From Spirochaeta africana DSM 8902 (lineage in GTDB: Bacteria; Spirochaetota; Spirochaetia; DSM-27196; DSM-8902): a stretch of DNA of 64,000 nucleotides. Made by a program: the position numbers and the translations under genes. Below the pieces are notes generated by a model, which did no database searches, was not told where the DNA came from, and saw nothing but the letters and a program-made list of their open reading frames with translations. Where the stretch lies: positions 744,001 through 808,000 of the forward strand of contig NC_017098.1 in the NCBI RefSeq assembly GCF_000242595.2, in the 5' to 3' direction. Shown in pieces: positions 1 through 64,000 of this stretch. The stretch's first letter is position 1, and every line of letters begins with the position of its first letter.

Positions 1-663
1 CTCCAGTTCCTGTTGTTGCGCCAGAATGGTGGCAATCCGCGACTGCAGCTGTGCCGCCATCTGATTCATGGTGGCTGCTACCTCGCCCACAATGGGGTGC
101 TCATCCGGCGAGGTCCGGTGAGCCAGATTACCGCCAGCATACTCATTGGCAGCAGCAGCCAGGGTGTGCAGCGGCTGCTGCAGGGTGCGTCCGGCCAGCT
201 GCATCCCTAGCCAGATGACCAGCAACAGCAGCAGCCCCAGTCCACCCAGCACATACAGCTGGGAGGGATAGTAGGGCACCGGTTCGGTGGTGTACAGGGT
301 GACCAGCCCGCTGCGATACGGGGACTCGGCGGCATGAGCCAGTACCCCGATATTGTACGGAAAAACCAGGATATCCTCGCCCCGGGTGTTCTCGACCACA
401 ATCCGGTGGCGGTGGCTGCCGCGGGCATCCCAGGTATCGATCATATCGCGAATGGTCAGAAAGGCTAACCGCTCATTGGGTTCGGCAAACCGCTCCAGGA
501 CAGATGCGGCCAGGTCGGCGTTTCGCTGCAGTTCACGACGGTGATCGCTCTGGTACTGGCGTTCATAGACCAGATTGGACCAGAATCCGGCCGCAATCAC
601 CATAATCATGGTTACGGCACCAACGATGAGAAATGTACTGCGAATCGGATCTCTGGAACTCAC
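1..663 (-). CDS. phoR: Sensor histidine kinase, PhoR-type (partial)
   Basis: This is the first 221 residues of a membrane sensor kinase; the dimerisation and ATPase domains lie beyond the left edge. A GTG start at 661-663 lies 11 nt after the phoB stop. Residues about 10-28 form the first membrane segment, followed by a periplasmic region of about 100 residues. A second, strongly hydrophobic segment follows (about residues 137-152, GLGLLLLLVIW), then a HAMP-like linker ending in a glutamine-rich coiled coil. Operon order phoU-phoB-kinase and the membrane-HAMP layout support a PhoR-like partner of the adjacent regulator. The catalytic half is not visible, so the family is inferred from context. 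Confidence 0.8.
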   Translation of the reverse strand, partial: MSSRDPIRSTFLIVGAVTMIMVIAAGFWSNLVYERQYQSDHRRELQRNADLAASVLERFAEPNERLAFLTIRDMIDTWDARGSHRHRIVVENTRGEDILVFPYNIGVLAHAAESPYRSGLVTLYTTEPVPYYPSQLYVLGGLGLLLLLVIWLGMQLAGRTLQQPLHTLAAAANEYAGGNLAHRTSPDEHPIVGEVAATMNQMAAQLQSRIATILAQQQELE

Positions 664-674
664 CGCGCCGCTGC

Positions 675-1361
675 CTACTTTATGTCCTGCAGCCGGTAGC
701 CAACCCCGCGGACGGTCTGGATTGCCTCGCCGCGCTGTCCCAGTTTGCGCCGCAGCCCTAGAATCTGCACATCGACGCTGCGTTCGGTTACCGGATAATT
801 GTCGCCCTTGACGGCATCAATAATCTTTGCCCGGCTGAAAACCCAGCCGGGGTTCTTGATAAGTACCTCCAGGATGCCGAACTCGGTTGCACTCAACTCT
901 ACCGGTGAGCCATCAACCATCACCTCGTAACGGGCGCTGTCCAGCTGAATCCCGTGAGCGGTGTAGAGCTTGGCTGGCGGCTGATGCTCGCCAAGGGTGC
1001 GACGCAACAGTGCCTTGATACGTGCGGTAAGCACCTTCGGGCTGAAGGGTTTGGTAACATAATCATCGGCGCCGACATTCAGCCCGGTAACGATGTCCGG
1101 ATCCTCGGTACGGGCGGTCAGCATCAGCACCGCCGGGCCGATATCCCCGGCCTTTATTCGTGCGCACACCTCCAGACCATCGATGCCCGGCAGCATCAGG
1201 TCCAGAACCACCAGATCGAACGGGCGGGAGCGAACCATTCGCAGGGCATCTTCGCCGGTCTCTGCCGACTCCACTAGCCAGCCCTCGCGTTCCAGATTGT
1301 AGCGCAACAGCTCCAGGATATCGGGTTCATCATCTACAATCAGAATCCGTGCTGTTTCCAT
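675..1361 (-). CDS. phoB: Phosphate-type response regulator, OmpR/PhoB family
   Basis: A 228-residue two-domain regulator. The N-terminal receiver has the acidic pair D10/D11, phosphoacceptor D54 in LVVLDLMLPG and the conserved lysine K104 in VTKPF. The C-terminal half is a winged-helix DNA-binding domain ending in the typical TVRGVGYRL. An AAGGAG ribosome site stands before the ATG. Its position between phoU and a PhoR-like kinase makes phosphate starvation the likely signal, with target genes carrying Pho boxes such as the one proposed upstream of phoU. Assignment to PhoB rather than another OmpR-family regulator rests on this context. Confidence 0.88.
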   Translation of the reverse strand: METARILIVDDEPDILELLRYNLEREGWLVESAETGEDALRMVRSRPFDLVVLDLMLPGIDGLEVCARIKAGDIGPAVLMLTARTEDPDIVTGLNVGADDYVTKPFSPKVLTARIKALLRRTLGEHQPPAKLYTAHGIQLDSARYEVMVDGSPVELSATEFGILEVLIKNPGWVFSRAKIIDAVKGDNYPVTERSVDVQILGLRRKLGQRGEAIQTVRGVGYRLQDIK

Positions 1362-1386
1362 GGCGTATTCTCCTTGTGTACGTACA

Positions 1387-2046
1387 CTAATCGTTCAGTT
1401 CCGGATGGTGACCGGTGCGGGCATATACCACCCACTCGCACATGTTGGTTACATGATCGCCAAGGCGCTCCAGAAACCGGCAGAGCAGCAGCAGGCGGGT
1501 GCCGTCCTCGATGTGAGCCGGATCCTCCTGCATGTAGGCGATAATCTCCCGATAGGCCGTCCGATGGAGCTCGTCGATCAGATCGTCCCGGGCTGCAATG
1601 GCCTCCGCCATGGCGGTATCCCCATCCATAAAGGCGGTCAGTACATCATGCAGCATCCCGATACCCAGCTCACTCATTCGCAGCAGGCGCGGCAGGGCAA
1701 CCTCTATCCCGTGCCGGGAAACCCTGTCGACTGCTTTCGCGATATGGCGTGCGTGGTCGCCGATTCGCTCAATGTCTGCTGCAAGTTTGATACAGGTAAT
1801 CAGAATTCGCAAATCCTCGGCAACCGGCTGTTCGATAGCAATAACACGGGTCACCAGATCCTCGATCTCGGCCTGCGCCGTATCGATCACGCTGTCTTCA
1901 TCGATAACCAGCTGTGCTGCGGTGGTGTCCTTCTCGGCCAGAGCGGCCATAGCCTTGTGCAGGGCCTCCTCGGCCAGGGTTCCCATGTGCAGGATCCCGG
2001 TATGCACCTTGTGCAGCTCGGTTTCCAGACGTCGTCGCGGCGGCAT
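1387..2046 (-). CDS. phoU: Phosphate signalling protein PhoU
   Basis: A 219-residue all-helical protein of the PhoU family, with two similar three-helix halves. It normally links the Pst transporter to the PhoR kinase and damps the Pho response when phosphate is plentiful. The start at 2046 (MPPRRRLETELHKVH) is chosen because AAGGAGGT lies just upstream. A longer reading to 2250 would run through the promoter and the end of the insertion sequence and is rejected. First gene of the phoU-phoB-phoR operon. No pst transport genes are present nearby, which is unusual for phoU. Confidence 0.9.
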   Translation of the reverse strand: MPPRRRLETELHKVHTGILHMGTLAEEALHKAMAALAEKDTTAAQLVIDEDSVIDTAQAEIEDLVTRVIAIEQPVAEDLRILITCIKLAADIERIGDHARHIAKAVDRVSRHGIEVALPRLLRMSELGIGMLHDVLTAFMDGDTAMAEAIAARDDLIDELHRTAYREIIAYMQEDPAHIEDGTRLLLLCRFLERLGDHVTNMCEWVVYARTGHHPELND

Positions 2047-2067
2047 GCAGACCTCCTTACCCATCCT

Positions 2068-2099
2068 AACATACGGTGACCATGTTAGATTGCGGTTAG
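2068..2099 (-). promoter_or_regulatory. Pho-box-like promoter of phoU
   Basis: On the minus strand CTAACCG, then CAAT, then CTAACAT: two direct repeats with an 11-bp period (2082-2099), as in bacterial Pho boxes. A possible -10, TATGTT (2068-2073), follows 8 bp later, then the phoU ribosome site. The region also contains an inverted repeat, CTAACAT / ATGTTAG, separated by 9 nt (2066-2088). The repeats are seen; binding by the operon's own regulator is inferred. Confidence 0.45.
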
Positions 2100-2113
2100 A
2101 AGGGTTGTTTTTC

Positions 2114-2137
2114 TTGAGTGATAACAAAACGACACCC
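2114..2137 (+). repeat. Left terminal inverted repeat of the insertion sequence
   Basis: It begins TTGAGTGAT and ends CAAAACGACACCC. It matches the reverse complement of 3383-3406 at 22 of 24 positions; the two mismatches are adjacent (AT here, GC in the partner). Confidence 0.9.
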
Positions 2138-2224
2138 GCATTTTTTACTTTTCTGCCCGCGAAATGAATCCCCAGGCAAATTTTCTGTGTAGTAACAGGT
2201 ACCAGCCCATTACAGGAGGTACCA

Positions 2225-3376
2225 ATGCACACACCCCCGTTCTGTCCCAATCCGGACTGCCACCACCACCATCATCATACCCGAACCCGGGCTGAAAAAG
2301 CACGGGTTGGCACCTGGTTCTGGCGCAAGGGTCTACGATATACTGCCTGTGCCGGCAGCCACCAGCGCTACCAGTGCATCGCCTGCAAGCGGTTTTTCAC
2401 CGAGCGCACTTTCTCGATTGACTACCGCGTGCACCGTACCGTGTCCTACCGCGACCTGATCCGCGACATCTCCAGCCGGGTCAGTCTGGCCGCCACCCAC
2501 CGCAACCGCGGGATCTCCCCGGCAATCAGGCGCAACCGAGTCGGTCGTCTGGCGCGCAACTGCATCGCTCTGCATGCCGAGTGCCGCCCGTATCTCACCA
2601 CTCCGGAGGATCTGATTGCCGATGGATTTGTGTCGTTCGAGGTGAGTCAGTATTATCCTTGCAACCTGCATATCCTGATTGGCAAGGACAGCGAGTATCT
2701 CTTTGCTATGGATCACGTTACCATCCGCCGTACCGGCCGGATGAGCCCGCGCCAGAAGATCCGCCAGGCCGAGTTGGAGGCGGTCTACCGCCCGGCTCCG
2801 GACGGGATCATCACCTCGTTTACCCGGATCTTACACAGCATGGCCTGGCTGGTGCTGCAATGGGAGCCGGAAGACCCCGTACAGCTGATTACCGACAACA
2901 AGAAAGAGTACCCCGACGCGATCAGCCGCTGCGAAGTAGCTCATCAGCTTCTCAGTGAACAGAGCCTTGGCTGGCGGCATATCAGCTCGAATCATCATCG
3001 CGGGCCTGGCGGGCCGATGTTTGCGATGGACAATTTTGACCGCGAGCTGCGCAAGGATATCGCGGCCTATGTGCGCGAGACGGTCACCTTCCGGCGCAAT
3101 GTGCAGAACGCGATGGAGTCGGTGCAGGTGTATCGTATGTATCATAATTTTCTCAAGCCGTATCGGGTGCGGGGGGAAGCAAGCGCAAAACGCTGGCAGC
3201 GGGCCGGGCTGCCAGCCAAGCTGGTGAAGCGCCGGCTGAAAACCCTGTGTGTCCGGCGGGCATTTCTGAGCCACTATCCGGATATCCCGGCGGAGGATCT
3301 GCGGGTATGGAAACGACATTTGTACACACCGGGACAACTGAAGATGCAATTACCGTGGCAGTATATAGTTGCGTAG
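2225..3376 (+). CDS. IS transposase (zinc-ribbon, DDE-type)
   Basis: A 383-residue intact transposase, starting at an ATG after AGGAGGT. The N-terminus is a zinc ribbon, with CPNPDC near residues 7-12 and CIACKRFF about 40 residues later. The first knuckle is followed by six consecutive histidines. A recognition-helix region rich in Arg follows, then a catalytic core with ITDNKKEYP (second acidic residue) and FDRELRKDIAAYVRETVTFRRN. The latter, with YHNFLKPYR, resembles the C-terminal signature of IS1-type transposases. The usual first catalytic motif is not obvious (the segment around residues 138-146 is the nearest candidate), so the exact family is left open. Confidence 0.8.
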   Translation: MHTPPFCPNPDCHHHHHHTRTRAEKARVGTWFWRKGLRYTACAGSHQRYQCIACKRFFTERTFSIDYRVHRTVSYRDLIRDISSRVSLAATHRNRGISPAIRRNRVGRLARNCIALHAECRPYLTTPEDLIADGFVSFEVSQYYPCNLHILIGKDSEYLFAMDHVTIRRTGRMSPRQKIRQAELEAVYRPAPDGIITSFTRILHSMAWLVLQWEPEDPVQLITDNKKEYPDAISRCEVAHQLLSEQSLGWRHISSNHHRGPGGPMFAMDNFDRELRKDIAAYVRETVTFRRNVQNAMESVQVYRMYHNFLKPYRVRGEASAKRWQRAGLPAKLVKRRLKTLCVRRAFLSHYPDIPAEDLRVWKRHLYTPGQLKMQLPWQYIVA

Positions 3377-3382
3377 GGTTCA

Positions 3383-3406
3383 GGGTGTCGTTTTGTTGCC
3401 ACTCAA
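3383..3406 (-). repeat. Right terminal inverted repeat of the insertion sequence
   Basis: It lies 6 nt after the transposase stop. Read on the minus strand it begins TTGAGTGGC and ends CAAAACGACACCC, pairing with 2114-2137. Confidence 0.9.
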
Positions 3407-3421
3407 AGATTGTCCCTCTAA

Positions 3422-4465
3422 TCAAGCCAGCAGGTGGATGCGCGAGAAGATGTAATCCAGCTGTTCGGACTTGATAACCGTCTCGAAGTAGCTGGTTCCC
3501 GGCAGCTGCGAGGTCTCATAGCCGTCGTAACGGATGTAGCGCCGCGATCGCTGCTTGTCGAACCAGTACTTCAGGCTCAGCTCGGACGCGCTCAGCTCAA
3601 TGCAGGTAATCCCGCGCTTCCCGATGACACACCCCGAGTTGAACAGGCAGGGTACTACAAAACCGTCATGGTAGATGCTGCCGATATCCCTGCGACGATC
3701 CGGAACCGTGTTTCGCAGGTGGGTGCGCAGATCCATAATCTCGCCATGAATAGCCTGTTTCTCCCCGTTGGTAGCCCGGCTGTACTGACGGCACAGTCGC
3801 TCTATGTTGAATTTGACATAGTCGGTTTTGGACAGGGATTCGAACAGCGGTCGATGGGTGTGGCCGATAATCGACAGGATCTTCTGTTGATTCGCGAAGG
3901 CATACACCCGCTCCTCCAGTTTCTTCTTCTTCCGGTTATCGTGACTTACCGAGATATTCCGGATAGGAAACCTGCCGACCACATGTTTCAGCATCCAGCC
4001 AACCTGGTCATTGTAATGTGAATACCGGCGCGAAGCCTGGTGCCCGTGAAAGATAAAGATATCATTGTCCTGATACCGGTAGCGCAGTCCCTCCAGCACC
4101 GGTTCCGGGAAGGGGTTGTCGTACAGCAGCTGTAGATCGTGGTTCCCGGCCAGTCGCACCAGCCGATCCTCGCGCTGAAATCGTTCAAAGATCCGGTACA
4201 GGTTTGGCCAGCGACGCATAATCCGCTCCAGCGGAAACTTCTGCAGCTCCTCAATGTCGCCGTTCAGGATAAGCCGGAATCCGCGCCGGTAATACTCGTC
4301 CAGCACCTCCATTGTCAGATCGGCATTGTGCAGGAAGTCGTCCTTGATGCTGCCGTCGCCGACATGAAAGTCACTGATAATAACCGATGGGCGATCCTGC
4401 GGCAGCGGCTGTGCCGGTGTCTCCTGGTGCAGTCGCTGCAGCATTTCGATGGCGAAGCTGCTCAT
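3422..4465 (-). CDS. Calcineurin-like metallophosphoesterase
   Basis: A 347-residue predicted cytoplasmic phosphoesterase. The five metal-binding motifs are in order: D32/H34 in ISDFHVG, D70 in LNGDIEE, GNHD, FHGHQ and GHTHRP. The protein is longer than simple family members and has an extra C-terminal region of about 90 residues. It starts 2 nt after the stop of the glycosyltransferase gene, so the two are surely co-transcribed. A role in trimming a phosphorylated glycolipid or sugar made by the partner is plausible but inferred; the substrate cannot be read from sequence. Confidence 0.8.
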   Translation of the reverse strand: MSSFAIEMLQRLHQETPAQPLPQDRPSVIISDFHVGDGSIKDDFLHNADLTMEVLDEYYRRGFRLILNGDIEELQKFPLERIMRRWPNLYRIFERFQREDRLVRLAGNHDLQLLYDNPFPEPVLEGLRYRYQDNDIFIFHGHQASRRYSHYNDQVGWMLKHVVGRFPIRNISVSHDNRKKKKLEERVYAFANQQKILSIIGHTHRPLFESLSKTDYVKFNIERLCRQYSRATNGEKQAIHGEIMDLRTHLRNTVPDRRRDIGSIYHDGFVVPCLFNSGCVIGKRGITCIELSASELSLKYWFDKQRSRRYIRYDGYETSQLPGTSYFETVIKSEQLDYIFSRIHLLA

Positions 4466-4467
4466 AG

Positions 4468-5574
4468 CTACCCCGCTAACCCGATATTCTGCAGGATTGC
4501 CGTAAAGCCGTGCTGCATAGAAGCAATTCCGTGCTGCATGTTCAGGATGGCTCGCTGCAACGAATCAGTACCCGCATAGTCCTGGATAAACTTCTCGATC
4601 ATCTGCACAGCCCGCTCGCGGTCGTTCACAAATCGGTACTGCACCCCGCCGCGGCGATACGCGCAACTGTTCCTCGCGGTCTGTCGGGGATAGCTGTCGA
4701 TGCTGCGGATAAAGGCGCCAAGGCTGCGCTGCAGGTTCCCGAAGCGTCCCTTGCGCCCCCAGCCCGATCGTGCCAGCATGGCAGCGTTCAGGCGCTGCTC
4801 GAACTGCCCGCGCTGCGGGATGGCGAATACCGGTTTGCCCAAAGTCACCGCCTCGCTCAGGCTCTGATGGCCAGCACTGGTAATAACCCCCTTGCAGCCT
4901 GCCAGCGAGGCCACAAAGTCATGTTCATCGCTGGGAAACAGCCGGTAATTGGTAACCCCCAGCCGCTGCAGCTGTGCGGTAACGTGGCGGCGGTAGCTTG
5001 GCTTCAGGTAGACCACGTAGTAATCCCCACGGGTAACCTGCACCCGGTCAAACTGCTCGCGCAGTATCGGTCCGACATCCCCGTTGTAGAATGATACATA
5101 CATGTAGCGGTCGGCGTAGCCCATCATAAGCCGGGCGGTGGCACGGGCAATCACCGCATCCGGTGCCAGCGAGGCATACCTGGTTACTACCCCTGGATGG
5201 TTAACCTGCAGTATCGGCAGGCTGATTGCCCGGGCCGCTGCCGGCAGATACGGATCAAAATCGCTGATGACGGCGTCGATATGGCGCCGGGCCAGTTCAC
5301 GACGGATCCTGCGCACCGCACCGCGAAACTGGACGAACTTGACCAGATTCTCTCGCAGTGTACGGGGATAATTGATACGGTCATCCTGTTTTACCAGATG
5401 AAAATGCGGTATGGTAACTACCTCGGCATCGGGCAAACTGCGACGGATATGATGCTGCACCGTCTGGGGCGCGAACAGCACCAGCTCATGGCGGGAACGG
5501 AGCCCCTGGGCGAATCCGATCATCCGGGAGACATGGCCGAAGCCTTCACCTGCACAGGACATTGCAATCTTCAT
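4468..5574 (-). CDS. Glycosyltransferase (GT28/UDP-glycosyltransferase-like)
   Basis: A 368-residue protein starting MKIAMSCAGEGFGHVSRM, the glycine-rich N-terminal acceptor-side signature of the GT-B fold. The C-terminal donor-binding half includes CKGVITSAGHQSLSEAVTLGKP and IPQRGQFEQRLNAAML, as in UDP-glycosyltransferases and the archaeal/bacterial group typified by MJ1255. It probably moves a sugar onto a lipid or glycan at the inner membrane. It forms a two-gene operon with the metallophosphoesterase. The tail (after about residue 345) holds a short imperfect repeat of MQHGI/MQHGF type. Substrate unknown. Confidence 0.75.
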   Translation of the reverse strand: MKIAMSCAGEGFGHVSRMIGFAQGLRSRHELVLFAPQTVQHHIRRSLPDAEVVTIPHFHLVKQDDRINYPRTLRENLVKFVQFRGAVRRIRRELARRHIDAVISDFDPYLPAAARAISLPILQVNHPGVVTRYASLAPDAVIARATARLMMGYADRYMYVSFYNGDVGPILREQFDRVQVTRGDYYVVYLKPSYRRHVTAQLQRLGVTNYRLFPSDEHDFVASLAGCKGVITSAGHQSLSEAVTLGKPVFAIPQRGQFEQRLNAAMLARSGWGRKGRFGNLQRSLGAFIRSIDSYPRQTARNSCAYRRGGVQYRFVNDRERAVQMIEKFIQDYAGTDSLQRAILNMQHGIASMQHGFTAILQNIGLAG

Positions 5575-5677
5575 GTGCCGATAGTAAGAAGCACCGCCTG
5601 ATCAGCCTACCGGATTAATCAAAAATTGATACTGGTCATGATTTTCTAACATCCGCACAATAGACAGCCGCGGCGGA

Positions 5678-5706
5678 TTTACGTTGGGGTTTTTTCGTAG
5701 TATACA
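5678..5706 (+). promoter_or_regulatory. Candidate promoter of speA
   Basis: TTTACG (5678-5683), a 17-bp spacer and TATACA (5701-5706), ending 21 nt before the chosen start. Consensus match is moderate, but the spacing and location are right. Confidence 0.45.
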
Positions 5707-5727
5707 TGAGACATAGGGAGGTTGCCA

Positions 5728-7644
5728 TTGCCAAAGGAAATGCTGCAGCGCTGGAAGGTGTCGGACTCCGCCGATGTGTACGGGGTCAAGGACTGGGGAG
5801 CCGGTTATTTCGATGTATCGGATTCCGGTGAGGTAGTGATTACCGCCCGACATCCCGAGGGTCCGGTCACCGTCAATATGATGGACATCATTGCCGGAAT
5901 CAACGAGCGCGGCCTGAGTATGCCGGTCCTGCTGAGGGTAGAGAATCTGCTGGACTCCCAGATCACCTTGCTGAACGAGAGCTTTCGTAAAACCATACGG
6001 AAGCTGGAGTATAAAGGCAACTACCAGGGGGTCTTCCCGATCAAGGTCAACCAGCAGGAACAGGTTATCAAGGAGATATCCCGTTTCGGTGATCGGTATA
6101 ATCACGGTCTGGAGGCCGGCAGCAAGGCCGAGCTTATTGTTGCCCTGGCGGTACTCAACAACACCAACAGCTGTCTTATCTGTAACGGCTACAAGGACAG
6201 CGAGTTTATCGACCTCGGGCTTGAGGCTACCCGCATGGGGTACAAGGTCTTTTTTGTGATGGAGATGCCCGGTGAACTGGAGCTGCTGATCGAGCGCAGC
6301 AAGGCCCTGGGAATCCGTCCGAACATCGGGGTACGGCTGAAGCTGGCAACCAAGGCTGGAGGTCACTGGAGCGAGTCCGGCGGCGACTCCAGCATCTTCG
6401 GGCTGACCGCAACCCAGCTGGTAGAGGTGGTGGAGCGCTTGCGCGCAGCCGATATGCTGGACTGCTTGCGGCTGGTGCACTATCACCTGGGTTCGCAGAT
6501 CCCGAATATCCGCGATATCCGTTCGGCAATCAGGGAAACCTGCCGGTTCTACGCCGACCTGGCCCTGGAAGGCGCCCCGATGGGGCATATCGACCTGGGT
6601 GGCGGACTGGCGGTAGACTACGACGGTTCCAAAACCAATTTCGTGCACAGTATGAACTACTCCCTGGACGAGTATACCGCCGACGTGATCGAGGTAATCA
6701 TGGAGGTGCTGGATGAAAAAGATATCCCGCATCCCACCGTGATCACCGAGTCGGGGCGGGCAACCGTGGCCTACAGCTCGGTGCTGTTGTTTGATATCCT
6801 GGATGTGAACCGCAGCGAGGCTACCATGGAGGTGGAAACCATTCCGCCTGATGCCCATGAACTGCTGGTCAGCATGCGCGAGGTGCTCAATACCATGACC
6901 CTCAAGAACGTACAGGAATGCTACAACGACGCGGTCTATTATCGCGACGAGATCCGCGAGCGCTTCAAGTGGGGGCAGATCGGACTGCGCGAACGTGCCC
7001 TTTCCGAGAACCTGTTCTTTGCAATCATGCGCCGGCTCACCGAAAACCTGAAGAAGCTGCGGCGTGTGCCGGCAGCCCTGGAGGGGCTCAGCGAGGCCCT
7101 GTACGATGTCTATTACGGCAATTTCAGTGTGTTTCAGTCCCTGCCGGATGCCTGGGCTATCGATCAGGTGTTTCCGGTCATGCCGCTGCATCGCCTGGAT
7201 GAAGAGCCCAAACGCAAGGCAATCATTGCCGACATCACCTGCGATTCGGACGGCAAGCTGGATCGCTTCGCCGATTTTCACGACCTGCGCCGCACCCTGC
7301 CGCTGCATGACCTGAAACCCGATCAGGAGTACTATCTCGGGGCCTTTCTGGTCGGGGCCTATCAGGAAACCCTGGGGGATCTTCACAACCTGTTCGGCGA
7401 TACCAACATCGTCGGGGTGCGCATCAAACCCGAAGGCGGGTTTGACTTTGTGCATGAACTCGAGGGTGACTCGATTGCCGACGTGGTGTCCTATGTGGAG
7501 TATGATCCCAAGAACCTGGTGCGGATGTTCCGCGAGAAGGCCGAACAGGCCGTGCGCGACGGGCGTATATCAGCACAGGATCGTCGGCGGATTCTGTCGG
7601 TATACGAAGCCGGTATGAACGGCTACACCTATTTTGAGCGATAG
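5728..7644 (+). CDS. speA: Biosynthetic arginine decarboxylase
   Basis: A pyridoxal-phosphate enzyme of the SpeA type (638 residues, family usual 630-660) converting arginine to agmatine. The cofactor lysine lies in GVFPIKVNQQEQV, the phosphate-binding glycines in HIDLGGGLAVDY, and the C-terminal active-site region holds DITCDSDGK. Two TTG codons, 5722 and 5728, could start the gene. 5728 is preferred because AGGGAGG ends 6 nt before it and only 0 nt before 5722. First gene of the polyamine cluster followed by carboxynorspermidine synthase and decarboxylase. No agmatinase or agmatine deiminase is in view, so putrescine must come from a gene elsewhere. Confidence 0.93.
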   Translation: MPKEMLQRWKVSDSADVYGVKDWGAGYFDVSDSGEVVITARHPEGPVTVNMMDIIAGINERGLSMPVLLRVENLLDSQITLLNESFRKTIRKLEYKGNYQGVFPIKVNQQEQVIKEISRFGDRYNHGLEAGSKAELIVALAVLNNTNSCLICNGYKDSEFIDLGLEATRMGYKVFFVMEMPGELELLIERSKALGIRPNIGVRLKLATKAGGHWSESGGDSSIFGLTATQLVEVVERLRAADMLDCLRLVHYHLGSQIPNIRDIRSAIRETCRFYADLALEGAPMGHIDLGGGLAVDYDGSKTNFVHSMNYSLDEYTADVIEVIMEVLDEKDIPHPTVITESGRATVAYSSVLLFDILDVNRSEATMEVETIPPDAHELLVSMREVLNTMTLKNVQECYNDAVYYRDEIRERFKWGQIGLRERALSENLFFAIMRRLTENLKKLRRVPAALEGLSEALYDVYYGNFSVFQSLPDAWAIDQVFPVMPLHRLDEEPKRKAIIADITCDSDGKLDRFADFHDLRRTLPLHDLKPDQEYYLGAFLVGAYQETLGDLHNLFGDTNIVGVRIKPEGGFDFVHELEGDSIADVVSYVEYDPKNLVRMFREKAEQAVRDGRISAQDRRRILSVYEAGMNGYTYFER

Positions 7645-7680
7645 CATGTGCGCAGCTGCTGCGCGCGAGAGGAGAGCGAG

Positions 7681-8892
7681 ATGTCGAAAGTACTGATTGT
7701 CGGGGCCGGCGGGGTCGGCCAGGTAGTGGCGCACAAGTGTGCCCAGGTAGCTGATGTATTCTCGGAGATCGTGCTGGCCAGTCGCACCGAGAGCAAGTGC
7801 CAGGCTATCCTGCAGCAGATCACCGAGCTGGCAGCCGCCGACAGTGCTCGGACCCTGCCGAAGATGTCGACAGCCCAGGTTGATGCAGACGATGTTGCCC
7901 GGATGACCGCGCTAATCCAGCGGGAGAAGCCGGATCTGGTGCTGAATGTGGCGCTGCCGTATCAGGATCTGCCAATCATGGATGCCTGTCTGGCCACCGG
8001 GGTAGACTACCTCGATACCGCCAACTACGAACCGCCGGAAGAGGCCCGTTTTTCCTACACCTGGCAGTGGGAGTACCAACAGCGGTTTCGCGATGCCGGT
8101 ATTATGGCCCTGCTGGGCAGCGGCTTCGATCCCGGGGTGACCAATGTCTTTACTGCCTGGGCAATGAAACACCATTTCGACGAGATCGACACCCTGGATA
8201 TCATTGACTGCAATGCTGGTGATCATGGCATGCCGTTTGCCACCAACTTCAATCCCGAAATCAACATCCGTGAGGTAACCGCCAGGGGCCGGTACTATCA
8301 GGATGGCGAGTGGGTCGAGACCGAACCCCTGAGCGAGAGCCGCAGCTACGACTTTCCCGACGGAATCGGCTCGCGCAAGATCTACCTGATGTTCCACGAA
8401 GAGCTGGAGTCGCTGGTAAAGCATTTTCCCAGCATCAAAAAGGCCCGTTTCTGGATGACCTTCTCCGATAACTATCTGAAGCACCTGGAGGTGCTGCAGA
8501 ATGTCGGTATGACCCGCATTGACCCGGTCGAGTATCAGGGACAGCAGGTGATCCCGCTGCAGTTTCTCAAGGCGGTCCTGCCGGATCCCGCCTCGCTTGG
8601 TCCGTTGACCAAGGGCCGTACCTGCATCGGCTGCCACATTACCGGTACCAAGGACGGCAAGCCTCGGGAGTATTATATCTACAATATCTGCTCGCACGAA
8701 GCCGCCTACCAGGAGGTCCGTTCGCAGGCCATCAGCTATACCACCGGGGTGCCGGCCATGATCGGCGCCAAAATGATGCTCACTGGCGCCTGGAAAGGGC
8801 AGGGGGTATTCAATATGGAAGAGTTTGATCCGGATCCCTTTATGGAAGCATTGAACCAGCACGGGCTGCCATGGCACGAGAAATTCCTGTAG
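7681..8892 (+). CDS. Carboxynorspermidine (carboxyspermidine) synthase
   Basis: A saccharopine-dehydrogenase-fold enzyme of 403 residues. The N-terminal Rossmann motif is VLIVGAGGVGQVVAHKC. Family members condense putrescine or diaminopropane with aspartate semialdehyde using NADPH to give carboxyspermidine or carboxynorspermidine. The ATG at 7681 follows GGAGAG at good spacing; an upstream ATG at 7648 lacks one. It sits between speA and the matching decarboxylase and overlaps the latter by 22 nt. This makes the alternative saccharopine (lysine) function very unlikely. Confidence 0.9.
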   Translation: MSKVLIVGAGGVGQVVAHKCAQVADVFSEIVLASRTESKCQAILQQITELAAADSARTLPKMSTAQVDADDVARMTALIQREKPDLVLNVALPYQDLPIMDACLATGVDYLDTANYEPPEEARFSYTWQWEYQQRFRDAGIMALLGSGFDPGVTNVFTAWAMKHHFDEIDTLDIIDCNAGDHGMPFATNFNPEINIREVTARGRYYQDGEWVETEPLSESRSYDFPDGIGSRKIYLMFHEELESLVKHFPSIKKARFWMTFSDNYLKHLEVLQNVGMTRIDPVEYQGQQVIPLQFLKAVLPDPASLGPLTKGRTCIGCHITGTKDGKPREYYIYNICSHEAAYQEVRSQAISYTTGVPAMIGAKMMLTGAWKGQGVFNMEEFDPDPFMEALNQHGLPWHEKFL

Positions 8893-10244
8893 GCGCTGCC
8901 GCCGATGGCCATACCCCGGGACAGCATACCGCTCCCGGGGGGCTGCCGGTGGACACCGATCCTGCCCGCTTCCCGTCACCCTGCTTTGTCGTAGACCAGG
9001 CTGCGCTCGAGCGCAACCTGCAGATCCTGTCCCGGGTCCAACAGGACAGCGGGGCAACGATTTTGCTGGCCCTGAAGGCCTTTGCCCTGCATGCCCTGTT
9101 TCCGCAGATGCGTCGCCATCTTGGCGGGGTCTGCGCCAGCGGGCCGCACGAGGCGCGCCTTGGGCGTGAGGAGTTCGGTCGGCAGGTCCACACCTTTGCC
9201 GCAGCCTACTCCCCGGAAGATCTCGAGGCGGTCCTGGAGCTGTCGGATCATGTGGTGTTCAATTCGCCTGGGCAGTGGATGCGGTTTCGCGATCGTGCCC
9301 TGGCGGCCGCGGCCCAGCGTGCCGGCGCTGCAAGTAGCGCCGGCGACGCCAGCAACAGCGCAGACGGCGCTGAATCCGGCTCTGCCGCCAACGCCAGCAC
9401 CAGCGCCGCCCCCCTCGCCAACGTCAGATCCGGCAATACCCGGCACCCGCTGCAGTTCGGCCTGCGCATCAACCCCGAACACTCCGAGGGCACCGTGCCG
9501 ATCTATGACCCCTGTGCCCCGTACTCCAGACTGGGGATAACCGAGGCCGAGCTGCGCGGCTGGCTGGCGGACGATCCCCGCGGACTGGAGGGGATTGGCG
9601 GGCTGCACATGCACACCCTCTGTGAACAGGGCGCCGATGCCCTGGAGCGGACGGTGGCGGTTCTGGAGCGTCGCTTTGGCGATATTCTCCGGCAGATGCA
9701 GTGGCTGAATCTGGGGGGCGGCCATCACATTACCAGGCCCGACTATGACCGCGATCGCCTGGTGCGCCTGATCAGACGACTGCGCACGGATTACGGGCTG
9801 GAGATCTTCCTGGAACCCGGCGAGGCAGCGGTAATCAATACCGGGGTGCTGATCTGCAGCGTGCTGGATGTTCTCCGCAATGACCGGAATCTGGCGATTC
9901 TTGATATCTCTGCCACCGCCCACATGCCGGATGTACTGGAGATGCCCTATCGTCCCGATATCCGGGGGGCGGTTGCACCGGATGCCCCCGAGGCTGCATA
10001 CAGCTGTCGACTGGGCGGTATGAGCTGCCTGGCCGGGGATGTTATCGGTGATTACGGCTTTCTCGCCCCGCTCAAACCCGGGGATCGACTGGTGTTCGAG
10101 GATATGAGCCATTACACCATGGTGAAAACCACCATGTTCAACGGGGTGCAGCATCCTGCAATCGCACTCTATCATCCGGAAAACGACTCGATATCGGTTG
10201 TTCGCCGCTTTGGCTATCGGGATTTTCGCGATCGTCTTTCGTGA
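8871..10244 (+). CDS. nspC: Carboxynorspermidine decarboxylase with low-complexity insert
   Basis: A fold-III PLP decarboxylase making spermidine or norspermidine from the carboxy-precursor. Visible motifs are cofactor lysine K69 in LALKAFALH, LNLGGGHHIT, EPGEAAVINTG and SVLDV. It is 457 residues long, against about 365-400 usual. The excess comes from an N-terminal extension of about 32 residues and an Ala/Ser/Gly/Asn-rich insert at about residues 143-190, between FRDRAL and HPLQFGLRINPEHSE. The ATG lies inside the synthase gene (22-nt overlap). Starts further inside the gene would still leave the core intact, so the extension may be shorter. Confidence 0.9.
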   Translation: MAREIPVGAAADGHTPGQHTAPGGLPVDTDPARFPSPCFVVDQAALERNLQILSRVQQDSGATILLALKAFALHALFPQMRRHLGGVCASGPHEARLGREEFGRQVHTFAAAYSPEDLEAVLELSDHVVFNSPGQWMRFRDRALAAAAQRAGAASSAGDASNSADGAESGSAANASTSAAPLANVRSGNTRHPLQFGLRINPEHSEGTVPIYDPCAPYSRLGITEAELRGWLADDPRGLEGIGGLHMHTLCEQGADALERTVAVLERRFGDILRQMQWLNLGGGHHITRPDYDRDRLVRLIRRLRTDYGLEIFLEPGEAAVINTGVLICSVLDVLRNDRNLAILDISATAHMPDVLEMPYRPDIRGAVAPDAPEAAYSCRLGGMSCLAGDVIGDYGFLAPLKPGDRLVFEDMSHYTMVKTTMFNGVQHPAIALYHPENDSISVVRRFGYRDFRDRLS

Positions 10245-10312
10245 CCCGCTGGGTTTCCCTGTTTTTCATCTGGACGCGTAGTATATTCTTTCCCAGGATG
10301 AGGGAGAACACC

Positions 10313-10786
10313 ATGAACAGAACCCTGACAATGCTGCTGATTGCCCTGGCAGGCAGCAGCCTTTCTATATATGCACAGGTGCCGGAGCCGCATGAGGCTG
10401 CGCGCACCTATCGCCTCGAGGCCGGGTTCAATCCCGACCCGCTCACCATGGAGTATACTGCCGGCGGCAGCATCGCCTCGCAGGTGCCAGGTCTGGGAGA
10501 TTTCGGCTACATAACCGAATTGCCGCTGCTGATACTGGAGTATCATAGCGACGGAATGTTCCCGTTGCATATTTATCTGCACGGGGATGAGCAGAGCTCG
10601 ATCATCATGTACGATCCTGCCGGTCGGTGGTACGCGTCCGGGCCACTATACGGACAGAATCCGGGTATTCTGCTGGATGAGCCGCTTTCGGGTGAATATC
10701 TGTTGTGGTTTGGCAGCTACCGTCGCGCCGCCGATCTTGCGGTGACCCTGTTCATTTCGGAATTTCGTACCCCGCGGTACGAATAG
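10313..10786 (+). CDS. Secreted protein of unknown function
   Basis: 157 residues with a clear Sec signal peptide (MNRTLTMLLIALAGSSLSIYAQ). The mature part is beta-rich and ends LAVTLFISEFRTPRYE, loosely like pre-peptidase C-terminal-type beta domains. The start at 10313 is chosen for the signal peptide and AGGGAGA upstream; a longer frame from 10241 gives an unlikely N-terminus. It follows the polyamine genes by 68 nt but has no evident link to them. I do not recognise the family. Confidence 0.7.
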   Translation: MNRTLTMLLIALAGSSLSIYAQVPEPHEAARTYRLEAGFNPDPLTMEYTAGGSIASQVPGLGDFGYITELPLLILEYHSDGMFPLHIYLHGDEQSSIIMYDPAGRWYASGPLYGQNPGILLDEPLSGEYLLWFGSYRRAADLAVTLFISEFRTPRYE

Positions 10787-10819
10787 CTCGCTCAGGCTGG
10801 ATTGCGTGGCCGGGTCAGA

Positions 10820-10848
10820 TTGAAATCAAGGTCATATACCGATACACT
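10820..10848 (+). promoter_or_regulatory. Candidate promoter before the TPR-like lipoprotein gene
   Basis: TTGAAA (10820-10825), 17 bp, TACACT (10843-10848). It predicts a transcript starting near 10855 with a leader of about 100 nt. Confidence 0.45.
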
Positions 10849-10860
10849 ATAGGACAGCCT

Positions 10861-10947
10861 ATGGTACCATTTTATCGCTCTGCGCCGGCACTCAGTTATC
10901 ATCCCGATCCGTTTTCGCAACCCTCTGCGACTACGGAATATCTGTAA
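10861..10947 (+). CDS. Possible 28-residue leader peptide ORF
   Basis: ATG at 10861 opens a 28-codon frame ending TAA at 10947, 11 nt before the next gene. It begins about 6 nt after the predicted transcription start and has no Shine-Dalgarno sequence. The peptide is Pro/Ser/Tyr-rich with no obvious regulatory codon run. It is listed because it fills most of an otherwise unexplained leader; it may be chance. Confidence 0.22.
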   Translation: MVPFYRSAPALSYHPDPFSQPSATTEYL

Positions 10948-10958
10948 GGCGGCCCTGC

Positions 10959-12446
10959 ATGACCCGTGTCGGCAGCCGCCTTATCGTACTACTTGTCAGT
11001 CTTGCCGTTTTCTCCGGTTGCGCAACCCAGGTCGAGATCCAGCGCCCTGCCGAGCAGCGTGGTTGGGATGATTCGGTGAATGCCGCACTGGAGGATGCCC
11101 ACCAGCAGCTGCAGCAGGCGCGCGACCCCGGATTGCAGGTACAGCAGGCATTACAGCTTGCCGACGCCTATATTGCCATGGGGGCAGAGTCCGAGGCATC
11201 GCATTATGCCCAGTTTGCCAACCGGATCATCGTACAGCACGAACTGCCCCTGTACGATCAAACCCTCGATCTGATCCGCGTTCTCTACGCGCTGGGACAG
11301 GAGCAGACTGCCGATCGTCGGCTGCAGGAGATGCTGGACCGCCTTACCCTCAGTGGCGATGAGCCGCTGCAGGGCGAGTACCTGGTACTGCTGCTGGAGC
11401 TGGTGTTCCAGCTGGAAGAGCCGAGCGCAGACCTCTTTCGCCGGGTAACCGACCGTGTGCTGTTCATCGGAGACGCCCAGATTCGCAGCAGCGTGCTGCG
11501 GGAAACCATCAGATTGATGTGGCAGGCTTCCTTTAGCGGCGATGTGACCGGCATTGTCCAGCATGCGATTGCTGCCACCTCCGGTATCGAGGATCGGGTT
11601 GCGCAGGCTGCGGGCTATCTGCACCTGTCAGGGCTGATCCATGCGCTGGGGCGACAGATAACCGGTGTGGATGCCCAGGAGCTTGCCCAGCGCGGGATGC
11701 GTATCTGGCGGCAGGCTGATCTGTGGTCGATTGAGCGTGACAGCGCCGCTATGGCAGTGCGCGGCAGCATGCTGTCTGGTAACACTGCCGTCCTGGAGGA
11801 AATCCTGAATGGTATCCCCGGCAATCAGGCACGGGTGGAAATCCTGGTTACGCAGGCCTACTGGCTGGCTGCACAGGGACTGCGCGATCCCGCTGCGGTT
11901 GCGCTGGAGTATGCCGGCCGCTATGTCGGCGCGGTAGATTCGCCTGAGCTTCGTGCTGCCGGGATGGCAGGGATTGCTCTGGGGCAGCAGCTGATTGGCG
12001 ACCCCGACGCCGCCGCTGCCGGGCTGCGCTCGGCAGCCGATACCGCCGTCCGCTACTGGAACACCAATCCGGAGGCCGCGTATGCAGCCGCTCGCGTACT
12101 GGCAGAGCGAGGCGAGCCGGATGCCGTGCTTGGTATCGCCGGTGATCAGCGGGATCCGCTGAACCAGGCTGCCGTCTATCTGCGTCTGTACGCAGAGATG
12201 GGCGAGACCGGTCTGTCAAGGATTGATGGGCTGATTCTGCGTGAACTGCCGTTCGTGCTGCGACGGATCGGCTGGTCACGCTCGAATCAGCTGCCGGAAC
12301 TGGTAGCGCAGGTGGTTGTCCGGGCGGCAGAACGCGGGGATACCGCCTTGCTGGCGGAGCTGCGTGCGATCCGGCCGCCGCAGGAGCTCCAGGTGATGAT
12401 CGAGGCCCGGTATGCCCAGGCGCTGCTGATACGGCTCGAGCAGTAA
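10959..12446 (+). CDS. Large helical lipoprotein of unknown function
   Basis: 495 residues. A lipoprotein signal (LVSLAVFSGC, cysteine 21) anchors it in the envelope. The rest is almost entirely alpha-helical, with alternating small residues and repeated patterns such as ADAYIAMGAESEASHYA and AARVLAERGEPDAVLGIAGD that suggest TPR- or HEAT-like solenoid repeats. AAGGCGG precedes the ATG. Its neighbours give no functional clue. It probably acts as a scaffold or binding protein; the family is not recognised. Confidence 0.75.
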   Translation: MTRVGSRLIVLLVSLAVFSGCATQVEIQRPAEQRGWDDSVNAALEDAHQQLQQARDPGLQVQQALQLADAYIAMGAESEASHYAQFANRIIVQHELPLYDQTLDLIRVLYALGQEQTADRRLQEMLDRLTLSGDEPLQGEYLVLLLELVFQLEEPSADLFRRVTDRVLFIGDAQIRSSVLRETIRLMWQASFSGDVTGIVQHAIAATSGIEDRVAQAAGYLHLSGLIHALGRQITGVDAQELAQRGMRIWRQADLWSIERDSAAMAVRGSMLSGNTAVLEEILNGIPGNQARVEILVTQAYWLAAQGLRDPAAVALEYAGRYVGAVDSPELRAAGMAGIALGQQLIGDPDAAAAGLRSAADTAVRYWNTNPEAAYAAARVLAERGEPDAVLGIAGDQRDPLNQAAVYLRLYAEMGETGLSRIDGLILRELPFVLRRIGWSRSNQLPELVAQVVVRAAERGDTALLAELRAIRPPQELQVMIEARYAQALLIRLEQ

Positions 12447-12484
12447 TCTGTGGGCAGTGGCCTGACACAGGCATGAACAGTGAC

Positions 12485-13180
12485 CTATACGGAGCTGCGC
12501 CCGATAATCGTTCCATGAAACTCGCGACTTCTCAACAGCCTTTCCAGATTGGGCAGGTCTCGTCCGCCGGCGGCGATCACCTGCAGATTCAGCTCGCTGG
12601 CTTTGCGGGTGGCAATCGGATCAAAGGGGGTGTTTTTTCCCGGGGTCCAGGTGGTGCCGACCAGCTCGCGGAATTTGTCCCAGTCGATGGTGTCCAGAGG
12701 AACTGCATCGGGATCCTGGCGTGGATCAGCAGAGTATACCTTGTCGATGTTTGAAAGATTGACGATGCGGGATGCACCAAAGCGTTCGGCCAGCATGACG
12801 GCGTCGAAATCTGTGCTGAAGCCCGGTTTCCAGCCGGCCGCAACCAGCACCCGCCCGCTGAAATCAAACTCTGCGGTAGGGTCGGTGACAACCGGGGTGG
12901 CGCATTCGGCAGCGAACAGGCTGCGTACCAGCTCAGCATTCAATCGGGTGGCCATGATCCCGATCCAGTCCTGGTCCTCGCTGCTGCCGGCGCCCATCAG
13001 TTCACGATATGCATGCTGATAGCGTCGTGCCGGTCCGCCGCCGCCGATAATCAGGATCACCTTGCGTTCGGGCGACTCAGTCAGAAACTCACGCAGCACG
13101 GCCGCAAATGCACGCAGATAGGGTATGTCGATATCGTCCGGTGCTACGATACTGCCGCCCAGGGAAATAATGGTGATCAT
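12485..13180 (-). CDS. pyrH: UMP kinase, archaeal-type (amino-acid kinase family)
   Basis: 231 residues, phosphorylating UMP to UDP. The start (MITIISLGGSIVAP) follows GGAGG, so the longer frame to 13273 is rejected. Motifs are ISLGGSIV (nucleotide binding), IIGGGGPARRY, ATRLNAELV, the UMP-side AAGWKPGFSTDFDAVMLAE and NLSNIDKVYSADPR. The short length and these motif forms resemble archaeal PyrH more than the usual bacterial enzyme, which is about 240 residues and starts differently. It is alone on the minus strand, convergent with the lipoprotein gene and divergent from the next. A related aspartokinase-fold enzyme is the main alternative. Confidence 0.72.
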   Translation of the reverse strand: MITIISLGGSIVAPDDIDIPYLRAFAAVLREFLTESPERKVILIIGGGGPARRYQHAYRELMGAGSSEDQDWIGIMATRLNAELVRSLFAAECATPVVTDPTAEFDFSGRVLVAAGWKPGFSTDFDAVMLAERFGASRIVNLSNIDKVYSADPRQDPDAVPLDTIDWDKFRELVGTTWTPGKNTPFDPIATRKASELNLQVIAAGGRDLPNLERLLRSREFHGTIIGRSSV

Positions 13181-13254
13181 ATGGCCTCCGATCGCTTGGA
13201 TAAAATTGTCACACCTGCCGATTATAGGTAGATTTGACCTGAGAGGAAAGTGCC

Positions 13255-14013
13255 GTGAGCAATGACATATCACAACTGTTACAGGAATGGCCGTATGATC
13301 CTCAAGATCCGATCCGGATTATTCCGGCACAGGATGGTCGGTCTGTGCTTCAGGTGCGGCTCCCCCTGGGGATCGAGCAGTATGAACTGGACGGTCGCCC
13401 GGACGGGAAACGGATTCTGGCGCACGACACCGTGCTGGAGATGCTGCATCATCGTCTGCAGCAGCATATTGTCGAGAATGCTGCCGATGCCGGATTTGTT
13501 CTGGACGAAGATGATGCCCAGCGCCTGCAGGCCGAGGCTATCCTGTTCTACTATCGCTATCTCATGCTGTTCCAGGTGTCCGAATATGAGCGCGTCGAGC
13601 GGGATACCGACCATAACCTGCAGGTCTGCGATCTGTTCGAGCGCTACGGGGATGATCCCGACACACGCAATGCTGTCCTGCAGTTCAAGCCGTATATCCT
13701 CAGGATGCATGCCATGGCCCGGATTATGCAGTGCATGCAGGGAAACCAGGATGAACAGGCCCGCGCGATTGTAGAGGAAACCATTGCCACGATCGAGTCC
13801 ATGGAGGAGATCGACACCCCGGCATTTCAGTTCGAACGGCTGCGGTCGCTCAAATACCTGTATACGGTTCGCAAGCAGATTTCCGAGGCGGTGCTTCCGG
13901 TGAATCCGGAGCAGCGGCTGCAGCGGGAGCTTTCCCAGGCTGTCGCCGAGGAAAATTATGAGCGCGCAGCCGAGATCCGGGACCGGCTGCGAAATCTCGG
14001 ACGGGATGTCTGA
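13255..14013 (+). CDS. UvrB/UvrC-motif protein
   Basis: 252 residues from a GTG start preceded by GAGAGGAAA. Only the C-terminus is recognisable: LQRELSQAVAEENYERAAEIRDRLRNL (about residues 221-247) is a UVR motif, the helical hairpin by which UvrB and UvrC, and McsA/ClpC adaptors, contact partners. The rest is helical and rich in charged residues and methionine, without a catalytic motif. A regulatory or adaptor role is plausible. No other uvr or clp gene is near. Confidence 0.7.
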   Translation: MSNDISQLLQEWPYDPQDPIRIIPAQDGRSVLQVRLPLGIEQYELDGRPDGKRILAHDTVLEMLHHRLQQHIVENAADAGFVLDEDDAQRLQAEAILFYYRYLMLFQVSEYERVERDTDHNLQVCDLFERYGDDPDTRNAVLQFKPYILRMHAMARIMQCMQGNQDEQARAIVEETIATIESMEEIDTPAFQFERLRSLKYLYTVRKQISEAVLPVNPEQRLQRELSQAVAEENYERAAEIRDRLRNLGRDV

Positions 14014-14061
14014 CACCCCCGGCGCGCCCCCTGCAGCCACCCGCCGCAAAGCAACACCTGC

Positions 14062-14091
14062 ACCCTGCGGCCATCCGCCGCACCGCAGGGT
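14062..14091 (+). terminator. Stem-loop, possible terminator
   Basis: Perfect 9-bp arms ACCCTGCGG and CCGCAGGGT around a 12-nt loop, between the UVR-motif gene and the LolA-like gene. Only a short, imperfect T stretch follows, so termination may be weak. Confidence 0.4.
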
Positions 14092-14095
14092 AATC

Positions 14096-14124
14096 TTGAC
14101 AAATCACGCGAACTCTTTGAATAT
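14096..14124 (+). promoter_or_regulatory. Candidate promoter of the LolA-like gene
   Basis: A perfect TTGACA (14096-14101), 17 bp, then GAATAT (14119-14124), a weak -10. The predicted start of transcription is about 7-10 nt before the likely start codon. Confidence 0.35.
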
Positions 14125-14140
14125 GAGCGGTACTATTATG

Positions 14141-14842
14141 ATGAAAAGAAATTATTCCCATATCAAGGCTTGTGTGTGTGTGGTGCTGCTGCTGTTTATG
14201 GTCGGTACCGCGGTTGCCCAGGAAAACATCGTTACTGCCGCCGAGTTCTTCCGCCAGGTCGGTACCCGGTACGAGGACATCGATGACTACACTGCCGCTA
14301 TCTCGATGCGGCGGGGTGATACCGTTATGTCGGGCGATATGTACTACCGACATCCGAATCTGCTGCGGATCAACTTTCGTCGTCCCGAGGAGCAGGTGCT
14401 GGTTACCGATGGCTCGACCCTCACGCTGTATATTCCTGCCCTGGATGTTACCATGCAGCAATCCCTCAGTGGACGTCAGCAGGACGAAGAGATTACCGCG
14501 CTGGCAACCCGCGAAGGTCTGGGGCTGTTGCGCCGACTCTACAGTGTCAGCTACCTGGAGGGGCCAACACCGGTTCCGCTGGAGGAAGGTTCAAACGAGA
14601 TGGTGACCAAGCTCCGACTTACCTGGCGCAGCCCTTCCGAAGGATTTCGAGAGATTATTGTGTCGGTTGGTTCAGACATGATGATCCGGCGCATGGTTGG
14701 TACCACCGTGAGCTATGACGAGGTGCGCCTCGATTTTACCGAGATACAGGTTAACCAGAATCTGACCGCTGAGCAGTTCGAGTATCGATCCCCGCCGTCT
14801 GCCAACCGGTTTCACAACTTTCTGTTCGGCGCGGAAAATTAA
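14141..14842 (+). CDS. LolA-like outer-membrane lipoprotein carrier
   Basis: 233 residues with a Sec signal peptide (KACVCVVLLLFMVGTAVAQ). The mature part has the LolA/LppX-like sequence pattern: short beta-strands such as MYYRHPNLLRINFRRPEEQVLV, TDGSTLTLYIP and a long C-terminal strand region. LolA carries lipoproteins through the periplasm to the outer membrane, which fits the many lipoproteins encoded here. The start is uncertain: ATG at 14138 and 14141 are adjacent and neither has a strong ribosome site. It is followed 27 nt later by the RodZ-like gene. Confidence 0.72.
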   Translation: MKRNYSHIKACVCVVLLLFMVGTAVAQENIVTAAEFFRQVGTRYEDIDDYTAAISMRRGDTVMSGDMYYRHPNLLRINFRRPEEQVLVTDGSTLTLYIPALDVTMQQSLSGRQQDEEITALATREGLGLLRRLYSVSYLEGPTPVPLEEGSNEMVTKLRLTWRSPSEGFREIIVSVGSDMMIRRMVGTTVSYDEVRLDFTEIQVNQNLTAEQFEYRSPPSANRFHNFLFGAEN

Positions 14843-14869
14843 AAACTGAGAGAACGCAAGGAGACCTGG

Positions 14870-15973
14870 ATGGAATCAATCGGGGAGAAACTGATTAAAG
14901 CTCGAGAGCTTAAGGGCTACAGCCTGGAACAGGTGGCGCGGGATACCCATATATCGCAGCGTTATATTCAGGCATTAGAACAGGAAGCTTTCGAGCTGTT
15001 CCCCGGAGAGACCTATCTGCTGGGATTTATTCGCAAGTACGCCGATTTTCTGGGGATGGATCCCCAGGAAATGGTGAATCTTTACAAGAATCAACAACTG
15101 CAGGAGCAGCCGGCACCTATTCAGGAGCTGCTGCACCCAACGCCGCGCGTGACCGGCAGGATGGTTGGCATCGCCGCCGGGGTGCTGGGTGTCGGGGCTG
15201 TTGCACTGGTGATCGGTTTGTTCGCCAGTGGAATCTGGCAGCTTCCCGAGCGGGAAACCCCTGTTGCCGAACCGACTCGGAATGGACAGATGGTGCACCT
15301 TACCCAGAACTTTCTGGAGCAGCGGTTTTTTACCGGGGATGCCGTCTCGGTGCCGGTTGAAGGTGTCTCGCGGGTGATCGAGATTGTCGAGGTGGGCGAC
15401 GCTGTTGTGCTGGAAACCGCCGGGCTGCGCGAAACGGTTGCCTTTGGCGATGAAGTGCTGCTTGACCTGACCGCCGATGATCTGCTGGATGTGCGCGTCC
15501 GTGTCGTAGACGACCTGCCGGGCTCCGATCGCAGTGCGGTACTCCGGATTGATCGCAGTCTGGAAGGTCCCGAACGTCTGGCTGTACGCCCTGGCAGCGA
15601 ACCAGCCGCCCAGACCGGGCCGATCGGGGCAACCAGCGTCGCAGCCCGTGAACGGGAAACCCTGGTACTCCAGGAGCCCGAAACGGTGCAGCCGATCCGC
15701 CTGCAGGTAACCGCCCGTGATGTTCCGGTGCTTGCCCGTCTGCAAACCCCGGATGACCAGCAGCAGCTGCTGCTTCAGCCCGGCGACAGCCTGTCGGGCG
15801 AGCACAGTACCTGGATGCAGCTGTCGCTTGGCAATGCCGGGGCAGCAGACATACTGCTGAATGACCAGCAGGTGGAGCTTGGTGAGCCTGGCGAGGTTCG
15901 CGTGGTGCGCTTTGCCTGGACAAATCAGTTTGGTCCCGGCAATCCCCGGCTTGAGCAGGTGCCGGTTTACTGA
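14870..15973 (+). CDS. RodZ-like membrane protein with N-terminal HTH
   Basis: 367 residues. Residues 1-70 are a helix-turn-helix domain of the RodZ type (IGEKLIKARELKGYSLEQVA, YLLGFIRKYADFLGMDPQEM). A membrane segment follows at about 98-125, then a long periplasmic part. Its end (LGNAGAADILLNDQQVELGEPG) matches the conserved C-terminal domain of RodZ proteins. RodZ links MreB to the elongation machinery and cell shape. AAGGAG precedes the ATG. The middle periplasmic stretch is longer than in enteric RodZ. Confidence 0.78.
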   Translation: MESIGEKLIKARELKGYSLEQVARDTHISQRYIQALEQEAFELFPGETYLLGFIRKYADFLGMDPQEMVNLYKNQQLQEQPAPIQELLHPTPRVTGRMVGIAAGVLGVGAVALVIGLFASGIWQLPERETPVAEPTRNGQMVHLTQNFLEQRFFTGDAVSVPVEGVSRVIEIVEVGDAVVLETAGLRETVAFGDEVLLDLTADDLLDVRVRVVDDLPGSDRSAVLRIDRSLEGPERLAVRPGSEPAAQTGPIGATSVAARERETLVLQEPETVQPIRLQVTARDVPVLARLQTPDDQQQLLLQPGDSLSGEHSTWMQLSLGNAGAADILLNDQQVELGEPGEVRVVRFAWTNQFGPGNPRLEQVPVY

Positions 15974-15988
15974 GTACACTGCGGAGCT

Positions 15989-18130
15989 ATGGATACCAGC
16001 TCCGTACTGTCCGGCCTGAACGAAACCCAAAAGGCCGCGGTTCTGCACCGCGGCGCCCCGCTGTTGATTCTTGCCGGCGCAGGTTCCGGTAAAACCCGGG
16101 TTATTACCATTAAAATTGCCCACCTCATTGCACAGGGTGTCGATCCGCGTTCGATCCTGGCGGTTACCTTTACCAACAAGGCCGCCAACGAGATGCGCGA
16201 GCGGGCTGCACAGCTGCATCCCGGGGCTTCACAAGCCATGATCCGCACCTTTCACAGCTTTGGCGCCTGGCTTTTGCGGCGCAATGCCGCCGCGGTCGGG
16301 CTGCCGCGCGAGTTTTCAATATACGATGACGACGACCAGGTCAGTTTGTTGGGAACTCTGTATCCGCAGTACACCAAACAGGTGGTAAAGGGCTATGCCC
16401 GGGCGATCTCGCGGGCCAAGGACTTCGGTCTTACCCCGGAGGATGATCTGAGTCCGGTGGGGTCGGACAGCGAGTTCCCGCAGATCTACCGTACCTACAC
16501 CGACAATCTGCGCAAGATCGGCAACGTTGATTTCGGGGACCTGATTCTGCTGCCGCAGCAGCTGCTGGCAGGCAATGCAGCCATTGGCGGGCGTATCCGG
16601 GATCGCTTTCGTATTGTGCTGGTAGACGAGTACCAGGACAGCAACATAGCCCAGTACAAGCTGCTGCAGAGCCTGACCGACAGCTACAGCTATGTTTGTG
16701 TGGTAGGTGACGATGATCAGTCAATCTACCGCTTTCGCGGGGCAGAGGTGCGCAACATCATCGACTTTCCCGAGCACTTTCCGGGTACAGATATTGTGCG
16801 GCTGGAACAGAACTACCGTTCTACCGGCTCGATCCTGCAAGTGGCTCATGCGGTTGTGTCGCGCAACCAGGGGCGGCTGGGCAAGCAGCTGTGGACAGAG
16901 AACCCGGATGGCAGCCCTCCTGTCATTGCTCATCTGTTTGATCAGGACCAGGAAGTGGAGTACTGCACCGAGGTGCTGATGCAGGGATCCCCCGGGGAAA
17001 CCGCAATCCTGTATCGCACCAATGCCCAGTCACGTGCCTTTGAGACCGCGTTTCTGCGCGGCGGGATACCCTATCGCATAGTCGGTACCCTGCGATTCTA
17101 CGAGCGCGAAGAGGTAAAGGATGCCATCGCCCTGCTGCGGTTTACGGCTAACCCGCGCGATCCGATCTCGCTGGCCCGCATAATCAACAAGCCTGCGCGG
17201 GGAATCGGCAAGAAGAGTGTGGAGAAAATACTGGAGCGTGCCGGAGACGGGGATCTGCTTCAGGCAATGCGGGCGGCTATTCCCCACCTGACCACGCGCT
17301 CCGGCGGGGCGGTCGAGAAATGCCGAGGTATGCTCCAGGATATTATCGGCGATCTGGGTGCGGGGAAGCACGAGCTGCTCAGCGATCTCCTGCACGCTGC
17401 GCTGATGGCCTCCGGGCTGTGGCAGTACCACCGCGAACAGGACGAGGTCGCCGGGCTGCAGAAAATCCAGAACCTGGAAGAGCTGGAGAATGCTGCCGGA
17501 ATGTATCCGGCAACCACCGACGGTCTGATCGAGTTTCTCGAGGCGATCGAACTGGACAGCGGCGCCCAGCAGGACGCCGGTGAGGATGCGGTTACCCTGA
17601 TCACCATGCATAATACCAAGGGGCTGGAGTTCGACCGGGTTATTATCACCGGTATGGATGAAGGAATTTTTCCCCGCGAGAGTGATCTGGACCCGGACAG
17701 CCTGGAAGAGGAACGCCGGTTGTTCTATGTAGCCGTTACCCGAGCACGCAAGGAACTGCATATGACAACCACCCGCATGCGTCGGGTGCATGGGCGTATC
17801 GTCGACACCTCGCCCTCGCGCTTCCTGTACGAAATTCCGCGTGATCTGGTCGAGTTTGCCGGGGCGTACAGCCCGGGACACGGCAGTCCGGCCGGCGGCT
17901 CATTCGGCAGTCCGGGGGGCAGCCCTGCCGGCAGCGACCCCGCCGCAGCTGATAACTCGCCCTATCCCCGCGGCTGCGGTGTGTATCACGATGATTACGG
18001 CAGCGGCCGGGTAGTGCGCTCCGATATCAAGGATGGCGAACTGGTGGTGCTGGTGCAGTTCGAGACCGGCCGTACAGCCCGCTTTCTGCCGGCCTACAGC
18101 CCCCTGGAAAGGATTAGTATAGATGACTGA
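15989..18130 (+). CDS. UvrD/Rep/PcrA-type DNA helicase
   Basis: A 713-residue superfamily 1A helicase. Walker A is LAGAGSGKT (near residue 30), motif Ia VTFTNKAANEMRER, motif II VDEYQDSN, motif III VVGDDDQSIYRFRGA, and the later motifs include TMHNTKGLEFDRVI and EEERRLFYVAVTRA. It acts 3'-5' in repair and replication restart. A Gly/Ser/Pro-rich linker at about residues 630-655 leads to a small C-terminal domain (YGSGRVVRSDIKDGELVVLVQF) of the Tudor-like type seen in PcrA, which contacts RNA polymerase. It overlaps the next gene by 8 nt. Confidence 0.93.
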   Translation: MDTSSVLSGLNETQKAAVLHRGAPLLILAGAGSGKTRVITIKIAHLIAQGVDPRSILAVTFTNKAANEMRERAAQLHPGASQAMIRTFHSFGAWLLRRNAAAVGLPREFSIYDDDDQVSLLGTLYPQYTKQVVKGYARAISRAKDFGLTPEDDLSPVGSDSEFPQIYRTYTDNLRKIGNVDFGDLILLPQQLLAGNAAIGGRIRDRFRIVLVDEYQDSNIAQYKLLQSLTDSYSYVCVVGDDDQSIYRFRGAEVRNIIDFPEHFPGTDIVRLEQNYRSTGSILQVAHAVVSRNQGRLGKQLWTENPDGSPPVIAHLFDQDQEVEYCTEVLMQGSPGETAILYRTNAQSRAFETAFLRGGIPYRIVGTLRFYEREEVKDAIALLRFTANPRDPISLARIINKPARGIGKKSVEKILERAGDGDLLQAMRAAIPHLTTRSGGAVEKCRGMLQDIIGDLGAGKHELLSDLLHAALMASGLWQYHREQDEVAGLQKIQNLEELENAAGMYPATTDGLIEFLEAIELDSGAQQDAGEDAVTLITMHNTKGLEFDRVIITGMDEGIFPRESDLDPDSLEEERRLFYVAVTRARKELHMTTTRMRRVHGRIVDTSPSRFLYEIPRDLVEFAGAYSPGHGSPAGGSFGSPGGSPAGSDPAAADNSPYPRGCGVYHDDYGSGRVVRSDIKDGELVVLVQFETGRTARFLPAYSPLERISIDD

Positions 18131-19289
18131 ACTGGTTCGTCGTACCCGCGACTATCGACTTTATACCGAAAATGGTAATCGCTGGCTGGATCTTGCTCTC
18201 GATAGCGGCGGCGCTTTCTGCGGGCATCGCCCCCACCGGCTGGGCAATGGCCTTAAACAGATTCTTGCCAGAGGAGGCAGCGCTGCCCTGCCGAATCGCT
18301 CCGCCATCCGGGCGGAAAAAGCCCTGCTGCAACTGCTGAAGCAGCTGCAGCTGCCGGATGCCGGCAGCTATCGCCTCCTGTATCTGCCGGCCGGACTCGA
18401 ACCCTCCGCAATAACGACATTGCTTTCGCGCACTGTTCAGTACGACCCGCCTGGCGACCAGCATGGCCCGCAAACCCCAGAAGACCAGCAAGGCCGGCAT
18501 GGCGACCAGCAAGGCCCGCAAGGCCGGCATGGCCACCCGCAAGGCCCGCAAAACATCCGTAATGTGCCAGCGCCGCATGCCATCGCTGACCCCTGGCTCC
18601 AGGCGGCTCAGATGGCTCCGGCCGCTGAAGCGGCCTCACCATCCGCAGCGGGTTGGTCAACCGCAGCGGGTCCGTCAGCTACAGCGGCCCCACCATCCGC
18701 AGCGGCCCCTGCAGCCACAAAGGCCGCAACGGCTGATTCCGTTTCGCCAGCCCGCACAACCAAATCAGCGCCGCTATGCCTGGTGCTCAGGCCCGGATAC
18801 GACGTGGCGGCGCTGCAGACCGTACTCGCTGTCTCCACATTCACGGCAGCCCCGGCGGTGGTGCTACCGATACTTCCGGTTCCTCGCGGCAGCGCACCCC
18901 AGCCGCTGCTGTTGCATCCCGAGGTTTCCGACAGCGTTCTGCCCGGCGAGCTGGTGCTGCAGCAACCGGCTGAACTGGGAATGTACGGAGTGGTGCAGGG
19001 GGTGCATTACTTCCTCGATCCGGTATTTCCCGCTGCCAGTCAGAAGCGCGATGACACCATACTGCGCCCACATGGACTGCAGCAGCGAGGCTGGCCTGAG
19101 TGGGTCACCTCGGGACCGTATCAGTATTTTACCGGTACATCCCGGGATTATACCCGTGTGCAGGAAATCGCCGCACGTTACGGGATCCTGCTTCCGCGTA
19201 CATCGGCAGATCCGGCCATTATGCCATTTCTGCTGTCGCGGCACGAGGACCGGCTGCTGGATGCCGTAGCCGCGGAGTATGCCGGTTAG
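18123..19289 (+). CDS. Class III aminotransferase-like protein with repetitive insert
   Basis: 388 residues, starting inside the helicase stop (ATGACTGA overlap). The N-terminus, NGNRWLDLALDSGGAFCGHRPHRLGN, resembles class III aminotransferases, but no cofactor-lysine motif is seen. Residues about 108-216 are low complexity: first Gly/Gln/His-rich repeats, then Ala/Pro/Ser/Thr-rich. They are encoded partly by a 30-bp tandem repeat. Ordered sequence resumes at LCLVLRPGYDVAALQ. A degenerate aminotransferase, or a protein of unknown function using part of that fold, is the best reading. Confidence 0.55.
   Translation: MTELVRRTRDYRLYTENGNRWLDLALDSGGAFCGHRPHRLGNGLKQILARGGSAALPNRSAIRAEKALLQLLKQLQLPDAGSYRLLYLPAGLEPSAITTLLSRTVQYDPPGDQHGPQTPEDQQGRHGDQQGPQGRHGHPQGPQNIRNVPAPHAIADPWLQAAQMAPAAEAASPSAAGWSTAAGPSATAAPPSAAAPAATKAATADSVSPARTTKSAPLCLVLRPGYDVAALQTVLAVSTFTAAPAVVLPILPVPRGSAPQPLLLHPEVSDSVLPGELVLQQPAELGMYGVVQGVHYFLDPVFPAASQKRDDTILRPHGLQQRGWPEWVTSGPYQYFTGTSRDYTRVQEIAARYGILLPRTSADPAIMPFLLSRHEDRLLDAVAAEYAG
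18491..18550 (+). repeat. Two tandem 30-bp copies inside the aminotransferase-like gene
   Basis: Copies at 18491-18520 and 18521-18550 differ at two positions; both begin AGGCCGGCATGGC and end AAGGCCCGCA. A more degenerate copy precedes them (about 18451-18490). The period is ten codons, so copy-number change would keep the frame. Confidence 0.85.
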
Positions 19290-19342
19290 CCGCAGGGAAT
19301 CCGGCCCTGGCCGTCTCTACGCTGGCCGCCTGCGCCACACCA

Positions 19343-19374
19343 CCATCACGCCATCACGCCATCACGCCATCACG
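19343..19374 (+). repeat. Four perfect copies of an 8-bp tandem repeat
   Basis: The unit CCATCACG is repeated four times without mismatch, within the gene-free stretch between 19290 and 19453. The rest of that stretch is C/A-rich and unremarkable. Confidence 0.9.
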
Positions 19375-19418
19375 CCGCCACACGCTTCCACACACCACGC
19401 CACATTGACAGGTACACT

Positions 19419-19447
19419 TGCAAACTCCTGGCGAATGCATACATACT
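19419..19447 (+). promoter_or_regulatory. Candidate promoter of small membrane protein gene
   Basis: TTGCAA (19419-19424), 17 bp, CATACT (19442-19447). Transcription would start at about 19454, the A of the proposed start codon. A separate TTGACA at 19405 lacks a suitably spaced -10. Confidence 0.35.
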
Positions 19448-19453
19448 CCTGGT

Positions 19454-19747
19454 ATGCACAGTTTGGATTTCTGGCAGTTTACCGCTGAGCTGATTGTCTA
19501 CGGACTGGCCGTCTTTCTGGCGATTATGGTATGGGGCAGAACCCGGGATGTACCCTGGCTGTTTATGGTAATCGGGGTGATATCACTGTATGCCGGGTCG
19601 ATTCTCGATGCCTTGCATGTGCTGGGTGCCGTTAACCTGGATCCGATAACCTATGCCGGTGCCAGTCCGGTGCGAATACTTGTGCAGGTCTTCCCCGGAA
19701 TCGCATTTGCCATCGGGTTTCTCAGCTATATTCGCGGCCGGATATAG
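19454..19747 (+). CDS. Small membrane protein of unknown function
   Basis: 97 residues, about three membrane segments (LIVYGLAVFLAIMVW, WLFMVIGVISLYAGSIL, LVQVFPGIAFAIGFLSYI). The start at 19454 (MHSLDFWQF) is preferred over 19418 because the upstream codons are untypical, but no Shine-Dalgarno sequence precedes either. Base composition is like the neighbouring genes. Not recognised as a named family. The 107 bases after it hold only C-rich sequence. Confidence 0.5.
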   Translation: MHSLDFWQFTAELIVYGLAVFLAIMVWGRTRDVPWLFMVIGVISLYAGSILDALHVLGAVNLDPITYAGASPVRILVQVFPGIAFAIGFLSYIRGRI

Positions 19748-19854
19748 CCGACCCCACGCAGCACAGGAGCCGACCCCGCAGCCCATAATACAAACACATG
19801 CAGCGCATGCAGCGCACGCCGACCCGGGCCCACCCACACAGCGCGAGCCATATA

Positions 19855-20178
19855 TCAGCCTTCCGCCTCATGCAATAAGTCTTTCCAGTTTCTTCTGGAA
19901 TATAGAAATCTGACAATGTGTATTTCCTGTTTGCTCTCTGCGATTTGGTAGAATAAAATGTAATTGTTAATTAACATGTATCGTATTCCACGATTTTTTA
20001 AATATTTATCTCTGACTAATGGATGGGATTTCGGATAATTCTTAAGGTAGCGTAGCTTGTTTTCAATTTTTGTAATTAAATCATGCGCCGCAATCGGATT
20101 CTTCAATTTCTTGCTGATGTACATCAATGATGCATCGAGATCTTCCTTCGCTTTGGTACTAAATAATACTTTGTACAT
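19855..20178 (-). CDS. RelE/ParE-family toxin
   Basis: 107 residues of the RelE/ParE fold: an N-terminal MYKVLFSTKAKEDLDASLMYISKKL helical pair, then the strand region IRYMLINNYILFYQI and the end IHIVRFLYSRRNWKDLL. Family members are mRNA interferases (RelE) or gyrase inhibitors (ParE); the YISKKLKNPIAA helix and RFLYSRRNW end suit the ParE/RelE-like plasmid-stabilisation group. It overlaps the antitoxin by 1 nt (TAATG), giving coupled translation. Strongly AT-rich compared with all neighbours, a sign of horizontal transfer. Confidence 0.85.
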   Translation of the reverse strand: MYKVLFSTKAKEDLDASLMYISKKLKNPIAAHDLITKIENKLRYLKNYPKSHPLVRDKYLKNRGIRYMLINNYILFYQIAESKQEIHIVRFLYSRRNWKDLLHEAEG

Positions 20179-20441
20179 TACAGAGCATGCTTTTCTCTTA
20201 ATTCACTGAATACTTTTTCCATTTCAATGGGTTCATTGATTTCCAGGTCATGTATGCCATCTGCAATTTTCTGATAAAGATCAGCTTTTCCTGTCAACGC
20301 TTCGTAGGTCTCAATGCTCATTACGGCTAAGTCACCCTGGCCATTTTTGGTGATGAAGACAGGCTCGGAATGATCGTGACAGAAAGCCGAAATTTCATTG
20401 TATTTGTTACGTAAATCAGCACTCGGTCGTATTTTTGGCAT
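20178..20441 (-). CDS. Phd/YefM-family antitoxin
   Basis: 87 residues, start MPKIRPSADLRNKYNEI after AGGAGA. The N-terminal Phd/YefM DNA-binding fold includes EPVFITKNGQGDLAVMSIETYEAL; the acidic C-terminal tail (EINEPIEMEKVFSELREKHAL) would wrap the toxin. It is expected to repress its own operon, and a perfect palindrome sits in the promoter just upstream. A longer frame to 20567 is rejected because it reads through this promoter. Confidence 0.87.
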   Translation of the reverse strand: MPKIRPSADLRNKYNEISAFCHDHSEPVFITKNGQGDLAVMSIETYEALTGKADLYQKIADGIHDLEINEPIEMEKVFSELREKHAL

Positions 20442-20460
20442 AGGGGTCTCCTGTATCAAA

Positions 20461-20489
20461 ATAATATCAATATATTGATACGAAAGCAA
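20461..20489 (-). promoter_or_regulatory. Toxin-antitoxin promoter with palindromic operator
   Basis: On the minus strand TTGCTT (20484-20489), exactly 17 bp, TATTAT (20461-20466). The 16-bp perfect palindrome TATCAATATATTGATA (20465-20480) fills the spacer and touches the -10. An outer half-site GTATCAA (20453-20459) pairs with TTGATAC (20475-20481). Antitoxin binding here would block RNA polymerase. Confidence 0.65.
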
Positions 20490-20649
20490 TATCAGGCTAC
20501 GTCGTCTTCCGGTGTGAACGTGTGCCGTCCCATTGCCGGCCCGCCTCTGCCGCCCCACGCAGCACACGCCCCCCCGATTAACATCTCAACCCCGTCTCGC
20601 CTACGCCACCTGAGGATTCAACTGCCAACCTGAACATTCCTGCCCCCAC

Positions 20650-20678
20650 TTAACACTGCGGCACCATTGTGCTATCAT
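20650..20678 (+). promoter_or_regulatory. Promoter of small membrane protein gene
   Basis: TTAACA (20650-20655), 17 bp, TATCAT (20673-20678), with TGC directly before the -10 giving an extended -10 element. Confidence 0.55.
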
Positions 20679-20709
20679 ACATTCCAGCGAAAGCCACAGG
20701 AGGAACTGA

Positions 20710-20943
20710 ATGGTAGCTTTGCTTGTAGGCCTGATATTTACCGCCGCCGGGCTGTTTGCCGTCCTGCCGATGGACTGGGCACTGCAGTGGGGCCCGGAGG
20801 TAATCCAGTTTCTGAAGGGCGGCCTGCCGGTACTCGCCTTTTTTATCGGGTTTCTTGCCATGGTAATCGGCATTGCCGACATCAAGGACCGGATCGAAGC
20901 CAGAAAAGAAGAAGCGGAAGAAGCCGCTCAAACACAGGAATAA
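20710..20943 (+). CDS. Small two-segment membrane protein
   Basis: 77 residues: two membrane segments (about 3-22 and 37-57) and a charged, helical tail KDRIEARKEEAEEAAQ. AGGAGG precedes the ATG and a good promoter lies upstream, so expression is likely. It is monocistronic, followed by the ribosomal-protein promoter. Unknown function. Confidence 0.65.
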   Translation: MVALLVGLIFTAAGLFAVLPMDWALQWGPEVIQFLKGGLPVLAFFIGFLAMVIGIADIKDRIEARKEEAEEAAQTQE

Positions 20944-20994
20944 AACACACCTCGGTCGAAAGGGTGGAAACGGGAGTTACGGGCACCACAGCCC

Positions 20995-21023
20995 TTGACT
21001 TTTTTTGCGTTCTCAACAATTAT
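20995..21023 (+). promoter_or_regulatory. Promoter of rplM-rpsI
   Basis: TTGACT (20995-21000), 17 bp beginning with a T-run, AATTAT (21018-21023). It gives a leader of about 30 nt before the rplM ribosome site. Confidence 0.5.
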
Positions 21024-21058
21024 ATGCCTCCGAACCGAGTAGAACAAAGGGAATGAGC

Positions 21059-21490
21059 ATGAAAACGATATTCAAAAAGCCAGCAGAGATTGATCGTGCA
21101 TGGTATCTGATCGATGCGGAAGGGGAGACCCTCGGACGTGTAGCTGCAAAAACCGCAGTCCTGCTGCGCGGCAAGCACAAGCCCGAATTCGCACCGCATG
21201 CCGAGATTGGCGACTACGTAGTTATTATCAATGCGGAAAAGGTTCAGGTAACCGGCCGCAAGGAAAAGCGCAAGATCTATTACCGACACAGCGGGCACCC
21301 CGGCGGTATCTACGCCGAAACCCTCGAGAAGGTACGCGTGCGTAAGCCGACCTTCCCGCTGGAGCATGCCATCCGCGGTATGCTGCCCAAGAACCGCCTC
21401 GGCCGCAAGCTGTTCAAGAACGTAAAGGTGTATGCCGGTACCCGGCATCCCCACGCAGCTCAGCAGCCGCAGCAGATTTCGGTACAGTAA
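21059..21490 (+). CDS. rplM: Ribosomal protein L13
   Basis: 143 residues, family length. Characteristic parts are WYLIDAEGETLGRVAAKTAVLLRGKHKPEF, GDYVVIINAEKVQVTGRKEKRKIYYRHSGHPGG and AIRGMLPKNRLGRKLFKNVKVYAG. The ATG at 21059 is chosen because AAAGGGA lies at proper distance; the ATG at 21053 is too close. Paired with rpsI as in most bacteria. Confidence 0.97.
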   Translation: MKTIFKKPAEIDRAWYLIDAEGETLGRVAAKTAVLLRGKHKPEFAPHAEIGDYVVIINAEKVQVTGRKEKRKIYYRHSGHPGGIYAETLEKVRVRKPTFPLEHAIRGMLPKNRLGRKLFKNVKVYAGTRHPHAAQQPQQISVQ

Positions 21491-21508
21491 GAACGTAAGG
21501 AGATTCCA

Positions 21509-21901
21509 GTGTCTGTGTATGCTTCCCAAGGAACAGGACGAAGAAAAACATCGGTTGCTCGCGTATACCTGAAAAACGGTAAGGGTGACATCACCGTCAA
21601 CGGCAAGAGCCTCGACGACTATTTCAACACCAAAGAGCAGGCCTACATTGTACGCCAGGCCCTGATGGTTACCGACAGCGAAAAGTCGTACGACATCCTG
21701 GTGAATGTCCACGGTGGCGGCAAGACCGGTCAGGCCGGTGCCATTCTGCACGGACTCTCCCGTGCCCTGGTTGGCGTCGACGAGAACAACCTCAAGCCGC
21801 TGCGCGCCAACGGCTTCATGAGCCGTGACTCCCGCATGGTTGAGCGTAAGAAGTACGGTCAGCGCGGAGCTCGCCGCAAGTACCAGTTCTCCAAGCGCTA
21901 A
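21509..21901 (+). CDS. rpsI: Ribosomal protein S9
   Basis: 130 residues with a GTG start after AAGGAG. It begins ASQGTGRRKTSVARVYLKNGKGDITVNGK and ends with the basic RKKYGQRGARRKYQFSKR tail that reaches the P site of the small subunit. 18 nt after rplM and 6 nt before recX, so all three are probably on one transcript. Confidence 0.97.
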   Translation: MSVYASQGTGRRKTSVARVYLKNGKGDITVNGKSLDDYFNTKEQAYIVRQALMVTDSEKSYDILVNVHGGGKTGQAGAILHGLSRALVGVDENNLKPLRANGFMSRDSRMVERKKYGQRGARRKYQFSKR

Positions 21902-21907
21902 ATCAGC

Positions 21908-22564
21908 GTGTCTATCGATCAACCCCTGGGATCAACAGATCATCAGCCGGTGGTTGTCGACATCGAAAAAGGAACCGTCTCGGGGTGGTTGCGCGTCACC
22001 CTGTCCGACGGTTCTTTTTTTTCGCTCCCGTCCGAAACCATCCATGCCAACGGCTGGGAGCAGCCCGGAACCCCGGCCGACCCCGATATCGCCGCCCGGC
22101 TGCAGCAGCAGGCCTGGCAGCAGCTGATCGAGCGCAAGGCCCTGGACAGCCTGGCCCGCGCCGAGCAGTGCCGGGCCCGGCTGCAGCTCAAGCTTATCGC
22201 CAAGGGGATGCCGGCCGCCGAGGTCAGCCAGGTGCTCGACGAGCTGGAGCAGCGGAATGTGCTCAGCGACCGCCGCTACGCCGAGTCCTGGGTGCGTAAC
22301 CGCATGCTGCGCCGAGGCGAGGGCCCGCTGGCCGTTCAGCTCGGGCTGCGAGCCCGCGGGATCGATCAGCATACCGCCCGCGCCGCAATCGACACCCTGC
22401 AGCAGGAGTATCCCGACCTGCTGGAGCAGGCAATCCAGCGTGCCGCCGCCCGATTGTCCCGCAGCCGCAGCACGCGTAGCCCCGAAGCCCTGCGCAGCCG
22501 ACTCCTGCGGGAAGGGTTTCCCCGCGAGCTGGTTGACACCGAACTGAAAAAATATCAAATTTAG
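21908..22564 (+). CDS. recX: Regulatory protein RecX
   Basis: 218 residues. The RecX repeats run from about residue 75: LARAEQCRARLQLKLIAKGM, VSQVLDELEQRNVLSDRRYAESWVRNRMLRRGEGPLAV and a third unit ending LLREGFPRELVDTELKK. RecX limits RecA filament growth. The GTG start lies only 6 nt after rpsI, without a clear ribosome site, suggesting coupling to rpsI. recA is not adjacent, unlike the common arrangement. The N-terminal 70 residues are an additional beta-rich domain. Confidence 0.88.
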   Translation: MSIDQPLGSTDHQPVVVDIEKGTVSGWLRVTLSDGSFFSLPSETIHANGWEQPGTPADPDIAARLQQQAWQQLIERKALDSLARAEQCRARLQLKLIAKGMPAAEVSQVLDELEQRNVLSDRRYAESWVRNRMLRRGEGPLAVQLGLRARGIDQHTARAAIDTLQQEYPDLLEQAIQRAAARLSRSRSTRSPEALRSRLLREGFPRELVDTELKKYQI

Positions 22565-22602
22565 TCAAGCTAAACAGGTTTAGTACTTTGCAAATATCCG
22601 GT

Positions 22603-22632
22603 TTGGCGGTAGTATATTGGCACTAATACAAT
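22603..22632 (+). promoter_or_regulatory. Candidate promoter of the response-regulator pair
   Basis: TTGGCG (22603-22608), 18 bp, TACAAT (22627-22632). An alternative TTGCAA at 22588 with TATATT at 22613 has a 19-bp spacer. Confidence 0.4.
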
Positions 22633-22666
22633 AAATACGCCAATAGCAATCATGTAAGGAGAATCC

Positions 22667-23302
22667 ATGGCACGTACCGACAAGAAAATCCGCATATTCA
22701 GCGCCCTCGAGGTGGCCAACATCTGCGGAGTAGTAAACCAGACCGCAATCAACTGGATCAAAAACGGCTACCTCCGGGCCTTTCAGACCCCCGGCGGCCA
22801 GTATCGCGTTTATGCCGAGGATCTGATCGACTTCCTGCAGACCCGCAACATGCGCATGCCGGAAGAGCTGCAGCGCATCATGCAGGAGCAGATGTCCTTC
22901 GACTCCATTATGGTGGTCGATGACGACGAAACCCTGCTCAACTCCATGATGGAGTTTCTCCGCGAGGAGTATCCCAAGTACGAGCTGTATGCTGCAGCTG
23001 ACGGATTCCAGGCCGGCCGGATCATCTCGGAGCACAAGCCCAAGGTTATCTTTCTGGACATCGATCTCCCCGGGGAGAACGGCTACAACGTCTGCCGCGC
23101 CATCCGCAGTGACGACAGCCTCGGGGTACCGATCATCATCGCCATGTCCGGACTGGACGACCCTGAGCTGCGTGCCCGCATTGACGAAGCCGGTGCCGAC
23201 ACCTTTGTCAAAAAGCCCCTGGAGTTCGATGAAATCCCCGAGCTGATCAAGGACCAGGTCAAGGAACGACGCCGCGCGCGCCGACAGCGGGATGTACAGT
23301 AG
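22667..23302 (+). CDS. HTH-receiver protein (DNA-binding domain first)
   Basis: 211 residues. Residues about 8-60 form a MerR/excisionase-like winged helix (FSALEVANICGVVNQTAINWIKNGYLRAFQTPGGQYRVYAEDLIDFL). Residues about 78-198 are a complete receiver: MVVDDDE acidic triad, phosphoacceptor in VIFLDIDLPGENGY, AMSG, and the lysine in VKKPLEF. Usual response regulators put the receiver first. No histidine kinase is adjacent. ATG after AAGGAG. It is followed 6 nt later by a stand-alone receiver, probably its signalling partner. Confidence 0.87.
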   Translation: MARTDKKIRIFSALEVANICGVVNQTAINWIKNGYLRAFQTPGGQYRVYAEDLIDFLQTRNMRMPEELQRIMQEQMSFDSIMVVDDDETLLNSMMEFLREEYPKYELYAAADGFQAGRIISEHKPKVIFLDIDLPGENGYNVCRAIRSDDSLGVPIIIAMSGLDDPELRARIDEAGADTFVKKPLEFDEIPELIKDQVKERRRARRQRDVQ

Positions 23303-23308
23303 GGCGGT

Positions 23309-23656
23309 ATGGCGGCACATCGTATTCTGGTAGTAGAGGACGAAGACGCAATCCGGCTCACCATGCGTGACTTTCTCGTACGCAAGGGGCATGAGGTCCA
23401 TCTGGCCTCTGACGGGGTGGGGGCAATCAAGATGCTCATCGACAACCCCGCAATCGAGCTGATGGTCACCGATTACCGCATGAACATCCTGGGCGGCGAT
23501 TACTGGATCAAGTTCCTCCAGCGCTTTCTGCCCGAACTGCCCATTATCGTGACCAGCGGCTTTTTGCGCCCCGAGTTCGAGATACCCTACGAGGTCATGT
23601 ACAAACCCTTTGACTACAACGAGCTCGAACAGCACATCCTGGCAATGCTTGCCTGA
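23309..23656 (+). CDS. Stand-alone receiver-domain protein
   Basis: 115 residues, receiver only: ILVVEDEDA acidic pocket, phosphoacceptor in LMVTDYRMNILGG, VTSGF and the lysine in VMYKPFDY. No output domain. It could act as a phosphate relay or sink, or contact the HTH-receiver protein encoded just before it. The start is 6 nt after that gene. Confidence 0.87.
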   Translation: MAAHRILVVEDEDAIRLTMRDFLVRKGHEVHLASDGVGAIKMLIDNPAIELMVTDYRMNILGGDYWIKFLQRFLPELPIIVTSGFLRPEFEIPYEVMYKPFDYNELEQHILAMLA

Positions 23657-23692
23657 CCACCCACCGTCGTATCCGGATTCCGGAACATGAAC

Positions 23693-23732
23693 AAAAAAAG
23701 CTGCCGTCCCGCGGGACCGGCAGCTTTTTTTT
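23693..23732. terminator. Bidirectional intrinsic terminator
   Basis: Arms AGCTGCCG and CGGCAGCT, extended by TCCC/GGGA and one unpaired base, are flanked by an A-run on the left and eight Ts on the right. It therefore ends transcripts from the receiver genes on the plus strand and from eno on the minus strand. The rest of 23733-23812 shows nothing notable. Confidence 0.9.
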
Positions 23733-23812
23733 ACGGGACCGTGTGCCGCAGCACACGGTTCACCACGGATAGCGGGGCGCTCGTGCGCTCCGCTTACCCT
23801 GTTGCAGAAACC

Positions 23813-25117
<1,305 letters not shown>

Positions 25118-25143
25118 TTAATCGATAGGATTTGTACGATTAC

Positions 25144-25172
25144 ACTATGCGAATATGGGCAGGCATTGTCAA
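25144..25172 (-). promoter_or_regulatory. Promoter of eno
   Basis: On the minus strand a perfect TTGACA (25167-25172), 17 bp, CATAGT (25144-25149). The -35 shares bases 25167-25171 with the opposing proS -35. Downstream, TGTAATCGTACA (25133-25144, minus strand) is an imperfect palindrome at the likely transcription start. Confidence 0.55.
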
Positions 25173-25195
25173 GGTCGCCAGTATGGAACTACAAT
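25166..25195 (+). promoter_or_regulatory. Promoter of proS
   Basis: TTGTCA (25166-25171), 18 bp, TACAAT (25190-25195). Transcription would begin at about 25202, 2 nt before the proS start codon. No ribosome-binding site fits in such a leader. Confidence 0.55.
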
Positions 25196-25203
25196 ACCCT
25201 TGA

Positions 25204-26901
25204 ATGCGGTACTCACGACTGTTTACCAGAACCATGCGCCACACCCCCCGGGAGGTTCAGGCTCCCAGCCACCAGCTGCTGCTGCGCGGCGGGTATATCC
25301 GCCAGATCGGCCATGGGCTGTTCGGCTATCTGCCGCTGGGGCAGCGGGTGGTGCAGAACATAAAGCGCCTGATCCGCGCCGAGATGGAGCGCCTGGAGGG
25401 CAATGAGATCTCGGTTCCGCTGGTGAACCCCCGGGAAATCTGGGAAAGCAGCGGCAGGATCGAGCTGGTCGGGCGTGATCTGGTGCAGTTCAGCGATGCC
25501 GCCGGGCGCGGGCTGGTGCTGGCGCCCACCCACGAAGAGGCCGTGGTAGAGATGGTCCGCAGTTCGCTTACCTCCTATCGGGATCTGCCGCTGTTTGTGT
25601 ATCAGTTTCAGCAGAAGTACCGCGACGAACGCCGCGCCCGCCACGGGCTGCTGCGGCTGCACGAATTCCTTATGAAGGACGGCTATTCCTTTCACCGCAA
25701 CTTCTCGGATCTGAACAACTTTTTTCCGCGGGTTTTCGCGGCATACGAGCGTATCTTCCGGGCCTGCGGGCTGAATGTGGTCCCGGTCGAGGCCGGGGTA
25801 GGCTTTATGGGCGGCGAGCGTGCCTACGAGTTCCATGTGGCCTCACCTATCGGGGATGATGTAATTATCCGCTGCGAGGGCTGCGGCTACACCGCCAATC
25901 GCGAGGTTGCGGTCGGGCACAAGCCCAGCTACGGGGGGACCCCGCGACCCATGGAAACCGTGGATACCCCCGGCTGCGACAGCATGCAGAAGCTCAGCCG
26001 CTATCTGGATCTGCCGCGCCACAGCCTGGCCAAGTCCATGATGTTCCGCACCGCGCGGCATCTGGTTATGGCTGTCGTCCGGGCCGATTTCCAGGTCAGC
26101 GTGGAAAAGCTCCGGCAGGCATCCGGCGAGGCAATCCTCGGTATGGCCCGGCCGGCCGACCTGCGCAGCGCCGGCCTGGTTCCGGGGTACTTTTCGCCCA
26201 TCGGCCTGGAGCAGGAGCTTATCGTGGTGGTGGATGATGCGGTTGCCAACACCCCCAACCTGGTATTCGGCGCCAACGAGCCGGAACGTCACCATATCAA
26301 CATCAACTTCGGCCGCGACTACGAAGCCTGCCGTGTGGCCGACATCTCGCGGATTACCCGTCGCCACTCCTGCCAGCACTGCGGCGGCGAGCTGCATGAG
26401 CAAAGTACCGTCGAGCTGGGGAACATCTTCCGGCTGGGCACCTTTTATTCCGAGCGAATGGGGTTGGAGATCCAGGAAGAGCACAGCAAGCGGGTCTATC
26501 CCTATATGGGATCCTACGGGATCGGTATCGATCGCCTGCTGGCCGCCGTGGTAGAGCAGTACCACGACCGGCGCGGGATTGCCTGGCCGTTCGAGCTGGC
26601 GCCGTATCCCGGCTATCTGATCTCGCTGGGGCGATCCCTGCGGGTGCGCGAGTTCACCGAGATGCTTCACCGCGAACTGGGGGACCTGGTGCTGTACGAT
26701 GATCGCGGCGACTCTATCTCCAGCAAGATGAAGGACGCCGAGCTGCTGGGTATACCCTATATCCTGGTGGTGTCGCCTGACTCGATCGCCAGCGGCATGG
26801 TAGAGGTGATCGAGCGCTCCGGCGGGGGCTCCAAGAAGATCCCCCCCGCGCAGCTGGAGGAGATCCTTACCAGCAAGGACGGATTCCGCAATGCAGTTTG
26901 A
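25204..26901 (+). CDS. proS: Prolyl-tRNA synthetase, bacterial type
   Basis: 565 residues, charging tRNA-Pro. Class II motifs are present: motif 1 around GYLPLGQRVVQNIKRLIRAEM, motif 2 FVYQFQQKYRDERRARHGLLRLHEFLMKDGYSFH, and motif 3 YPYMGSYGIGIDRLLAAVVEQ. Between motifs 2 and 3 lies the YbaK-like editing insertion of the bacterial type (about residues 225-380). The start MRYSRLFTRT aligns with the usual ProS N-terminus although there is no Shine-Dalgarno sequence. It overlaps the next gene by 11 nt. Confidence 0.96.
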   Translation: MRYSRLFTRTMRHTPREVQAPSHQLLLRGGYIRQIGHGLFGYLPLGQRVVQNIKRLIRAEMERLEGNEISVPLVNPREIWESSGRIELVGRDLVQFSDAAGRGLVLAPTHEEAVVEMVRSSLTSYRDLPLFVYQFQQKYRDERRARHGLLRLHEFLMKDGYSFHRNFSDLNNFFPRVFAAYERIFRACGLNVVPVEAGVGFMGGERAYEFHVASPIGDDVIIRCEGCGYTANREVAVGHKPSYGGTPRPMETVDTPGCDSMQKLSRYLDLPRHSLAKSMMFRTARHLVMAVVRADFQVSVEKLRQASGEAILGMARPADLRSAGLVPGYFSPIGLEQELIVVVDDAVANTPNLVFGANEPERHHININFGRDYEACRVADISRITRRHSCQHCGGELHEQSTVELGNIFRLGTFYSERMGLEIQEEHSKRVYPYMGSYGIGIDRLLAAVVEQYHDRRGIAWPFELAPYPGYLISLGRSLRVREFTEMLHRELGDLVLYDDRGDSISSKMKDAELLGIPYILVVSPDSIASGMVEVIERSGGGSKKIPPAQLEEILTSKDGFRNAV

Positions 26902-27817
26902 TCTTACTCCCGAGCTGATCGATCAGCTGTTGTTTGCCATGGAGAATCAGGAAGACGAGTTTGTGCTGGATGCAGAGCTCTCGCTGGTGGTGCCGCTGCA
27001 TCAGCTGCCGGACATCGACGCCCCCGATGAGCAGCGCTTCTACGCCATTCCCGCCTGGCGGCCTGCCGACGGGTTTCGTACCATGGAGGCATTCTGTGCC
27101 CAGCTGCATAATCCCGTGTACCGCGAGCGCCTGTTCGAGATACTCAGCTCCGGGCGCAGGGTGTTCCGGCGTTTCAAGGACGTTCTGCGCGAGCGCCCTG
27201 CGCTGGAGCAGCGCTGGAAACAGTTCAAGCTCCGCACCATGAAGCGCGCCCTGCATGCCTGGTACGACAGCCTGCGTGATGCCTGGGGGCTGGAGCGTCT
27301 GGGCGACGAGCCGGAATGTGATGAGGAGCTGATCCATACCGAGTTCTCGCTGCGCCGGATGCAGCAGCAGCCGGGGGGCGCGACCTATCTGCAGCAGGCT
27401 GACAGCCGGATGTGGGCTGAACTGCAGCAGGATCTTGGCGCTGCCGTTGCCCGCCGCAGCCGGGTGATCCGCGATGCACTCTGCGGGACAGCAGCTGAGG
27501 CCGCCGCGGGATCGGGCGGGATGGTACTGGTGGGGGTTGCCCCGGATGGCGAGCTGGTCGGGTCTGTCTGGCTTGCCTGCAGTCACGGGAGCGAGACTGC
27601 CGAGCTGGCGGGGTTGTATGTCGAACCGGAGTTTCGCGGGATCGGCCTGGGCGAGGCCCTGCTGGAGCAGGGAATGCAGCAGCTGCAGCAGGAATATCCC
27701 GGCTGCAGCCTGCTGTGTATGGACGTGCTGGGCAAGGCGCGCGCCCTGCAGGGCAGCCTTGACCGGCAGGGCGCCGCTGCGTACGGCACCCGCTATGTGG
27801 TGTCGCTAACCCAGTGA
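26891..27817 (+). CDS. UPF0158-GNAT fusion protein
   Basis: 308 residues in two parts. Residues 1-130 match the UPF0158 type (FRTMEAFCAQL, RRVFRRFKDVLRERPALEQRWKQF). From about residue 205 a GNAT acetyltransferase fold follows, with ELAGLYVEPEFRGIGLGEALLEQGM, the acetyl-CoA loop being R/Q-x-x-G-x-G/A-like RGIGLG. The substrate is unknown. It begins inside proS (11-nt overlap) and converges with the acyltransferase gene, with the two 3' ends overlapping by 12 nt. Confidence 0.75.
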   Translation: MQFDLTPELIDQLLFAMENQEDEFVLDAELSLVVPLHQLPDIDAPDEQRFYAIPAWRPADGFRTMEAFCAQLHNPVYRERLFEILSSGRRVFRRFKDVLRERPALEQRWKQFKLRTMKRALHAWYDSLRDAWGLERLGDEPECDEELIHTEFSLRRMQQQPGGATYLQQADSRMWAELQQDLGAAVARRSRVIRDALCGTAAEAAAGSGGMVLVGVAPDGELVGSVWLACSHGSETAELAGLYVEPEFRGIGLGEALLEQGMQQLQQEYPGCSLLCMDVLGKARALQGSLDRQGAAAYGTRYVVSLTQ

Positions 27818-28699
27818 AGCCAGGCGCTCGCGACGTACTGCCTGTGCCTGCTGGTGCAGATCATCAAGCTGCTGCATAACCGCATCGGCGGTTGCCTGCT
27901 TCAGATCCTCGGCAGTCGCGTTTTCCCGGGCTGCAGTGCGGAACCCCTTGGCCGACTGTACCGGTGAGGCATTCAGGATCATTACATCCGGGGTTACCTC
28001 GTCGTGGTGCATGGTGTCGGTTACCTTCAGCAGATTCCCGGCTATACCCAGAAATGCCACATGATCGAACGACTTCAGGTAGGAATCCATCTCCGGCAGG
28101 CCGCGTTTGGTGGCTGGTTCGCCCTCACGGTAGCGGGTGCCCGAGGGGAACACCAGGATGATGTGCCCGTTGTGCTTGGCGCGGATCATGGCGTGCAGGG
28201 CTGCCCGGTTGATGTTGTTGCTCAGCTGCTTCTCTTCGTCCCAGTTCGGGGTGCCCTCATACTGCTTGAGCGAGCGCGAGGGGTAGATTACGATTCGGGT
28301 GTAGGCCTCGGTAAAGGCGCGTACTACCGGGTTTTCCACCGTGAGCTTCATCCCGGCAATGGCGATTATGCTGTCGGCGATTGCCGTGCCGGTTTCGCCC
28401 CGGCGTTCCAGCAGCCGGAAGATGGCCGGGATGTCGAAGTTGCTGTAGTGTTCCACCAGCAGCAGGCAGGATTCGCCGGCTTTGGAGCGGTTGTGCAGCT
28501 CCTCCAGGTGCTCGTATCCCATGATCTCGCTGCCCGGCAGCATGATCTTCTCGATAAGCCCGCCGACCAGTTTGCGGTTCACCTCGTTGCCAATCTGGTA
28601 CACCGTATCCGGGGTAATGCTTTCCCCGGAGCTGGCGTTTTTCAGCAGCTGCTCTATCAGCTCTTTCTGAGCCTCTACTACTCGTGTGCTATCTTTCAT
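27806..28699 (-). CDS. PlsC-like acyltransferase
   Basis: 297 residues of the glycerolipid acyltransferase superfamily. The HX4D catalytic motif is EHYSNFDIPA. The acceptor/phosphate-binding motif is LVFPSGTRYREGEP. Such enzymes acylate glycerol-3-phosphate or lysophosphatidate at the membrane. There is no strong membrane segment. Whether it performs the first or second acylation cannot be decided. It converges with the GNAT gene. Confidence 0.75.
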   Translation of the reverse strand: MKDSTRVVEAQKELIEQLLKNASSGESITPDTVYQIGNEVNRKLVGGLIEKIMLPGSEIMGYEHLEELHNRSKAGESCLLLVEHYSNFDIPAIFRLLERRGETGTAIADSIIAIAGMKLTVENPVVRAFTEAYTRIVIYPSRSLKQYEGTPNWDEEKQLSNNINRAALHAMIRAKHNGHIILVFPSGTRYREGEPATKRGLPEMDSYLKSFDHVAFLGIAGNLLKVTDTMHHDEVTPDVMILNASPVQSAKGFRTAARENATAEDLKQATADAVMQQLDDLHQQAQAVRRERLASLG

Positions 28700-28730
28700 A
28701 TTATCAGAGTACGCGGGGCGGGTTGGTGTG

Positions 28731-29498
28731 TCAACGGCGATCAGCCGGGGGCGCCACCGCTGAAACCCGGCGGTCGTTGCGCCCGTAGGCCACCTCGGGA
28801 TTACCGGGATCTGTCCGGCGTCGCCCGTTTACATAGAAAACATAGAAGTGCTGCTGGCGCGGATTTACCCGCAGCTCAAGTTCGTAGATCCCGGGTGACG
28901 TCTCCCTGGCCCGGTGCATAAAGGGGTCCCAGTTGTTAAAGGTCCCGCTCACAAACACCTCCTGGCCCGGTTCGCCCCGGTAGCGCAGGCGCAGGCGGCC
29001 GGCGGCATCCACTGCCGGTATCCCGAACAGCTGTTCCGGCGGCTCCGGCAGTCGCAGCTGAGACAGGTGTCGGCCGGCAGGGTCCTGCCGGCTTTCGGGG
29101 TTGGCAGGGTCGGCCATCCAGATGCTGTCGACCCGCAGGCGGTATACCAGCTCATCCTGGTTCTGCGGTACCGGCAGGGCCAGTACAAACACCCCGTGCT
29201 GATTACGGGCAAAAACATGCATCTGCCGGAAATCCTCGTGCGCAAACGCCGCGGCTACATAACGCGGGGAATAGTCCTGGCGGGACGGCTCGAATGACAG
29301 GATCACATGATCCGACACGACAAACGGGGCTTGCGCCTCGTACAGCCCCATGATCTGCATATGCACCGCAAAATCATCCACCGCCAGGGCCTGCAGCGAT
29401 GCGGGCATCGCCAGTGCGGAGAACAGGAGGATGGCGGCACTGTACCGCAGCATGCGGCTGCCTTTTGATCTGTACGGCTTCTGGACGGTTTTTCTCAT
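28731..29498 (-). CDS. Secreted protein with glycogen-binding (CBM48-like) domain
   Basis: 255 residues. The hydrophobic stretch YSAAILLFSALAMPASLQALA is a signal sequence, placed after a basic n-region. The start is uncertain among ATGs at 29510, 29504 and 29498. Residues about 165-250 look like the AMPK/CBM48 early-set fold: VFVSGTFNNWDPFMHRA, PGIYELELRVNPRQQHFYVFYVNGRRRTDP. This would bind alpha-glucan or act as a protein-interaction fold in the periplasm. It is divergent from the large acidic/TPR gene. Confidence 0.7.
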   Translation of the reverse strand: MRKTVQKPYRSKGSRMLRYSAAILLFSALAMPASLQALAVDDFAVHMQIMGLYEAQAPFVVSDHVILSFEPSRQDYSPRYVAAAFAHEDFRQMHVFARNQHGVFVLALPVPQNQDELVYRLRVDSIWMADPANPESRQDPAGRHLSQLRLPEPPEQLFGIPAVDAAGRLRLRYRGEPGQEVFVSGTFNNWDPFMHRARETSPGIYELELRVNPRQQHFYVFYVNGRRRTDPGNPEVAYGRNDRRVSAVAPPADRR

Positions 29499-29521
29499 CT
29501 GCATTACCATTTTCGGAAGGC

Positions 29522-29550
29522 TTGCGACAGAAGTTAAACACAACTATGCT
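29522..29550 (+). promoter_or_regulatory. Candidate promoter of the acidic/TPR protein gene
   Basis: TTGCGA (29522-29527), 17 bp, TATGCT (29545-29550), in the gap between two divergent genes. Confidence 0.38.
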
Positions 29551-29598
29551 TATCCAGCCACTGATTTCTGCCGAAAGCAAAAGTGGGACCCGAAATAA

Positions 29599-32500
29599 AT
29601 GCCGAATAAAGAAGATCTTCAGCAGTTTCAACAACACCTCGCCACGCTTGCCGGAGAGCAGGAAGTCCTGTCCGGGGAAGGCCGCCAGCCCGAGCTGGTC
29701 GAACCGCCACGCCCGGAGGACACCGCTGCGCAGTTTGCCGATCTTCTGGACACCCCCGAACCAGCGGCCGAACCCGAGCCGACCAGCGACTATTCCGAAC
29801 AGCTGTTCCAGTCTGTGCAGCCCCCCGAGGACGACGACATGCCAGCCTCCCCGGAAGGGGAGATGCCGGGAGGGTTCGAGTTCGACGACGAGGACCCCTT
29901 TGCCGAGGCCGATCAGGGGGATCTGCCCGGCGATCTGCTGGACGACACCGGGTTCGCCGAATCCCCGGATCTGTCACCCGATGCAGACCTCGAGGACCAG
30001 GATCTGCCAGGGGACGATCTCGACGACTTCGATCTGGAAGGCTTTGCGGCACAGGACTTTGACGAAGAGGTCGATGCAAGCCCGGACGAGGGCGAGCTTC
30101 CGGATCTGGCCGATGCAACCCCCGGCGAGGCAATGGAGCCCGACGAGGCCGTAGAACCCTACGAGACAGTAGAACCCGAGGAGGCGCTGTCGGGAGAAGA
30201 GTTCGCTGCCCTTGCAGACGAGGCCGATGCAATGCCCGACGAGGCCGCAGAACCTGGCGAGGCTCCACCACCCGACGATGATTTTGGCAGCTTCGATGAC
30301 ATCGAGGATATCGCCGATATAGACGACATAGGCAGCGTAGATGACATAGACGACATAGACAGCCTGGGCGACATCGGCAGCGTAGACGAGAGTGCCGACG
30401 CCGGCGACATGCCGGCGGATGATTTTTCCACCCCTGATTTTTCCGATTTCAGTCTGGATGATATCGAGGACGAGACCCCGGCGGCAGCCCCGGGCGACAC
30501 CGGGGAGATGGAGGACTTCAGCCTGCCCGACGAGGATATGGCGGAGGCCGGCGGGGTGCAGGACACCGATCTGGACGACTTTGGTGTCGGTGACGACTTT
30601 GATGCAGCCCCGGATTTCGACAGTGTGCCGGATTTCGATGCCGGCGGGGATTTTGACAGTTTTGGCAACGAGGCCGGAGGCGAGCTTGGTGCTGTCGATG
30701 AGCTGAGCGGGTTCGATGACGACGACGATCTGGATGTCGACGAGTTCAGCCTCGGCGATTTTGGTGCCGAGTTCGGGGTGCTGGAGGATGATGGCGGGGA
30801 ACACGGCATAGAAGAAACCTTTGCCGCGGCCGACGACGATGCCGAGGTGCTGGAAGAGGCCGCCGAGGATCAGCTGCAGCTGTCGGAGGAGGATTTCTCC
30901 CGCCTGCGGCAGAACCTGCAGAAGCTGCCGCTGAACGTCAAGATCCATGTCGAGGACATCATTGCCGAGGGGCACGGCAGCCCGCGCCAGCAGCGTGCCC
31001 TGCTGGATCAGGTTATCGCCGGGGACAGCCCCCGCAATATCGCGGGCAGCGCCGGGCGGATCCTGGGCAAAAAGATCCAGGTACCACGCGGCTACGAGAA
31101 GCACACCGGGGAGGAGTTCGAGGAGCGCAAGGACTCGCTGGGCTATCAGCTGCGGAATGTAGTCTGGCCAGTGGTGCGCACCGCCCTGGTGATCATGGCG
31201 CTGACCGCAGCCTTCTCGCTGTCGGTGTACAATTTTATCTTCAGCCCCCTGTATGCCGGTCACCTCTACCGACAGGGCTACGAACAGCTGCAGGAAAACG
31301 CCTTCCCCGAGGCGGAACGCCTGTTTAACCGGGCCCGGGATTTCCATCACTCGCGTCGCTGGTACATCCGCTATGCCGAGGCCTATCGAGGCATGCACGA
31401 GTTCCAGCGCGCCCGCAGCCGGTTCCAGGATGCCCTGGATCGCTGGCCGCGCAGCAAGGATACCCTGCTTGCCTGGGGCGAGATGGAGTCCGCCGACCTG
31501 GTCAACTATCCCCGCGCCGAGGAGCTGCTGCGCAGCTACTATCCACCGGAGGCCAGTGCCCCCTACGACTACGATATCGAGCTGGCCCGCGGCGACAACT
31601 TTCTGCGCTGGGGCGAACAGGAGCCGGAGCGCTACGAAGATGCGCGCCGCACCTACGCGCGGCTGCTGGAGCGCGAGGGCTTGCAGGACATCCTGCTGTT
31701 CCGCATGCTGCGCTACTTTGTCCGTACCGACAACCTGGAAGAGGTAAACCGCCTGCGGGCCCACTTTGCCCTGACCGATCCCGAGGTGGATGGCGAGGCC
31801 TATGCCGAGCTGGGCGGCTACCTGATCGACAAGCATCTGGAAAATCCCCGACTCCACAGCCTGGACGGGGTGAATACCATCCTGCTGGATGCCCTGGATG
31901 CGGCACCGCGTCACCCGCCGGTATATTACCATCTGGCCCGGCAGAACCGTATTTCCAGCGACCGTACAGCCGAAAACCGGGCCCTGGACACCGCGATTAC
32001 CCTGTTCGAGGACAACCGTCCCCTCGGGCGGCTGGACATGGAGATGCTGCTGGACTCGATTATCCGCCGCGGCGAGAACCATGCCCGGCGCGAGCAGGAC
32101 CTGGATGCCCTGCGCTACCTTACCCGGGCTCAGGCCGAGTATGAAAACGCGATCGACCGCATGCTGATCCGCCAGCAGCCCCGCTTTGGCAGGCTCTACA
32201 ACCGGATCGGGGATATCTACTACTATCGCGGCAGCGAGTTCGAGGATGCCCTGGGGATGTTTCAGGAGGCCCGTCGCCACGGCTATGCCCCCCGCGAGCA
32301 GGACTACAAGATCGGGGTGATTCACTACCGGGCTACCCGGTTCGATGATGCCCTGGAGGCCTTTACCGATGCCCGCGGCACCTTCAGCGATGAGCGCAAC
32401 CTTGATTATGCGATGGCCAACACCCTGTTCCGTCGCGGCAGCTACAGCGCGGCCGTGGGCTACTACAGCCGGCTGCTGGAGCAGCTGCGCGCCGAGCGCC

Positions 32501-32838
32501 GGGCGATCCCGAACCTTTTTGTGGATGAAAATCCGACCCATCGGGCGCTGGTAGAGTATCTGCGCCGGGTTACCAACAACCTCGGGGTTGCCCGACTGCG
32601 GGAGTCACAGCTTACCGGCAGTCGCGAGACCTGGACCCGCGGCATCGGCAATCTGACCGAGTCGGCCGAGATCTCCGAAAACTTTTTCCGGGATCCGGAA
32701 ACCGCCGAGCGGGCCGAGATTATCAATCTGGGGTATCTGAATGTGCGCTCCAGCCTGCTGCCTGACGACAGCTTCGAGGTAGAGATATTCGACTCGCTGC
32801 TGATGGACTTCGAGGACCGGGAGTTTCGCAGCTACTGA
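29599..32838 (+). CDS. Large acidic membrane protein with C-terminal TPR domain
   Basis: 1079 residues. Residues 1-420 are extremely acidic and low complexity, rich in Asp/Glu/Pro with runs of DDI/DDID and phrases such as DDFDAAPDFDSVPDFD. Residues about 430-490 are an ordered helical cytoplasmic segment. One membrane helix (about 521-545, VVRTALVIMALTAAFSLSVY) follows. The remaining 500 residues, outside the inner membrane, form TPR-type repeats (YRQGYEQLQENAFPEAERLFNRA and others). No Shine-Dalgarno sequence stands before the ATG. A scaffold spanning the inner membrane is likely; flagellar or envelope assembly is possible but unproven. Confidence 0.8.
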   Translation: MPNKEDLQQFQQHLATLAGEQEVLSGEGRQPELVEPPRPEDTAAQFADLLDTPEPAAEPEPTSDYSEQLFQSVQPPEDDDMPASPEGEMPGGFEFDDEDPFAEADQGDLPGDLLDDTGFAESPDLSPDADLEDQDLPGDDLDDFDLEGFAAQDFDEEVDASPDEGELPDLADATPGEAMEPDEAVEPYETVEPEEALSGEEFAALADEADAMPDEAAEPGEAPPPDDDFGSFDDIEDIADIDDIGSVDDIDDIDSLGDIGSVDESADAGDMPADDFSTPDFSDFSLDDIEDETPAAAPGDTGEMEDFSLPDEDMAEAGGVQDTDLDDFGVGDDFDAAPDFDSVPDFDAGGDFDSFGNEAGGELGAVDELSGFDDDDDLDVDEFSLGDFGAEFGVLEDDGGEHGIEETFAAADDDAEVLEEAAEDQLQLSEEDFSRLRQNLQKLPLNVKIHVEDIIAEGHGSPRQQRALLDQVIAGDSPRNIAGSAGRILGKKIQVPRGYEKHTGEEFEERKDSLGYQLRNVVWPVVRTALVIMALTAAFSLSVYNFIFSPLYAGHLYRQGYEQLQENAFPEAERLFNRARDFHHSRRWYIRYAEAYRGMHEFQRARSRFQDALDRWPRSKDTLLAWGEMESADLVNYPRAEELLRSYYPPEASAPYDYDIELARGDNFLRWGEQEPERYEDARRTYARLLEREGLQDILLFRMLRYFVRTDNLEEVNRLRAHFALTDPEVDGEAYAELGGYLIDKHLENPRLHSLDGVNTILLDALDAAPRHPPVYYHLARQNRISSDRTAENRALDTAITLFEDNRPLGRLDMEMLLDSIIRRGENHARREQDLDALRYLTRAQAEYENAIDRMLIRQQPRFGRLYNRIGDIYYYRGSEFEDALGMFQEARRHGYAPREQDYKIGVIHYRATRFDDALEAFTDARGTFSDERNLDYAMANTLFRRGSYSAAVGYYSRLLEQLRAERRAIPNLFVDENPTHRALVEYLRRVTNNLGVARLRESQLTGSRETWTRGIGNLTESAEISENFFRDPETAERAEIINLGYLNVRSSLLPDDSFEVEIFDSLLMDFEDREFRSY

Positions 32839-32864
32839 TCCGGCCTCGCCGTGTGCGCGTACGG

Positions 32865-33965
32865 TTATACCTCGACCGGCTCCATCCAGCCAAAGCGGTC
32901 TTCCCTGGCCCCGTACTGGATCCCCTTCAGGGTGTAGAGCAGCTCGGTAGTGAGCTCGCCCATCTTTCCCCCGTTGAAAACGCTGGTGCGCCCCTGATGG
33001 GTAATCGACTCGATGTAGGAAACCCCGGCAGCGGTACCGGTAACAAAGGTCTCCACCGCACGATCAAGCACCTCGGTTATCGTGATCCGGCGCTCCTCGA
33101 CTGTGACCCCCATCGACTCGGCCAGCTGGATAACACTCATCCGGTTAATCCCCGGCAGAACCGTGTCCTCCAGTGCCGGGGTAACCAGGGTGTCATCCTC
33201 CAGCCGGAAAAAGATGTTGCAGCTCGAGCCCTCTTCTACATAGCTGCCGCTCTGGCTGTCCAGAAATATGGCCTCCATGTAGCCCTGGCGATTGGCCGCT
33301 TTCTTGACCAGTGTCGGGATTACGTAGTTGGCGTCGCATTTTATCCAGCCGGTGCCGCCGGGGGTTGCCCGGACCCGGTCGGTGGTGATCGCCTTGGCAT
33401 TCCCGTCGGGGTCAAAGTAGCTTCCCACCGGGGTGGTAACCGTAACCACCCAGGGGCTGGCACTCAGCCCCAGCCCGATGCCGGGCTCGGAGTAGGTGAA
33501 GGGGCGGATGTAGACCGCATGCCCGTCGACAAACCCGGTCTTCTCCCAGGCCGGGTCATAGGAGGGAGCGAATCCGATCCGGGCGTTGGCTGCCACGGTG
33601 CGCTGCATCGCGGCGGTAAACAGCTTTTCGGGGAAGACCGGCATCATCAGCCCCTCCATGGAGCGGGCAAAGCGGGCGGCGTTGCGCCCCGGGCGGAACA
33701 GCTTCAGCGAGCCGTCCGGCTGGGGAAATGCCTTGAGCCCCTCAAAACAGCCCATCCCGTACTGGGTGGTGTAGTTCACCAGCGGCAGCTCGGGAAAGGA
33801 GTTGCGCTTCGCCTGCAGCTCGGCCAGGGCATCGGCCGGCATGGCCGCCTCCTCGGCCGGGGTGGCATGGGGCTTCTCCACCAGCTCGTCGCTCCAGCGA
33901 TCCTCGCCCTGGTATTTGGCGATATGCACAAAGGGATACATCGATAGGGTAAAACCGGCTGCCAT
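32865..33965 (-). CDS. ilvE: Branched-chain amino acid aminotransferase
   Basis: 366 residues, fold-IV PLP enzyme interconverting branched-chain amino acids and their keto acids. Motifs are NYTTQYGMGCFEGLKAF, RPFTYSEPGIGLGLSASPWVVTV, the cofactor lysine in GGTGWIKCDANYV and EEGSSCNIFFRLEDDTLVTPAL. The start (MAAGFTLSMYPF) is set by AAGGAG; a longer frame to 34034 is rejected. It is convergent with the TPR gene and divergent from the guanylyltransferase. Confidence 0.93.
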   Translation of the reverse strand: MAAGFTLSMYPFVHIAKYQGEDRWSDELVEKPHATPAEEAAMPADALAELQAKRNSFPELPLVNYTTQYGMGCFEGLKAFPQPDGSLKLFRPGRNAARFARSMEGLMMPVFPEKLFTAAMQRTVAANARIGFAPSYDPAWEKTGFVDGHAVYIRPFTYSEPGIGLGLSASPWVVTVTTPVGSYFDPDGNAKAITTDRVRATPGGTGWIKCDANYVIPTLVKKAANRQGYMEAIFLDSQSGSYVEEGSSCNIFFRLEDDTLVTPALEDTVLPGINRMSVIQLAESMGVTVEERRITITEVLDRAVETFVTGTAAGVSYIESITHQGRTSVFNGGKMGELTTELLYTLKGIQYGAREDRFGWMEPVEV

Positions 33966-34057
33966 TCCACACTCCTTGGTAATTGCCTGCAATCTGGTAG
34001 TGGCATTGTAGCCCCCGGTAATGTTACAATGCAAGAGGGAAACACAAGGAGGACATC

Positions 34058-35152
34058 ATGGTGGACAATGTTTTGATACTTGCCGGTGGTTCCGGTACCC
34101 GATTATGGCCTGCATCCACGCGAACCCGTCCCAAACAGTTCATGGAGCTGGGAGACGGGGTGTCGCTGCTGGCCAAGGCGGTTGAGCGTGCCCGCTGTGC
34201 CTGTCCCCATGGCAAGGTGGTGGTGGTAACCCATCACAGCCAGGTCGACCAGACCGCCGAGGTGCTGATTTCCGAGGCCCCCGGCAGCGGAGCGGTGGTG
34301 CTGCCCGAGCCAATGGCCCGCAACACCGCACCGGCCATCACCGCCGGGCTGCGTTACCTCGAGTCGCGCAGCGAGGCAGGAATCACCCTGGTGCTGCCTG
34401 CTGATCACCTGATCACCCCGCTGGAGGAGTTCGCCGACGACATGGAGCGTGGGGCAGCGCTGGCCCGCGATGGCAACCTGGTAACCTTCGGCATAAAACC
34501 GACCCGTCCCGAAACCGGTTACGGCTATATCGAGGCTGGCGCACCGGTCCTGCAGGGGCGTGCGGTGCGTAACTTCTGCGAAAAGCCCGACAGGAAAACC
34601 GCCGAGGAGTATGTCGAGGCCGGCACCTATCTCTGGAACTCCGGGATGTTCATGTTTGACAGCGCGGTATTCCTGCAGGAGCTGGAGAAGCTGCAGCCCG
34701 AGATCCTGCAGGGGCTGCCGGCCGACCCTGAACTCTTCCCGCAGCACGGCGAGGAGGTCCCGATTATCGGCGACCAGGGTGCCCTGGAGCATCGATATGC
34801 CCACCTGCCGAACATCTCGGTGGACTATGCCGTTATGGAGAAGAGCGAGCTGTGTACCGTGGTCGAGGCCCGCTTCCGCTGGAACGATGTCGGCAGCTGG
34901 GACGAGGTCGCCGTGATTGCCCCCGAACTGCATGACCGCACCTGGAACCCCGAGGGGGACACCCCGGTTATCCAGATCGGCAGCGGCGAGAACTTTGTAT
35001 TTGCCGACCAGCCGGTTGCCCTGATCGGGGTAAGCGACCTGCATATCGTCCAGAAGAACGGCATGCTGCTGATCGCCCGCAAGGGCCAGGCCCAAAAGGT
35101 CAAGGACGTGGTCGAGCAGCTGCGCAGCGACGGCGCCGTAGACTTTACCTGA
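34058..35152 (+). CDS. Mannose-1-phosphate guanylyltransferase
   Basis: 364 residues making GDP-mannose from mannose-1-phosphate and GTP. Signature ILAGGSGTRLWPASTRTRPKQF, then LPEPMARNTAPAI, LPADHLI, ETGYGYIE and FCEKPD. It lacks the C-terminal isomerase domain of two-domain AlgA/ManC enzymes. AAGGAGGA precedes the ATG. GDP-mannose would feed envelope glycans. It is followed 11 nt later by the asparaginase-like gene. Confidence 0.92.
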   Translation: MVDNVLILAGGSGTRLWPASTRTRPKQFMELGDGVSLLAKAVERARCACPHGKVVVVTHHSQVDQTAEVLISEAPGSGAVVLPEPMARNTAPAITAGLRYLESRSEAGITLVLPADHLITPLEEFADDMERGAALARDGNLVTFGIKPTRPETGYGYIEAGAPVLQGRAVRNFCEKPDRKTAEEYVEAGTYLWNSGMFMFDSAVFLQELEKLQPEILQGLPADPELFPQHGEEVPIIGDQGALEHRYAHLPNISVDYAVMEKSELCTVVEARFRWNDVGSWDEVAVIAPELHDRTWNPEGDTPVIQIGSGENFVFADQPVALIGVSDLHIVQKNGMLLIARKGQAQKVKDVVEQLRSDGAVDFT

Positions 35153-35163
35153 GCCCCGGCCGC

Positions 35164-35724
35164 ATGAACCAGCCGCCGGATACCCGGGAAACCCTGTGGC
35201 GCAGCCCCTGGAGCGACAGCGACGACCCCGAGCTGCGCATCATTATAACCGGCGGCACCTTCGACAAGCGCTACGACGCTATCTCGGGGCAGCTGGGCTT
35301 TGCCGGCACCCATCTGCCGGACATCCTGCAGCGGGTGCGCTGCAGCTACCCGGTGGTACTGGAGCTGAACCAGCTGATCGACAGCCTGGACATGCAGCCC
35401 GAACACCACCGCGGCATCGTCGACAGCTGTCGCCGCTCCCCCCAGCGCCGGATCGTGATAACCCACGGCACCGACCGTCTGCAGCACACCGCCCGCGAGC
35501 TCTGCCAGGCCGGACTGGACGCCGCCATAGTGCTGACCGGTGCCATGATCCCCTACAGCATCTCCAACAGCGAATCCCTGTTCAACCTCGGCAGCGCCAT
35601 CGCCGCCGCCGGCATCCTGCCCCCCGGTGTCTACGCCGCCATGAACGGCCGCATCTTTGCCGGAAGCGAAGTCCGGAAAGACCCCCGCCACGGCATTTTT
35701 CTCGGTCACAAACCGACAATTTAA
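35164..35724 (+). CDS. Short asparaginase-like protein
   Basis: 186 residues covering only the N-terminal asparaginase domain. Both catalytic threonine regions are there: IIITGGTFDKRYD and ITHGTDRLQHTA, as well as VLTGAMIPYS. Ordinary asparaginases have about 330 residues and a second domain; short forms of 160-180 residues are known as a separate group of unknown function. The stop is natural and no remnant of the second domain follows, so this is the short form rather than a truncation. Confidence 0.78.
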   Translation: MNQPPDTRETLWRSPWSDSDDPELRIIITGGTFDKRYDAISGQLGFAGTHLPDILQRVRCSYPVVLELNQLIDSLDMQPEHHRGIVDSCRRSPQRRIVITHGTDRLQHTARELCQAGLDAAIVLTGAMIPYSISNSESLFNLGSAIAAAGILPPGVYAAMNGRIFAGSEVRKDPRHGIFLGHKPTI

Positions 35725-35756
35725 CCGATATTTGACTATCTTGATGCGGTGTTTTA

Positions 35757-35785
35757 TTGACAGCGTTGAATTCCGAACCTATACT
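35757..35785 (+). promoter_or_regulatory. Strong promoter of the beta-barrel protein gene
   Basis: Perfect TTGACA (35757-35762), 17 bp, TATACT (35780-35785): the closest match to consensus in the window. The leader is about 50 nt and carries GAGGAGGA before the ATG. Confidence 0.8.
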
Positions 35786-35842
35786 GAGTTTAAATTCTAC
35801 ACAGGAAACGTATGTTTTCTGAAAACAAAAGAGGAGGAAACG

Positions 35843-37741
35843 ATGAAAAAGTTTCTTGTTTTTCTGCTGGCATTCATGCTGATCGGCATGGCTGTTGTGG
35901 CGCAGGAAGAAGCTGAAGAGAGCGTATGGACTCTCGAACCCGAAGTAACCTGGGGTTTCTCGGGCAGCTTTGAAACTCAGCTGCTGAAGGCCAACACTAC
36001 CGACACCTTTGACAACAGCGGTGATCCGGATGCTTCTTTCAATCCCTTCGGTCTGAATGCGAACAAGTTCGTAGTCAGCCCCTGGATTGAAATGGACTGG
36101 GATCGCCTGACCGTCAAGGCAGAAGGCCGCTACGACGCCTTCCGCGACGACGATGATGACTGGAGTGAAGTAAAGATCACCAGCATCTGGCATAACCTGT
36201 TCGGCTTCGAGATCAAGTCCGAGGTCAAATGGGACAACGAAGACGTAAATGACCCTGCTCTTGCTGGTGACCCGACCCTGGTCAACTTTGGCCATAGCGT
36301 TACCGCTACCCTGGACCGCCTGGACGAGGAAGGTATCAAGTTCTGGGCCAAGTACGATGCAGGCGAGGTATTTGCTCTGGGGAACATCACCGAGTTTGGC
36401 GATGGACTGCAGGGTATCTTCGAGGATTTCGAGGAACTCGGGTTCGAACTGGACACCGACGGACTCGGCGCCGAGCTGGTATACGACAACACCACCATGG
36501 AATTCGGTACCGCATGGGTAGAAGCCCGTGACATGTTCGGCCTGTGGACCATGCTGGTAAACACCACCGACGCCATGGAACTGCGCATCGACGACCTGGA
36601 CACCGATGTAACCATCGATCGCGATGCCTTCGGCATTGGCGAAGACAACAACATCCTGGATCCTGCAGAAGGCGATCTGGTTAACGTAAAGCACACCCTG
36701 GCGCTCCTGGAAGGCCTGAACCTGACCATCGCCACCGTTGTGCCGACCGAAGACGAAACCTTGGTGGACTGGCTCAAGCAGGATTACCTGAGCGTTGGTG
36801 CTGATTATGCCCTCGAAGGCGTTGGTACCATCGGTGTTGGTGCACTGCTGAACAAGGACTATGTTGCGGTTGATGATGCCCTGATTGTTCCTTTGGGTTC
36901 ACTTGTAGAGGCTCCGACCCTGCATATTGCCAACTTTGCCAACTGGGGTGTACATGGCGACAACATCGTATGGGGTCCTGGCTTCTGGCTGGATGCCAAC
37001 CTGGGCGAAATCCTGGGTGAAGGCATGGATCTGTTTGCCTGGGCCGATGCACGCCTTGGCAGCTTTGTAGACAACGAAGACTCTGAGGCTAATGACGATG
37101 GCGTGTTCGAGGTTGAAATCGGTCGGGTAACCAAGCTGAACCTTGGTGCCGAGTTCGGCATGCAGCTGAACGAAGCCCTCAAGATCAGCGCTGCTGGTCG
37201 TTTCGGTATGGGTCTTGGCTACGACTACGAAGCAGTAGCCGGCGACAGCTGGGGTGACCTGGTTAAAGATCCGGTAGACAATGATGACAACTACGTTGCC
37301 AGCAACTTTAACGAAGGTAACTGGCTGCGACACAATGTCTATGACATCACCACGCTGGAAGCCAATGTTCGTGCTGACATGACCCTCAGCGAAACCCTGA
37401 GCGTATGGGGTATGAACAAGTTCCACCTGAACAACATCGACCTTACCCAGCGTTTTGACGATGGCGGCTTCGCATTCGGTGCAGAAACCGTGGACAATGT
37501 TTACGGCTATGCTTCTACCAACACCGTTGAACTCGGGTTCGACGCTGTTGCCTCCGAGCGCACCAACTTCAAGATGTCCCTGGCCTACGATCTGTTCCTC
37601 GGTACTCCGAGCGCTTCCGATCTGTATGCCGATGGCGCATCTGAAGACGACGAAGCCTTCGTAGATGCCTACTACGGCGAGTGGAAGTCACTGAACTTCA
37701 ACCCGTGGCGTCTGTCGGCCGAATGGGTATACAGCTACTAA
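35843..37741 (+). CDS. Probable major outer-membrane beta-barrel protein
   Basis: 632 residues with a signal peptide (MKKFLVFLLAFMLIGMAVVAQ). The mature protein is acidic, rich in Asp/Asn/Gly and alternating aromatic strands (for example WIEMDWDRLTVKAEGRYDAF), and ends in aromatic residues (SAEWVYSY), as outer-membrane barrels do. A near-consensus promoter, a strong ribosome site, uniform codon choice and a strong terminator indicate high expression. A porin or major surface protein is the likely role. No named family is recognised. Confidence 0.75.
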   Translation: MKKFLVFLLAFMLIGMAVVAQEEAEESVWTLEPEVTWGFSGSFETQLLKANTTDTFDNSGDPDASFNPFGLNANKFVVSPWIEMDWDRLTVKAEGRYDAFRDDDDDWSEVKITSIWHNLFGFEIKSEVKWDNEDVNDPALAGDPTLVNFGHSVTATLDRLDEEGIKFWAKYDAGEVFALGNITEFGDGLQGIFEDFEELGFELDTDGLGAELVYDNTTMEFGTAWVEARDMFGLWTMLVNTTDAMELRIDDLDTDVTIDRDAFGIGEDNNILDPAEGDLVNVKHTLALLEGLNLTIATVVPTEDETLVDWLKQDYLSVGADYALEGVGTIGVGALLNKDYVAVDDALIVPLGSLVEAPTLHIANFANWGVHGDNIVWGPGFWLDANLGEILGEGMDLFAWADARLGSFVDNEDSEANDDGVFEVEIGRVTKLNLGAEFGMQLNEALKISAAGRFGMGLGYDYEAVAGDSWGDLVKDPVDNDDNYVASNFNEGNWLRHNVYDITTLEANVRADMTLSETLSVWGMNKFHLNNIDLTQRFDDGGFAFGAETVDNVYGYASTNTVELGFDAVASERTNFKMSLAYDLFLGTPSASDLYADGASEDDEAFVDAYYGEWKSLNFNPWRLSAEWVYSY

Positions 37742-37782
37742 GCTGAACCCCGGCTGAGTATGCTTCGGCATACCGACCACAA

Positions 37783-37810
37783 GCCGCTCCTTCGGGGGCG
37801 GCTTTTTTTT
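37783..37810 (+). terminator. Intrinsic terminator of the beta-barrel gene
   Basis: Stem GCCGCTCC / GGGGCGGC (one G-U pair) closed by a TTCG tetraloop, followed by eight Ts. The hairpin is identical to the one at 41318-41337. Confidence 0.93.
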
Positions 37811-37817
37811 GGCGAAT

Positions 37818-37846
37818 TTGCGATTCCTGACAAATACCCATACACT
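37818..37846 (+). promoter_or_regulatory. Promoter of the lipoprotein-subtilase pair
   Basis: TTGCGA (37818-37823), 17 bp, TACACT (37841-37846), starting 8 nt after the preceding terminator. The predicted leader is about 10 nt. Confidence 0.5.
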
Positions 37847-37862
37847 CGGTGTGGGGGTAACT

Positions 37863-39236
37863 ATGTATAGATACAGATCTGGAGGTCTGCTCTGTGTGCT
37901 TTGCGCGTTGGTGATTGTATATGGCGGATGCAATCTCTTTTCAGATAATTCCGATGACGGTCCTCGTTCGCCGCGTCGGCATACCGGCACCGTGACTCAC
38001 GCCCGGGGGGGGGAGCCGGTAGCCGGGGTGCAGGTGCGCATCTATCGCGAGCAGCAGGATACCGAACCGCTGGCGGTGGAGGTCTCAAACCGTAATGGAA
38101 TTTTCCGTTTTCCCGAGGAGTTTGACGGCAGCTATTTTATTTCTGCAGTGCACAGCGGCTATGCAGCCAGTACCCTGCAGGGGGTTATCGAGGAGGGGCG
38201 CTACGATCCGGTTCCGGTTGTGCTGCAGAAACCGTTGTCACAGGACTGGCCGATCCAGGCACCCGAGCTGTCTTTTACCGATATAGAGGATTTTGCGGTT
38301 ATAGATGGGGATGTGGATTTTTCCTATGGGGTGAATTTTGCCGGTTCCCTCTATCCGCGATTTCGTTATGCCGGTCTCGGCTATGATGTGAGCGACTGGA
38401 ATCGTATCTCCAGTAATACCGATGATGTGGTGTTTGACGCTGCAACCCTGCCGACTGGTCGTCAGGTGGTACAGGTTGTTGTCTACGATTCCAACAACAA
38501 TCGTTCGGCTCGTATCATTCCGATTACCATCGCCGAGCGCCCGCATCAGAGTGTTCCGAAGCTCAGTGCCGAAGACATTGATGCTTTGTTGTTTCGGGTA
38601 AGTGGAGAAAACCTCAGGCTTTTCGATCACGGGGATGAATATACTGTTATGCTGTGGGAGGCCATCATCGCGCCACCGGATGGTACACTGGCCGACGCTG
38701 TCATTTTATCGGTTGGCAGAAGCTCCAACGGGCCGTTCCGGTATGTCGGTGAATCCCGCAGTATGGGAGCCGACGAGGTCTTCTGGGATACTACCTTTAC
38801 GGGGTATACACCAGGTGACACCCTGTACCTGCGCTTTCAGTATATCTATCAGGGGGTAACCGGTGCCGGCTACATTCAGGCTGTCCCACTGCCAGCCGCT
38901 TATTCCCTGCGGCTGGCTTCCCCAGCGGATAATGCCGTAATAGCTGGTGATGCTATCCAGTTTACCTGGGATGTGGGCGAAATCGCCGGGGGATATCCCG
39001 ATAACATTTCCCAGGAAATACTTATCTACACATACACTGGCGAGCTGGTGTTTCGCATGGCGGTGCCGGGATCTCAAACCGCTCTCTCCATACCTGTGCA
39101 TGTCCTGCCAGTGGATACCCTGCTGCGTTGGGATATCTCCAGTTGGGTTACCGGTACCTACAGTGACTCGCGCCCGAAGCCCGGGTTCGGGGCCAACAAC
39201 GGGCCGCGCTATTTTACTGTTTCGGGGGGTGAGTAA
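37863..39236 (+). CDS. Lipoprotein with carboxypeptidase-regulatory-like domain
   Basis: 457 residues. Lipobox VIVYGGC (cysteine 23). After a Ser/Asp-rich linker, HTGTVTHARGGEPVAGVQVRIYREQ to NGIFRFPEEFDGSYFISAVHSGYAAST is a carboxypeptidase-regulatory-like (transthyretin-type) beta domain. Two further beta-sandwich, Ig-like regions follow. The protein ends YFTVSGGE. The stop overlaps the next start by one base (TAATG), so it is translated together with the subtilase and is probably its surface partner, carrier or inhibitor. Confidence 0.72.
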   Translation: MYRYRSGGLLCVLCALVIVYGGCNLFSDNSDDGPRSPRRHTGTVTHARGGEPVAGVQVRIYREQQDTEPLAVEVSNRNGIFRFPEEFDGSYFISAVHSGYAASTLQGVIEEGRYDPVPVVLQKPLSQDWPIQAPELSFTDIEDFAVIDGDVDFSYGVNFAGSLYPRFRYAGLGYDVSDWNRISSNTDDVVFDAATLPTGRQVVQVVVYDSNNNRSARIIPITIAERPHQSVPKLSAEDIDALLFRVSGENLRLFDHGDEYTVMLWEAIIAPPDGTLADAVILSVGRSSNGPFRYVGESRSMGADEVFWDTTFTGYTPGDTLYLRFQYIYQGVTGAGYIQAVPLPAAYSLRLASPADNAVIAGDAIQFTWDVGEIAGGYPDNISQEILIYTYTGELVFRMAVPGSQTALSIPVHVLPVDTLLRWDISSWVTGTYSDSRPKPGFGANNGPRYFTVSGGE

Positions 39237-41302
39237 TGATTCGCGTACTATATGGGTATTTGGTTGTGTTGCTGGTGTCGGGGCTGGTGATTACCGGCTG
39301 TAACATTACCGGGTCGGGAATTTCCGGATCTGCTGCGGATCCGGGAGGCCCGGTCGAGCCTGCAAGTCCGGACGAGTACCGGATAGCCGGTGCATACGAG
39401 GTTCGCCTGCAGCCGGATGTAGCCGGTCGCCTGACAGAGGTAGCCACTGAACTTGCACAGATCCCGGGGGTATCGGTTGGCCGCCATATTGCCGTTGGCC
39501 GATCGCATTATCTCACCGCCTCCATCGATACTGCAGCCGGGCTGGCAGCCGTGCGGTCCATGCCGGATATACAGTTTGTGGAACAGCAGGTGCGCTACCG
39601 GGGTTTCAGCGAACCGGATGCGACGTTCATAGGCCGGCAGTATGCACTGGCGGTGGCTGATCTGTTCGAGGCATGGCCGCTTTCTACCGGCAGCGAGGAT
39701 GTTGTGGTGGCGGTAGCCGATACCGGCATCCGGGGCAGCCATAGTGATTTTGCTCATGAACGATTTGTCGATGGCTGGAACAGCATCGCATCTGCGGTAA
39801 TACCAGCTGGCGACGATGCCGACGATCAGGGGCATGGGACCCATGTGGCCGGTATTATCGGTGCCGATGGCGCCAATAGCGCTGGCATAGCCGGGGCAGC
39901 CTGGAATGTCACGCTTATGGACATAAAGGTACTTGGCGGCGACGGCAGCGGAACCTCGGCTGGTATCGCTGAGGGTGTGGTGCAGGCGGTAGAGAGGGGG
40001 GCTGACATCATCAACATGAGCCTGGGTGGTCCGATGCCCAACGTGCTCATGGCCGAGGCCATTGCCTACGCCCATCAGAGCGACGTTCTGGTGGTGGTTT
40101 CGATGGGCAACAATAATGACCGCCGGCGCCAGTTCCCGGCCTCCTATCCCGGTGTAATGGCGGTTGGTGCAACCGATGGGAATGAGGAGCGTTCTACCTT
40201 CAGCAGCATGGGGGGGCATATGTGGATAACTGCTCCGGGAACCCGAATATTCTCCACCTTGCGTAATGGGTCGCATGGTTATATGAGCGGGACATCCATG
40301 TCGGCGCCGCTGGTTGCCGGGGTCGCCGCACTGGTTCGATCGGTTAACCCGGAGCTTACTGCACCACAGGTGATGGAGGTTATGCGTGACACTGCCCTGG
40401 ACTATGGCACCGCAGGATTCAACGAGGAGTTCGGCTACGGCATGGTTCAGGCTGCAGCAGCGGTTCAGACTGCCCTTGATCTTGCAGACCCGGAGAGTCA
40501 GGCGGTGGACACCCTCGGCAGCCTGCGGGTTCGCTTCAGCCACGATAGTATGGAAATCTTTATGGGAACCCCGGTGCTGCTTATTGACCAGTCAACCGGA
40601 AAGGTGCGCTCTGTAGCCATGATCGGGCAGGGAGAATTCAGCCAGGAGTGGGACGATAATCAGCCTGGCGATACCTGGTTTCAGCATATTCCGGCCGGGC
40701 AGTACCAGCTGGTAATGAATTCCGGGATGTCTAACCGGATAAGTCAGTCGGTAGAGATTACTCCCGGGGAAACAATCACCCAGGCCATCGATATAGAATT
40801 CCTTGATGCTGTGCCGATCGGGGTAGCAACCACCCCTGCGTACGAAGAGTATCTTGAATGGGAGTATGCCGATGTACGGCTGCGGATGTATCTGGGGGAT
40901 GATCCTGAGCCATTCGCAGACGAGAGCTACCGTGAGGGACCGCCGTTGGGTAGTCTCCTGGATGCGTTCCCGGTCTACACTCACGGTTTTGACCCCGAAG
41001 GAGAACCGCTGTATATCCAGCTTTCCATCGTCGATGACCCGGTGGATGAGTTTACCACACCCGAGCTGGGTTGGAGCAAGGGCGCGATCACCCTGCAGGT
41101 AGACTACGAGCAAGGGGTAAACGATACACTCAGCATGTGGTACAGCCTTGAGCAGTATCCACGTGATTACTGGGATTCGTATACCAGCCGCGAGGAAGCC
41201 TATCCGCTTGTTCTGGGCAGCAGACTGCCAGTCCATCTGACCCATCCTGACAATCCTGAGGGGAGCGGATCCGAAGAGGTCTGGTTCAAGCTGGCATTCT
41301 GA
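39236..41302 (+). CDS. Subtilisin-like serine protease lipoprotein
   Basis: 688 residues. Lipobox GLVITGC (cysteine 22), an inhibitor-like propeptide (about 45-125), then the S8 peptidase domain with the full triad: D162 in AVADTGIRGSH, H200 in GHGTHVAG and S354 in GTSMSAP, plus the oxyanion region VVSMGNNND. After about residue 420 comes a C-terminal region of about 260 residues with beta-sandwich character. The enzyme should be anchored in the envelope and may act on surface proteins or external protein. It ends with a terminator 16 nt on. Confidence 0.92.
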   Translation: MIRVLYGYLVVLLVSGLVITGCNITGSGISGSAADPGGPVEPASPDEYRIAGAYEVRLQPDVAGRLTEVATELAQIPGVSVGRHIAVGRSHYLTASIDTAAGLAAVRSMPDIQFVEQQVRYRGFSEPDATFIGRQYALAVADLFEAWPLSTGSEDVVVAVADTGIRGSHSDFAHERFVDGWNSIASAVIPAGDDADDQGHGTHVAGIIGADGANSAGIAGAAWNVTLMDIKVLGGDGSGTSAGIAEGVVQAVERGADIINMSLGGPMPNVLMAEAIAYAHQSDVLVVVSMGNNNDRRRQFPASYPGVMAVGATDGNEERSTFSSMGGHMWITAPGTRIFSTLRNGSHGYMSGTSMSAPLVAGVAALVRSVNPELTAPQVMEVMRDTALDYGTAGFNEEFGYGMVQAAAAVQTALDLADPESQAVDTLGSLRVRFSHDSMEIFMGTPVLLIDQSTGKVRSVAMIGQGEFSQEWDDNQPGDTWFQHIPAGQYQLVMNSGMSNRISQSVEITPGETITQAIDIEFLDAVPIGVATTPAYEEYLEWEYADVRLRMYLGDDPEPFADESYREGPPLGSLLDAFPVYTHGFDPEGEPLYIQLSIVDDPVDEFTTPELGWSKGAITLQVDYEQGVNDTLSMWYSLEQYPRDYWDSYTSREEAYPLVLGSRLPVHLTHPDNPEGSGSEEVWFKLAF

Positions 41303-41317
41303 TCTTCGTGCCGAGCA

Positions 41318-41344
41318 GCCGCTCCTTCGGGGGCGGCTTTTTTT
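41318..41344 (+). terminator. Intrinsic terminator of the subtilase gene
   Basis: Stem GCCGCTCC / GGGGCGGC with a TTCG loop and seven Ts, the same hairpin sequence as at 37783-37802. Confidence 0.93.
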
Positions 41345-41384
41345 GCGCCGGGCTGGTACCCGGAAGGTGGGGGGGACGTGTGTG

Positions 41385-42374
41385 TCAGGTTGAGTGACGG
41401 GGTATCAGCGTGGTGTGCAGAACCTCGGCAATTGTCTGGTCGGGCTGCGTATTTTCTATCTGGGCAAGTAACAGATCTACTGCCCTGGCTCCGATCTCCT
41501 GGGTTGGCTGGCGCATCACGGTAATGGCGGGGGTTACTAATGGGGTCCACATGGTTTCGTCAATGCAGGCGAAAGCTACGTGTTCGGGGATCATGATCCC
41601 GAGTTCGTGCAAGCGACGAAATGCACCCGCAGCAATCAGTCCGTTGGTGGCGATTATTGCATCGGTGTTTGGCCGGTTTTTCAGGATTTCACCAACTGCA
41701 GCATAGCCATCGGTGTCGCGTGCCTGGATAAAGTGCAGTGTATCGCGGTGGATCGGGATGCCGAACTCTGACAGGGCTGTGCAGAACCCGTCGCTGCGCA
41801 GTTTTCCGGTGGTGCTGCCGGAGCCGGCGATCAGTACCGGGTTGGTCTTACCGGACTGCAGAATGTGTCGGGTCAGGCGGTAGCCGGCATCGTGATTGTC
41901 GATGGTAACCGAGCTGAGGTTCAGTTCCGGGTTCGCGCGGTCAATGATCACCGCCGGGATATGCCGTTCTGCCAGTAACCGGCTGGTCTGGCGAATATCG
42001 TGTGTCGGGGAGATTATGATGCCGGCTACGTTTTCATCGTACATTATGTCCAGGTACTGCCGTTCTTTGTCTTCTTTCTCATCGGTGTTGCACAGGAAAA
42101 TGTTATAGCCGTTCATGTAAGCAGCATCCTGTACCGCACGACTCACCAGGGTGAAGTAGGGGTTCTGGATGTCGGCCACGATCAAGCCGATAACATTGGA
42201 TTTCTGTGCCCGCAATGACCGTGCTACCCGGTTGGGGCGATAGTCCAGTTGTGCTATTGCTTCGTGCACCCGTTGTCGTACGCTGTCGCTTACCTTACTG
42301 GAGTTCGATAACACCCGGGAAACGGTAGCGGTGGACACCCCGGCCGCGGCTGCAACATCCTTGATGGTTTTCAT
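41385..42374 (-). CDS. LacI-family repressor of the fructose operon
   Basis: 329 residues. The N-terminal helix-turn-helix is TIKDVAAAAGVSTATVSRVLSNSSKVS with the hinge RPNRVARSLR. The effector domain begins VIGLIVADIQNPYFT and has the periplasmic-binding fold. It is divergent from the fructose PTS operon, with two palindromic operators between, so it most likely senses fructose-1-phosphate or a related sugar phosphate. No strong ribosome site stands before the ATG, which suggests low expression. Confidence 0.9.
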   Translation of the reverse strand: MKTIKDVAAAAGVSTATVSRVLSNSSKVSDSVRQRVHEAIAQLDYRPNRVARSLRAQKSNVIGLIVADIQNPYFTLVSRAVQDAAYMNGYNIFLCNTDEKEDKERQYLDIMYDENVAGIIISPTHDIRQTSRLLAERHIPAVIIDRANPELNLSSVTIDNHDAGYRLTRHILQSGKTNPVLIAGSGSTTGKLRSDGFCTALSEFGIPIHRDTLHFIQARDTDGYAAVGEILKNRPNTDAIIATNGLIAAGAFRRLHELGIMIPEHVAFACIDETMWTPLVTPAITVMRQPTQEIGARAVDLLLAQIENTQPDQTIAEVLHTTLIPRHST

Positions 42375-42416
42375 GCATATCCCCTCGATAGCCCATAATA
42401 GTCGAGAAATTTCTGC

Positions 42417-42445
42417 TTGACAACTGGTGTAATCGATTACATACT
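42417..42445 (+). promoter_or_regulatory. Promoter of the fructose PTS operon
   Basis: Perfect TTGACA (42417-42422), 17 bp, CATACT (42440-42445). The first operator lies inside the spacer and overlaps the -10; the second covers the predicted transcription start at about 42452. Confidence 0.75.
42428..42441. promoter_or_regulatory. LacI-type operator 1
   Basis: Perfect 14-bp palindrome TGTAATCGATTACA between the -35 and -10. Its centre contains the CG typical of LacI-family operators. Confidence 0.8.
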
Positions 42446-42450
42446 GGGAA

Positions 42451-42466
42451 ATGTAATCGATTACAT
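42451..42466. promoter_or_regulatory. LacI-type operator 2
   Basis: Perfect 16-bp palindrome ATGTAATCGATTACAT, with the same 14-bp core as operator 1, centres 24 bp apart. It covers the predicted start of transcription. Confidence 0.8.
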
Positions 42467-42481
42467 AGAAAGGAGTGCTGC

Positions 42482-44983
42482 ATGTTCAGCATCGAGGAAC
42501 AGAATATACATCTGAATGCACAGCCTAAAAATAAAACCGATGCGATCAAGCTGGCCGGGCGCTTGCTGGCCGACAGTGGCAAGATCGGATCCAGGTATAT
42601 CAAAAGCCTGCTAAAGCGCGAAGCTGTATCCAATACCTATATTGGCAGCGGGATTGCGATACCCCACGGCATGACCACCGATCGTCATCACATCCGGGAG
42701 ACAGCCGTTGCTGTTGTCCAGGTGCCGGATGGGGTTGCCTGGGGAGAGGACACGGTGTATGTAATCGTCTGCCTGGCGGCAAAATCCGATGAGCATATCG
42801 ATCTGATCCGCCGCCTGACCCACCTGATTGACGATCCCCAGGCACTACAGCTGCTGCGGGAAACAGATTCCAGGCAGGATATTATCGGGGTGCTGACCGG
42901 GGCCAAGGCCGAGTCTCCCATGCCACCCCCCGGGAATCTGTCGGCGTATACGCGTCACGCCACAGCTGTGGTGCCCGGCAGCATCGGCCTGCATGCCCGC
43001 CCGGCATCGGTGTTTACCGAGTGTGCAAGGGGTTTTGTCGCCGATGTGCTGGTCTGCTGCGCAGACCGCTACGCCAACGGCAAGAGTATGGCTGCGCTGC
43101 TCAAGCTCGGCGCCAAGGGGGGCGACACCATCACGATTCTCTCGGCTGGCGACGACGCTGCGGCGGCAGTAGCTGCCCTGAGTAAGCTGGTGACCGATGG
43201 ATTGAACGAGGACGACCATACGGATGAGGCCCCCGAAACATTGCCCTCTGTCGGTCAGCTGGCGGCCTGGGAGCCAGCCGGGGCACGCGTATTCTGTCGC
43301 GGTGCGGCGGCCTCTCCCGGTGTGGCAGTGGCCACGGTGTTCCGGGTGCAGCGGGAGGAGTTGCTTTATCCCCAGGAATCATCCGATCCGGATGGTGAGA
43401 TCCGGCAGCTGCAGGATGCCCTGCAGACCGCTGATCGCGAGCTGGAACAGCTGATAACCAGAACGGGAAACGGGAAAACCGATGCCAGGGCTGCAATCCT
43501 GCGGGCCCACCGGGGAATACTGCATGACCCGGAGCTGCTGCAGGCTGCGACTGACCGGATTCGCCAGGGCAGCAGTGCCGCGGCCGCCTGGAATCAGTGC
43601 GGTGAACAGTTTGCCGCAGATCTGGCGGCGCATGCAGACGCCAGACAAGCCGAACGGGCGGCTGATTACCGTGATGTTGCCCGGAGGGTACTGGGAATTC
43701 TGGTCGGGCAGGATCGGGGGCTTTCTCTGCCCGGGGATCGCCACTGCATCCTGGTGGCAGATGATCTGTCACCTTCGGATACTGCCGGGCTGGATCCCGA
43801 GCAGGTGGCAGGGATCTGCACCGCTGCTGGCGGGCCTGCCTCCCACACGGCAATTACGGCCCGCTCCCTGGGGATTCCGGCTGTGGTGGGCTGTGGCACC
43901 AAGGTGTGGCAACTGGAGGATGGAGCCAAGGCGGCGGTAAATGGCTTTGCTGGCTGGTGCTGCAGCGGGCTGCAGCCGGAAGATCATGATCGACTGGAAG
44001 AACTGCAGGGGATTTTGCAGGACGAGGCAGAACAGCAACAGAAGGCCCGGTTCTCGGCAGCGGTTACCACCGATGGCTCCCGGATGCCGGTCTGGGCCAA
44101 TATTGCCAATGCCTCCCAGGCTGCGGCGGCTGTGGAGTATGGGGCCGAGGGTGTGGGGTTACTGCGTTCCGAGTTTCTGTTTCTTGAGCGCTCATCTGCG
44201 CCAAGCGAGGACGAGCAGTATCATGTATATCGGGAAATAGCCGAAAAACTGGCGGGTGCCCCGCTTATCGTCCGTACCCTGGACATCGGTGGCGACAAGC
44301 AGATTCCTTATCTCGATACCCGGTATGCCGAAGAAAACCCCTTTCTCGGGGTGCGAGGGATCCGTCTGTGTCTCCAGAATCGCGATCTGTTTCGGGTGCA
44401 GCTGCGCGCCTTGTATCGGGCATCTCGCAGCGGAGATCTGCGGATAATGCTGCCGATGGTATCCTCCCTGGAGGAGCTCCGCGAGGCTCGGGAGATATGC
44501 CGTGAGGTATGTGCCCAGGTAGGTGGAACCGAGGTGCCAATTGGAATAATGATCGAGGTGCCATCGGCGGTGGTCCTGGCAGATGAGTTGGCCGCCGAGG
44601 CGGATTTCTTTTCCGTTGGCACCAACGATCTTACCCAGTACACCCTGGCAATGGATCGGCTGCATCCGCTGCTCTCGTGTCAGGCAGACAGCTTCCATCC
44701 GGCGGTGTTACGGATGATCAAGCTGGCTGCTGAGGCAGCGCGGCGTCATGGCATCCCGTGCGGGGTGTGCGGCGGAATGGCATCGGATCCCCAGGGGGCG
44801 GTGCTGCTGACGGGTATGGGTATCGACGAGCTGAGTGTAGACGGCCCCGCTGTTCCTCGCATTAAAGCCGCCATTCGTGCTGTATCGCGACAGGACGCAC
44901 AGCAGCTGGCGGAACGGGCGGCATCCTGCAGTACCGCTGGTGAGGTGCGACAGCTGCTCGGCACAGGGGGCAGTCATGAATAA
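42482..44983 (+). CDS. fruB: Fructose PTS multiphosphoryl transfer protein (EIIA-HPr-EI)
   Basis: 833 residues carrying three PTS phosphocarriers in one chain. EIIA-Fru is first with H62 in IAIPHGM. HPr follows with H171 in GLHARPAS. Enzyme I comes last with H455 in GGPASHTAI and the PEP-binding domain (RTLDIGGDKQIPYL, LLRSEFLFL, SVGTNDLTQYTLAMDR). It passes phosphate from PEP to the FruA permease. AAGGAG precedes the ATG. It overlaps fruK by 8 nt. The layout matches the FPr/MTP proteins of some proteobacteria rather than enteric FruB, which lacks enzyme I. Confidence 0.95.
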   Translation: MFSIEEQNIHLNAQPKNKTDAIKLAGRLLADSGKIGSRYIKSLLKREAVSNTYIGSGIAIPHGMTTDRHHIRETAVAVVQVPDGVAWGEDTVYVIVCLAAKSDEHIDLIRRLTHLIDDPQALQLLRETDSRQDIIGVLTGAKAESPMPPPGNLSAYTRHATAVVPGSIGLHARPASVFTECARGFVADVLVCCADRYANGKSMAALLKLGAKGGDTITILSAGDDAAAAVAALSKLVTDGLNEDDHTDEAPETLPSVGQLAAWEPAGARVFCRGAAASPGVAVATVFRVQREELLYPQESSDPDGEIRQLQDALQTADRELEQLITRTGNGKTDARAAILRAHRGILHDPELLQAATDRIRQGSSAAAAWNQCGEQFAADLAAHADARQAERAADYRDVARRVLGILVGQDRGLSLPGDRHCILVADDLSPSDTAGLDPEQVAGICTAAGGPASHTAITARSLGIPAVVGCGTKVWQLEDGAKAAVNGFAGWCCSGLQPEDHDRLEELQGILQDEAEQQQKARFSAAVTTDGSRMPVWANIANASQAAAAVEYGAEGVGLLRSEFLFLERSSAPSEDEQYHVYREIAEKLAGAPLIVRTLDIGGDKQIPYLDTRYAEENPFLGVRGIRLCLQNRDLFRVQLRALYRASRSGDLRIMLPMVSSLEELREAREICREVCAQVGGTEVPIGIMIEVPSAVVLADELAAEADFFSVGTNDLTQYTLAMDRLHPLLSCQADSFHPAVLRMIKLAAEAARRHGIPCGVCGGMASDPQGAVLLTGMGIDELSVDGPAVPRIKAAIRAVSRQDAQQLAERAASCSTAGEVRQLLGTGGSHE

Positions 44984-45932
44984 CGGGATTGTAACGGTTA
45001 CCCTGAACCCCGCTATAGATGAGACTCTGGATATTCCTGATTTCGGGGTGAACCGGGTGAATCGCGTAGATGCAACCGTGCGGTATCCCGGCGGTAAAGG
45101 GATAAACGTGGCGCGCGTCCTGGCAGATGATCCACGGCGGCCCGGGATTGCGGTAACCGGGTTCCTCGGGAGTGAAAACGACGGGGTGTTCCGAGCCATG
45201 TTTCACGATTGTGGTATAGCTGATCATTTTGTCCGTGTGCCGGGCAGAACACGGCATGGTATCAAGATACTGGATCGCGCCGCTGGAACCACCACCGATA
45301 TCAACTATCCCGGGCTGGAGCCGACCCCCGATGAATGCCAGGCGTTGCTGACGCGAATCGAGCGTCTTGCCGATGACTATCCGGTGTTCGTGATCTCCGG
45401 TAGCCTCTCGCCTTCCTTGCCGGCAGGGTATATCGCGGAAATTATCGAACTGGTGCAGAAAAAATCCGGTACCGTGATTGTAGATACCAGTGGTGAAGCC
45501 CTGAAGGTCGCGTTGCGCTGTCGCCCAGACGCAATCAAGCCCAACATCCATGAGCTTGCCCAGCTGCTGCAGCGGGAGATCACCGGGGCGACTGAGGTTG
45601 CCGCGGCGGGGCAGGCGATATCCGCCCCAGGCATGCTTACGGCGGTGTCGATGGGTGCCGAGGGGGCAGTGTTCTGCCATAACGGCCAACAGCTGCTGGC
45701 AATTCCGCCACAGGTTTCCGCCGTCAGCACGGTCGGGGCAGGTGATGCGATGGTGGCCGCTATTGCCGCCGGTCTGCTCTACGACGATCCGCTGGAGGCG
45801 ATCATGCGCCGGGCTACGGCATTTGGTGCCTATTCGGTTGGACATATCGAGCAGGGCATTCATGATTATACCGAGATCCAGGCGCTGGAGGCCCAGGTCG
45901 AGGTGAAAAATATGGGATCAAACGGTGCATAA
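44976..45932 (+). CDS. fruK: 1-phosphofructokinase
   Basis: 318 residues, PfkB family, converting fructose-1-phosphate to fructose-1,6-bisphosphate. N-terminal TVTLNPAIDETLDI, substrate loop RYPGGKGINVARVL, and the catalytic aspartate D257 in TVGAGDAMVAAIA. It starts inside fruB (ATGAATAA). The permease gene follows after 24 nt. Confidence 0.95.
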   Translation: MNNGIVTVTLNPAIDETLDIPDFGVNRVNRVDATVRYPGGKGINVARVLADDPRRPGIAVTGFLGSENDGVFRAMFHDCGIADHFVRVPGRTRHGIKILDRAAGTTTDINYPGLEPTPDECQALLTRIERLADDYPVFVISGSLSPSLPAGYIAEIIELVQKKSGTVIVDTSGEALKVALRCRPDAIKPNIHELAQLLQREITGATEVAAAGQAISAPGMLTAVSMGAEGAVFCHNGQQLLAIPPQVSAVSTVGAGDAMVAAIAAGLLYDDPLEAIMRRATAFGAYSVGHIEQGIHDYTEIQALEAQVEVKNMGSNGA

Positions 45933-45956
45933 CACCGGAAAAATGAGGAGGATCAT

Positions 45957-47333
45957 ATGAAACTGGTAGCAATTACATCCTGTCCAACAGGGATTGCTCA
46001 CACCTTTATGGCCGCGGAGGCACTCGAGAAAAGTGCCAAGGCACTGGGGTACAAGATCAAGGTCGAAACCCAGGGATCGGTTGGGGTTAAAAATGAGCTG
46101 TCGGAGAGTGATATCGCTGCTGCAGATGCGGTAATCATTGCTGCTGACACCGGGGTCGATACCGCCCGATTTGTCGGGAAGCGCGTATACCAGACCGGAA
46201 CCAAGGAGGCTTTGCACAATGGTGAATCCGCAGTAAAGGCTGCTCTGGATGCCCCGGTGCTCACCGCCAAAGATCTGGGAGACGAGGTTGCCAACCTCAA
46301 ACAGGCCCGGTCACAAAAGCGAACGGGCCCGTACAAGCATCTGATGACCGGGGTCTCGTATATGCTGCCGGTGGTCGTTGCCGGTGGTTTGAGTATCGCA
46401 TTGTCGTTCATCTTCGGGATTGAGGCCTTTCAGGAAGAAGGTACCCTGGCAGCGGCCCTCATGGAGATTGGCGGCGGCGGTGCCTTTGCGCTTATGGTGC
46501 CGGTACTGGCAGGGTTTATTGCCTTTTCCATCGCCGGGCGGCCAGGGCTTGCCCCGGGTCTGGTTGGCGGTATGCTGGCCAATACCATCGAGGCCGGGTT
46601 TCTTGGCGGTATCCTGGCCGGGTTTCTGGCCGGGTACCTGGTAGATTTTCTGAACAGGAAGATTAATCTTCCCAAGAATCTGGATGGCCTCAAACCGATA
46701 TTGATTCTGCCGTTTCTCTCTACCCTGGTTGTCGGGCTTATGATGATGTATGTTATCGGTCCGCCTGTATCATTTGTAATGGTCGGACTGACCAGTTGGC
46801 TGCAGGGGATGCAGCAGACCAGTGCGGTATTCCTGGGTCTGATTCTGGGTTTGATGATGGCCTTCGACATGGGTGGTCCGGTAAACAAGGCTGCCTACAC
46901 CTTCGCCGTCGGTCTGCTGTCCAGCAGCGTCTATGCCCCGATGGCAGCTGTTATGGCGGCCGGGATGACACCCCCGCTGGGATTGGCGCTGGCGGCATAT
47001 GTATTCAAGAACCGCTTTTCGGTTGATGAGCGTAAAGCCGCCAATGCCGCAATCATCCTGGGTGCATCGTTTATCACCGAAGGGGCAATCCCGTATGCGG
47101 CCAAGGATCCGTTCCGGGTCATTCCCAGTATCATGTTCGGCTCTGCTATTGCGGCGGCTCTCAGTATGGCGTTTGGCAGCACCTTGATGGCTCCCCATGG
47201 GGGACTGTTTGTCCTTGCCATTCCGAACGCGGTCGGCGGCATCCTGCTGTACCTGCTCGCGATTATTGTCGGTTCGGTAGCGACCGCCGGTGCATTGTTT
47301 TTGCTTAAAAAACCTATCTACACAGAAGCCTGA
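45957..47333 (+). CDS. fruA: Fructose PTS permease, EIIBC
   Basis: 458 residues. EIIB domain first, phosphorylated on C9 in [18 protein letters not shown]. The EIIC membrane domain runs from about residue 130 with some 8-10 membrane segments ([50 protein letters not shown]). Only one EIIB domain, unlike enteric FruA with a duplicated one. It imports fructose as fructose-1-phosphate. GAGGAGGA precedes the ATG. Last gene of the operon. Confidence 0.95.
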
Positions 47334-47346
47334 TGCCTGATGTTCT

Positions 47347-47372
47347 GCAGCCCGGAAACGGGCTGCTTTTTT
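47347..47372 (+). terminator. Terminator of the fructose operon
   Basis: Perfect 8-bp stem GCAGCCCG / CGGGCTGC with a GAAA tetraloop and six Ts. Confidence 0.95.
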
Positions 47373-47411
47373 GTCTCCTGCAACAAATCCTTTCCGGCTG
47401 AAAACAATATA

Positions 47412-47420
47412 TGCTATACT
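47412..47420 (+). promoter_or_regulatory. Extended -10 promoter of the beta-barrel gene
   Basis: TGCTATACT: an extended -10 (TGC directly before TATACT, 47415-47420). The -35 position 17 bp upstream (TTCCGG) is poor. Confidence 0.5.
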
Positions 47421-47439
47421 CAGCTACGGAGGTACAACA

Positions 47440-48390
47440 ATGCAACTGAATACCGTACTACGACCCCTGGTGCTCTTGCTGATAGGGTTTCTGCTGATTG
47501 GGGCCGGGCAGCTGGCTGCCCAGGAGATGCCGGAGCCGGAGCAGGCCGGGGTGGATTTTCGTCAGAGCATAACCGTGGATGCGGCCACTACCCTGGAGGC
47601 ACAGCTTACCTACCGTGCCGGCTGGCGGGTACCGCTTGGGGGAACCGGTCTTTTGACCCAGGGTAACAACATCGATCTGGGACTGCGGGGAACGGTGAAC
47701 CCTGTCAGTATCAGCGGGGGAGCCGATCTGGTCATTACCCCGGTTGCGGTGCTGCAGCTGGAGGCAGCCGGGACGATCGGTTCCGGCTGGTATCTGAGTC
47801 CGGTAGAGGTGAATGGTATCGGGGTGCTGGAAGATGTGGCCGACAACAGCTACAGCCAGGATGCCTTTGATGGGGTCGTGCTGCAGACCCGGCTTGGTGC
47901 GGCTGTCCAGTTCGATACCGGGGCGGTGGTACCCGGCCCGTGGAGCAGCGTACTGATGCGCAGCTATCATGGCGCACATTTTCAGCACCATACCGGTGCC
48001 GACAGCGCGCCCTGGGAATATATGGGTACCAAGGATAACCTGAATGGCTGGTCCTACAACACCAGCAGCGTACTGGCGTATCAGCTGCATGCCGTGCCGT
48101 ATGTACAGCTGGCCGGGATACTGTTCGAGACCGAGACCCGGCTGACCGATCGCAGCGATGCAGAGGTTGCCGACGGGGGCTGGGGATCGGACTATGTTGG
48201 TATGAATCTGGGTGGGCTGGTTGCTCTGCAGCCGGCACCGCAGCACTCCCTGGCAATCCTGGTGCAGTGGTCACGGACCCCTGACTGGGACGACAGCGAT
48301 GTCGGACTGCCGCTGCGCACCCTGGATGCCGATGACCCGGCCAGCTGGGAGTTCTGGCGGGCGGCTCTCAGCTACAGCTTTTCGTTTTAG
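47440..48390 (+). CDS. Predicted outer-membrane beta-barrel protein
   Basis: 316 residues with signal peptide (LVLLLIGFLLIGAGQLAAQ). The mature part has alternating strands with aromatic girdle residues (VLQLEAAGTIGSGWYLSPVEV, HSLAILVQWSRTPDW) and ends in phenylalanine (AALSYSFSF), the terminal signature for barrel insertion. GGAGG precedes the ATG. It follows the fructose operon terminator but has its own promoter. Function unknown. Confidence 0.68.
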   Translation: MQLNTVLRPLVLLLIGFLLIGAGQLAAQEMPEPEQAGVDFRQSITVDAATTLEAQLTYRAGWRVPLGGTGLLTQGNNIDLGLRGTVNPVSISGGADLVITPVAVLQLEAAGTIGSGWYLSPVEVNGIGVLEDVADNSYSQDAFDGVVLQTRLGAAVQFDTGAVVPGPWSSVLMRSYHGAHFQHHTGADSAPWEYMGTKDNLNGWSYNTSSVLAYQLHAVPYVQLAGILFETETRLTDRSDAEVADGGWGSDYVGMNLGGLVALQPAPQHSLAILVQWSRTPDWDDSDVGLPLRTLDADDPASWEFWRAALSYSFSF

Positions 48391-48431
48391 CCGGTACTGA
48401 CTGCCTGCCGGGTAGACCCCGGCGGGCAGCA

Positions 48432-49421
48432 TCAGCCCAGCAGCTCCTGCAGCTCCTCCCGACTGAATGCGTAGCGCGAGCCGCAGTAGTGGCAGGTAAC
48501 ATCAAGCGGAAAGGGGCCATGCTCCCGGATCTCGTTGCGGTCCGCTGCGGGCAGGCCTTGAATAAAGGTGCCAAAGCGATCCTTGCTGCAGCTGCAGAAA
48601 AACTCGATCCCCTTGCTGCCAACAATCTCGACATCAAAATCAGCGAACATCTGCCGGGCTATCTCGCTGGCCGGCTTGCCCTGCAGGCTCAGTTCCGCCA
48701 GCTGCCGCCGGAGGTCCAGGGTTTCCAGATACTGCACAATCGGCAGGAATGCCTCCCGACTGTGTCGCGGGGATTCCGGCAGGGTTTGCAGCATCAGCCC
48801 GGCGGCGCTTTGCAGCATCAGGGTGTCGTCCCAGGCAAAGCTGGTCCAGATGCGAGTGGGCACCTGCTCCGACTGCAGATAGAAGCTTTCGAATACCTGA
48901 TCAAGCCCGGTGTCGGCAAAGGCCACGGTGCTGGTTGCCGGTTCACGGGCGCCCTCGGGGAAGCGGGTGACAGACAGGGTGCCGCTACCGAGGATGCGGT
49001 CGCTGATCTGCATCAGCGTGTCACGATAGTGCCGGCCATCGTGTGATGGGCCGGTGGTAGCGATATCCGCCGGGATATCCTGTTCCTGGATGCTGTTCTG
49101 CAGATAGCCGCGGATCTCACCCAGCACATTGGCCTCGACCGACATCCCGCCGACGGCGCCCTGGCTGTGTACCTTGAATGCGGCACGGTCCTTGCCCTTC
49201 AGCCCGCCGCTGTGCAGGGCGCCGGTCAGCAGGCCGCGGCCAAGTACGGTGGTCTCGATCGGTGACAGCCCGTGATTGGCGCGTGCCTGATGAATCAGAC
49301 GCGCCGCCTGCACGATTACGCCGCGGATGCTGCCGCCGGCGAGCAGGAATACATCCAGGCCGTCCTCGGGGATGTGTTCAAGGGCCTTCTGTACCGGAGC
49401 GGGGAGGGGGCGATAAATCAT
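48432..49421 (-). CDS. hslO: Redox-regulated chaperone Hsp33
   Basis: 329 residues. The N-terminal holdase domain has RGLLTGALHSGGLKGKDRAAFKVHSQGAVGG and the C-terminus carries the zinc site: CSC in EFFCSCSKDRF and CxxC in DVTCHYCGSRYAFS. Oxidation of these cysteines activates the chaperone. It lies 2 nt behind malQ, so it is transcribed with it; the pairing with a glucan enzyme is unexplained. Confidence 0.93.
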   Translation of the reverse strand: MIYRPLPAPVQKALEHIPEDGLDVFLLAGGSIRGVIVQAARLIHQARANHGLSPIETTVLGRGLLTGALHSGGLKGKDRAAFKVHSQGAVGGMSVEANVLGEIRGYLQNSIQEQDIPADIATTGPSHDGRHYRDTLMQISDRILGSGTLSVTRFPEGAREPATSTVAFADTGLDQVFESFYLQSEQVPTRIWTSFAWDDTLMLQSAAGLMLQTLPESPRHSREAFLPIVQYLETLDLRRQLAELSLQGKPASEIARQMFADFDVEIVGSKGIEFFCSCSKDRFGTFIQGLPAADRNEIREHGPFPLDVTCHYCGSRYAFSREELQELLG

Positions 49422-49423
49422 GG

Positions 49424-50956
49424 CTATATCCGCCCGTACAGCTCGCTCAATCGTGCCAGCTGCTGCAGGATGTCCGGTTTGAGCATGTCCTGGGTAAAGC
49501 GCCAGTCCCAGTTCCCGCCCAGGGTGCCGGGGGTGTTCATGCGGGCTTCCTTGCCCAGCCCCAGGATATCCTGCAGCGGGACAATCGCGAAGGCGGCGGG
49601 GCTGCTGTAGATCCCGCGGATAAAGTCCCAGTGCGGCCGGGTGCCGTCACTGTGCAGGTATTCATAGGCCAGCTCCCGGTCCGCGGGTTTGGCGCTCTCG
49701 AGCCATCCCACCAGGGTGTCGTTGTCGTGGGTGCCGGTGTAGGCGATACAGTTGGCCTCGTAGTTGTGCGGCAGGAACTCGTTGACCATTTCCTGCCCCG
49801 AGTCGAACCCGAACTGCAGGATCTTCATCCCGGGAAAACCGAACTCATGCTTCAGGCGGCGGACATCGTCGGTAATAAATCCGAGGTCCTCGGCCAGGAT
49901 CGGCGGGGTGCCCAGCACCTCGCGGATGCGGCGGAACAGCTGGCGTCCCCTGGCAGGCTGCCATTCACCACGCTCAGCGGTGGTGTCTCCGAACGGGACC
50001 GCCCAGTAGGCGGAGAAGCCGCGGAAATGGTCGATTCGCAGGTAGTCGAACATCGCCAGCTTGTGGCGAATGATCTCGATCCACCAGGCAAACTCGGTTT
50101 TTTCGTGATACTCCCAGTCATACAGCGGGTTGCCCCACAGCTGGCCGGTAGCGCTGAAGTAATCCGGCGGCACCCCGGCCACGCTGGTGGGCTGATGGTG
50201 CTCGTCGAAAAGGAACAGTTCGGGCTTGGCCCAGGCCTCGGCCGAGTCGTAGGCGACAAAGATCGGCATGTCGCCGACAATCTCGATCCCGCTGCGATTG
50301 GCATAGGCGCGCAGATCCAGCCACTGCTCGAAAAAGATATACTGCAAAAACTGGTGCAGCCGGATCTCGTCCTGCAGGCGCTCACGGGCAGCGGCTACCG
50401 CCTGGGGCTCATGCATACGCAGCTGTTCGTCGGGCCATTCCGACCAGGCTGAACCGCCAAACTCGGCCTTCAGCACCATAAACAGGGTGTAGTCATCCAG
50501 CCAGAAGGCGTTGTCGCGGCAGAACCGGCGAAAACGGGCGGCGGTCACATCGGTTGACGGGTCGCCCAGTTTGGCAAAAAAGGTGTCGGCGGCCAGGCGC
50601 AGCACCTGCATCTTGGCCTCGATTACAGGGCCAAAGTCTACATGGCCGGTAGGAAAACCGGTTAAACTGTGCAGATCGTGCTCGGCCAGCAGACCGTCAT
50701 GGACGAGCTGTTCGACATCAATCAGCAACGGGTTCCCTGCCAGGGCCGAAAAGCACTGGTATGGTGAGTCGCCATACCCGGTCGGGCCAAGCGGGCACAT
50801 CTGCCAGATCCGCTGGCGTGACAGTACCAGCAGGTCGACAAAATCACGGGCTTCGCGTCCGAAGGTGCCAATTCCATACGCCCCGGGCAGGCTGGTTGGG
50901 TGGGCCAGTATACCGGCCGCGCGCGGCAGTTCTGTAGGTCGTGTTGAATGCTCCAT
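49424..50956 (-). CDS. malQ: 4-alpha-glucanotransferase (amylomaltase)
   Basis: 510 residues, GH77. It begins [22 protein letters not shown] and has the family landmarks [47 protein letters not shown] (nucleophile Asp), LAEDLGFIT (acid/base Glu) and [13 protein letters not shown]. It transfers glucan segments between maltodextrins, releasing glucose, and works with the phosphorylase GlgP encoded nearby. The start at 50956 ([11 protein letters not shown]) is preferred over a GTG at 50971. Divergent from treS-mak. Confidence 0.96.
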
Positions 50957-51018
50957 ACCTCTACTATACACAAAAAAAATCCTTTCCTAAAGCCATGTTA
51001 TGCCCTAATCTGGGAATC

Positions 51019-54324
<3,306 letters not shown>

Positions 54325-54359
54325 CTGTCTGCCTGCAGCCGGGAATCTGGCTGCATACC

Positions 54360-54395
54360 AAAAAAAGGGGCTGCCCGGGATTTCCCGGGCAGCCC
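54360..54395 (-). terminator. Terminator of the amylase gene
   Basis: A 12-13-bp G/C-rich stem (GGGCTGCCCGGG / CCCGGGCAGCCC) in the 120-nt gap between two convergent genes. The T-run is on the minus strand, so it serves the amylase gene; there is no T-run for treS. Confidence 0.85.
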
Positions 54396-54445
54396 GTTCT
54401 GTATCATACTACCGGGTCGCAGCCAGGCTGCGACCACTGCGGATC

Positions 54446-56311
54446 TTAGCGGGTTTCCAGCAGGATTACCCCGTTCGGCCCGGCGTTAAAGGTTACCTGG
54501 CCACCGGCTACCGTGGCCTCTGCCTCGTTGTAGGCATCGAACAGCACCGTGCCGTCCTCGAACACCTCGCCCACCTGGATGGTGGTGTCGCCCTCGCTGT
54601 CCAGCACCGCGACGATGGTGTTCATCCCGAAGTAGTCACGGGCAAACGCTACGCCGCTGTCGGCTGTCAGCGAGATATGCTGTCCGGCGCCAACCGCGAT
54701 GTTGCGGTTGCGGAACTGACCAACCGTCTGCCAGTGCTGGTGAATATCGTTGCCGACCCGATCCCAGGGGAAGGGGGTCCGGGTTCCCTGCGCCGGGTCT
54801 TCCGGGGTGCGCTCGTAGGAGCGGCCTACCTCGTCACCATAGTAGATCTGAACGCCACCGGGCAGCAGCAGCAATGCCGTACCCGCGCGCATCTGCTGGC
54901 CATGATCGCCGCGAGCCCCGGTTACCGTCATGGCGTTGATGCGCATGCTGGTGTCGAAAAAGATCGGAACGTCATGTCCCGAGATGTAGGACAGCAGATT
55001 CATCTCGGCATCGTTGTTGATTACATCGGCGTAGCTCTGGTACAGGCGTTCTACCGCGGCAAAATCATCCAGATTCTCGTTCAGGAATCCCTGGAACGAG
55101 AAGTTGATCATGGAGTCGAACCCGTTGGCATGGTACTCGGTTTTGTTCGGGCCGTGTCCCCACACCTCGCCGGTGAACCAGAAATCAGCATCATCCAGGG
55201 CCTGCTCGGGGTTTTCGGCCTTCCATTCGCGCAGCGCGATGGTGGCGCGTTCCTTCAGTTCTACCCAGGCATCCATCTCGACATGCTTGGCGGTGTCGAT
55301 GCGAAATCCGTCGATACCGTATTCACGTACCCAGTCGGTCAGCCAGGTGATCAGGTACTCGCGTACGGTGGCACCTTCGATCGGCTGTACCCGGCTCTCG
55401 CCGCGCTCGGCTTTTTCCAGCAGGAACGGCGGCAGGTCTACCGGCTCGGTTGATTCGGTGATCATGTCTGGCAGAAACTCCAGGCTCTCGGTCAGGTCAT
55501 CGAACCCGGGGCGGGGATAGTCGGCAATCCCGGCGCGAACCCAGTCGGGACCCCACCAGCGTGCCCAGCGATCGGCCTGGCCGTCGTAATCGATAAAGTC
55601 GTGATGCTGATGCCAGTTGCCCGTGGTGGGAACCCAGTCGACCGGCAGCTCCTCATCCTTCCAGGCACCGAAGTCAAAGGTAACCATGTCCTTGACGGTG
55701 TTGTAGCCGGGATGGTTCATTACGATGTCCATCACTACCCGGATACCATTGGCATGAGCGGCCTCCATAAAACGACCAAAGTCTTCCTTGGTACCCATGT
55801 TGCGGTCAATCATGGTCCAGTCCTGGTGGTAGTAGCCGTGGTAGGCGTAGTGGGGGAATCCGCCGTCGCCGCCGCCAACCCAGCCGTGCACCTGCTCCAG
55901 CGGGGAGGTGATCCACAGTGCGTTGACACCGAGGTCGGTAAAATAGCCTTCCTCAAGCTTCTGGGTCAGGCCTGCCAGGTCACCGCCATGAAACAGACCG
56001 GTGTCCGGTACATCGTCCGGAACGTCACTCAGACGACCATAGGCATCGTTGTTGCTCGGATCGCCGTCGTAGAAGCGGTCGGTCATCACGAAGTAGACCG
56101 TGGCGTTGTCCCAGCTGAACTCCGGCAGTTCCTCTGGCGCCTCGATGGCTACCGGGGGAAAGTCCGGGTTGCCCTGGGCCTCACCGGCCGGGCCGCGTGC
56201 CCGCGCGGGGGAGGGGGCTCGTGTCGCCGGTGCATCGCTGGCACAGGCAGCCAAAAATACTACCGCCGCCAGGGCAGCAGTCATCAGTGTGAAAAGAGAG
56301 GTTTTCCTCAT
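54446..56311 (-). CDS. Alpha-amylase family lipoprotein (MalS-like)
   Basis: 621 residues. Lipobox VVFLAAC (cysteine 23) after MRKTSLFTLM. GH13 regions are in order: TVYFVMTDRFYDGDPSNND, VVMDIVMNHPG, nucleophile Asp in GIDGFRIDTAKH, WFTGEVWGHGP (acid/base Glu) and YISGHDVP. The enzyme is anchored in the envelope and would cut starch or glycogen outside the cytoplasm. AAGGAG precedes the chosen start at 56311; longer starts reach past the signal peptide and are rejected. Confidence 0.92.
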   Translation of the reverse strand: MRKTSLFTLMTAALAAVVFLAACASDAPATRAPSPARARGPAGEAQGNPDFPPVAIEAPEELPEFSWDNATVYFVMTDRFYDGDPSNNDAYGRLSDVPDDVPDTGLFHGGDLAGLTQKLEEGYFTDLGVNALWITSPLEQVHGWVGGGDGGFPHYAYHGYYHQDWTMIDRNMGTKEDFGRFMEAAHANGIRVVMDIVMNHPGYNTVKDMVTFDFGAWKDEELPVDWVPTTGNWHQHHDFIDYDGQADRWARWWGPDWVRAGIADYPRPGFDDLTESLEFLPDMITESTEPVDLPPFLLEKAERGESRVQPIEGATVREYLITWLTDWVREYGIDGFRIDTAKHVEMDAWVELKERATIALREWKAENPEQALDDADFWFTGEVWGHGPNKTEYHANGFDSMINFSFQGFLNENLDDFAAVERLYQSYADVINNDAEMNLLSYISGHDVPIFFDTSMRINAMTVTGARGDHGQQMRAGTALLLLPGGVQIYYGDEVGRSYERTPEDPAQGTRTPFPWDRVGNDIHQHWQTVGQFRNRNIAVGAGQHISLTADSGVAFARDYFGMNTIVAVLDSEGDTTIQVGEVFEDGTVLFDAYNEAEATVAGGQVTFNAGPNGVILLETR

Positions 56312-56411
56312 ATCGATCTCCTTGTATACTCGCAAGGGTTTTGCAACCTCTATAGTAATAGGAAAACCGGTTTGTGAACAGGATAGAATGCCGAAGAGGC
56401 AGGGGGATACC

Positions 56412-57068
56412 ATGATTCTGGTGATTTTGATACCGATTGCGCTTATTGCAATGATGATCGGCTCGCTGGCCAACTACGAACAGAACCTCGAGACGCTGCG
56501 ATTCTGGCGCCTGCTGCACAGCGGGCTGTGTGTGGCAATTGCAGGTTTCAGCCTGACCACCGAGACCCCGCTGCCGCCGTACTCGATCGGCCTGGCTGCC
56601 AGCATGGTGCTGATTCTGCTGTCGGATATTGCTGCCCGGCCGGCGCAGAAGGGCTCGCTCTATCGCGGGGCCATGCTGGTGCTTACCTTTACTGCTGTTA
56701 TGGTCCAGCCGGATCTGCTGGAGTATCTGCCGGCGGTATTGTTCGGCGGTCTGTTTTCTGCGGCGCTGCTGGTTTCGGCCCTGTCCAGCCGGACCACAAC
56801 GCCGGCAGCCGCTCAGGCAGTCGGGATTGCCTCGTTTACCTTTCCGGCAGCTGCGCTGCTGGCGCTGCTGCCGCACCTGGTTGGCGCATCGGGTCCCCTG
56901 ATCGTGGTCGGCGCGCTGCTGCTGGTGGTGCACGGGATCGAGCGGGTATACTTCCCAACGGGATTTTACCGGGGCATGCGAACCGGTGAGCTTACCGCAA
57001 TGGGGGCCCATCTTATGATCGTCGTTACTGCCGGGATGATTGGCATTGAAGGTGGCTGGATCGGCTGA
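56412..57068 (+). CDS. Multi-pass membrane protein (YhhN-like?)
   Basis: 218 residues with about seven or eight hydrophobic segments, from ILVILIPIALIAMMIGSLA to LMIVVTAGMIGIEGGWIG. The layout and the segment GLAASMVLILLSDIAA loosely recall YhhN/TMEM86 lysoplasmalogenases (about 210 residues, eight segments), but the match is weak. AGGGGGA precedes the ATG. Divergent from the amylase gene. Treat as an unassigned membrane protein. Confidence 0.6.
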   Translation: MILVILIPIALIAMMIGSLANYEQNLETLRFWRLLHSGLCVAIAGFSLTTETPLPPYSIGLAASMVLILLSDIAARPAQKGSLYRGAMLVLTFTAVMVQPDLLEYLPAVLFGGLFSAALLVSALSSRTTTPAAAQAVGIASFTFPAAALLALLPHLVGASGPLIVVGALLLVVHGIERVYFPTGFYRGMRTGELTAMGAHLMIVVTAGMIGIEGGWIG

Positions 57069-57119
57069 ATCGCCGGGGTCGCCTGGGGCGCCCAGGTCGG
57101 TTAGGTCGCCGCCGGCGCC

Positions 57120-57518
57120 TCAGCCGAACGGCATCCAGTTCAGCAAGCGGCGTATTGCAATAATCAGTTCGATAAAATCCGGCGAGTAGGCAGGGTGGGG
57201 GTTCCCCGGGAAGGCCGCGGTGCCCCGGCTGGTGTAGTGTGCGCCCTCGTAGCTCATGGCGATCTCCCAGTTCGGGCCGTCGCTGATTTCATCGTTACGA
57301 TATTCCCGGTCCCATCTGGCCACGCCGATCTCGAGTATCCTGCTCCAGAACTCCTCGATAGCCCGCGGTTCCGGCTGGTGCTCCAGGGCTGGCAGGTGTT
57401 CCGGGCTGCGTATCAGATGCTGGGTAGAGAATCCGTAATACACGGTGCCATCCCTCAGCATGAACTGATAGGTGGGCCCAAGCGGGCTGCAGATACAGAT
57501 GTAGAACTCGTCGGACAT
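57120..57518 (-). CDS. Hypothetical protein
   Basis: 132 residues, no membrane segment or signal. It begins MSDEFYICICSPLGPTYQFMLRDGTVYYGF and has many aromatic and acidic residues. GAGGTT precedes the chosen start; an in-frame ATG at 57533 lacks a better site. It stands alone between a membrane-protein gene and glgP. No family recognised; reading frame and codon use look genuine. Confidence 0.6.
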   Translation of the reverse strand: MSDEFYICICSPLGPTYQFMLRDGTVYYGFSTQHLIRSPEHLPALEHQPEPRAIEEFWSRILEIGVARWDREYRNDEISDGPNWEIAMSYEGAHYTSRGTAAFPGNPHPAYSPDFIELIIAIRRLLNWMPFG

Positions 57519-57604
57519 GGGAAAACCTCGCACCGGTCAGTATATCACGGAATTCCAAATGGGGGGGCTGTAAAAAGTAATCGTGTTCTGGTAGAGTAAA
57601 CCAG

Positions 57605-57634
57605 TTCACACCGAACACACACTATCGGTATAGA
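57605..57634 (+). promoter_or_regulatory. Candidate promoter of glgP
   Basis: TTCACA (57605-57610), 18 bp, TATAGA (57629-57634). Confidence 0.35.
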
Positions 57635-57654
57635 AGTACGATAAGGAGTTTGTA

Positions 57655-60162
57655 ATGGCAAAAGCTACCGCTAAGACCGAGCCCCGGCGAGGTCGAGACG
57701 CCGAGTCAATCAAGTGGGGGTTTGCGGAACACCTCAAATACACCCTGGGTGTAGACCGCTACTCCACCGAGGATTACAAGCGGTTCATGGCGCTTTCCTA
57801 CGCTGTTCGCGATCGTTTGATCAATCAGTGGCTGCTGACACAGCGCACGCATCACAACAAGGGAGCCAAGCGGGTGTACTACCTGTCCCTGGAGTTCCTG
57901 ATGGGGCGTGCAATGGGCAACAACGTCATCAATATGGGTATCGAGGATGAGGTCCGCGATGCGATGGCCGAACTCGGGTATGACTGGGAAGAGCTGCGCG
58001 AACAGGAAACCGATGCCGGTCTGGGTAACGGTGGTCTGGGTCGCCTGGCTGCATGTTTCCTGGATTCCATGGCCACCCTGGATCTGCCGGCCTTCGGCTA
58101 CGGTCTGCGTTATGACTACGGCATCTTTCGCCAGGGGATCGAGAACGGTTTCCAGGTAGAGCATCCGGATGACTGGCTGCGTCAGGGGAATCCCTGGGAG
58201 ATCGAGCGCCCGGACATCACCGTGCCGGTACGTTTTGGCGGCCATGTGATCACCGTCGAGGAAAACGGCCGTCTGATTCACAAGTGGATCGATGCCGAAG
58301 AGGTACAGGGCGTCGCCTACGATACCCCGATTGTCGGATATGGCGGCAAGACCGTGAATACCCTGCGATTGTGGAGCGCCCGTTCCGGCGAGGAGTTTGA
58401 CTTCCAGCGCTTTAACGATGGCGAGTACGTCGAAGCGGTTGCTGACAAGGTAGCGGCCGAGAACCTGACCAAGGTTCTGTACCCCAACGACACCCTGTAT
58501 CTGGGCAAAGAACTGCGGCTCAAGCAGCAGTACCTGTTTGTTGCCTGTTCACTGTGGGACATCCTGCGTCGCTTCAAGAAGAGCGGCAAGGACTGGAGCG
58601 AGCTGCCGGACATGGCTGCCATCCAGCTGAACGATACCCACCCGTCGCTGGCAGTGCCCGAGCTCATGCGCCTGCTGATGGACGAAGAGGGGCTGGGCTG
58701 GGATCAGGCCTGGGACATTACTGTAAAGACCCTGGGCTACACCAACCACACCCTGATGCCGGAAGCACTGGAAAAATGGCCGGTACACATGCTGGAGAAA
58801 CTCCTGCCGCGCCACCTGCAGATCATCTACAAGATCAACCACGACTTCCTGCAGGAAGTAGCCATCAACTTCCCCGGCCAGGCCGAGCGTCTGCGCACCA
58901 TGAGCCTGATCGAAGAAGGCGACAGCAAGATGATCCGCATGGCCTATCTGTCCATCGTCGGCTCACACTCCACCAACGGGGTTGCTGCCCTGCACACCGA
59001 ACTGCTCAAGGAGCGTCTGGTACCCGAGTTTGCCGAGATGTACCCCGACCGGTTCAACAACAAGACCAATGGTATTACCCAGCGTCGCTTCCTGCTGAAG
59101 GCAAACCCGGAGCTGAGCAAGCTGATCACCGATACCATTGGGGATGAGTGGATCACCGACTTTGCCCAGCTCAAGAAGCTGGCCCCCTACGCCAAGGACA
59201 AGGCCTTCCAGAAGAAGTTCCTCAAGGTAAAGGAGCAGTGCAAGATCCGCCTGGCCGAGACCATCGAGCGCGAGACCGGCTGGAAGCTGGACACCGACAC
59301 CCTGTTCGATGTGCAGATCAAGCGAATCCATGAGTACAAGCGACAGCTGCTGAATGCGCTGCATATCATTATGCTGTACAATCGCATCCGCAAGGGCGAG
59401 GACGTGGTACCGCGTACCTTCCTGATTGGCGGTAAGGCTGCCCCCGGCTACAAGATGGCCAAGCTCATCATCAAGCTGATCAACAACCTGAGCAAGGTCA
59501 TCAACAAGGATCCGGCCGTTCGCGACAAGCTGCGGGTGTACTTCCCGCCGAACTACCGTGTCAGCCTGGCCGAGAAGATGTTCCCGGCGACCGATGTCTC
59601 CGAGCAGATTTCTACCTCCGGAACCGAGGCTTCGGGTACCGGTAACATGAAGTTCATGGCGAACGGGGCAATCACCCTGGGAACCCTGGACGGCGCCAAC
59701 ATCGAGATCCGCGAGGAAGCCGGTGACGAGAACTGTGTCATCTTCGGCCTTACCGCGACCGAGGTGAACGATCTGCGGCCGACCTACAACCCCTACAAGT
59801 ACTACGAAGAAAACGAAGAGATCAAAGAGGCCCTGGACCTGCTGTTCTCCGGTCACTTCAACTTCGGGGAACCGGGGCTGTTCGATCCTATCAAGGAGCT
59901 GCTGTTCGAGAAGGGTGATTTCTACATGCACCTGGCCGACCTGCAGTCCTATGCCGATGCCCATCGCAAGATCGACGAGCTGTATCGCAACCGCTCCAAG
60001 TGGGCCGAGATGGCGATCCTGAACATTGCCAATGCCGGCAAGTTCAGCTCTGACCGCACCATCAGTCAGTACGCCGAGGATATCTGGGGAGTAAAACCCT
60101 GCCCGATCGAGTACAACCTGGATCAGGCCGAGACCCTGGACGAGGCCAAGGCTCAGGAATAG
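57655..60162 (+). CDS. glgP: Glycogen/maltodextrin phosphorylase
   Basis: 835 residues, GT35, releasing glucose-1-phosphate from alpha-1,4-glucans. The PLP-binding lysine is K666 in EASGTGNMKFMANGAITLGTLDGANIEI. N-terminal landmarks are VYYLSLEFLMGR, DAGLGNGGLGRLAACFLDSMATL and GYGLRYDYGIF. AAGGAGT precedes the ATG. The codon use is highly biased, suggesting abundance. With MalQ and the amylase it completes a route from external glucan to glucose phosphates. Confidence 0.97.
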   Translation: MAKATAKTEPRRGRDAESIKWGFAEHLKYTLGVDRYSTEDYKRFMALSYAVRDRLINQWLLTQRTHHNKGAKRVYYLSLEFLMGRAMGNNVINMGIEDEVRDAMAELGYDWEELREQETDAGLGNGGLGRLAACFLDSMATLDLPAFGYGLRYDYGIFRQGIENGFQVEHPDDWLRQGNPWEIERPDITVPVRFGGHVITVEENGRLIHKWIDAEEVQGVAYDTPIVGYGGKTVNTLRLWSARSGEEFDFQRFNDGEYVEAVADKVAAENLTKVLYPNDTLYLGKELRLKQQYLFVACSLWDILRRFKKSGKDWSELPDMAAIQLNDTHPSLAVPELMRLLMDEEGLGWDQAWDITVKTLGYTNHTLMPEALEKWPVHMLEKLLPRHLQIIYKINHDFLQEVAINFPGQAERLRTMSLIEEGDSKMIRMAYLSIVGSHSTNGVAALHTELLKERLVPEFAEMYPDRFNNKTNGITQRRFLLKANPELSKLITDTIGDEWITDFAQLKKLAPYAKDKAFQKKFLKVKEQCKIRLAETIERETGWKLDTDTLFDVQIKRIHEYKRQLLNALHIIMLYNRIRKGEDVVPRTFLIGGKAAPGYKMAKLIIKLINNLSKVINKDPAVRDKLRVYFPPNYRVSLAEKMFPATDVSEQISTSGTEASGTGNMKFMANGAITLGTLDGANIEIREEAGDENCVIFGLTATEVNDLRPTYNPYKYYEENEEIKEALDLLFSGHFNFGEPGLFDPIKELLFEKGDFYMHLADLQSYADAHRKIDELYRNRSKWAEMAILNIANAGKFSSDRTISQYAEDIWGVKPCPIEYNLDQAETLDEAKAQE

Positions 60163-60221
60163 TACCGATTCTGCCCAGCCCCTGCGCAGCCTGTCTGCAA
60201 TGGGGCGGGCTGGATAGCCAG

Positions 60222-60266
60222 ACGGCTGTTCGTTGCGTTTTATCGTGGCGAACAGCCGTTTTTTTT
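60222..60266 (+). terminator. Terminator of glgP
   Basis: Perfect 11-bp stem ACGGCTGTTCG / CGAACAGCCGT with a 16-nt loop, followed by eight Ts. The T-run runs directly into the next promoter. Confidence 0.92.
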
Positions 60267-60274
60267 GCTATAGT
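60266..60274 (+). promoter_or_regulatory. Extended -10 promoter of the MgtC-like gene
   Basis: TGCTATAGT: TGC followed by TATAGT (60269-60274), 7 nt before the ATG. The last base of the preceding terminator T-run is its first base. The -35 position is poor. Confidence 0.5.
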
Positions 60275-60280
60275 GGGGAT

Positions 60281-61012
60281 ATGAATCAGGTGCTCGGTCT
60301 GCCACAGGCGCTGCTTTCCTCGGATCCTGGATCGCTGCAGTTTTTCTTTGAGTCGGCACTACGGCTTGTACTCGCGCTGGTGTTTGGAGGCGCGATCGGC
60401 TGGGAGCGGGAGCGCCACAGCCAGCCGGCCGGGCTGCGAACCCACATGCTGATCTGCATGGGGGCCGCCCTGGTAATGGTGTTGTCTGCCGGCCTGACCA
60501 CCCAGTTTCCCACCGAGCAGGGGGCCGATCCGGGCCGCATCGCCGCCCAGGTGATCAGCGGCATCGGGTTTATCGGTGGTGGTGCCATCCTGCGCCTGCG
60601 CGGCAGTGTAAAAGGGATTACCACCGCTGCCAGCCTGTGGGTGGCAGCCGGGCTGGGGCTTACCGTAGGTGCCGGGATGTACGCCACCGCCGTACTGGCG
60701 ACAGCGCTGATTATTTTTACCCTGGGTGTGCTCACCCGTCTCGAGGTCTCGGTAATTAACCCCATGGTGCTGCGCCGCCTGGAGGTAAGCATCGCGCAGG
60801 ATCATATCGCTACCGAGCACGACATTCGTGCCATTATTGATCGTGACGGACTGCGGGTGCTGGAGGAAGAGGTCGATCTGCAGCTGTCCGGGGACCAGGT
60901 TGAGCTGAGCTTTCAGATGCGCATGCCGATGTCGTATGATATCTCTGCCTTTACCAAGGCGATTGGCAAACTGAACGGGGTTCGCCGGGTGCGGGTGCGA
61001 GCGCCGCGGTAG
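60281..61012 (+). CDS. MgtC/SapB-family membrane protein
   Basis: 243 residues. The N-terminal 150 residues carry about five membrane segments with the family motifs ALVFGGAIGWERERHSQPAGLRTHMLICMGAAL, VISGIGFIGGGAIL and VKGITTAASLWVAAGLGLTVGAG. The C-terminal part is a soluble ACT-like domain (LEVSIAQDHIATEHDI to LNGVRRVRVRAPR). MgtC proteins modulate ATP synthase or magnesium and acid stress; the role here is not known. The start lies at the predicted transcription start. Confidence 0.87.
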   Translation: MNQVLGLPQALLSSDPGSLQFFFESALRLVLALVFGGAIGWERERHSQPAGLRTHMLICMGAALVMVLSAGLTTQFPTEQGADPGRIAAQVISGIGFIGGGAILRLRGSVKGITTAASLWVAAGLGLTVGAGMYATAVLATALIIFTLGVLTRLEVSVINPMVLRRLEVSIAQDHIATEHDIRAIIDRDGLRVLEEEVDLQLSGDQVELSFQMRMPMSYDISAFTKAIGKLNGVRRVRVRAPR

Positions 61013-61048
61013 GGGGGGACAGCCCGGAGGATATCAGGTGTCGGTGTG

Positions 61049-61786
61049 TCACCATTCCTTATAGGATTGAAAATCTGACATGAATCTGTCGATTGCCTCT
61101 CCTGGTACCGCAATCAGATTCCAGATGCGCGGGTCGTTAAAGTGTTCCGGTCCATACAGGCGCTCGTCCGTGTTGCGGTACAGCCCCAGTGCGGTGTAGT
61201 TATGTCGCTGCAGTTCGTGTACCAGGTCCCGACGCTCATAGCCGGCGTTACGGCAGTTCTCGGTACTGTACTCCACCAGGATAAAGGGGCGGGCGTTCTG
61301 CAGCAGATGTGCTGCGCCCTGCAGTGCATAGAGCTCAGCTCCCTCTATATCCATCTTGATCAGCCCCGGATCGGGCAGGGACAGCTCCTGCTGCAGTTGA
61401 TCCAGCGGCTGCACCCTGATTTCAGCATGGCCGGATACCTCCAGCTGATAGTGGCTGCGCTCCGCATCGCTGCGGGGAAACAGGGAATTAAAGGTTTCGT
61501 CGCTGAACTGGTGAATAACTACGCGCTCGTCCTGGTTGGAAAGCCCGCGTTCAACTATGCGAATCCGATCGGCTGCCTTGGAGTCGTGGACGTTTCGCTG
61601 CAGTTCTTTCAGGGTTGATGGTACCGGCTCAAAGGCGGTAACCCTGCAGCCCAGGTCGGCCAGGGCGATGGTAAACATGCCGGTATGGGCCCCGATGTCG
61701 TAGACCTCGGGTAGATCCAGATACTGGGCAAGTCGCTGGAGCCAGATGCCTACGTTTTGATGAATGTCGCCAAAGGTGGAGTGCAT
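61049..61786 (-). CDS. FkbM-family methyltransferase
   Basis: 245 residues. The SAM-binding fold is VYDIGAHTGMFTIALADLGCRVTAFEPVP, with the FkbM hallmarks DPGLIKMDIEGAELYALQGA and ILVEYS. These enzymes methylate sugars or polyketides at a hydroxyl; the acceptor is unknown. The next gene upstream on the same strand, a TetR regulator, ends 22 nt before, so the two may be co-transcribed. Confidence 0.85.
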   Translation of the reverse strand: MHSTFGDIHQNVGIWLQRLAQYLDLPEVYDIGAHTGMFTIALADLGCRVTAFEPVPSTLKELQRNVHDSKAADRIRIVERGLSNQDERVVIHQFSDETFNSLFPRSDAERSHYQLEVSGHAEIRVQPLDQLQQELSLPDPGLIKMDIEGAELYALQGAAHLLQNARPFILVEYSTENCRNAGYERRDLVHELQRHNYTALGLYRNTDERLYGPEHFNDPRIWNLIAVPGEAIDRFMSDFQSYKEW

Positions 61787-61807
61787 AGGGTCCTCTCTGC
61801 GGTGGAA

Positions 61808-62521
61808 TCAGGACACTGCGTGTGCTGTGTCAGGTGCTTCTGGGGTAGTCGGGGTGCTGCACAGCTCGATTGTTGTATCCAGAGCTGATTGCAGTGCCTG
61901 GTCCAGTCCGGCTGGTTTGGCAGCCGGGGGGGTGTACCAGGGGATCAGCCCGGTATTCAACCGGGAAAATACCTGGGTTATATACGATGCCTGGTCCTGG
62001 GGGCGTTCCTGCAGATAAAAGAATGTTCCCAGGTTGATCGAGGCGCAGACCCCGATCAGGGCATAGGAAACATCCTGCAGTTGCTGTATCCGGGTCGGGT
62101 CGGCCAACGAGCCGGCGCCTGGCAGGGATTCTTCGATATCCTGGACCAGGCGACGCCATTCGCTGAACTGTGGCTCTCGGGCAGTCTCCAGTGAGTTCAG
62201 AAACATCAAACGCCACAAATGAGGTTCGTGCTCGGCCAGCTGATACATTGCCAGCTGCAGATCAAGCAGGGGACAGCCGCTGTGGATTCGCTGTCGCAGC
62301 TGTTCCAGCAGGATGTAGCCGATTTCCATTACGCGAATATTCAGGTCCTGCATTGATCCCACCGTGGAGTAGAGCGGCATGGTGGAGCAGCCGATCTCCA
62401 GGGCAATCTTGCGAGCGGTAACACTGCGCGTTCCCATGGTGCGAATCATATGGAACGCCGTCAGGATAATATCTTGTTCGGTGATTGATTTTTTGGGTGC
62501 CACGATCCAACCTTGATTCAT
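61808..62521 (-). CDS. TetR-family transcriptional regulator
   Basis: 237 residues from the ATG at 62521 (MNQGWIVAPKKSITEQDI). The N-terminal helix-turn-helix is ILTAFHMIRTMGTRSVTARKIALEIGCSTMPLYSTVGSM; the C-terminal ligand-binding half is helical (LYQLAEHEPHLWRLMFLNSL). A longer frame to 62608 would overlap the divergent promoter and is rejected. It is divergent from the reductase gene, which may be its target. The tail after about residue 225 is Thr/Pro-rich. Confidence 0.8.
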   Translation of the reverse strand: MNQGWIVAPKKSITEQDIILTAFHMIRTMGTRSVTARKIALEIGCSTMPLYSTVGSMQDLNIRVMEIGYILLEQLRQRIHSGCPLLDLQLAMYQLAEHEPHLWRLMFLNSLETAREPQFSEWRRLVQDIEESLPGAGSLADPTRIQQLQDVSYALIGVCASINLGTFFYLQERPQDQASYITQVFSRLNTGLIPWYTPPAAKPAGLDQALQSALDTTIELCSTPTTPEAPDTAHAVS

Positions 62522-62573
62522 AGTAGTCTGCGATCCATTTCCCGTCAATTGTTTTATAGGTATTCGCGTGCGG

Positions 62574-62602
62574 TTGCCCTTTCTTCCTTGTCTGAGTATC
62601 TT
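62574..62602 (+). promoter_or_regulatory. Candidate promoter of the reductase gene
   Basis: TTGCCC (62574-62579), 17 bp, TATCTT (62597-62602). The predicted start of transcription (about 62609) is 2 nt before the ATG. Confidence 0.38.
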
Positions 62603-62610
62603 GAGCATGT

Positions 62611-63267
62611 ATGAAGCAAACCCGGCAGTTATTTACCGTTCTCGGTGTACGAGATCTTACTGACTCAACGTATGTATTGCGGCTGCAGTGGAGCGGCCCC
62701 GAGATCATACCCGGACAGCGTATGGCGCTTGGTATCCCGGGGCTTGATGAGCGCCGCTGGTATTCGGTGTACTCGCGCCCCAATCCGCACGAGGTAGAGT
62801 TTCTGATTCGCGAGGTCCCCGGAGGACTGCTCTCCCGTGCCTTCCGGCGGAGTCAGCCGGGTGATAATCTTGAGGTTATCGGCCCCAAGGGGCATTTTGT
62901 GATTGATCCGGCAACCCTGGACTCAACCACCTATCTGTTTATCGCTACCGGTACCGGGGTCGCCCCGTTTCATGCCTTTGTGCAGGCCTATCCGGATCTG
63001 AATTATATCCTGCTGCATGGTGTTCGCTATATGGAAGAGCGCTACGACATGCAGGATTATCATGCTGAACGGTATATTGCCTGTGTATCCGGGGAGTCCG
63101 GGGGAGATTTTCATGGGCGAGTGACCGATTACATCGAACAGATGGATGTTCCCCCCACCCACAAGATCTACCTGTGCGGCAACCAGCAAATGATCTATCA
63201 GGTCTACTACAATCTTATCTCTCGTGACCATCCCAAGGATGGATTTGCTGCCGAGGTATATTTTTAA
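62611..63267 (+). CDS. Ferredoxin-NADP reductase-like protein
   Basis: 218 residues, FAD and NAD(P) domains of the Fpr type. FAD-binding RWYSVYSRP, the phosphate loop VPGGLLSRAF, NAD(P)-binding FIATGTGVAPFHAFV, and LCGNQQMIYQVYYNLISRD near the C-terminus. It is slightly shorter than Fpr (about 250). It would pass electrons between NADPH and ferredoxin or flavodoxin. No Shine-Dalgarno sequence is evident before the ATG. Confidence 0.85.
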   Translation: MKQTRQLFTVLGVRDLTDSTYVLRLQWSGPEIIPGQRMALGIPGLDERRWYSVYSRPNPHEVEFLIREVPGGLLSRAFRRSQPGDNLEVIGPKGHFVIDPATLDSTTYLFIATGTGVAPFHAFVQAYPDLNYILLHGVRYMEERYDMQDYHAERYIACVSGESGGDFHGRVTDYIEQMDVPPTHKIYLCGNQQMIYQVYYNLISRDHPKDGFAAEVYF

Positions 63268-63285
63268 CATTTCCTGAAAAAAAGA

Positions 63286-63315
63286 TTGACAGCCTGCTCT
63301 TTTGCCTCTCATAAT
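63286..63315 (+). promoter_or_regulatory. Promoter of the solute-binding protein gene
   Basis: Perfect TTGACA (63286-63291), 18 bp, CATAAT (63310-63315, five of six). The leader is about 80 nt and holds no hairpin I could recognise. Confidence 0.7.
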
Positions 63316-63401
63316 ATAGTTTGTAGGATAAACCAACCAACGGCACGGCAGTATTGTGTACACCCCGGTGGTTTTCCAAAAAAACGAAGAGGAGAGAAGC
63401 T

Positions 63402-64000
63402 ATGGTAAGAAGAGTAATTCTTATGGCCCTGAGTGCAGGACTCATTTCGGTAGCGGTGCTTGGTTGTGGGCAGCAGGAAGAAGCGGACATTCCGGCATTT
63501 GACCCGGATAAAACCTATAACCTGACATTTGGTGCATTTGGTGATCTCGAGGCGGCTTACACGGAGATTTTCGCATCCGAGCACTTTCGCTCGCAGTATC
63601 CGAACATCAACATCACCTTTCAGTCAGCAGACTTCGGGGGGCACCACGATCGTCTGACCACCCAGCTTAGCGCACGCGAGCGCACCAATGATATCGAGGC
63701 GCTTGAGGTAGAGTTTATCGCCAACTTTGTCGAGCAAGGGGATGCCCTGATCGATCTGAACCAGGAACCGTATAACGCAGAGAGTGTTATCGGGGATGTG
63801 GTCGATTTTGCGGTTGCTCAGGGACAGACCCGTGAGCTTCAGCAGGTAGCCATTCCGGTAGATATTGCACCCGCGGTACTGTTTTATCGAGCGGATCTGG
63901 CTGCCGAGGCCGGTGCCAACTTCGAGAATCTCGACAGCTGGGAAGAATACATCGAAGAGGGGCGCAAGGTTACCGGTAACGGTCGCTATGCAGTGCCGAA
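63402..64000 (+). CDS. ABC-type sugar solute-binding lipoprotein (partial)
   Basis: The first 199 residues; the window ends inside the gene. Lipobox SVAVLGC (cysteine 22) after MVRRVILMALSAGL, then the family-1 solute-binding pattern: YNLTFGAFGDLEAAYTEIFASEHF, YPNINITFQS, LDSWEEYIEEGRKVTGNGRYAVP. It captures a sugar or oligosaccharide for a membrane permease expected to the right of the window. GAGGAG precedes the ATG, and the promoter is strong. Confidence 0.9.
   Translation, partial: MVRRVILMALSAGLISVAVLGCGQQEEADIPAFDPDKTYNLTFGAFGDLEAAYTEIFASEHFRSQYPNINITFQSADFGGHHDRLTTQLSARERTNDIEALEVEFIANFVEQGDALIDLNQEPYNAESVIGDVVDFAVAQGQTRELQQVAIPVDIAPAVLFYRADLAAEAGANFENLDSWEEYIEEGRKVTGNGRYAVP

Follow-up and report, generated by a model that had tools for sequence, protein, structure and literature searches.

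The flagellar collar protein FlcA of Spirochaeta africana has a long acidic arm, predicted to be cytoplasmic, that is kept among its relatives

The gene at 29599-32838 of the window, the 64,000-nucleotide stretch of Spirochaeta africana DNA analyzed here, is very probably flcA, encoding a peripheral component of the periplasmic flagellar collar that is anchored in the inner membrane. The protein is an already known collar component, FlcA (BB0326 in Borrelia burgdorferi), and not a new family. What is new here is the long acidic arm of FlcA, which is predicted from sequence to be cytoplasmic and is kept across the whole group. With this identification an apparent orphan becomes a named collar component, and the first description of the protein is shown to be sound. 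The features discussed below are:

29599..32838, + strand: flcA coding sequence, 1079 aa (open reading frame call; matches to NCBIfam FlcA_CTERM and FlcA_NTERM)
29599..29715, + strand: conserved N-terminal motif, residues 1-39 (FlcA_NTERM; column counts over 75 relatives; AlphaFold2 helices 4-17, 20-26 and 39-50)
29749..30873, + strand: disordered acidic arm, residues 51-425 (pLDDT about 35; residues 41-430 have 0 K/R and 37% D+E)
30739..30786, + strand: membrane-proximal short arm motif DEFSLGDFGAEFGVLE, residues 381-396 (read by eye; loose pattern in relatives)
30886..31068, + strand: predicted four-helix cytoplasmic domain, residues 430-490 (AlphaFold2 models)
31159..31242, + strand: single transmembrane segment, residues 521-548 (hydropathy; inside helix 514-565; K/R richer on the N-terminal side)
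31303..32757, + strand: periplasmic TPR solenoid, residues 569-1053 (Pfam TPR; AlphaFold2; best fold match 8EBF)

Identity and architecture of the protein

Both NCBIfam models for FlcA matched the protein over their curated cut-offs. FlcA_CTERM scored 697 bits against a cut-off of 300 over residues 432-1071 and was matched along its whole length (1-646 of 646), and FlcA_NTERM scored 39.2 bits against 28. The latter is matched from model position 1 by residues 1-39, which, together with a Pro at position 2 in 67 of 75 complete relatives, supports the start codon. A sequence-only reading of the window had proposed an undescribed spirochaete envelope or flagellar scaffold. The scaffold is borne out; as both curated models are passed, the label "undescribed" is wrong. 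FlcA is encoded once in the S. africana genome (one contig, 3,285,855 bases); 12 further matches lie far under the cut-off and fit cross-hits to TPR proteins. A chance open reading frame was rejected, residues 432-1079 aligning with 66 other relatives (alignment A1) at 15-38% identity.

The genes around flcA code for a prolyl-tRNA ligase, an acyltransferase-like protein, an aminotransferase and a sugar nucleotidyltransferase. None has a flagellar function, so the neighbors lend no operon support to a flagellar role, and in lying outside a flagellar neighborhood the S. africana gene differs from B. burgdorferi flcA. We searched the genome for four collar and motor proteins, FlbB, MotB, FliF and FliL. 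The collar base protein FlbB scored 243.7 bits against a cut-off of 110, and MotB and FliF were also over their cut-offs. FliL passed the Pfam cut-off and fell under that of NCBIfam (155.5 vs 218). A new, undescribed envelope component without relation to the collar is extremely improbable: only TPR repeats exceed the Pfam cut-off over the full protein and no flagellar gene adjoins, but both curated FlcA models, the nearest solved fold (a spirochaete TPR protein) and the presence of FlbB in the same genome all contradict it.

According to passages of two B. burgdorferi studies, FlcA sits at the collar periphery touching FliL and the stator, 16 copies of its TPR solenoid make up the outer, S-shaped or turbine part of the collar, and it helps seat and stabilize the stator units via FliL and MotB (PMC11750108, PMC8609358). 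In the same passages the C-terminal domain of FlcA interacts with FliL, and FlcA interacts with MotB (PMC11750108, PMC8609358). The flcA mutant is described in a passage of PMC11750108 as non-motile, with defects that concern motility, collar and stators. The S. africana protein resembles B. burgdorferi FlcA in having the same two NCBIfam domains, one membrane helix, a C-terminal TPR part and a long N-terminal region. Relatives in family f7 have an acidic arm too, with 239-255 residues before the helical domain against a longer arm (about 375 disordered residues) in S. africana. Unlike the f7 arms, that of S. africana has no Lys or Arg.

AlphaFold2 modeled residues 432-1079 with a mean pLDDT of 91.9. 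In the full-length model, residues 1-50 formed helices (pLDDT 62-78) and residues 51-425 had no structure (block-wise pLDDT about 35). Residues 430-490, between the arm and the membrane, make up a four-helix unit, and a 52-residue helix (514-565) encloses the membrane segment. Like all 91 sequences counted, the S. africana protein has a single hydrophobic segment; hydropathy and the model agree with the one membrane helix that had been read from the sequence. The proposed order of arm, membrane helix and TPR domain stands as well, with two amendments: residues 1-50 are predicted to be helical, and residues 430-490 to form a separate four-helix domain instead of belonging to the arm. For this domain no Pfam match was found up to E 10 with the S. 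africana copy or with that of the relative L012, and the copy in L066 gave one sub-threshold match, to RsmI_C (14.5 bits vs 27).

Pfam TPR matches and the model place the solenoid at about residues 569-1053, in agreement with the TPR domain first proposed. Among solved folds it comes closest to 8EBF, which covers the TPR domain at the C-terminal end of Leptospira interrogans LIC11990 (Foldseek E 8.6e-10; VIA-align Z 23.0 with 18% identity and rmsd 5.0 over 478 residues). Since the second VIA-align row still reaches Z 20.6, the 8EBF score is in part common TPR geometry. The sequence profile likewise ranked LIC11990 first among natural proteins (E 1.2e-38), with only three engineered consensus TPR proteins ahead of it, making it the best natural match of the TPR part by both profile and fold. 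The likeness is limited by the low identity, and the solved structure is of the C-terminal domain only, placing the arm outside the comparison.

FlcA and FlcB are grouped with PflA and PflB by predicted structure in a passage of a preprint (PMC11870540). Similar to PflB, the stator scaffold of Campylobacter, FlcA is a TPR scaffold that is anchored in the membrane and adjoins FliL and the stators. The antiparallel beta pair that defines PflB in a passage of that preprint (PMC11870540) is missing from the models of S. africana FlcA: of the PflB-type combination of a transmembrane motif and a beta pair in the TPR solenoid, we found the membrane helix and no strands, both models of the protein being free of beta strands. 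PflB had no entry among the VIA-align matches listed, which says nothing on relatedness.

Composition and patterning of the acidic arm

The long acidic arm noted in the sequence-only reading was confirmed, residues 41-430 containing 92 Asp and 53 Glu and neither Lys nor Arg in 390 positions. To place this in the genome we took the window and 19 other 20-kb stretches, in which 355 ORFs were greedily called. FlcA ranked first both for its longest K/R-free run (396 residues) and for its maximum acidic content per 200 residues (40.5%). The runner-up, a TPR protein, reached 127 residues and 30.5%. Acidity as a genome-wide trait was rejected, as the sample averages 11.9% D+E and 10.0% K+R. The second most acidic ORF of the sample (L125:4944-8273, - strand; G000:C1 about 3044944-3048273) encodes a 1109-residue TPR protein that has a long, acidic, Pro/Gln-rich C-terminal part and is not FlcA.

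To determine how widely the arm is kept, we started from 91 loci and set aside L081, which has masked letters, and 15 others whose 5' end is open; the 75 complete relatives that remained represent 23 family-level groups. Arm starts were set by pattern, or by hand for L012, L029, L046, L071, L072, L092 and L102, and the arm was taken to end 100 residues ahead of the best-scoring hydropathy window. The region ahead of the helical domain measures 239-932 residues (median 433), and the part after the membrane is a steady 506-596 residues. All 75 arms are acidic, with a D+E fraction of 0.19-0.45, a K+R fraction of 0-0.12 and a computed pI at or beside the lower limit of the method. Arm length varies fourfold, and the sequence hardly aligns among relatives. 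In the loci of family f24, including L078, the arm consists of numerous, nearly identical units of about 17 residues that contain LPEDLDNDKVSAD, and its length tracks repeat number among close relatives.

A second set, drawn from named genome contigs and possibly sharing species with the first, had the gene in 80 of 80 loci, 18 of them open at the 5' end or with little arm. In the 62 complete loci the region is 213-571 residues long, with a median D+E fraction of 0.28. Four of the 62 fail the N-terminal pattern: L146, L152 and L165 carry it a few residues further in, since too early a start had been picked for them, and in L143 the contig cuts the gene short.

The N-terminal motif is conserved at individual positions among the 75 relatives, with M1 in all 75, P2 in 67, L or I at position 7 in 70, F10 in 49, G18 in 47 and E20 in 47. 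The family pattern, MPxxxxLxxFxxxLxxxGNE, is that of an amphipathic helix. In families f29, f39, f46 and f47 the protein starts differently.

Hydrophobic residues in the arms are not placed at random. We compared 90 arms, all loci but L081, with shuffles. Adjacent hydrophobics occur at 0.47 times the shuffled level (only 2 of 90 arms lie above their own mean), hydrophobics spaced by three at 1.91 times (84 of 90 arms), and the pattern h[DE][DE]h at 2.79 times (69 of 90 arms). The second set repeats this patterning, with ratios of 0.43, 1.82 and 2.79, respectively. It is not shared by acidic stretches in general: we rejected that explanation after 39 other acidic 60-mers from 29 ORFs of this genome gave 0.89, 1.21 and 1.21. 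The DDI/DDF repeats first noticed in S. africana are likewise real: DD[FIL] occurs 12 times in its arm against 3.6 +/- 1.7 in composition-preserving shuffles, none of 500 reaching 12.

Close to the membrane, a motif like DEFSLGDFGAEFGVLE was found in 51 of 64 class-level relatives with a loose pattern (shuffles: mean 2.9, maximum 10) and in 24 of 64 with a strict one (mean 0.19, maximum 2); as these sequences had been read before the pattern was drawn up, the counts are descriptive. The strict form was absent from the sampled members of seven of the 13 class groups (f3, f6, f7, f11, f13, f14 and f16) and present in only 12 of 39 in f5. In the second set the motif occurred in 39 of 74, a count made without a shuffle control.

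The CheY-binding peptides of the FliM and CheZ kind have motifs with which the DDLL-like stretches of the arms can be compared. A related pattern, [VIL][DE][DE][LIF][LIMF], is enriched when all arms are taken together, with 38 occurrences vs 20 +/- 5. We do not claim a CheY-binding reading of these stretches, the pattern occurring zero times in the S. africana arm.

Distribution of FlcA in the phylum

Spirochaete homologues, on which the first reading had staked its proposal, are plentiful: FlcA_CTERM matched 233 of 296 genomes of the phylum at E<=1e-20, 136 of them over the curated cut-off, and none of 14 control genomes. A profile built from 67 relatives matched 270 of 296 at E<=1e-12, a count that includes cross-matches to other TPR proteins. 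FlcA_NTERM at E<=0.001 was limited to 107 of the 296, with one match in each. FliF is present in 274 of 296 genomes (E<=1e-20), and none of the 12 genomes of family f12 has FlcA or FliF.

Among 20 listed FliF-negative genomes (22 in all), 13 lack FlcA and seven have it (G063, G021, G047, G114, G124, G184 and G202). Six of the seven assemblies are 73-88% complete. G063 is 99% complete and has FlcA, with FliF not found at E<=1e-20; an assembly gap is possible. In three genomes of family f10 (G146, G237 and G265) FliF is present but matches less strongly than it does in relatives (best E values from 1e-54 to 1e-63), and even the broad profile found no FlcA. These bacteria possibly have a motor without a recognizable collar.

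What the arm may do

No description of a cytoplasmic arm was found in the literature passages on FlcA/BB0326 at hand. In those passages the interaction work used the C-terminal half only (PMC8609358, PMC11750108): the FLAG-tagged construct spans residues 360-931 (PMC8609358), and the construct in PMC11750108 is a C-terminal one, "FlcAc". Given the span of the tagged protein, the arm could have escaped study.

Our tentative proposal, a best guess that is slightly less likely than not, is that the arm is a flexible cytoplasmic tether. The TPR part would be fixed in the collar by its scaffold role, as in Borrelia, and the disordered arm would then hang on the cytoplasmic side, where the N-terminal helix and the repeated acidic-hydrophobic motifs may hold one or more cytoplasmic proteins close to the collar. 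Candidate clients are the stator protein MotA, the C-ring and FlhF/FlhG-type factors. By a scaling law, some 375 disordered residues presumably span roughly 20 nm. Set against the collar width of 79 nm given in a passage of PMC8609358, such an arm could plausibly reach the stators or the C-ring. As a docking tether, the arm would connect the collar with the cytoplasmic face of the motor, and this might matter for the way in which spirochaetes load and hold sixteen stators. A wider version, which we consider rather unlikely, would make the arm a client hub throughout the phylum, its docking helix, acidic-hydrophobic motif array and membrane-proximal motif extending from the static collar toward cytoplasmic motor or positioning proteins and giving the collar a second, cytoplasmic half.

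The main alternative is that the arm is a mere electrostatic spacer or polymer brush, with sixteen negative chains per motor excluding cytoplasmic material from the stator ring. This is a real possibility, if a somewhat doubtful one. Constant acidity in arms of 239-932 residues with poorly conserved sequence is consistent with it, as are the near-identical tandem repeats of the f24 arms, which would be expected if composition alone matters. A spacer does not, however, account for an N-terminal motif conserved residue by residue, or for a hydrophobic spacing that is non-random in two sets and not general to the acidic stretches of the genome.

The nearest functional parallel of the arm may be, by analogy, the acidic cytoplasmic region of HubP/FimV. 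In passages of PMC12918733 that region of HubP is largely unstructured, its size and its number of repeats differ between close relatives, as they do in the FlcA arm, and the periplasmic or the acidic cytoplasmic part of HubP/FimV is suggested to place the chemotaxis system. HubP/FimV, like FlcA, has a long acidic cytoplasmic region of variable length on a single-pass membrane protein (PMC12918733). This is a shared property and not descent. The arm could by this likeness be a polar landmark, placing the motor or chemotaxis arrays rather than stators. We consider this unlikely, for the topology of FlcA is reversed, its TPR part being periplasmic and following the membrane helix, and the mutant defects given in a passage of PMC11750108 are in motility, collar and stators. 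Searches of Pfam and NCBIfam to E 1 listed neither the periplasmic LysM domain nor a FimV model, and where HubP/FimV has a cytoplasmic C-terminal FimV TPR, the TPR of FlcA lies beyond the membrane helix. Membership of FlcA in the HubP/FimV family was rejected for want of both domains.

Binding of cations (e.g. calcium) or basic proteins by charge alone, as put forward in the sequence-only reading, is improbable: 145 acidic and 0 basic residues at positions 41-430 would suit it, but no cation-binding family was matched in Pfam or NCBIfam, and the scarcity of neighboring hydrophobics and the spacing by three go beyond charge. The hydrophobic-acidic pattern speaks for short hydrophobic docking motifs no less than for charge alone.

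Elsewhere in the window, at 37809-41302, a weak PrcA-like gene (under its cut-off) is followed directly by a gene for a subtilisin-family protease; though reaching no curated cut-off, the pair resembles the components of dentilisin.
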